Below are positions 1-25,951 of a DNA stretch of 25,951 nt, in pieces; within the stretch, counting starts at the first letter, position 1, and each line of letters starts with the position of its first letter. The notes beneath the pieces are model-generated. The model ran no database searches, was not told the DNA's origin, and saw only the letters and a program-made list of their open reading frames with translations. Location of the stretch: NCBI GenBank assembly GCA_030753015.1, contig JASMDC010000038.1, forward strand, positions 1-25,951, in the 5' to 3' direction. This stretch comes from Candidatus Undinarchaeales archaeon (GTDB lineage Archaea; SpSt-1190; JASMDC01). The translations under genes and the position numbers were made by a program.

Positions 1-104
1 ATCGCATCAGGGTCGAGTGCTTTCCTTCGGTACTTTACGCACTGGACGAAATGATACTGTAGTGCATAGACAGAATGAGCTCCCTTGTCCAGGTCGTATA
101 TCAT
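1..104 (-). mobile_element. tnpA: IS200/IS605-family transposase TnpA, N-terminal 34 residues only (runs off the window)
   Basis: Reading the minus strand from the ATG at 104 gives an uninterrupted frame to the window edge. It starts MIYDLDKGAHSVYALQYHF and continues through VKYRRKAL. The HSVYxLxYH and KYRR blocks are the characteristic start of Y1 (HUH) single-strand transposases of the IS200/IS605 family. These cut and join ssDNA hairpin ends. The catalytic HUH and Tyr residues would lie outside the window, so intactness cannot be judged. A TATA-like AAATATATGT (131-140, minus) sits about 31 nt before the ATG, so the start looks leaderless or nearly so. No TnpB is visible on the window side of the gene. 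Confidence 0.88.
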
Positions 105-290
105 GGTTACTAATAGTAGACCGCGCGTTAACATATATTTAGGGGGGGCGGCAGACCGGTATTCCTGTGCTCCTTCTACCTTTCGGCTCCATCACCTCCC
201 TTTCGGAAGGGGACTTCCCGCCGAAGTAAAAAAGTTAAAACGCACTTCTGACACTCCTTTCACAAAGTGTCACTGCCCAGTAAAGACAAG
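105..290. other. Probable left end of the IS200/IS605 element and flanking non-coding DNA
   Basis: This stretch lies upstream of tnpA and before the promoter of the next gene, where an IS200/IS605 left end with its subterminal hairpin is expected. A short hairpin is visible: CCCTT (198-202), loop TCGG, AAGGG (207-211), and CCTTTCGG occurs twice (179-186 and 199-206). An 11-base symmetric word, TACTAATAGTA (108-118), lies between the tnpA TATA-like box and its ATG. The exact element boundary cannot be fixed from one end, because these elements make no target duplication. No convincing gene is seen. Confidence 0.4.
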
Positions 291-330
291 CTTTATATAG
301 CCCACTACCCCCGGAACCGCCCCGTAGGTG
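291..330 (+). promoter_or_regulatory. Promoter and RBS of the transglutaminase-like gene
   Basis: TTTATATA at 292-299 is a good archaeal TATA box, predicting transcription from about 322. AGGTG at 326-330 is a ribosome binding site six bases before the ATG at 337. The in-frame GTG at 328 lies inside that site, so it is unlikely to be the start. Confidence 0.6.
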
Positions 331-336
331 TTGGTT

Positions 337-1290
337 ATGTACAGTGCTGCGGACATCGACCTGGAATCCGATGGGTATGCTGCAGCCAACCCTTCTGAAA
401 CGGCCGTCACCACCTGTGACCTTTCAGGATCCCGTCTCACGGGGTATGCAATCAAGGCCGCCATATTCGTTGGCGGCTGCTATGTCCTTGACGCGGTCAC
501 GTCCCTCGCTGGCGGATACACCAACCGCATAGGTCAGGATCCTGACCAGTACCTATCCCCTGACGGGCAGGCACGCGTCGCGGAGGCCCTGGGTACCGAT
601 GAGATCTGGTCCGAGATCGAGCACGATCCCTCGTCCTACTCCGGCCTCGATATCGTCGGTCGCATCCATTCCCGGGTCATGTCGCAGCTCGAGTACGACC
701 AGTCCATCGCCAGCACGGGCATCGATGACGCTCTGAACTCAGGAAAGGGCATCTGCTTTGACTACTCGGGCATGACCTACTCGGCTTTCCTCAAGCTAGC
801 TGCCGACCATCCCGAGCTCAACGAGCAGCTGGCCGCTGTCCAATGGTCGTTCGGTGTGTATGGAGAAGAGGAGATGGCCCATGCATGGCTGCAGGTGCGC
901 GGTGATGATGGTGCATGGCACCATTACGAGACGACCGCCGACTATGTCACAGGCGACATGAGCGAGGGGGACAACGTCATAGATACGCCACCGCTGATGG
1001 AAGGGTACCACACAGCACTGGGTGGCAAGCAGACCGACGCCGCGGGCAACGTCCACAGTTTTGTCGAGTGGGACAAGGTGATCATCCCCGAGATTTCTGC
1101 GGGCGAGCAGCTGGTCAACACATATGAGGTCCTTTCCGGGAACGACATCCCCAACGAGCTCGAGGCGTACCTCCCGCAGAGCCACATCATCGCCGGAGCC
1201 AGCCTTGGTGCCGTCCACGGTACACGGCTCGCACTGAAGGCCGGCTGGGACCTTGTTCGCGGGAAGCACCGGGAAAAAGAAAAGGAGTAG
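337..1290 (+). CDS. Transglutaminase-like cysteine hydrolase/transferase with terminal membrane segments
   Basis: The 317-residue product has a transglutaminase-like core (PF01841-type). A catalytic Cys sits in GKGICFDYSGM (C140), the His in MAHAWLQV (H182), and the likely Asp in YETTADY (D202). A helix near 104-120 (VGRIHSRVMSQLEYD) precedes the Cys, as in the family. Members are cysteine peptidases, transglutaminases or peptide cyclisers, and the substrate cannot be told from sequence. Hydrophobic segments at about 37-58 and 283-300 flank the core and could anchor it to the membrane. The C-terminus is basic and charged (GKHREKEKE). The N-terminus contains DIDLESDGY, resembling other proteins in this window. 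It sits next to a transposon end, is transcribed alone and converges on the 1378-2157 gene. The catalytic triad is seen; the reaction is inferred. Confidence 0.75.
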   Translation: MYSAADIDLESDGYAAANPSETAVTTCDLSGSRLTGYAIKAAIFVGGCYVLDAVTSLAGGYTNRIGQDPDQYLSPDGQARVAEALGTDEIWSEIEHDPSSYSGLDIVGRIHSRVMSQLEYDQSIASTGIDDALNSGKGICFDYSGMTYSAFLKLAADHPELNEQLAAVQWSFGVYGEEEMAHAWLQVRGDDGAWHHYETTADYVTGDMSEGDNVIDTPPLMEGYHTALGGKQTDAAGNVHSFVEWDKVIIPEISAGEQLVNTYEVLSGNDIPNELEAYLPQSHIIAGASLGAVHGTRLALKAGWDLVRGKHREKEKE

Positions 1291-1335
1291 GCCTTCGCGG
1301 ATCCGCTATCATTATCATCTAGAGTAAGAACTAGA

Positions 1336-1357
1336 TGCGAGGGATTACTCCCCCGCA
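1336..1357. terminator. Hairpin between convergent genes
   Basis: TGCGAGGGA (1336-1344) pairs with 1349-1357 around a TTAC loop, giving nine positions with one A/C mismatch. It lies in the 87-bp gap between two convergent genes and is followed by a pyrimidine-rich stretch, so it may mark 3' ends on either strand. Confidence 0.35.
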
Positions 1358-1377
1358 CCTCTGTTCTTTCCGCACCC

Positions 1378-2157
1378 TTACGACGTGAAGGTATCCTGCA
1401 GCTGGTCGATAGCGGCCTGCTTCACCGCTAATTGCTCTTCGAGGTTCGCCATCTGGTACTTGACGTAGAGACCCCCGAAGAACGGCACCTTCGCAAGAAA
1501 GCTGTCCTGGACCTTCTGGGTCCGAGTCACCTGCTCCTCCTCGACCATCTGGTCGAGCTGTTGGTACAATCCCGGATCATCCAGTCCGAGGACCACGGCC
1601 GTATTGCCCGAGGTGTTCGAGTAGCTCGACAGGTCCGCGAGAAGGTCGTACACAACGGTCTTTGTGTCGAGCCTCGCTGCGGTCTGCTGGATGCCAGAGA
1701 TGTCCTCTAGCGCGTCCAGATTCCCGACGAGGTCCCCGGGGAGGCATCCGTAGGCCTGGATGGTCACCGAGAGCGTGTCGGTGTTCCGGGTCACGGTGTT
1801 CGGCCCTGCCGAGAGCGCCTCCTTTGAGACGTTCTCACGTTGGACGAACTTATAGCCCGGTCCGAATCCGATCAGGGTGAGGTAGCCCTCCACCTGGGCA
1901 TGTATTCCGAGCTCATCGCACTGGTCCTCGACCGTGGACAGGGTGTTCAGCAGGTCGTGTTCGCTCACGCCTGACTCGTGCATCGTACCGCTACCCCTCA
2001 TGAGGGAGTAGGAGATGCTCGTCTCAGTTCCAGCGTATACATTCTGCATTCCATTATTGGACGCCACTGCGCCGCCGATCGCATCGAGGAACTCGCAGGT
2101 GTCACCGGACACCTTATCCTCATAGGGCATGTGCACGCGTTCATTCTCAAGGTACAT
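1378..2157 (-). CDS. Hypothetical acidic protein, 259 residues
   Basis: No family is recognised. The frame opens at an ATG (2157) preceded by an AGGTGA ribosome binding site at 2164-2169 and a TATA-like CTATAAAAAA at 2191-2200 on the same strand, so it looks expressed. The N-terminal part is acidic and Ser/Asn/Gly-rich. The middle has strand-like alternation (about residues 80-135), including YLTLIGFGPGYKF and a Cys in AYGCLPGD. The C-terminal third is helical and Glu/Gln-rich, ending in a coiled-coil-like segment after one modest hydrophobic patch (about 220-232, FLAKVPFFGGLYVKY). It has no signal peptide. It lies between the transglutaminase-like and ART-like genes in a region bordered by a transposon end, so it is probably accessory. 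Confidence 0.7.
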   Translation of the reverse strand: MYLENERVHMPYEDKVSGDTCEFLDAIGGAVASNNGMQNVYAGTETSISYSLMRGSGTMHESGVSEHDLLNTLSTVEDQCDELGIHAQVEGYLTLIGFGPGYKFVQRENVSKEALSAGPNTVTRNTDTLSVTIQAYGCLPGDLVGNLDALEDISGIQQTAARLDTKTVVYDLLADLSSYSNTSGNTAVVLGLDDPGLYQQLDQMVEEEQVTRTQKVQDSFLAKVPFFGGLYVKYQMANLEEQLAVKQAAIDQLQDTFTS

Positions 2158-2163
2158 TTGATT

Positions 2164-2200
2164 TCACCTGAGGCGCCCGAGGACCGATTGTTTTTTATAG
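2164..2200 (-). promoter_or_regulatory. TATA box and RBS of the 1378-2157 gene
   Basis: On the minus strand CTATAAAAAA (2191-2200) lies about 39 nt before the ATG, and AGGTGA (2164-2169) lies six bases before it. This gives a short leader of around a dozen bases and supports the ATG at 2157. Confidence 0.55.
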
Positions 2201-2252
2201 TTATCGTAGGGTACGGGTATATTATCTACGTTATTCGCGTTATTCCACCTAA

Positions 2253-2291
2253 ATGGGACATTATTACGAATTCTTAACGCACATGGGACAT
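2253..2291. repeat. Direct repeat ATGGGACAT, two copies 30 bp apart
   Basis: ATGGGACAT occurs at 2253-2261 and 2283-2291, in the AT-rich divergent region between two accessory genes and 50-90 bp upstream of the ART-like gene's TATA box. A spacing of nearly three helical turns is compatible with paired protein-binding sites; function is inferred. Confidence 0.35.
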
Positions 2292-2340
2292 CACCCCCTT
2301 GCACCAGTTCACTACCGCGCAGTAACAACAATAACCGGAA

Positions 2341-2350
2341 CATATATATA
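2341..2350 (+). promoter_or_regulatory. TATA box of the ART-like gene (leaderless)
   Basis: CATATATATA at 2341-2350 is centred about 28 nt before the ATG at 2374, so transcription should start at the start codon itself. No ribosome binding site is present, as expected for a leaderless mRNA. Confidence 0.6.
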
Positions 2351-2373
2351 CTGGAAATGCCTACTATACTCCA

Positions 2374-3084
2374 ATGGCGTCTGGTAATAGTGAGGTCGAC
2401 GATTTCATGGCCTCACTGGGTATCAGCACGGAAGAGCTGGACCAGTTGCAGATCAAGACGGACGACGGCTGGGAGTCCGCCTCATCATACGATCCAAAGA
2501 GATGGCAGGACAAACAGGCAACTCGGACAGATCCAGCCCATGGCCAGTATGACACCAAGAACAGTGCGTCATACTCCTCGCTAAAAGCCATGGAGATGGA
2601 CGAGCGGCTCGACATGTACAGTGGCATCAACGTCGGAGGGAATCACCTCATCCACGTAACAACGGACGAAGGTGTGGAGGGCATCCTGAGGGACGGCTAC
2701 ATGAAGGCCGGCGGCGCACAGAAGTACGCGAGCGAGCGTGGCAGCCGCACAGGACGTCCCATAGGAAGGGGCATCTATACCCTTGACACTCACGACGATC
2801 CTTCCCTTGATCAGATCCTGACACCCAACTTCCTCGGTTTTGCGTTCGAGAAATTCCATAATGAGGGCCTCAGGGTGCTGAGGATACCGAAGTACAATCC
2901 CACATCAGGAGCCAACCTCAGGTACGACCTCCCGTCCCGACCGGATCCCGGAGAGCACGGGTACGCCATCATCCAGCAGCAGCAGCTCCCCTATGACAAG
3001 GTCGAGACCCTGGCGTTCAACGGAGCGGGCAAACTGGAGTGGGCACCGATCTCGGAGATCGCGGGGGGCGGTTACTCGCTCTAG
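2374..3084 (+). CDS. ADP-ribosyltransferase-like protein (candidate)
   Basis: The 236-residue product has a polar N-terminal region of about 85 residues. Its core resembles ART folds of the PARP/KptA/DarT kind. LIHVTTDEGVEGILRDGYM (92-110) matches the pattern H-x-T...GI-L-x-x-G that binds NAD in those families (H94, T96). GRGIYTLDT (131-139) resembles the PARP G-x-GIY(F) strand, with Y135 in the conserved Tyr place. HGYAIIQQQQLPYDKVE (195-211) resembles the last core strand, where PARPs carry Glu; here the nearest residues are E194 and Q201-Q204. If correct, it would transfer ADP-ribose from NAD to a protein, nucleic acid or small molecule. No signal peptide, membrane segment or obvious antitoxin partner is seen. 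The fold assignment rests on short motifs only, so other functions remain possible. Confidence 0.55.
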   Translation: MASGNSEVDDFMASLGISTEELDQLQIKTDDGWESASSYDPKRWQDKQATRTDPAHGQYDTKNSASYSSLKAMEMDERLDMYSGINVGGNHLIHVTTDEGVEGILRDGYMKAGGAQKYASERGSRTGRPIGRGIYTLDTHDDPSLDQILTPNFLGFAFEKFHNEGLRVLRIPKYNPTSGANLRYDLPSRPDPGEHGYAIIQQQQLPYDKVETLAFNGAGKLEWAPISEIAGGGYSL

Positions 3085-3259
3085 TGAACCTCGCAGAAAA
3101 CCGTAAGAAAACGTGGTACTCGGTCCAAATTACAGACAAAAACGAGACAATTTTATTAACCCATAATAAAATATATTAAGGAGAAGCCCCATATTAATCA
3201 ACAGGGCTTTTGCCCTATCGTGACCAAACCGCCTTTGCCTTCCCTCTTCTTTTCTCTTT
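3085..3259. other. AT-rich intergenic region between convergent genes
   Basis: This 175-bp gap holds no credible gene. It contains an AT-rich run (about 3150-3180), a weak inverted repeat AAGCCC...GGGCTT around 3184-3211, and a T-rich tract (3240-3262) that could end plus-strand transcription. Confidence 0.3.
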
Positions 3260-3982
3260 TTACCCACTAGGGATAAGACCCTCGATTGTCATGGCGGAGA
3301 GGGCCGCGTCCACTATGGACCGCTTACCACGGATACGGACACGCACCTCTCCCTTGCCCGGGTAGATACCGATCTTGGCACCGGTACTCTGAACGATCGC
3401 ATAGATGGGTTCGGCGACAATGGACTCGTCGGGAGTAAGGAGGACACGCTCCTCGACGACCTCGTCACTTGACCCGACCGGAGGAAAGAGCTCGCCCAAA
3501 AAGTGCCTGAGCTCGGAGGGCACACCCGGGAGGAGGTACACGACGAGCGTACCGGACTCGATGCGGATGGCGGGCGCAACACCGACGGCGTTCCTTACAG
3601 GCACCCCGCCCTCCGGGACCCGGGCCATGCGCAGGCGTACGTCCGTGATCTCGCCCTTCCCCCTGCTCCGGTAGGACTCTTCGACCCATTTCTCGACCTG
3701 GGGGTCCACGGCGACGGGGCGCGAGAGCGCGCTCGCAACAGCATCGATGGTGATATCGTCATGCGTGGGGCCCAGACCGCCCGAGACGACAAGGATGTCA
3801 GAGCCGTCACGTGCACGATTGACCTCGGCGACGATGGCGTCAACGTCATCACCCACCACCGACTGGCGGACGATGGTGGTGCCCGCGGTAACGAGCGCCC
3901 GGGCCATGTCGGAGGCATTGGTGTTGACGATCTCCCCACGGAGGACCTCATCGCCTACGCAGAGCACCGTCGCGCGGACCAT
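3260..3982 (-). CDS. CinA/MoCF-biosynthesis-domain protein (COG1058-like)
   Basis: The 240-residue product has the MoCF_biosynth/CinA N-terminal fold. Visible blocks are GDEVLRGEIVNTNASDMA (10-27), the nucleotide/molybdopterin-binding loop VSGGLGPTHDDIT (66-78), and LPGVPSELRHFL (151-162). CinA-type proteins hydrolyse nicotinamide or ADP-ribose nucleotides, and relatives act in molybdopterin synthesis. This single-domain form fits the archaeal type, and it lacks the C-terminal deamidase domain. The start is set at the ATG at 3982 because a TATA-like GTTTTATGT (4004-4012, minus) is centred almost exactly 27 nt upstream. An ATG at 3994 would add four residues. The frame stays open far upstream, but that part is antisense to the next gene. 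It shares one promoter region with the divergent helical-repeat gene. Confidence 0.87.
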   Translation of the reverse strand: MVRATVLCVGDEVLRGEIVNTNASDMARALVTAGTTIVRQSVVGDDVDAIVAEVNRARDGSDILVVSGGLGPTHDDITIDAVASALSRPVAVDPQVEKWVEESYRSRGKGEITDVRLRMARVPEGGVPVRNAVGVAPAIRIESGTLVVYLLPGVPSELRHFLGELFPPVGSSDEVVEERVLLTPDESIVAEPIYAIVQSTGAKIGIYPGKGEVRVRIRGKRSIVDAALSAMTIEGLIPSG

Positions 3983-4003
3983 GAAGAGGACCATCCCAGC
4001 AAC

Positions 4004-4012
4004 ACATAAAAC
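4004..4012. promoter_or_regulatory. Bidirectional TATA-like element
   Basis: ACATAAAAC reads as TATA-like on both strands. It is centred about 27 nt from the minus-strand ATG at 3982 and about 27 nt from the plus-strand GTG at 4035. Both genes would therefore be leaderless and fired from one element. Confidence 0.5.
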
Positions 4013-4034
4013 GGTGAGGGTCGAAAGGATTGGA

Positions 4035-4745
4035 GTGGCGGAGCATGACGACCTCGAGCGCCTGGAGATCTCGTGCAGGTTCAGCGAGAAGCACGAGGAC
4101 TGGGACGAGGCGGCCGAGGGCTGGGAGGTGTTCGCAGCGCTGCAGGGCGAGCAAGGTACCTGGGACAAGGCCGCAGAGGCGCTTGAACATGCGGCCGTCG
4201 ACTGGCGCAAGGCCGGGCTGGACGATGACGAGAACGGCGCATGGCGCAAGGCCGCGAACGCATGGGAGCGAGCCGAGCAGAGCGACAAGGCAGCGGTCGC
4301 CGCGGAGAACGCACGCGACTGGACACGTGCCATCGGCCTGTGGCGGTCACTGGACAGAGAGGATGACCTGACAAACGCCCTGGAGAAGGCCCATCTCTGG
4401 GAAGAGGCCGCACCCCGTTGGGAGAAGAAGGGTGACTGGAAGCGGGCAGCTAAGGACTGGGAGCGCGTGAAGGAGTGGGGGAAGGCGGCTGCTGCATGGG
4501 AAAAGGCAGAGTTCCCGGTGACCGCTGCCGACCTGTATGAGCGCGTGGGGAACGCAGATGCGGTGAGCCGCCTGCTGGCCACGGTTGCAGAGAAGCGGGC
4601 AGAGGCCCAACGGCTCGAGGTGAGGGAGAGGTTCGAGGAGGCCGCGAAGCAGTGGGAACGCGTGGGTGAGATCGAACGTGCCAACCTCTGCGTACGCCAG
4701 CACAACCTGCGTCTCGAGAAGGAGCGCTCGCGTGAAGTTTTATAA
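4035..4745 (+). CDS. Trp/Ala-rich tandem helical-repeat (alpha-solenoid) protein
   Basis: The 236-residue product is built almost wholly from short helical repeats with the pattern W-x-(K/E)-AA-x-x-WE. Examples are DWDEAAEGWE, AWRKAANAWERAE, LWEEAAPRWEKKG, DWKRAAKDWERVK, EWGKAAAAWEKAE and FEEAAKQWERVG. The period is about 20 residues in the clearest part, shorter than the 34 of TPRs. The pattern resembles TPR/alpha-SNAP-like superhelices that serve as protein-binding scaffolds. There is no signal peptide or membrane segment, so it is probably cytoplasmic. I chose the GTG at 4035 because a TATA-like ACATAAAA lies 27 nt before it. The same frame runs further upstream but only as antisense of the CinA-like gene. 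The stop lies 155 bp before ftsZ. No specific partner can be named. Confidence 0.8.
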   Translation: MAEHDDLERLEISCRFSEKHEDWDEAAEGWEVFAALQGEQGTWDKAAEALEHAAVDWRKAGLDDDENGAWRKAANAWERAEQSDKAAVAAENARDWTRAIGLWRSLDREDDLTNALEKAHLWEEAAPRWEKKGDWKRAAKDWERVKEWGKAAAAWEKAEFPVTAADLYERVGNADAVSRLLATVAEKRAEAQRLEVRERFEEAAKQWERVGEIERANLCVRQHNLRLEKERSREVL

Positions 4746-4763
4746 ACGATCTCGACACTTTCA

Positions 4764-4900
4764 TGACCTAGGTACCCTACTTCTAGATACCGGTTTATCG
4801 CTCTAATTATTAATATCGTGATAGGTCATATCAAAATAAGTATCCTTTAAAAACGATGAACGGAATCACAATCCTTACCCAGTCTGATAGGTGAGAGGGA
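4764..4900 (+). promoter_or_regulatory. ftsZ promoter region
   Basis: TTTAAAAA (4846-4853) is a TATA-like box predicting a start near 4877, and AGGTGA (4889-4894) is the RBS six bases before the ATG. Upstream, ATGACCTA (4763-4770) and TAGGTCAT (4822-4829) form an 8-bp inverted repeat about 50 bp apart, which could be regulator sites. Confidence 0.5.
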
Positions 4901-5971
4901 ATGGACTTCATTATAGAAAATGCCCTGAAGAACACGCGTGAAACACCGGATTTCATGGACGCCGTTGGAGCACCCCGCATATTCGTTGTCGGGTGTGGTG
5001 GGGCTGGTAACAACAGCATCCACCGACTTCACAACATGGGTGTCAGCGGCGCAGAGATCATTGCGATCAACACGGACAAGCAGCACCTGGACAACAGGCA
5101 CGCGGACACCAAGATCCTTATAGGGGCCGAGGTCACCCGTGGTCTCGGTGCCGGCGGATTCCCTGATGTCGGGAAGAAGGCGGCCGAGGAGTCCAAGCAT
5201 GAGCTCCAGCAAGCGATAGGGAACGCCGACCTCGTGTTCATCACGGCAGGTATGGGCGGTGGTACCGGAACCGGCTCGGCCCCCATCGTGGGCGAGATCG
5301 CCCGCAACAAGGGCGCCATCGTGATCGGTGTCGTGACGATGCCCTTCTCCCTGGAACGGGCACGGCGCATGAAAGCCGAGACCGGCCTTCTCGAGCTGCG
5401 CAAGCAGGCCGACACGGTCATCGTCATCGAGAACAACCGGCTCGTCGAGGTCGCAGGGAAGCTCCCGCTCGGGCAGGCGTTCGCCGTGGCGGACGAGCTG
5501 ATCGCCATGATGATCAAGGGTATCGTGGAGACAATCGCTGTCCCCTCGCTCATGAACCTCGACTACGCGGACGTCAAGGCCATCATGCGCGATGGCGGAG
5601 TGGCCATGATCGGTGTTGGCGAGGCCACGGGCGAGAAGAAGGCACATGACGCTCTCCAGAAGGCGCTGACCACACCGCTCATCGATGTGGACTACAAGGG
5701 CGCGACGGGCGCGCTGGTGCACATAACCGGTGGACCCGACCTGACCCTTGCCGAGGCCAACGAGATCGGTGACCTTGTGAGCCACAACCTGGACGCGTCA
5801 GCAGGCGTCATCTGGGGCGCGCGCGTTGACGACGACATGGAGGGCCGCATCCGGGTGATCACCATCATCACCGGTGTGAACTCGACCTGCATCCTCGGAG
5901 CGAACCAGGAGAAGAACGAGACGAAGGACGTTTCGAGCCGCTTCAAGGACATCGGCCTGGACATGATCTAG
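4901..5971 (+). CDS. ftsZ: Cell division GTPase FtsZ
   Basis: FtsZ is a tubulin-like GTPase that polymerises into the division ring at midcell. The 356-residue product shows all hallmarks: the Gly-rich nucleotide loop GCGGAGNNS (31-39), NTDKQHL (57-63), the tubulin signature GGGTGTGSAP (119-128), and the T7 synergy loop NLDYADV (219-225) with the catalytic Asp. The length is typical of archaeal FtsZ. The N-terminal extension before the GTPase core is about 25 residues. After the core the tail is short (about 20 residues) and charged, ending FKDIGLDMI. The start is supported by AGGTGA six bases upstream. Intact catalytic loops mark it as a true FtsZ rather than a CetZ-type paralogue. It is transcribed alone, with a strong hairpin 12 bp after the stop. 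Confidence 0.97.
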   Translation: MDFIIENALKNTRETPDFMDAVGAPRIFVVGCGGAGNNSIHRLHNMGVSGAEIIAINTDKQHLDNRHADTKILIGAEVTRGLGAGGFPDVGKKAAEESKHELQQAIGNADLVFITAGMGGGTGTGSAPIVGEIARNKGAIVIGVVTMPFSLERARRMKAETGLLELRKQADTVIVIENNRLVEVAGKLPLGQAFAVADELIAMMIKGIVETIAVPSLMNLDYADVKAIMRDGGVAMIGVGEATGEKKAHDALQKALTTPLIDVDYKGATGALVHITGGPDLTLAEANEIGDLVSHNLDASAGVIWGARVDDDMEGRIRVITIITGVNSTCILGANQEKNETKDVSSRFKDIGLDMI

Positions 5972-5982
5972 GCCTGGACCAC

Positions 5983-6006
5983 GGCCGGGTCCTTCGGGGC
6001 CCGGCC
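5983..6006 (+). terminator. Ten-base-pair hairpin with UUCG tetraloop after ftsZ
   Basis: GGCCGGGTCC (5983-5992), loop TTCG, then GGGCCCGGCC (5997-6006) form a complete ten-pair stem with one G-U pair and the extra-stable C(UUCG)G loop. It starts 12 bp after the ftsZ stop and is followed by a pyrimidine-rich tract, so it likely marks or protects the ftsZ mRNA 3' end. Confidence 0.6.
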
Positions 6007-6076
6007 ACCCTCTCTTCTCCGGGGACCGCTTCTCCGGAGCCATCTATTTATAGAATAGACATGCCTCTCATTCTCA

Positions 6077-6628
6077 ATGGGTCGCATGGGTTTCCTGCAT
6101 GCTCGCAAACTCCGCAAGGCGCGGGAGGACCGTGAGCTCGCCGCTTTGAAAGGTCCATCCCAGGAGCGGCAGGAGACAGAGGAAGAGGTACATGCCCGCG
6201 TAAGGCTCGAGGAGCCCATCATGGCGTCCTGGGAACAGGGGCCGTCAGTAGAAAAGCTCGCCGACTCCCTCGAGCAGGCCGCAAGCGACCTGGAGTCGAT
6301 CGGGCGGGCGCGGGAGGACCTCTCAGGTCTCGGGGACAGGGGCCATGACGAACCGGCCCCGGTGTTCGATGAGCGGAGCGAACGCGCAGGTGAGGTCGGT
6401 GGATCCTCGAGGGAGCAACCCGTGCGCCAGCGTGGCCCCGGAGATGTCCAGGCACCGGACCAGGCAGTGCTCGACGACCTCGCTGAGCATCGACAAACGA
6501 TCATCGCGCACCTCGAGAACATGCGCCAGCGGATAATTGACGATCCGCTCCTCTCGCAGGAGGACCGCGATACGCTCCTGGCAAAGATCCAGCGCAAGCT
6601 CAACGATGCCCGCGGGCTCACAAGTTGA
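6077..6628 (+). CDS. Hypothetical highly charged, partly coiled-coil protein
   Basis: No family is recognised for this 183-residue product. It is strongly hydrophilic, Arg/Glu/Asp-rich, with no membrane segment or Cys. Residues about 6-80 look helical (RKLRKAREDRELAALK, VEKLADSLEQAASDLES). A disordered Gly/Ser/Pro/Arg-rich middle (about 81-125) follows. A second helical part (about 128-175, LDDLAEHRQTIIAHLENMRQ) ends KIQRKLNDARGLTS. A TATA-like ATTTATAG (6046-6053) is centred 27 nt before the ATG, so the gene is expected to be leaderless. That supports it being real despite its low-complexity composition. It follows ftsZ on the same strand but has its own promoter, and a division role would be speculation. 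It overlaps the end of the convergent amidohydrolase by 11 bp. Confidence 0.72.
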   Translation: MGRMGFLHARKLRKAREDRELAALKGPSQERQETEEEVHARVRLEEPIMASWEQGPSVEKLADSLEQAASDLESIGRAREDLSGLGDRGHDEPAPVFDERSERAGEVGGSSREQPVRQRGPGDVQAPDQAVLDDLAEHRQTIIAHLENMRQRIIDDPLLSQEDRDTLLAKIQRKLNDARGLTS

Positions 6629-7412
6629 GCAGACGTCGCGCGTTCCCGCCGAGTATGAGCTCTTTCTCGTCCTTATCAAGTGGGAGGATGTCGATCTTCA
6701 TACGCTCAACGCTCGGATGGGAGAAGGGTGAGTCCGATCCGAAGAGGATGCGCTCCGGGCCGTAAGCCGCCGCCGCGATCAGGATGTCGGCGTGGACCGC
6801 GGTGGACGTTTCGAAGTAGACGTTGGGGATGTTCCGGAGCTTCTCCCTAGTGCGGTCCTCGTGTCGCCCAAGGTGGCCCACGATCAGCTTGAGCTTGGGG
6901 AACTGGCGGGCCAGTGGGATGAACTTGACCGGCGTAGTAAAGCTAACGTCCCCACGGAGCCGTTCCTCGCTGGGGATGTACTCGCTGTGGATGAGCACGG
7001 GCATTCGTTCCTCCTCGGCGATGTGGAGTATGTTGTAAAGACGGGGATCGTCGAGACCGAACGCCTGCGTCCGCGGATGGAGCTTGATGCCAAGGGCTCC
7101 CTTCTTGATGCAGCGCTTGAGCTCGCCCACACCCTTGTTCTTCGGGTTGAGCCGGCAGAAGGCGAGCAGGCGCGGATGCTCGTCGCATGTATCGAAGATA
7201 AGGTCGTTCTCCTTGCGGAACGTGCCGTCCTTGCTCCGGCCGAAGGGGAACGTCACGGACTTTTCAATGCCCGCCGCGTCCATCTTTTCGATTATATCCT
7301 TGCCGAACTGCTTGAATAGGAGCTCGTCAGGATTGAACATGGTCTGCGGGTGCTTGACCGGTTCGTCCGTTCGCCCGCCCTTCCCGATGTGGTTGTGGAA
7401 ATCGATGATCAT
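6618..7412 (-). CDS. Amidohydrolase-2 family metal-dependent hydrolase
   Basis: The 264-residue TIM-barrel product matches the amidohydrolase-related family (PF04909). The metal ligands are visible: FHNH (H6, H8), KLHP (H112), LIHSEY (H142), VGHLG (H180) and FGSDSPF (D227). Members hydrolyse or decarboxylate small organic acids, lactones and amides; the substrate cannot be assigned. The final GGNARRLLNL is the usual family ending (N-A-x-R-L). I prefer the ATG at 7412 over an in-frame GTG at 7433. A TATA-like CTTTATAAAAAG (7437-7448, minus) is centred about 31 nt before 7412 but only 10 nt before 7433. Its 3' end overlaps the convergent charged-protein gene by 11 bp. It is divergent from the two-TM gene at 7.6 kb. 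Confidence 0.88.
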   Translation of the reverse strand: MIIDFHNHIGKGGRTDEPVKHPQTMFNPDELLFKQFGKDIIEKMDAAGIEKSVTFPFGRSKDGTFRKENDLIFDTCDEHPRLLAFCRLNPKNKGVGELKRCIKKGALGIKLHPRTQAFGLDDPRLYNILHIAEEERMPVLIHSEYIPSEERLRGDVSFTTPVKFIPLARQFPKLKLIVGHLGRHEDRTREKLRNIPNVYFETSTAVHADILIAAAAYGPERILFGSDSPFSHPSVERMKIDILPLDKDEKELILGGNARRLLNL

Positions 7413-7531
7413 CGGACCTGTTGAATTGCTCACCTTCTTTTTATAAAGGCTCAGGATGGCACCGGGGATCGCGACCTCGCGGCCAATTCTACGAATAACG
7501 AAGTGCAGGCGATGCCAATGGACACAAAACG

Positions 7532-7625
7532 CAATCTATAAAAGGCGGAAGGGGGGCGATAAGACCTCTTGGGGGTCCGGAAAGCAGCCTCATCCGCTTG
7601 AAACAAAGTATATACACAATATACC
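7532..7625 (+). promoter_or_regulatory. Candidate promoters of the two-TM protein gene
   Basis: Two possibilities are visible: CTATAAAA (about 7534-7541), which would give a leader near 95 nt containing a small hairpin (GACCTC...GGGGTC), and GTATATAC (7608-7615), which would give a start near 7638. Which one is used cannot be told from sequence. Confidence 0.35.
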
Positions 7626-7662
7626 CAAGTGATTAAAGGAAGTGACCGGACCGGGGTACGCA

Positions 7663-8364
7663 ATGATGATGGAAATCGACCTTGACTCTTATGGTCTTGA
7701 TGATGGTGCGTCGGCCCATACCGCCGACATGTACTCCTCGAGCGATGATCTGGACATGCGCGACCACGCTACGGCTCTCGTAACGATCGGGGCCGGTATA
7801 GCTGCGCTCACCCTGGGCGCGGCGGCCGTGCAATATGGTACGAGGTATGCCGAGCACAAGGGTGCCTATGACGAGCACCCTGACGGTATCGAGGCCACCA
7901 AGTGGGGGAAGATAGAGGAAGATCTGTCCGATGCCCAGCGCGATCTGAAGGACTATGACTATACCACGACGACCTATATACCCATGCGCTCGGGCGACGT
8001 CACCATCATGATGCCCATCACCCATTACCACCACCACGCCCCTGATCCCGCTTCCGCCGGTGGCCACATCGCTGCAGCAGAAGGGTATCTGGCGCAGGTG
8101 AAGGACGGGTCCGATGCCGTGACCGGCGCGCTCGATATGGCTCGCGATGGGATCGCTGCGGGCGAGTACAACGGCGCCATGGACATCCTCGGTAGCATGG
8201 CCAGGAGCGCGGGTGGCCAGGAGGCCTCGTACATCGACCAGACCCAGCCCATCTATGACGAGATGCAGAGTGCTCTCACCGGGACCGTGCTCACCGGCAT
8301 CGGCGCGGGTGCCGCGGGCATCACTGCCGGGATCGCGGCCAAGAAGTGGCACGATGAGCAGTAG
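7663..8364 (+). CDS. Hypothetical protein with two hydrophobic segments
   Basis: No family is recognised. The start is one of three tandem ATGs (7663, 7666, 7669); an in-frame GTG at 7642 would add seven residues. From 7663 the product has 233 residues. An acidic Ser/Tyr-rich N-terminus beginning MEIDLDSYGLDDG is followed by a hydrophobic segment (about 36-57, ALVTIGAGIAALTLGAAAV). A soluble middle contains a His-rich patch (HYHHH) after a Thr/Tyr run. A Gly/Ala-rich hydrophobic segment close to the C-terminus (TGIGAGAAGITAGIAA) precedes KKWHDEQ. The layout of acidic start, TM, soluble domain, TM and charged tail parallels the transglutaminase-like protein at 337-1290. The first residues also resemble the start of the 14632 gene. 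It is probably a lineage-specific membrane protein with the middle domain on one face. Confidence 0.7.
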   Translation: MMMEIDLDSYGLDDGASAHTADMYSSSDDLDMRDHATALVTIGAGIAALTLGAAAVQYGTRYAEHKGAYDEHPDGIEATKWGKIEEDLSDAQRDLKDYDYTTTTYIPMRSGDVTIMMPITHYHHHAPDPASAGGHIAAAEGYLAQVKDGSDAVTGALDMARDGIAAGEYNGAMDILGSMARSAGGQEASYIDQTQPIYDEMQSALTGTVLTGIGAGAAGITAGIAAKKWHDEQ

Positions 8365-8403
8365 GTCCCGTTGACGTCCCGGGCGCGTGCTCGCAGGACT
8401 AAG

Positions 8404-8411
8404 CAATAAAA
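8404..8411 (+). promoter_or_regulatory. TATA box of trm56 (leaderless)
   Basis: AATAAAAG around 8404-8412 is centred about 27 nt before the GTG at 8435. This supports that GTG as a leaderless start and excludes the upstream extension of the frame. Confidence 0.5.
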
Positions 8412-8434
8412 GGCTTGACATCCATCCCGCGAAC

Positions 8435-8965
8435 GTGGGAACCCAACGCCCCTCCGTCACGGTGCTGCGTCTTAATCACCGGCGAGGACGCGATGCACGG
8501 ATAACGAGCCACTGCGGGCTCGTGGCACGTGCAATGGGCGCCACGGACATCGCCATCGCCGGCGAGAAGGACGAGAACGCCCTGGAGAGCATCAATGATG
8601 TCGTCGAACGGTGGGGCGGTGACTTTACGGCACGGCACGAGTCGAGCCCCCTCAAGCTCATGAAGGACTGGGAGGGCAAGGTAGTCCACCTGACGATGTA
8701 CGGGCTCCCCGCACAGGACGTCGCCCCGGCACTGACGGGCACGGACGAGCCCCTCCTCCTGGTGATAGGCGGTTCGAAGGTCCGCAGGGAAGTGTACGAC
8801 ATCGCGGACCACAACGTCGCCGTGACCGGTCAGCCGCACTCGGAGGTGGCCGCCCTGGCGATCTTCCTTCATCTCCTCTACGGTGAGGGGGCCCTATCAC
8901 TGGAGTTCCCGGGCCCGATGAGGATAGTGCCCACCGAGCATGGGAAGGTGATCATAGATGACTGA
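8435..8965 (+). CDS. trm56: tRNA (cytidine(56)-2'-O)-methyltransferase Trm56
   Basis: Archaeal Trm56 methylates the 2'-OH of C56 in the T-loop of tRNAs using AdoMet. The 176-residue product matches the SPOUT-fold family. The N-terminal block VTVLRLNHRRGRDARITSH (8-26) is the Trm56 signature. The C-terminal knot region LLLVIGGSKVRREVYDIADH (107-126) followed by NVAVTGQPHSEVAALA (127-142) forms the AdoMet pocket. Length is typical. The GTG start at 8435 is chosen because the conserved domain begins directly after it and a TATA-like box sits 27 nt upstream. The gene overlaps the next by 8 bp (ATGACTGA), so the two are translationally coupled. Confidence 0.92.
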   Translation: MGTQRPSVTVLRLNHRRGRDARITSHCGLVARAMGATDIAIAGEKDENALESINDVVERWGGDFTARHESSPLKLMKDWEGKVVHLTMYGLPAQDVAPALTGTDEPLLLVIGGSKVRREVYDIADHNVAVTGQPHSEVAALAIFLHLLYGEGALSLEFPGPMRIVPTEHGKVIIDD

Positions 8966-9602
8966 GAACGGACAGGACCGGGACGAAGAGGCCCGACAGG
9001 ACGGGGCGGAGGCCCCGAAGCCAGAGGCGCAGGACGCGCCACAGGAGCGGATATTCCATCCCCGGGAGGAGATAGAGCTGTTCTCCTACCTGCTCCGCCC
9101 CACTTCGAAGCTCGGGCTCATGGCCCGGCACTGGATACTCGCTCCGGTTATGGGCGGCGGGTGCATCAACCTACTCTGCCGCGGACCGGCGGTCACCGAA
9201 GAGGTACGTGCGTTCCTCTACGACATGAACGATCGCATCCCGTTCGCCCACCTCTACTTCTCCAACACCATATCCCGCTTCTCCCTTGAAATGGTGCTCA
9301 AGCAGCGCCATACGGCGATCATCGACAGGTTCGAGCACGCGTCCATCGGTAACGTGGACGACATCATCCAGGCACGGCGCGCGGGGCCGGTGGAAGCGGG
9401 CGTGATCTGCATCACCGAAGTGGACGAGGCCTTCTCCACCGAAGACATCTACGATGACAACCGGTTCAGCGAGATGGCCGTCTCGGGGTTCCTGCTCTTC
9501 GTCATCGAGGAGTCCCTCCTCACCGGGCTGGAGGAGCCAATCATCACCGAAGAGGGCGATAAGGTGTTCAACCACTTCCTGCGTCGGTTCGGAAACCGGT
9601 AG
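8958..9602 (+). CDS. Hypothetical protein coupled to Trm56
   Basis: No family is recognised for this 214-residue product. The first 30 residues are an acidic, Gln/Glu/Asp-rich tail that is probably disordered. A folded domain begins near IFHPREEIELFSYLLRP (32-48) and includes a Gly/Cys stretch APVMGGGCINLLCRGP (62-77). A mixed helical/strand region follows with many acidic residues (ICITEVDEAFSTEDIYDD, about 150-167). A hydrophobic helix VSGFLLFVIEESLLTGL (about 175-191) could pack inside a soluble fold. The ATG lies inside the last codons of trm56, so both are made from one mRNA. This suggests a link to RNA modification or only co-expression. It ends 8 bp before the YfhO-like gene. Confidence 0.72.
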   Translation: MTENGQDRDEEARQDGAEAPKPEAQDAPQERIFHPREEIELFSYLLRPTSKLGLMARHWILAPVMGGGCINLLCRGPAVTEEVRAFLYDMNDRIPFAHLYFSNTISRFSLEMVLKQRHTAIIDRFEHASIGNVDDIIQARRAGPVEAGVICITEVDEAFSTEDIYDDNRFSEMAVSGFLLFVIEESLLTGLEEPIITEEGDKVFNHFLRRFGNR

Positions 9603-9610
9603 TAACCGAT

Positions 9611-11332
9611 ATGGAAGGTACCGTCGCACGGATGCTTACCAGGGGCGTCCTGGCACGGACCGTACTATTCAGCGCTGTCGCCATCATGTTCCTGGCACCC
9701 CTGTTCCAGGACTTCCACCGATTGGGGATCCATGACTGGGACCAGCACGAGTTCTATCATGCCGTACCACGTGAGACCGTCCTACGCTACTGGCAGTTCC
9801 CCCTCTGGAATCCCTACCAGTGCGGTGGGAACGTGATGCTCGCCAATCCACAATCGACCTTCCTCTCGCCATCGTTCCTGCTGGTGCTCCTGTTCGGTGT
9901 GATCCCCGGACTGAAGCTGAGCGTCCTTGTCCATGTCGTTATCGGGATGTACGGCATGTACCGGGTGGGGGCGACCCTCGGGCTGCCGAGGACCGGCCGC
10001 ATCGCAGCCGCGTTCGTCTTCATGCTCAACGGCGCGTTCGCTTCCCATGCGGCCCTGGGGCACACGACCTTCCTCCCCATCGCGTTCATCCCATGGGTGT
10101 TCGATGCCTATCTGCGGTCGTTCGACGACCTACGGTACGTGGTGCCCGCTGCCGTGTTTAGCGCGATCATGGTGTTCGGTGGAGGTGTATACCCGTTCGT
10201 CTTCACCATGCTGTTCATCGTGGTCCACGCCGTGCTGAAGGCAGTCCAGCTCCGTTCGACGACACCACTACAAGCCACGCTCGCCGTCCTCGTGCTCACC
10301 TTTCTCGTGGCCTCGGTCAAGCTCGTCCCGCTCATCGAGCTCCAGCTCGAGCGCTCCCTCGAGCGACGGGTGGATCCCGGCTACACCATGGCCCTTCTTG
10401 CGCTGGCCTTCGTCGAGGACGAGCTGAACACCAGCGACCTCCCATATGGCATCTCGCCCGACCAGGTCTACTTCTGGCACGAGTATTACGCGTACATCGG
10501 GTTGATCGGGCTGTCCGCCTCTCTCCTCGGAGCCGTGGTGTCACTTGGCGACCGGTGGCCGCTCGTGGTCGCGTGCATGGTCATCATCATGCTCTCGTTC
10601 GGCACCAACGCCTTTATCGATATCTGGCGCCCTGCGCACGCCCTACCGGTGGTCCGCTCCCTCAGGGTTCCGAGCAGGCTCAACATGGTGTTCCTCTTCT
10701 GCTTCGCGGTCTTTGCGGGCCGAGCGTTCTCGTCGCTCAAGCGGTGGGGCGTCCCGTCGTCGGTCGTCTCTGTACTGGTGTTCGCCCTCCTCGCTGATAT
10801 GATCTATGTCAACGGTGACCTGTTCTACATTTCTTTCACGAGGACGCTGCCGCCCGTCGGCCCTGCACGATCCTTCCATCAGGTCCGAGTACCCGGAGAG
10901 GACCGCTTCAAGGTGCAGTACCCGATCTTCCTCCTGAACCTGGGACTGGTCAATTGCTACGAGCAGGCCAAGCCGCCGATCCGTGCACGTGCCGTGAGCG
11001 ACAAGGGATACCGCGGCGAGGTGTACTATCTATCGTCCCCTGGAACTCCCGAGCTCCTCAGCTTCTCGCCGAACCGGCTCGTCATCGGCGTCGATGTTAC
11101 CTCGCCCGACACCCTTATCGTCAACCAGAACCATGATCCCGGGTGGAAGGGGACCGACCACCAAGTACGCGCCGAAGACGGGCTGATCGCGGTCGATATC
11201 GAGCCGGGCGATACGGAAGTGATCTTGTACTACCGCCCGACGTCGTTCCTGCTGGGCTCGTTGCTCACCGTCATCGGCCTCGGTCTCGGCGGATTCTTCT
11301 TTACCCGTGGACCCAGGACCGCCGGACCGTGA
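9611..11332 (+). CDS. YfhO-like polytopic membrane protein
   Basis: The 573-residue product is a multi-pass membrane protein with about 11-12 hydrophobic segments and a soluble C-terminal domain ending in one more TM. It matches the YfhO-type layout (GT-C-like membrane proteins linked to glycosylation of cell-surface polymers). HDWDQHEFY (41-49) in the first outside loop would be the acidic catalytic-type motif. PLWNPYQCGGNVMLANPQ (64-81) and SLRVPSRLNMVF are also family-like. The soluble domain contains LIVNQNHDPGWKG, typical of YfhO C-termini. A role transferring sugars to lipids or surface proteins is plausible but unproven. The gene follows the Trm56-coupled gene by 8 bp without a clear RBS, so it may belong to the same transcript. 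The start is the first ATG, a few residues before the first TM. Confidence 0.75.
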   Translation: MEGTVARMLTRGVLARTVLFSAVAIMFLAPLFQDFHRLGIHDWDQHEFYHAVPRETVLRYWQFPLWNPYQCGGNVMLANPQSTFLSPSFLLVLLFGVIPGLKLSVLVHVVIGMYGMYRVGATLGLPRTGRIAAAFVFMLNGAFASHAALGHTTFLPIAFIPWVFDAYLRSFDDLRYVVPAAVFSAIMVFGGGVYPFVFTMLFIVVHAVLKAVQLRSTTPLQATLAVLVLTFLVASVKLVPLIELQLERSLERRVDPGYTMALLALAFVEDELNTSDLPYGISPDQVYFWHEYYAYIGLIGLSASLLGAVVSLGDRWPLVVACMVIIMLSFGTNAFIDIWRPAHALPVVRSLRVPSRLNMVFLFCFAVFAGRAFSSLKRWGVPSSVVSVLVFALLADMIYVNGDLFYISFTRTLPPVGPARSFHQVRVPGEDRFKVQYPIFLLNLGLVNCYEQAKPPIRARAVSDKGYRGEVYYLSSPGTPELLSFSPNRLVIGVDVTSPDTLIVNQNHDPGWKGTDHQVRAEDGLIAVDIEPGDTEVILYYRPTSFLLGSLLTVIGLGLGGFFFTRGPRTAGP

Positions 11333-11352
11333 TGGCGTCTGCGGAGCACGTA

Positions 11353-11391
11353 ATTTTATATTACACTGCCTTTGATTAGCCGGGAGTGTGA
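11353..11391 (+). promoter_or_regulatory. Promoter of the secreted-protein/lipoprotein pair
   Basis: TTTTATATTA near 11353-11362 is TATA-like and predicts a start near 11385. GGAGTGTGA (11383-11391) just before the ATG at 11396 could act as a weak RBS. Confidence 0.45.
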
Positions 11392-11395
11392 TAGT

Positions 11396-12862
11396 ATGAG
11401 AGAACACAATTCGATCACTTTGTTCGTCATCGTCCTGGTACTCGCCGTCGTGCTGTCCCCTATGACAACGGCGGACGCGATGCGGGACATGACCATCGAG
11501 ACCGCAATGGGGATGATACCTGAAGAACAAAAGGGCCTCATCACCGCAGAGGAGATTGGCGAGCTCTACGACCAGGGACTCACCAGCCCTGCCTCGCTCG
11601 GAGCTGCCATCCAGACCATCCTCTCACAGAAGCAGGCCGCTGCCGAAGCACCCAAGGAGGTCCCGTCGGTCGAGCCTGTGGACGTACCAGTTGAAGATGT
11701 GCCGTCCGTGGAACCCGTGGGCTCCGGCGAGCTCCCCGAGTACGCGGTAACAGGCATCCCCAAGACCATCCCTGCAGAGCTCATCGAAGCGGGTGCGGAG
11801 GCGGAGTTCATCGACATCCTGTGCCAATACGCTCGCGTAAACACGAAGCCTTTCATCGATACCGCCGATTTCGCCATCGTAAAGTACGTGGAGGCTGCGA
11901 AGCGCTATCCCTTTATCAAGAGCCTGGACATAGCCCCTCTCGCGGCCAAACGCGGGAAGGTGCTGGACAAGATCGATGTCGTGTGCTCGTCCGATGCTGC
12001 CAACTACTACGAGAACACCCAGAGCCTCGTTGGTGAGCTGAGCGGACCTGATGCACTCGGTCCGCAGCTACAGGGGGCCATCACGGCCGTTACCAACGAT
12101 ATATTCTCGTACGTCATGGGTGGCGGGTCCGTGTCCACCAAAGAACTGGAAGCATACTTCAGGGAGTTCGAGAGCGAGATCCGTTCCGTCTCCACGATGC
12201 CTGACGAAGAGGGATTGAAGGAGCTCAACCGTCTGTACGGTGAGATCACCGTCAAGGTCCTTGCCTACAGTGAGAAGAAGGTGAAGGCGAACAAGAACAT
12301 CCTCGTAGAAGAAGGGATCGATACCACCGAGTTCGACTCGGGTCTGACCTTCATATCCTCGAAGGCCTCCGAGGCCGCAGCTTTCTTCGCAACGAACCCC
12401 ACCGAGGAGGCGCGTCGTGAGTTCATCGGCGCCATGCTCAAGGAAAAGGTCAGCGTGGAGAGCAGGATCGCCTCGGACCTGGGTGCACAGGTCATCCGCC
12501 TCTCGCTCTCCCGGTCCAAGAGGTTGAGTGCTGCCGCCGACAAGAAATTCGGTGCATCTGATCCCAAGGGGCCTGTCGACAAGGACGTGGAAGACCTCCG
12601 TACAGAGCACAATGCTCTGGTCGTGCTCCGCAATTCCATCATCCAGGACATCGTGGACACCGTGGCCGAGCATTACCCTGAGTACAAGGACCGTGTCCTT
12701 GAGGACGAGGCCGAGATCGAGGCCGTGCTCACCCGGTTCCAGGAGCTGGGTGCCGAGGGTAAGATCGTCATAAGGGGTTCAGCGCCAGTTGCCAAGCTCA
12801 AGCAGTTGCGTGCGAGCTGCAAATCAATGCGAGGGAACCTCAAGGCCAAGGGGGTGAAGTGA
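11396..12862 (+). CDS. Secreted, mainly helical hypothetical protein
   Basis: The 488-residue product begins with a Sec signal peptide: MREHNS, a hydrophobic core (about 7-21), then a likely cleavage region SPMTTADA (21-28). A short helical segment follows, then a Pro/Val/Glu linker with VPSVEPV occurring twice (about 89-109). The remaining roughly 370 residues are highly charged and helical, with coiled-coil-like stretches and few aromatics. This suggests an elongated exported protein. There is no C-terminal anchor. I recognise no family. The ATG at 11396 is preferred over an in-frame upstream start because the signal peptide begins there and a TATA-like box lies about 38 nt before. The stop overlaps the start of the downstream lipoprotein (TGATG), so the two are probably partners at the cell surface. 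Confidence 0.78.
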   Translation: MREHNSITLFVIVLVLAVVLSPMTTADAMRDMTIETAMGMIPEEQKGLITAEEIGELYDQGLTSPASLGAAIQTILSQKQAAAEAPKEVPSVEPVDVPVEDVPSVEPVGSGELPEYAVTGIPKTIPAELIEAGAEAEFIDILCQYARVNTKPFIDTADFAIVKYVEAAKRYPFIKSLDIAPLAAKRGKVLDKIDVVCSSDAANYYENTQSLVGELSGPDALGPQLQGAITAVTNDIFSYVMGGGSVSTKELEAYFREFESEIRSVSTMPDEEGLKELNRLYGEITVKVLAYSEKKVKANKNILVEEGIDTTEFDSGLTFISSKASEAAAFFATNPTEEARREFIGAMLKEKVSVESRIASDLGAQVIRLSLSRSKRLSAAADKKFGASDPKGPVDKDVEDLRTEHNALVVLRNSIIQDIVDTVAEHYPEYKDRVLEDEAEIEAVLTRFQELGAEGKIVIRGSAPVAKLKQLRASCKSMRGNLKAKGVK

Positions 12863-13152
12863 TGATGAAACATGTTATCGCCTGCATCCTCATGCTGTGC
12901 CTTATGGCGGGCTGCTCGTCCGGTCCTGCGGACGATGGAACCCCGCCCGAAGGCAGCGCAACCGCAACACCCACGGTCGAAGCTGGTACCGGTGAGACGG
13001 CGCCAACCGCCACACCTGATTTGATAGCTGCCGAATCTGTCGACGATATCGAGCTCCCGCCGGACTCTGACGTCGTGGATGCGGCCTCCGATCTCGGGAT
13101 GGACTCCCTCGACATGGAGAACCCGTTCCCGGCAGAAGTGGATATCTCCTAG
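12862..13152 (+). CDS. Small lipoprotein
   Basis: The 95-96 residue product has a canonical lipoprotein signal: MKHVIACILMLC followed by the lipobox LMAGC. The Cys (17th residue from the second ATG) would be lipidated. The mature part is Thr/Pro/Glu/Asp-rich and low in hydrophobics, resembling a flexible spacer; no folded domain is evident. Two tandem ATGs (12862, 12865) are possible, and GGTGA at 12853-12857 lies four or seven bases before them. It overlaps the stop of the secreted helical protein by one base, so it is translationally coupled. It may tether or assist that protein. Confidence 0.8.
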   Translation: MMKHVIACILMLCLMAGCSSGPADDGTPPEGSATATPTVEAGTGETAPTATPDLIAAESVDDIELPPDSDVVDAASDLGMDSLDMENPFPAEVDIS

Positions 13153-13185
13153 TGGTCGGAACCGGTAAAAGGTCCTATCGGACTA

Positions 13186-13626
13186 TCAGAAGGAGAAGCA
13201 GCCGTCCTCGTACTGTTGGGCCTCACCTGATAGCTCCATTACCCGGAGAAGGGTCTCCATATTGGTCATGCCGCGTCCTGCATAGGGATTGTCGTTCGCG
13301 ACCTGGTCGAGGGAGACGTATCCGTCGTTGAACTGGTCAGGTAGGACGCCCATGTCCACCATGGCATCGATGTAGGTGCTCCTCGGTGAAGCGCGAATCG
13401 GGCCTTGTGCATGACTGGTATCGGTAGAATATGATGCCTCGCCCTTGTCAGGCTCGCTCGAGACGGTACTATAATCGAGAGCGTTCGCCAGATCACTGTA
13501 CGATGAACCGGTCTCTTGGTGTTCGACGACGTCCCTGTCCTCGGTGCCATGATAATAGGAGCTGCAGTCACCGGTCTCATTGACCCCGGTACCGGTCGGC
13601 TCGATCGTAGTGGCGAACTGGAACAT
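13186..13626 (-). CDS. Hypothetical acidic Ser/Tyr-rich protein
   Basis: No family is recognised for this 146-residue product. The first 80 residues are acidic and rich in Ser, Thr, Tyr and Gly (for example CSSYYHGTEDRD), probably disordered. A small folded part follows (about 83-140: STYIDAMVDMGVLPDQF, DGYVSLDQVANDNPYAG, MTNMETLLRVMEL). There is no signal peptide or TM. The minus-strand TATA-like GTATATAA (13688-13695) predicts a start near 13665, and AAGTGAT shortly before the ATG may serve as RBS. A near-perfect palindrome shared with the 14632 gene sits between the TATA and the predicted start site, indicating common regulation. It is convergent with the lipoprotein gene. Confidence 0.68.
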   Translation of the reverse strand: MFQFATTIEPTGTGVNETGDCSSYYHGTEDRDVVEHQETGSSYSDLANALDYSTVSSEPDKGEASYSTDTSHAQGPIRASPRSTYIDAMVDMGVLPDQFNDGYVSLDQVANDNPYAGRGMTNMETLLRVMELSGEAQQYEDGCFSF

Positions 13627-13666
13627 GGTTTATCACTTAGTTAATTGGTCACTTTCGGAAACTGTT

Positions 13667-13682
13667 ACTACTATATAGTGGT
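13667..13682. promoter_or_regulatory. Operator-like palindrome, copy 1
   Basis: ACTACTATATAGTGGT is a 16-bp inverted repeat with one broken pair. The 17-base word containing it, TGTTACTACTATATAGT (13663-13679), is identical at 14632-14648. It is centred about 17 bp downstream of the TATA box of the 13626 gene, where a bound repressor would block polymerase. Confidence 0.6.
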
Positions 13683-13747
13683 GATAGTTTATATACTTTT
13701 CTATTGTCCACTCTTTAACGGGTTAAGCCTATTGAAAAAGGCAGTGT

Positions 13748-14632
13748 TCAGGAAGGGGTACCGTCCATCTCTATATGATCGATCTCGTCATCACCTGTGA
13801 ACAGGCCCTTGACGTAGGATGAGCTATTCTTGATGAAGCTCCCCTTCTTCTCTGCCTTGACACCGTTGTATATTGCATCAGCGGCGAAAATGAGGTTGAG
13901 CGGGAACGGGCTTACGAACGCGAGGGAAGTAGAGATACCGGTATGGGTCGCGTTGAGCGTACCGTCCTTATCCCTCTTACCGAGCCATTCGCGGGTTTTG
14001 TTGGCACCCTTCCGCAAGTACTTGTTGAAGCCTTTGGCCTCGGGCTCTTCAGGATTACCGTGAGCATTGTAATGACGGGCGGTGAGGTTGGCACCGAGCT
14101 GTGCGAGGTAGATGGGGGTGTAGACCGGATGACAGGCCTTGAATCCTTTTACCAGCTCCATCGAGGCCCAGAAGCCTGGTGAGAGGTTGTCATAGACATC
14201 AGTCGAATGTTTATTGAGCTTCTCCAAGTAGGTTTCGTAGTCCTCTTTACCATAGCGATGACCGAAATCCTCGAGGAGCTCGAACAGTTCCTTGCCTTCC
14301 TCATTCTCCTTTGTGGCATACCCGCTGAAATGGTCACCGGACATGAACCCTGATATACCCTGGCGCTTCCCGTAGATCTCGTGGTCCGCGGAGGTATAGA
14401 GCTTACCGCCGCGGGATGGTTTGAACGACCGCTTCTCATCCGATTTGAGATTATCAGCAAGAATGGTGGCCTCGGCAGGATCGAGGTACATGAAGCTCTT
14501 GTCACCTGACGCGAGCTCGAGGTAGTGCCGGCCGTCCTCCTTGACCTCTCGAAGGTCGAGACTGTCGAAGTTGTGGCCGTAGGAAATTCCCTTATGTCCG
14601 GGCTCCAAACTGTAGGAGTCAAGGATTTCCAT
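13748..14632 (-). CDS. Hypothetical protein with C-terminal hydrophobic segment
   Basis: No family is recognised for this 294-residue product. It starts MEILDSYSLEPG, close to MEIDLDSYGLDDG of the 7663 gene. Residues about 20-175 are soluble, Lys/Glu/Tyr-rich and mixed in structure (for example HYLELASGDKSFMYLDP). Moderately hydrophobic stretches lie near 168-185 (HPVYTPIYLAQLGANL). A clear one lies near 234-257 (TSLAFVSPFPLNLIFAADAIYNGV), followed by a Lys-rich segment and an acidic tail. Local base composition is more AT-rich than the core genes, suggesting an accessory gene. A TATA-like box (14653-14662, minus) lies about 27 nt before the ATG, so it should be leaderless. A perfect palindrome lies between them, shared with the 13626 gene. 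Confidence 0.7.
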   Translation of the reverse strand: MEILDSYSLEPGHKGISYGHNFDSLDLREVKEDGRHYLELASGDKSFMYLDPAEATILADNLKSDEKRSFKPSRGGKLYTSADHEIYGKRQGISGFMSGDHFSGYATKENEEGKELFELLEDFGHRYGKEDYETYLEKLNKHSTDVYDNLSPGFWASMELVKGFKACHPVYTPIYLAQLGANLTARHYNAHGNPEEPEAKGFNKYLRKGANKTREWLGKRDKDGTLNATHTGISTSLAFVSPFPLNLIFAADAIYNGVKAEKKGSFIKNSSSYVKGLFTGDDEIDHIEMDGTPS

Positions 14633-14635
14633 GTT

Positions 14636-14651
14636 ACTACTATATAGTAGT
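14636..14651. promoter_or_regulatory. Operator-like palindrome, copy 2
   Basis: ACTACTATATAGTAGT is a perfect 16-bp palindrome. It lies between the TATA-like box (TTTTATAGTA on the minus strand, 14653-14662) and the leaderless ATG at 14632. It is nearly identical to 13667-13682 in front of the other unknown gene, so both are probably controlled by one dimeric regulator. Confidence 0.65.
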
Positions 14652-14809
14652 TATACTATAAAAACCTTTCCCTTTTCGTATAGGTGGACATCGAACAGAT
14701 ATCGATAAGGAACGATTACTTTTCTGTAGAGTCCGGATATTTTTTCGCTCGAGCTTTCCCATAAACTTTTTAATCAGGCGGACCCGCGCGACGTCACCTG
14801 GGGACAGAC

Positions 14810-15616
14810 ATGATGGAGGACCTCTCACTCGGAGAAGAGATCGCTCAGCTTCGAGAACAAGGATACGACGTTTTCGACCTGCACGGTCATTCGAGGTACT
14901 CCGATGGTGACCGGACCCCAGAGCAGATGGTCAGGTACGCACACGATCTGGGGCTCTCGGGTATCGCGATAACGGACCATGATGGCATAAAAGGGTACGA
15001 ACGAGCTCGTGCGGAGGCCGAGAAGTATAATGACGGCTTCATAGTCGTGCCCGGTGAAGAGGTCTCGTCAGAAAAAGGGCACATACTCGCATACGGAGTG
15101 TCCCAGAAGGTGCTCGGTGGGCTATCACTGGAGGAGACGACCTCTCTCATACATGAGCAAGGTGGCGTCGCTGTAGCGGCACATCCCTATTCAACGCTCG
15201 GGACGGGGGACCCCTTATCGTTCGAAGAGTTGTCTGACCGTCAGTTCTCGCTCCTGGACGGCGTTGAGACGTACAACGGTTCGGTGCTTTGGCCTAAGGA
15301 CGCTAACGAGAAAGCAGAGAAGCTCGCCGAAACGTACGGGCTGGCAAAGATCGGTGGCTCGGACGCGCACACACGATGGGCCCAGGGGCTCGGGCTCACC
15401 ATTACGGAAGATGTCAACGATGTCGAGGGATTGCTAGAAGCAATTAGGGAAGGACGGACGGACTCTGTAAAAGCTGCGGTGAACGATCGGACATCGATTA
15501 AGGTACGCAAGTACGCAGAATACTTCATCGGTGGTATCCCGAGAGGGATCCGATACCTATGGACAGCGTTCAGGGAACGGTTCATTGATCCTGAAGAGAA
15601 CGAAGAACACCCCTAA
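14810..15616 (+). CDS. PHP-domain phosphoesterase
   Basis: The 268-residue product has the complete set of polymerase-and-histidinol-phosphatase (PHP) metal ligands. These are DLHGHSRYSDG (H25, H27, D32), ITDHDG (H57), GEEVS (E83/E84), GH (H91), AAHP (H125) and GGSDAH (D185, H187). Such stand-alone PHP proteins hydrolyse phosphomonoesters or phosphodiesters of nucleotides, sugars or oligonucleotides with two or three divalent metals; the substrate here is unknown. The C-terminal 50 residues (VRKYAEYFIGGIPRGIRYLW) look amphipathic and may bind membrane. Tandem ATGs at 14810 and 14813 are both possible. A TATA-like region lies at 14760-14775. It is followed by a membrane protein gene with its own promoter. 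Confidence 0.88.
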   Translation: MMEDLSLGEEIAQLREQGYDVFDLHGHSRYSDGDRTPEQMVRYAHDLGLSGIAITDHDGIKGYERARAEAEKYNDGFIVVPGEEVSSEKGHILAYGVSQKVLGGLSLEETTSLIHEQGGVAVAAHPYSTLGTGDPLSFEELSDRQFSLLDGVETYNGSVLWPKDANEKAEKLAETYGLAKIGGSDAHTRWAQGLGLTITEDVNDVEGLLEAIREGRTDSVKAAVNDRTSIKVRKYAEYFIGGIPRGIRYLWTAFRERFIDPEENEEHP

Positions 15617-15683
15617 GGATAGGCTAATGATTTCCGGTTCTTTATGGAAACTGAAATAAAGGGTTACCTTCAAGAAATCGCCA

Positions 15684-16541
15684 ATGGCCGCAGTTAAGAA
15701 GCGAGATCCTATTAACGAGTACGAGGCGGGGCTCATAAGATTAGGTGATATGGCCCGTTACCTCCTGATCGGATACTTCGGTGGAGTGGCTGGAGTGGTG
15801 CTAGCCAGTGTCTTCGAAGAAACGTTCGGGATGGCGGTGTTCGGTGGAGTGCTCGGGCTCGCGATAGGGCTCCCATCGGGACACAGGACCACCGTCGCAC
15901 GGAACATCATAGCCGGATTCGTGGGCATGCCGCTCGGGCTTCAGCTCGGGTGGTTCGTTGGTGGGAACTTCCCTGAGCCGTTCGGAGCGCTCGCAGCGGT
16001 CGTCATGTGGGGTGGCATCGTAGGACTTGCGTTCGGTCTGGCCCCTCCTTATTCAAGGGGACGTGTAAGGTCGACCCTGGCGGGAGCTGCTGGGATGCCG
16101 TTCTCGTTGATCGTGGTGATAGGATTGAGCATCATGATTGGTGGCGCACCGAACGCGGACCTCGCGTTCTCAGGAGGGTTCTCGTACATCTTCGCGGCCT
16201 GGGGTGGCTTCGTAGGTCTTTTCCTAGCTACAGCCTCGTTCCTCAACGACCGGGAGATCGAAGTAGCACGGCTCAAGTGGGATTCACGTAAGGAAACGGA
16301 GAAGAAGGCGTCCGAGATCAAGGAGAAGCCCGCTATCAGGAAAAAAGAGGCCCCTGAGCCCAAGGGCAAGAAGAAGGAATCCTTATCCCGTGACGAAGGG
16401 CCCAGCTCCGAGGACAAGGTCGAGAAGGCCGGTGGAACGAAGAAAGCGCCAAAGGACGAGGGAAAGAAGAGGAGCCGTAAGAGGCCAGAGAAGAAACGTG
16501 CGAAGAAGGGCTCCAAGGGGCGTAGTAAGAAAGGCAGCTGA
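15684..16541 (+). CDS. Six-TM protein with long Lys-rich C-terminal tail
   Basis: The 285-residue product has about six Gly-rich TM helices (roughly 24-44, 48-66, 74-94, 100-120, 133-154, 166-187), each rich in small residues. A strongly basic, Lys/Glu/Pro tail of nearly 100 residues follows, ending in KKRAKKGSKGRSKKGS. No family is recognised. The tail resembles nucleic-acid- or acidic-partner-binding disordered segments and would lie in the cytoplasm by the positive-inside rule. A TATA-like GAAATAAAG (15651-15659) is centred about 28 nt before the ATG, so the gene should be leaderless. A transporter role is possible, but no motif supports it. Confidence 0.78.
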   Translation: MAAVKKRDPINEYEAGLIRLGDMARYLLIGYFGGVAGVVLASVFEETFGMAVFGGVLGLAIGLPSGHRTTVARNIIAGFVGMPLGLQLGWFVGGNFPEPFGALAAVVMWGGIVGLAFGLAPPYSRGRVRSTLAGAAGMPFSLIVVIGLSIMIGGAPNADLAFSGGFSYIFAAWGGFVGLFLATASFLNDREIEVARLKWDSRKETEKKASEIKEKPAIRKKEAPEPKGKKKESLSRDEGPSSEDKVEKAGGTKKAPKDEGKKRSRKRPEKKRAKKGSKGRSKKGS

Positions 16542-16570
16542 GCGCTGCTGAAAGATGAATTGTCCTAGAC

Positions 16571-16738
16571 TTACTCATCCGAGTTCATGTTGAGCGGAGA
16601 CTCATCGTTCTCGAATTCCTTGTCGTTCGAATCCTTGACATTCCCATCACCGAGGTAATGGTTGATCTTCTTCTTCTCCTTCCAGATAGTCTTATGGGTC
16701 TCCAGGTCCGTGAACATCTCGGAGCTTTGTGAGTTCAT
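16571..16738 (-). CDS. Small 55-residue hydrophilic protein
   Basis: Between the six-TM gene and the minus operon, the minus strand has an ATG at 16738 and a stop at 16571. The product begins MNSQSSEMFTDLETHKTIWK, continues EKKKINHYLGDGN, and ends in an Asp/Glu/Asn-rich tail. It has no Cys, TM or signal peptide. The case for a real gene is its promoter: CTTATATAGA (16771-16780, minus) is a strong TATA box predicting a start about 11 nt before the ATG. No canonical RBS is seen. No relatives are known to me. It is convergent with the six-TM gene. Confidence 0.55.
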   Translation of the reverse strand: MNSQSSEMFTDLETHKTIWKEKKKINHYLGDGNVKDSNDKEFENDESPLNMNSDE

Positions 16739-16927
16739 TCAGGTCCCCTAAAATTAACTGTATGTTCTAATCTATATAAGACTTTAGCATGGTTTATAAG
16801 ATATTCGTCGAATTAAACAAGGATTGTTAAGTTCTAGCCCATCGGTAGCATAAAGAATACCGATTTCCGAAATGGACAGAGAATTGCCCTAGATTCGTTG
16901 AACAGGGGCGAACGCTCCGGACTCTTC
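16739..16927. other. AT-rich intergenic region
   Basis: This 189-bp gap holds the minus-strand TATA of the 55-residue gene (16771-16780) and, beyond it, the 3' flank of the thymidylate-kinase-like gene. No further gene, RNA or repeat is evident. Confidence 0.3.
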
Positions 16928-17638
16928 CTATCCTTCGTCGAACTGGTCCAGTGTGCGCATTCCCCTTGCCAGTCGCTCACCTGCGATCCCCGGTCCTTCC
17001 AGGCCACGAATGGTCTCGAGCACATTCTTGACAAACCGGTCCTCGTCGCGTCCCATCTCGATGATGAGCCGGTGTTCTTTGGGGAGAGAGGTGAGCCGGC
17101 GCTGGATCTCTTCGGCCAGTTTCACGTCGACCGGACGGACACGCCATCCCCTTTCGAGAGAGGCGCGGTCAAGCGAAGCGGCGACATCCTCGACGATGAT
17201 GATAGCGAGGTCCGGGGTCACGGCGAAGGGTACCACGGCTGTCTTCAACCATGATTTCAATCGTCGATATTCCTCGCTCTCGGCATCGTCCTCCTGCAAT
17301 CGGGGGACGAGCGTCGCCGCGATAGTGTCCATGTACCCGGGCTTCACCGCCCAGCGTCCTGCTTTGATTGCCGGGGCGATAGAGCGCTCGGTGAGGAACG
17401 CCGCATCAGCGGACATGAGGAGGACCTCGGCCACGGGGGAGATGCGTAGGAACGGGTCTGCGGAATACCCGTGCGTGAGGGCTGTACCAGCGATACCTGC
17501 GGAGAAACGTGGGACCTTTACGAGGTCAACGCCCTCCTCCTCGAGGGCTGCGGATAGCTTGGCGGCGATGCGCGCTGCCGTCCCGACCACGGCCGATTCG
17601 ACGGTGATGAACCGTCCCCAGATGATGTTGTCTTCCAT
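16928..17638 (-). CDS. Thymidylate-kinase-like protein lacking the P-loop (probable pseudoenzyme)
   Basis: The 236-residue product aligns by eye along its length with thymidylate kinase. GRFITVES (8-15) matches the first strand, SPVAEVLLMSADAAF (67-81) the P-x-AE-LL-ADRA helix, IAPAIKAGRWAV (87-98) the I-x-PAL-x-G-x-V segment, and TPDLAIII (about 140-148) the PDL strand. Catalytic parts are gone. The Walker A consensus EGxDGxGKS/T reads ESAVVGTAA (14-22), without Lys or Ser/Thr in place. The DR(Y/H) motif that binds dTMP reads PGY (100-102). The frame is intact and the fold-defining residues are kept, so this looks like a retained non-catalytic homologue rather than a decayed gene. It is last in an operon, with GGTGA (17646-17650) overlapping the upstream stop. 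Its role may be regulatory or structural near DNA metabolism. Confidence 0.72.
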   Translation of the reverse strand: MEDNIIWGRFITVESAVVGTAARIAAKLSAALEEEGVDLVKVPRFSAGIAGTALTHGYSADPFLRISPVAEVLLMSADAAFLTERSIAPAIKAGRWAVKPGYMDTIAATLVPRLQEDDAESEEYRRLKSWLKTAVVPFAVTPDLAIIIVEDVAASLDRASLERGWRVRPVDVKLAEEIQRRLTSLPKEHRLIIEMGRDEDRFVKNVLETIRGLEGPGIAGERLARGMRTLDQFDEG

Positions 17639-17644
17639 GTTCTT

Positions 17645-18136
17645 TCACCCCTTCTTCTCATCGATTGGCATTGGTGCGTCGCAGTACGGACATGCGCTCC
17701 TTCCTGACGGTATGGGTGCTCCACAGGAGGAGCATTTCCCCCCGCTCCGCCGGAACATCGCCATCTCGACGAGTTCCTGCTCGCGCATGTACCCGCCAAG
17801 GACGCCCCCGAGAACACCGAGAACGCCAACATAAGTGACGATGATCACAAGGATGATGAAGCCGGCACTACGCACGAGGTCACCTATGATCGGGATGCCC
17901 TCAAGGATGCCGACGATCATCTCGGACAGGAAATATGCAGGAACGACCATGATGGCCGTCATGAGAAGACCGGTGACGAGACCGCCCCACACACCTTGAG
18001 CTGACAGGTAGCCTGCGGCGAAGCCGCCGATAAGGGGGGCGAGCTCCTCGACGAACGGTACGAACAGGACGACGAGGCATATCGCAACGCCGGCAAGAGC
18101 GCCGATCAGAACATCCGATGCACGCAAACAACCCAC
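17645..18136 (-). CDS. Four-TM protein with C-terminal zinc ribbon
   Basis: The product of about 160 residues has four Gly-rich hydrophobic segments (about 8-30, 33-50, 52-72, 90-116). The first part resembles archaeal DUF5518-like small membrane proteins (IGGFAAGYLSAQGVWGGLVTG). It is followed by a zinc ribbon CSSCGAPIPSGRSACPYC (about 134-151), two CxxC pairs of the kind fused to many archaeal membrane proteins. The start is either GTG at 18136 or TTG at 18127. The latter has GAGGTG properly placed before it, while the GTG has none. The gene lies one base after the DUF373 gene and seven bases before the thymidylate-kinase-like gene, so all three form one operon. Function is unknown. Confidence 0.78.
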   Translation of the reverse strand: MGCLRASDVLIGALAGVAICLVVLFVPFVEELAPLIGGFAAGYLSAQGVWGGLVTGLLMTAIMVVPAYFLSEMIVGILEGIPIIGDLVRSAGFIILVIIVTYVGVLGVLGGVLGGYMREQELVEMAMFRRSGGKCSSCGAPIPSGRSACPYCDAPMPIDEKKG

Positions 18137-18137
18137 C

Positions 18138-19226
18138 TCAATCGAGGATGAAGCGACGACGCACGATCATCTGGACCACGGCCGTTCCGAAGATGACCAC
18201 GAGTCCCACAGCGATGCTCGAGGCGACGCCCTGGACGCCGAACTCGGGATTCAGGATGGGCTCGGTGGCCTTCTGGGCCATGAACGCGATGGTCACCGTA
18301 TACACCACCAGAGTGAAGTACCGTAGCAGCTTTCCGGTGTCGGGGAGCGCGTCGATGGACTTGCCCAGGAGCGTGAAGATGACGGCTGCCGAGAACCACA
18401 CGACCGCGCCGGCCACGAATGCACCGGCGGCCTGCATGGGATCGTTCCCACCCCGCTCCATCTCGCTCAGTCCCTGCGTGATCGAGAAGAGGATGAGGAT
18501 GATGGTGATCAGGTAGGTGATAAAAGAGATCCTCGCCTCGCGGTAGGCGTTGAAGACCTCGCCGAAGAAGTCCTCCACGAACCGTTCCATGTGGAATCCC
18601 TTGAGGACGAGATAGGTCCCAAGGACACCTGCGAGGATGCGCGAGCCCTCCCATCCGTAGATGAAGAAGACGAGCGCGGCCAGCCCCGGTACGCCAAGGA
18701 AGAGCGCGGAGAGGTTGGGATCGAGTGTGGCCTTCTTGATGAACTCGGCCGTCATATAGTAGAATCCCTCGAGGCGCTCGGACTGCTTGACCACCACGCG
18801 ATCTACGGAGTCTATCTTCACTCTCGACTCCACCATCGGAGTGACACTCTCGTCCTCGGCACCGTCCGTCACAAGGATGACCGACTTGGCCTTGGTCTTT
18901 GCGAGGACGTTGTCGAGCTGAGCGGAGAGCTTCATGTCCGACGTTGTCCCCACTGAGACATCGCCGGTGATTGCCGCGATGAAGAACCGCGTGATGCCAT
19001 CCTTACTCTGAGCGAGCTCCCGGTAGACACGAACGCCCTCGAAGAGTGTGTTTGCATCGGTATCGGTGGGATCGGCAAGGGCCAGCTTGACGGCGGCCTT
19101 GATCACGTCCTCCTCGCCCATCACAGGCCCGTCTATCTCTGCCTTTCGGCCGAGGTCGTCGTCCCGGTCGATGACTAGGATGAGCCGAACGTCCTCCTCT
19201 GCCCCCTCTGTAGTAGAAGCGGCCAT
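18138..19226 (-). CDS. DUF373-family archaeal membrane protein
   Basis: The 362-residue product matches DUF373 (PF04123). VIDRDDDLGRKAEIDGPVMG (18-37), KLALADPTDTDANTLFEGV, ITGDVSVGTTSDMKLSAQLD, ILVTDGAEDE and QSERLEGFYY are the conserved blocks of its soluble N-terminal half. The C-terminal half has about six TM segments, beginning near LSALFLGVPGLAALVFFIYGW. The family is archaeal and uncharacterised; the acidic DRDDD and DGAEDE motifs suggest metal or nucleotide binding. The ATG at 19226 is leaderless, with TATA-like CTTATATCTT (19251-19260) about 29 nt upstream. The same element probably drives the divergent ssDNA-binding gene. The frame continues upstream, but only as antisense of that gene. 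Confidence 0.9.
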   Translation of the reverse strand: MAASTTEGAEEDVRLILVIDRDDDLGRKAEIDGPVMGEEDVIKAAVKLALADPTDTDANTLFEGVRVYRELAQSKDGITRFFIAAITGDVSVGTTSDMKLSAQLDNVLAKTKAKSVILVTDGAEDESVTPMVESRVKIDSVDRVVVKQSERLEGFYYMTAEFIKKATLDPNLSALFLGVPGLAALVFFIYGWEGSRILAGVLGTYLVLKGFHMERFVEDFFGEVFNAYREARISFITYLITIILILFSITQGLSEMERGGNDPMQAAGAFVAGAVVWFSAAVIFTLLGKSIDALPDTGKLLRYFTLVVYTVTIAFMAQKATEPILNPEFGVQGVASSIAVGLVVIFGTAVVQMIVRRRFILD

Positions 19227-19250
19227 CCGGATTGAAAGGTGCCAGGTGAA

Positions 19251-19260
19251 AGATATAAGT
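19251..19260. promoter_or_regulatory. Bidirectional TATA-like element between DUF373 and ssDNA-binding genes
   Basis: AGATATAAGT reads as TATA-like on both strands. It lies about 29 nt from the minus ATG at 19226 and about 37 nt from the plus ATG at 19293, giving a nearly leaderless DUF373 mRNA and a roughly 10-nt leader for the other. It implies coordinated firing. Confidence 0.45.
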
Positions 19261-19292
19261 GTTGGCCTGCCCCGCTGCTGCCGGGATCCCTC

Positions 19293-20366
19293 ATGAGCAA
19301 TGACATGGATACGCTCGTGGAACGCATAGCCACCGAGTCCGAAATGACGGCTGACGAGGTGCGCGCAGCGATAGAGAAGAAGAAGAAGGCGCTTGCTGGG
19401 CTCGTGTCTGAGACCGGCGCCGCCCACATAGTCGCGAACGAGCTGGGTGTAAAGACCCTTGAGCGGACGCGGCCTGCGGTACGTTCCATCGGGGAGCTGT
19501 CCGAGAACATGCGCGAAGCGGACATCATCGGCCGAGTGGTCAGGGTGTTCCCGCCGCGTGAGTTCTCCCGCAAGGACGGGTCCCTCGGTCGTGTCGCCAA
19601 CATCATCATCGGCGATGAGACGGGGACCATCCGGGTCTCCTTCTGGGACAAGGGCGTCGAGGTCATCGATCACCACGGTCTCGAGGCCGGCACACCGGTC
19701 AAGCTTGTCGGGGGATTCATCAAGCGGGATAACATGGACCGCATCGAGATGAGGTTCACAACGCGCTCCCGCATCGTCGTGGATCCCAAGAACGCGGAGA
19801 TCCCGCCCCTCGAGAAGCTCGCTACCGGTAGTACCGGCGGGTCCGCTCCCGCTCAGCGCCTCCTGCTCAGGGATGCTGTCCCGGGTGACGTCGTGAGGAT
19901 CAGGGCAACGGTGGTACAGCTCTTCGAGAACAATCCTCTTTACGAGGTGTGTCCATCCTGCGGGAAACGCATCAGGGCCGACGAGAAGGGGAAGTTCGTG
20001 TGCGCCGAGCACGGTGAACAGGAGCCTGCCTACAATATGGTAGTGTCCGCCACCGTGGATGACGGTACAAACTGTCTGCGTGCTGTGTTCTTCCGGGATA
20101 ACGCTAGCGACTTCCTGGGCCTTTCCGTAGACGACGTTCGTTCCGAGGGCGAGAAGGCGGGCGACATGACCGCGGCAATTTCCCGTTCAGCGGGATCTCT
20201 CCTGGGGCGCGAGCTCCTGCTCGAGGGACGCGTCCGATTCAACGACATCAGCGACAGGAACGAGCTCATGGTCAACCGTGTCTCCCCTCCGAACGCCAAG
20301 GCCGAGGCCGAGGCGCTCGTCACTGAGCTTGAAGGGAGTACCGGCACGCCACCCTCTCCATCTTAA
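19293..20366 (+). CDS. Replication protein A-like ssDNA-binding protein (OB folds plus zinc finger)
   Basis: Archaeal RPA coats single-stranded DNA during replication and recombination. The 357-residue product has an N-terminal helical part (1-60). An OB fold (about 75-165: ADIIGRVVRVFPPREF, GRVANIIIGDETGTIRVSFWDKG) follows, then a linker rich in Gly/Ser. A second OB fold (about 190-330) is interrupted by a zinc finger CPSC...FVCAEHG (C220, C223, C237, H240). The length is in the range of short archaeal RPA41-type subunits. The ATG at 19293 is chosen because the protein-like sequence starts there and a TATA-like element lies upstream. It is divergent from the DUF373 operon and ends 26 bp before radA, a natural partner in strand exchange. 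Confidence 0.88.
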   Translation: MSNDMDTLVERIATESEMTADEVRAAIEKKKKALAGLVSETGAAHIVANELGVKTLERTRPAVRSIGELSENMREADIIGRVVRVFPPREFSRKDGSLGRVANIIIGDETGTIRVSFWDKGVEVIDHHGLEAGTPVKLVGGFIKRDNMDRIEMRFTTRSRIVVDPKNAEIPPLEKLATGSTGGSAPAQRLLLRDAVPGDVVRIRATVVQLFENNPLYEVCPSCGKRIRADEKGKFVCAEHGEQEPAYNMVVSATVDDGTNCLRAVFFRDNASDFLGLSVDDVRSEGEKAGDMTAAISRSAGSLLGRELLLEGRVRFNDISDRNELMVNRVSPPNAKAEAEALVTELEGSTGTPPSPS

Positions 20367-20370
20367 TAAT
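20363..20370 (+). promoter_or_regulatory. TATA box of radA (leaderless)
   Basis: TTAATAAT overlaps the last codons of the ssDNA-binding gene and is centred 27 nt before the radA ATG at 20393. It suggests independent, leaderless transcription of radA despite the tight spacing. Confidence 0.45.
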
Positions 20371-20392
20371 ACTTGGGCGGGTGTAGTATATC

Positions 20393-21334
20393 ATGGACCC
20401 TACGATAGAGGAGCTGCCGGGCATCGGACCCAAGACCGCAGAGAAGCTCCGCGAGGTCGGATACATCGACGTGCTCGCCATTGCTGCAGCTTCCAGTAAT
20501 GAACTGATGGCCGCTGCTGATATGGGCGAGTCCCTGGCCATGAAGGTCATCGCCGCAGCACAACAGGTGCTGGACATTGGCTTCGAGACCGGTCTTGACG
20601 TCCTGGAGAAGCGTAAGAAGGTGGTCAAGGTCACCACCATGTCGACACAGGTGGACGAGCTCCTTGGCGGTGGGGTCCAGTCGCAGGCCATAACAGAGGT
20701 CCACGGCCCCTTCGGTTCGGGGAAGAGCCAGATCGCCTTCCAGATCGCCGTCAGTGCGCAGCTCCCTGTCGAGAAGGGTGGCTTGGACGGCCATGTCGCC
20801 TTCATCGACACCGAGAACACCTTCAGACCCGAGCGCATCATGGGCATCGCTGAAGCGCTGGGGCTCGATCCCGAGGAAGTGCTCGGTCGCATCCACATCG
20901 CACGCGCCTTCAACTCGGACCATCAGATGTTCATGGCCGACAAGGTCGAGGAGCTCATCAACAAGGACGAGATCCCCATCAAGATAATCATCGTGGACTC
21001 CCTCACGGCGCATTTCCGAGCGGAGTACGCTGGTCGAGGGAAACTGGCCGAGCGCCAGCAGAAGCTAAACCGCCTCCTCCACAACCTCCAGCGCATGGCC
21101 GATATACACAACCTCGTGGTGTTCGTCACCAACCAGGTGATGTCGAAACCCGATGTGTTCTTCGGACCGACCCTGGAGGCCATCGGAGGGAACATAGTGG
21201 GCCATGCGGCCACGTACAGGCTCTTCCTGCGACGAGGGAAGGGCGGAAAGCGCGTGGCACGGCTCATCGATTCACCGGACCTGCCCGAGGGTGAAGCGAT
21301 CTACTCGCTCACTTCTGAGGGGGTCCGCGACTAG
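20393..21334 (+). CDS. radA: DNA repair and recombination protein RadA
   Basis: RadA is the archaeal Rad51/RecA homologue that forms filaments on ssDNA and drives homologous pairing. The 313-residue product has the N-terminal helix-hairpin-helix domain ([17 protein letters not shown], 8-24). The core includes Walker A GPFGSGKS (105-112), [13 protein letters not shown] (137-149), Walker B KIIIVDS (197-203), [18 protein letters not shown] (208-225) and VFVTNQV (243-249). The length is standard for RadA and not for the shorter RadB. The usual Glu in GEFGSGK is Pro here (GPFGSGK), a conservative oddity. The ATG is leaderless behind TTAATAAT. The preceding gene encodes the ssDNA-binding protein. 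Confidence 0.96.
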
Positions 21335-21344
21335 GGGTCGACAG

Positions 21345-22013
21345 GTGCTAGTTGGCCTCGTCGCAGACATCCACGGCAACCTTCACGCCCTGGAGGCAGT
21401 TCTGGCCGACCTGAAATGCGACGAGGTCTGGTGTCTTGGTGATATTGTAGGGTACGGCGCCTTCCCCGAGGAGGTCGTGGACCGGGTCCGGGATGAGGGC
21501 ATAAGGTGTATCAAGGGGAACCATGACGATGCAGTGGTCAGGGGGGACTTCAAATGGTTCAATCCTCGTGCTGCATCTGCGGGGCGGTGGAGCAGAAGTC
21601 GGATCGGTGCCGAACGACGTACCTTCCTCGAACGGCTCCCGGAGACGCTGGAGCTCCATGGCGTAGCGCTCGTCCACGGATCGCCCATCGATCCGCTCCA
21701 TGAGTACGTGGACCCGGGGTGCAAGGAGTCCAGACTCAAGAGATTTCTTGAGATGACGTCCACACGTGCTCTCATGGTGGCCCACACACATCAACAGTTC
21801 ATACGGAACGTCGGTGGCGGGTTCGTGGCCAATCCCGGATCGGTGGGACAGCCCCGCGACGGTGATTGGCATGCTGCGTACGGGCTGCTCGACACCGAGT
21901 CATTGAAGTTACGGATGAAGAGGGTCCGATATGATGTGAAGGCGGCAGCACGCGCGATCCGTGACGCAGGATTGCCGAACGCTATCGCACTGAGGCTCTT
22001 TGAGGGTTGGTGA
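21345..22013 (+). CDS. YfcE/MJ0936-type metallophosphoesterase
   Basis: The 222-residue product is a calcineurin-like phosphoesterase with all metal motifs. ADIHGN (7-12), CLGDIVGYG (30-38), KGNHD (57-61), LVHGSP (about 108-113) and MVAHTHQQF, followed by NPGSVGQPRDG, bind two divalent metals. This family (MJ0936, YfcE and diadenosine-tetraphosphatase-like proteins) hydrolyses phosphodiesters; the in vivo substrate is uncertain. The start is the GTG at 21345, directly before the first strand. An upstream extension would lie inside radA. AGGGGT about seven bases earlier may be the RBS. It follows radA by 10 bp and is probably cotranscribed. Confidence 0.88.
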   Translation: MLVGLVADIHGNLHALEAVLADLKCDEVWCLGDIVGYGAFPEEVVDRVRDEGIRCIKGNHDDAVVRGDFKWFNPRAASAGRWSRSRIGAERRTFLERLPETLELHGVALVHGSPIDPLHEYVDPGCKESRLKRFLEMTSTRALMVAHTHQQFIRNVGGGFVANPGSVGQPRDGDWHAAYGLLDTESLKLRMKRVRYDVKAAARAIRDAGLPNAIALRLFEGW

Positions 22014-22024
22014 AGAAAGTTTAT

Positions 22025-22049
22025 GGTCGGGGCCTTTCGACCCCGGACC
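22025..22049. terminator. Hairpin between metallophosphoesterase and histone genes
   Basis: GGTCGGGG (22025-22032), loop CCTTTCGA, then CCCC-G-GACC (22041-22049) form an eight-pair stem with one bulged G. It sits in the 47-bp gap between two convergent genes, a good place for a shared 3'-end structure. Confidence 0.45.
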
Positions 22050-22060
22050 GTGAACACAGA

Positions 22061-22261
22061 CTATCTGGTGGCCAGTTTGATGTCCTTGGACATCACGGTC
22101 TTGCGACCGCTGTGCTGAGCGATCTGGAACGCACGCTTTGAGATGTCCGAAGCGAACTCCTCGAGGTTCTCGATCATGAAGTCGACAGCGTCGACGCTCA
22201 CGCGCTTGGCACCGGCGTTCTTCATTAGCCGAGCGAGGGCGGCATGTGGAAGTTCTGTCAT
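22061..22261 (-). CDS. Archaeal histone
   Basis: The 66-residue product is a single histone fold without tails. Helix 1 is LPHAALARLMKNAG, helix 2 starts VSVDAVDFMIENLEEF and continues ASDISKRAFQIAQHSG, and RKTVMSKDIKLATR gives loop 2 and helix 3. HSGRKTV closely matches the HMfB-type HAGRKTI loop that contacts DNA. RVS before helix 2 is likewise conserved. Such histones form dimers and stacks that wrap DNA. The ATG at 22261 is preferred over a GTG at 22270: AGGTGA (22266-22271) is then correctly placed five bases before it. A TATA-like CATTATAATAG (22292-22302, minus) gives a leader near 10 nt. It is a stand-alone gene, divergent from the aromatic cluster. Confidence 0.95.
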   Translation of the reverse strand: MTELPHAALARLMKNAGAKRVSVDAVDFMIENLEEFASDISKRAFQIAQHSGRKTVMSKDIKLATR

Positions 22262-22347
22262 AGGTCTCACCTAGGGCTTCAGGGGAGGGTAACTATTATA
22301 ATGCTATTGCCCGGCCGGGGTCGGAATGCCGTCCGCGCCCGCACATC

Positions 22348-22358
22348 TTTTTAAATAT
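22348..22358 (+). promoter_or_regulatory. TATA box of the aromatic cluster
   Basis: TTTTTAAATAT (22348-22358) is centred about 35 nt before the ATG at 22388, giving a leader of about seven bases. It is the only good promoter signal for the three-gene aromatic operon. Confidence 0.5.
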
Positions 22359-22387
22359 CGCCCTCCACTCCGGTCGCGGGACTATCC

Positions 22388-23161
22388 ATGGGAAAGAAAC
22401 TCCGTCTCTCTCGCATCAGTACCAATGGGCGATTCGTAACCGTACCTATGGACCACGGCGTGTCCATGGGCCCTATCAAAGGCATTGTCGATCCAATCTC
22501 AACCGTCTACTCGGTCGCCGAGGCGGGAGCCACGGCAGTGTTCCTCCACAAGGGGCTCGCTCGAATGCTGACGACTGCACCGTGCGGGCTCATTCTCCAT
22601 CTTTCGGCATCAACATCGATGGCGTCCGATCCCAACGCGAAGGTACTTGTGGCTGGTGTCGAGGACGCTATTCGCCTTGGGGCCGATGCGGTCTCCATCC
22701 ACGTCAACGTGGGAGCCCACACCGAGGAAGAGATGCTCGCGGACCTGGGGATAGTATCATCGACATGCGAGGAGTGGGGTCTGCCCTTAGTGGCAATGAT
22801 GTACCCGCGGGGACCCGGGATCGACAATCCGTTCGATCCGGACCTCGTCGCCCATGCCGCCCGACTCGGCGCGGAACTGGGTGCTGACGTGATCAAGACA
22901 TCGTACACAGGGGATACCGACTCGTTCGAGAAGGTCATCGAGGGCTGTCCCGTCCCGGTCATCATTGCAGGGGGTCCGCGGTGCGATACTCCTCGCGACA
23001 CTCTCGAGATGGTCCGCGGAGCGCTCGACGCAGGTTCCCAGGGAGTCGCGTTCGGAAGGAACGTGTTCAGTTGTGAAGATCCCGGTACCATGGTGCGTGC
23101 CTTGCGTGCCATAATCGTCGACGATGTGAGCGTCGATGAGGGCCTGGAGGTCATGGGATGA
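22388..23161 (+). CDS. aroA': 2-amino-3,7-dideoxy-D-threo-hept-6-ulosonate (ADH) synthase
   Basis: ADH synthase condenses L-aspartate semialdehyde with a 6-deoxy-5-ketofructose phosphate in the archaeal first step to dehydroquinate, replacing DAHP synthase. The 257-residue product belongs to the DhnA/class I aldolase family. The active-site sequence VPMDHGVSMGP (19-29), MMYPRGPG (137-144) with the catalytic Tyr, and IKTSYTGD (169-176) with the Schiff-base Lys (K170) are all present. The phosphate-binding IIAGGPR and FGRNVF complete it. A close relative is archaeal fructose-bisphosphate aldolase, but the next gene encodes dehydroquinate synthase II, which favours ADH synthase. The stop overlaps the next start by four bases. 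Confidence 0.92.
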   Translation: MGKKLRLSRISTNGRFVTVPMDHGVSMGPIKGIVDPISTVYSVAEAGATAVFLHKGLARMLTTAPCGLILHLSASTSMASDPNAKVLVAGVEDAIRLGADAVSIHVNVGAHTEEEMLADLGIVSSTCEEWGLPLVAMMYPRGPGIDNPFDPDLVAHAARLGAELGADVIKTSYTGDTDSFEKVIEGCPVPVIIAGGPRCDTPRDTLEMVRGALDAGSQGVAFGRNVFSCEDPGTMVRALRAIIVDDVSVDEGLEVMG

Positions 23162-24168
23162 AGGAGCTGTGGGCCCTTCTCCAGCCAGATGAAGCGTGGG
23201 TCAGGACTGTCCGCGAACTTGGTGTGACGACCTTTCTTGCCCTCGGTGAGGATGTGAAATGGGCGCTCGAGCACCGTGAAGCCCTTGGCATCACCGTTGC
23301 CGCACCGGACCCCGAGGCTGACCTGATCGTTACCACGGACCCTGCCAAGGCGGCCGGTGGCGTGCTCTATGTCAAGCTCTCAAGTGCTGAAGAACTTAAG
23401 ATGCTGGAGAGCTGTGAGGCGTCCACGGTAATCGTCGAGGCATCCGACTGGCGGATCATCCCGCTCGAGAACATCATAGCATCCTCTCTCCGCGTGCTGG
23501 GGGTCGTCTCCGATGTCGAGGAGGCCAGGCTGTTCGCCACCATCCTTGAGAAGGGTGTGGACGGGCTCGTGGTCCGTGACGATATCGAGGCCGTGCGTGA
23601 TATGCTGAGCGAGCAGGCACGCCACATCGAGCTCGAGCCCGTGGAGATCTCCGAAGTGAGAGAGATCGGGGAGGGTGACCGTGTGTGCATCGATACCTGC
23701 TCCATCCTTGAGCCGGGCGAGGGCGCTCTCGTTGGGAACCAGGGTGCATGCCTCTTCCTCGTGCACGCCGAGAACGTCGAGAATCCCTATATCGCTACAA
23801 GACCGTTCAGGGTGAACGCGGGACCGGTCCATGAGTACGTTCTTGTGGGCGACCGTACGCGCTACCTCTCCGAGCTCGAAGCCGGTGAGCCGCTCTTGGT
23901 CGTCAGGACCGACGGGGCCACTCGCATCGTCACCGTGGGCCGGGCCAAGATCGAGCGTCGCCCTTTGGTCCTTGTCGTGGCCAAGATGGGTGATATCCCC
24001 GCAAAGACGGTACTCCAGAACGCCGAGACCGTAAGGCTCGTGCGGCCTGACGGGAGTCTTGTGCCCGTGACCGAGCTCAAGGCAGGTGACGAGGTACTTG
24101 CCTATCGCGAGGCCCCTAAGGGGCGTCACTTCGGTATGGCCGTCGAAGAGACCATCGTGGAGAGATGA
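23158..24168 (+). CDS. aroB': 3-dehydroquinate synthase II
   Basis: This NAD-dependent enzyme converts ADH to 3-dehydroquinate by oxidative deamination and cyclisation, the second step of the archaeal route. The 336-residue product has the family hallmarks: VIVEASDWRIIPLENIIA (with WRIIPLEN), RVCIDTCSILEPGEGALVGN, LFLVHAENVENPYIATRPFR and VNAGPVHEYVLV. A C-terminal TYLSEL-like domain is recognisable as RYLSELEAGEPLLVV. Length is close to the methanogen enzyme. The ATG overlaps the stop of the ADH synthase gene (ATGA), so the two are translationally coupled. EPSP synthase follows after one base. Confidence 0.95.
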   Translation: MKELWALLQPDEAWVRTVRELGVTTFLALGEDVKWALEHREALGITVAAPDPEADLIVTTDPAKAAGGVLYVKLSSAEELKMLESCEASTVIVEASDWRIIPLENIIASSLRVLGVVSDVEEARLFATILEKGVDGLVVRDDIEAVRDMLSEQARHIELEPVEISEVREIGEGDRVCIDTCSILEPGEGALVGNQGACLFLVHAENVENPYIATRPFRVNAGPVHEYVLVGDRTRYLSELEAGEPLLVVRTDGATRIVTVGRAKIERRPLVLVVAKMGDIPAKTVLQNAETVRLVRPDGSLVPVTELKAGDEVLAYREAPKGRHFGMAVEETIVER

Positions 24169-24169
24169 A

Positions 24170-25441
24170 ATGGACGCGGTCGTGCGACCGGGTGAGGTCA
24201 CAGGGAGCGTCCGGGCCCCTCCGTCGAAGAGCATCAGCCATCGTGCCCTACTACGAGCCCTTCTTGCTCATGGCCGTTCGACCATCCAGAACTTGAGCCG
24301 ATGTGCGGACGTCGTTGCCACACTAGAGGCCTGCCGTACCTTCGGAGCAGAGGTCGGAGAGGACCCTGAGCTGATAACGCTGCACGGGTGCGGACCCGAA
24401 CTGACCGTCCCTGATGGGGCGATCGACTGCGCGAACTCGGGAACGACACTGCGCTTCTTCACCGTGGCAGGATGCCTGGCTCCGGGAGCTGTCCGGCTCA
24501 CAGGGGACAGTTCCTTGACGCAGCGGCCGATGGAGCCGTTGCTCGCAGCGCTCAGGGGATTGGGTGCCGACGCACGCAGGGACGCCGACGGCAGCGTCAC
24601 CGTCCGAGGGCCCTTGAAGCCCGGCTCGACCATATTGGACGCCTCGGCGAGCTCCCAGTACCTCTCGGCGATGCTCCTGGTGCTCCCCGTGCTCGAAGGG
24701 GACTGGCGGATCGATCTTGCAGGGCCCCTGGCATCCCGCGGGTACGTCGACCTCACGCTCGAGGCCCTTGACGATCCTTCGTTTGCGCGGATTGATGAAG
24801 GTGGCGCTACGATCAATGGTGGGATCAAGTACCCGTCAATCGAGCGGACCATCGAGGGCGACTGGTCCGCCGCTGCCTTCCCCGTGGCCGCTGGACTCCT
24901 GGGTGGCGAAGTCCGGGTCCAAGGCCTTGTGAAGTCCTCCCGTCAACCGGACCGGGCCCTGTTGGGACTCATCGACCTCTTGGACGGCGAGGTATCATGG
25001 GAAGGGGACACACTCATCGCACGGAGATCCGAGCTCAATGGGACCGAGCTCGACGTGTCCGACACGCCGGACCTATTCCCCGCTCTCCTCCTGCTCGCAG
25101 CACGCGCCCGGGGTACGACCACCATTACCGGGACCGCCCGACTGCGGTACAAGGAGTCTGACCGGGTCTCCACCTGCACAGACGTGCTCAGGGCCATGGG
25201 GGCCGATATAGCCGTCGGTGATGACCGGGTGGTCGTACGGGGAGTGCCCTCACTCCGTGGTGCCGAGGTCACCTCGCATGGGGACCACCGTGTCGCCATG
25301 ATGGCCGTCACGGCAGGGCTCGGTGCGACAAATGCCACGATGATCCAGGGCATGGACTGCTTGGATGTGTCATGGCCGGGATTCCTTGAGGCCGTGAAGG
25401 GGCTTGGGGGACTGGTGAGGACTACCGCTCCTCTTCCCTGA
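24170..25441 (+). CDS. aroA: 3-phosphoshikimate 1-carboxyvinyltransferase (EPSP synthase)
   Basis: EPSP synthase joins shikimate-3-phosphate and phosphoenolpyruvate in the sixth shikimate step. The 423-residue product has all signature residues: PPSKSISHR (17-25; K20, S21, R25), NSGTTLRFF, GDSSLTQRPMEPL (catalytic-loop Arg), SASSQYLSAMLL, GDWSAAAFP, DTPDLFPALLL, RLRYKESDRV and HGDHRVAMM. These lie in the two inside-out domains of the family. The usual glyphosate-site NAGTAMR is NSGTTLR here, with the Thr-Met-Arg replaced, a common variation in archaea. The ATG at 24170 follows the stop of the dehydroquinate synthase by one base. The C-terminal end overlaps the convergent regulator by 20 bp. 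The remaining shikimate genes are not in this window. Confidence 0.96.
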   Translation: MDAVVRPGEVTGSVRAPPSKSISHRALLRALLAHGRSTIQNLSRCADVVATLEACRTFGAEVGEDPELITLHGCGPELTVPDGAIDCANSGTTLRFFTVAGCLAPGAVRLTGDSSLTQRPMEPLLAALRGLGADARRDADGSVTVRGPLKPGSTILDASASSQYLSAMLLVLPVLEGDWRIDLAGPLASRGYVDLTLEALDDPSFARIDEGGATINGGIKYPSIERTIEGDWSAAAFPVAAGLLGGEVRVQGLVKSSRQPDRALLGLIDLLDGEVSWEGDTLIARRSELNGTELDVSDTPDLFPALLLLAARARGTTTITGTARLRYKESDRVSTCTDVLRAMGADIAVGDDRVVVRGVPSLRGAEVTSHGDHRVAMMAVTAGLGATNATMIQGMDCLDVSWPGFLEAVKGLGGLVRTTAPLP

Positions 25442-25862
25442 ACATCTTTCGCCGCGGAAGCTCTAGCTCCCTGTCGAGCTCGTTAGCGATCTCCTGCATG
25501 TTCTCGAACATACGTTGGACATCATGCTGGAGCTCCATGAGCGTGCGCTGGAGGTTGTTCCTCCTGAGCAGGTACCGGCTCTTCTTCCGCTCGACGATGC
25601 CGCTCTGGAGAAGGTGGTTGAGGTGATGGACGATGCTCGTCCGTGAGAGCCCGAACTCCTCCACGAGCTCTGAACTGGTCACGCCCGTGCCGTCCTGAGT
25701 GGTGATGATCACACGCTTGAAGACCCGCATGCAGGTCTTGTCCTTGTCCTTGGGTCCGCACAGGCCGAGCGCCTCGCACATCCATTCGAGGTCCTCATCG
25801 ATGCTAGGTTCGATCGGCAACCGCTTGCGATAGATGACGATGCGTTCTTCCAGTGTGGACAC
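25422..25862 (-). CDS. Winged helix-turn-helix transcriptional regulator with Cys cluster
   Basis: The 146-residue product has a winged helix-turn-helix: VIITTQDGTGVTSSELVEEF (51-70), GLSRTSIVHHLNHLL (71-85, recognition helix) and the wing IVERKKSRYLLRR (89-101). This matches the ArsR/MarR-like archaeal type. The N-terminal arm holds three Cys (C29, C35, C44: MCEALGLCGPKDKDKTC) that might sense metal or redox. The C-terminal 45 residues form an amphipathic coiled coil (LMELQHDVQRMFENMQEIA) likely used for dimerisation. The GTG start at 25862 is the only candidate near the promoter. A TATA-like CTTTTATATAAG (25896-25907, minus) predicts a start near 25875. The gene is convergent with aroA and overlaps it by 20 bp. 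Confidence 0.82.
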   Translation of the reverse strand: MSTLEERIVIYRKRLPIEPSIDEDLEWMCEALGLCGPKDKDKTCMRVFKRVIITTQDGTGVTSSELVEEFGLSRTSIVHHLNHLLQSGIVERKKSRYLLRRNNLQRTLMELQHDVQRMFENMQEIANELDRELELPRRKMFREEER

Positions 25863-25873
25863 CTGCTTCGTTT

Positions 25874-25907
25874 CTTAGTGTATACTTAGGTGCAACTTAT
25901 ATAAAAG
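25874..25907 (-). promoter_or_regulatory. Promoter and possible auto-operator of the regulator gene
   Basis: The TATA box lies at 25896-25907 on the minus strand. Between it and the predicted start is CTTAGTGTATACTTAG (25874-25889), an imperfect inverted repeat matching in six of eight positions per arm. A site here would let the winged-helix protein repress its own gene. Confidence 0.4.
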
Positions 25908-25951
25908 TTTTTTTATCAGCAATGTTTGTTAACAGTTTTTAGTTAATCTAT

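Follow-up and report, generated by a model that had tools for sequence, protein, structure and literature searches.

A probable thymidylate kinase pseudoenzyme in an archaeal genome that retains its P-loop-bearing sister

A gene within the window, by which we mean the whole analysed stretch of 25,951 nucleotides, encodes a thymidylate kinase (TMK) homologue that has lost its ligand-binding residues within an intact reading frame. We termed the product pTMK (pseudo-thymidylate kinase). Thymidylate kinase catalyses a near-universal step to dTTP. pTMK resembles thymidylate kinases (Tmk, EC 2.7.4.9, PF02223) in the order of its secondary structure elements, its predicted fold and its kept structural positions; however, it lacks the P-loop, EP, the ADR arginine, DR and YQ, and it scores below the Pfam cut-off. 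The explanation we favour, with a probability of about 0.4, is that pTMK is a lineage-specific TMK duplicate turned pseudoenzyme, now a protein partner that most likely pairs with its active sister. If this is true, the retention of a dead pTMK as an intact gene would indicate that the TMK fold is reusable without nucleotides, and pTMK would be a simple, testable pseudoenzyme born within one archaeal lineage in which the active sister is still present. The gene and the altered sites are as follows.

16928-17638, minus strand: pTMK, 236 residues, characterized by sequence, tree and structural model.
17570-17596, minus strand: degenerate P-loop of pTMK, SAVVGTAAR at residues 15-23, aligned with GATGVGKTT of the paralogue.
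17504-17509, minus strand: RF at residues 44-45 (R44, F45), at the site of the substrate-binding 'EPT' motif, whose E and P are lost; EP is present in nearly all TMKs.
17402-17404, minus strand: A79, replacing the arginine of the dTMP-binding ADR motif (human R76) in the alignment.
17336-17341, minus strand: PG at residues 100-101 (context KPGY), replacing the DR motif in the alignment.
17309-17314, minus strand: TL (T109, L110), replacing the conserved YQ in the alignment.

The pTMK ORF runs from ATG to stop over 236 codons and is free of frameshifts, as the initial annotation had stated. Its P-loop site reads ESAVVGTAAR where TMKs read EGxDGxGK(S/T)T; thus the GxDGxGK(S/T) signature of the family is absent, and the position of the P-loop lysine is occupied by alanine. 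PGY stands in place of DR(Y/X). Both of these losses, reported earlier as SAVVGTAA and PG, were borne out by the alignment. The earlier account nevertheless understated the damage: the dTMP site has also lost EP, the ADR arginine and YQ, which are replaced by RF, A79 and TL. In human TMPK, helix alpha-3 carries F72 and R76, which bind at the thymine/dTMP site (PMC8679000); their counterparts in pTMK are M75 and A79.

Conserved columns were compared against 25 archaeal TMKs. pTMK keeps 0 of 13 ligand or catalytic columns (six in the P-loop, two each at the EP of EPT, at DR and at YQ, and the arginine of ADR, a set drawn from knowledge of TMK structures) and 26 of 48 other conserved columns (Fisher p 0.0002, a descriptive value only, because the 13-column set was picked after the alignment had been seen). 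At the same 13 columns, 11 residues are kept in P0001, a paralogue from the same genome, and 9 in the relative L037. The kept structural positions of pTMK are G8, I11, E14, G51, E71, L74, A77, D78, I87, P89, G94, Y102, P142, D143 and R158, and the TMK segments that had been listed as retained (GRFITVE, AE-LL-SADAAF, I-PAI-G and PDL) are all present. From this pattern, dTMP kinase activity and nucleotide binding in the TMK manner are predicted to be absent from pTMK.

Compared directly with PF02223, pTMK gave an E value of 0.15, under the Pfam cut-off, and Pfam/NCBIfam scores were rejected as the sole basis for naming it because they were too weak. A PDB sequence search with pTMK returned TMKs at E 0.01-0.08 mixed with sigma factors (matching the tail at E 0.01, taken as chance) and was not used. 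The best match of pTMK was P0001, with 33-34% identity and an E value of 1.9e-27; P0001 itself matched PF02223 with 99 bits. In a tree of 42 TMKs, pTMK was sister to P0001 (97/89), a placement to be read with the tree program's warning that long branches are less surely placed, although the sister of pTMK is also its best identity match. The pair joined L037 (100/98), which is encoded in a genome outside the phylum of the pTMK host. The pTMK branch was 3.19 long, vs 0.52 for P0001. Common ancestry of pTMK with TMKs is evident from the P0001 match, the tree and the PF02223 match of P0001. P0001 and L037 fall in one clade with pTMK; however, both retain GK(T/S)T and DR or ER, which pTMK has lost. 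These sequence relationships are best explained if pTMK arose in this lineage by duplication of a second TMK type, one that bears a P-loop and is still represented in the genome by the sister gene.

The host genome (G000; 3.85 Mb, 117 contigs, estimated contamination 5%) contains four PF02223 matches over the cut-off: L001, P0001, L003 and L004. L001 answers the question raised by the initial annotation, whether a separate canonical tmk exists. Two of the four are the following.

L001, elsewhere in G000: canonical tmk, P-loop GIDGSGKGT.
G000:C42:2068-2799 (= L010:1495-2226): P0001, second TMK type, with GATGVGKTT and DRYYDS.

By their motifs (EGLIGVGKT or EGLIGAGKT, ERS), L003 (G000:C71:17359-17880) and L004 (G000:C65:8552-9061) resemble deoxynucleoside kinases. 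P0001 has T at the P-loop acidic position of TMKs, lacks the F of alpha-3 and carries a C-terminal extension; since the acidic residue and F are missing, its substrate may also differ. L037 is flanked by HD-hydrolase-like and NUDIX-like genes, as read from its locus, and these neighbours suggest nucleotide salvage or clean-up. A C-terminal tail apparently shared by pTMK and P0001 (E-L---TL--F--G) was scored equally by 242 of 5000 shuffles, a borderline result, and is not claimed. The 3.85 Mb of G000 contrast strikingly with the 0.6-1.1 Mb of nine other genomes of its phylum, and a search of G000 for an archaeal 16S gene found none.

The best-kept element of pTMK is the following helix.

17363-17437, minus strand: helix alpha-3 of pTMK, residues 68-92.

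Identity between pTMK and P0001 was 15/25 in alpha-3 vs 45/154 in the remaining core (p 0.003), and the two share the segment DPFLR - AE-LL - AD-AF-TER-I-PA-K-G. In human TMPK, alpha-3 forms the monomer-monomer interface (PMC8679000). As a control, P0001 was compared with other TMKs and showed 45% identity in alpha-3 vs 31% overall; alpha-3 is thus well conserved across the TMK family, and its retention in pTMK is not specific proof of pairing.

An AlphaFold2 model of pTMK, for which the input alignment consisted of 34 viral TMKs, had pLDDT 82 and pTM 0.80. The best 50 listed Foldseek and VIA-align matches of this model were all TMKs; the best Foldseek TMK match had an E value of about 3e-8, and comparison with solved TMKs gave Z 18.5-20.4, rmsd 2.0-3.2 across 175-204 residues and TMt ≤0.8. 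A single-sequence model was uninformative (pLDDT 37), and the predicted fold therefore depends in part on the homology supplied. The structure prediction called for by the initial annotation returned a TMK fold, from a model built on TMK sequences.

Several features indicate that pTMK has been maintained as a coding gene. When the P0001 DNA was mutated neutrally down to 34% identity, none of 300 runs remained stop-free, and the mean was 6 stops. GC contents at the three codon positions of pTMK (0.675/0.456/0.726) lie within the range of its neighbours, as does its codon score of 0.237; the antisense ORF scored 0.069. An RBS-like site precedes the gene.

17646-17651, minus strand: GGGGTG, RBS-like, 7 bp before the pTMK ATG and directly next to where the upstream gene ends.

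Long neutral drift of pTMK is therefore unlikely. pTMK may have become functionless recently, having been under constraint for a long time before, although a very recent loss is unlikely because so many ligand sites have changed.

The full and selective loss of ligand residues, the coding-like gene, the modelled TMK fold and the presence of a separate canonical tmk, together with other active-looking relatives in the same genome, give good support to the pseudoenzyme reading of the initial annotation; pTMK is very probably a pseudoenzyme. The regulator role named as the other option is plausible as a hypothesis.

pTMK is the third and last gene of a tightly packed minus-strand run whose spacers measure 1 and 6 bp; the two genes ahead of it are the following.

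18138-19226, minus strand: DUF373 protein, 362 residues, with TM-like segments; first gene of the run; the family is widespread in archaea.
17645-18136, minus strand: DUF5518 membrane protein, 163 residues, with three TM-like segments and a C-terminal zinc ribbon; gene upstream of pTMK.

This run is a putative operon and apparently lineage-specific. The gene order supports an operon, and the co-expression with two membrane proteins that had been proposed is a prediction from it. RPA/RadA are neighbours of pTMK, as had also been noted; however, they lie on the opposite strand and therefore probably form a divergent unit, which is weak evidence of a function shared with pTMK. A sigma-70 promoter/terminator scan gave nothing above chance and was discarded, this promoter type being wrong for archaea. 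DUF373 is present in 154 of 247 archaeal genomes. In the archaeal loci inspected, neither a DUF5518 gene nor a TMK was seen beside it, and no TMK-DUF373 adjacency was found in about 20 genomes whose gene positions were compared by eye (nearest distance about 9 kb, in G201). Any partnership between pTMK and DUF373 is thus recent.

Orthologues sharing the motif loss, which the initial annotation had proposed to look for, were not returned by any search. None was found in 9 genomes of the same class, in a protein search of 150 archaeal genomes, in a two-row profile search of 394 archaeal genomes, in 34 genomes of the phylum of L037, in two genome-contig scans or in viral-contig scans with pTMK and with the pTMK-P0001 pair. 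All translated TMK relatives retain GK(S/T/G) or at least GK. A generic TMK scan of viral contigs yielded P-loop TMKs that served only as alignment rows; because its patterns favour P-loops, it is not evidence for the absence of dead forms. A full-text search of a partial literature collection found no paper containing both 'thymidylate kinase' and 'pseudoenzyme'.

We propose that pTMK derived from the P-loop-bearing second TMK type by lineage-specific duplication, that it would no longer bind ATP/Mg or dTMP in the TMK fashion, and that it would act as a protein partner without catalysis of its own. In the most likely mode, the retained alpha-3 face would pair pTMK with the active sister kinase P0001 in a 'prozyme'-like manner, and pairing would tune or localise P0001. 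Dead paralogues are known to activate partner enzymes in trypanosomatids (PMC5201418, PMC3663545). The AdoMetDC prozyme and the deoxyhypusine synthase paralogue of these organisms resemble pTMK in being dead duplicates of an oligomerising family beside an active enzyme in the genome; they differ in having unrelated folds and in that their pairing is experimentally proven (PMC5201418, PMC3663545), whereas that of pTMK is inferred. Pairing with P0001 as the main role of pTMK is put forward tentatively. Counting against it are the failure to find an orthologue in the genomes searched, the family-wide conservation of alpha-3 and the position of the pTMK gene away from P0001, and the membrane-protein operon partners favour an adaptor about as much as pairing. 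Because these partners are membrane proteins, they could place a pTMK complex at the membrane. The more elaborate version, a TMK 'prozyme' in which dead pTMK, encoded with two membrane proteins, pairs with the active second TMK and sets the supply of dTTP or another nucleotide at the membrane, is doubtful.

The same operon lends itself to a possible, though not a likely, alternative that is little less probable than pairing: the dead TMK fold may be an adaptor or sensor subunit for its own DUF373 and DUF5518-zinc-ribbon proteins, independent of nucleotide kinases. The tight spacing of the three genes, with the RBS-like site abutting the preceding gene, and the TM-like segments in both partners are in keeping with this role. 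A precedent is NDUFA10, a nucleoside-kinase-fold accessory subunit of respiratory complex I; here too, a protein folded like a nucleotide kinase and not known to be active is associated with membrane proteins (for pTMK, putatively through the operon). However, NDUFA10 is a member of the dNK family PF01712 in which the P-loop and the residues for the nucleotide are intact, and it binds dGTP (PMC9226000), all unlike pTMK, and the wide occurrence of DUF373 with no TMK or DUF5518 gene adjoining it in the inspected loci also argues against this alternative.

That pTMK is an early-stage pseudogene, functionless and still uninterrupted, is improbable. The failure to find orthologues, the long, fast branch and the further loss of 22 of the 48 conserved columns outside the ligand set are all compatible with decay; however, the losses are concentrated on ligand sites, codon positions are coding-like and preceded by an RBS-like site, and stop-free divergence to about one-third identity is unexpected under neutrality, although a long constrained phase beforehand is possible. 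It is very improbable that pTMK is active, or binds nucleotides, through a rebuilt non-canonical site for another substrate. The LID-side residues G164-W165-R166 and R158, common to pTMK and P0001, count in its favour, but GK(S/T), the acidic residue and arginine of DR, EP and the ADR arginine are gone, and inspection of the pTMK sequence by eye revealed nothing resembling a P-loop elsewhere. A sequencing, assembly or binning artefact, the fault by which the initial annotation might have been overturned, has a negligible probability and is excluded in practice. The assembly does consist of 117 contigs with some estimated contamination; against this, pTMK shares only about one-third identity with its nearest relative, about 13 separate ligand sites have changed within an open frame, and the sister gene P0001 lies in the same bin. 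Nor is the P-loop restored by a change of frame: one frame gives SNRPWSGRQRAS (in an overlapping ORF at 17518-17832) and the other, read by eye, RIGRGRDGSAH.

Two further observations concern other parts of the window. An ORF of 236 residues at 2374-3084, containing HVTTDEGVEGILRDGYMKAGG...GRGIYTLDTHDD, recalls ADP-ribosyltransferase-like folds, as an impression only. In the region 22388-25441, judging from the translations, shikimate entry genes of the archaeal type precede an ORF at 24086-25441 that resembles EPSP synthase.
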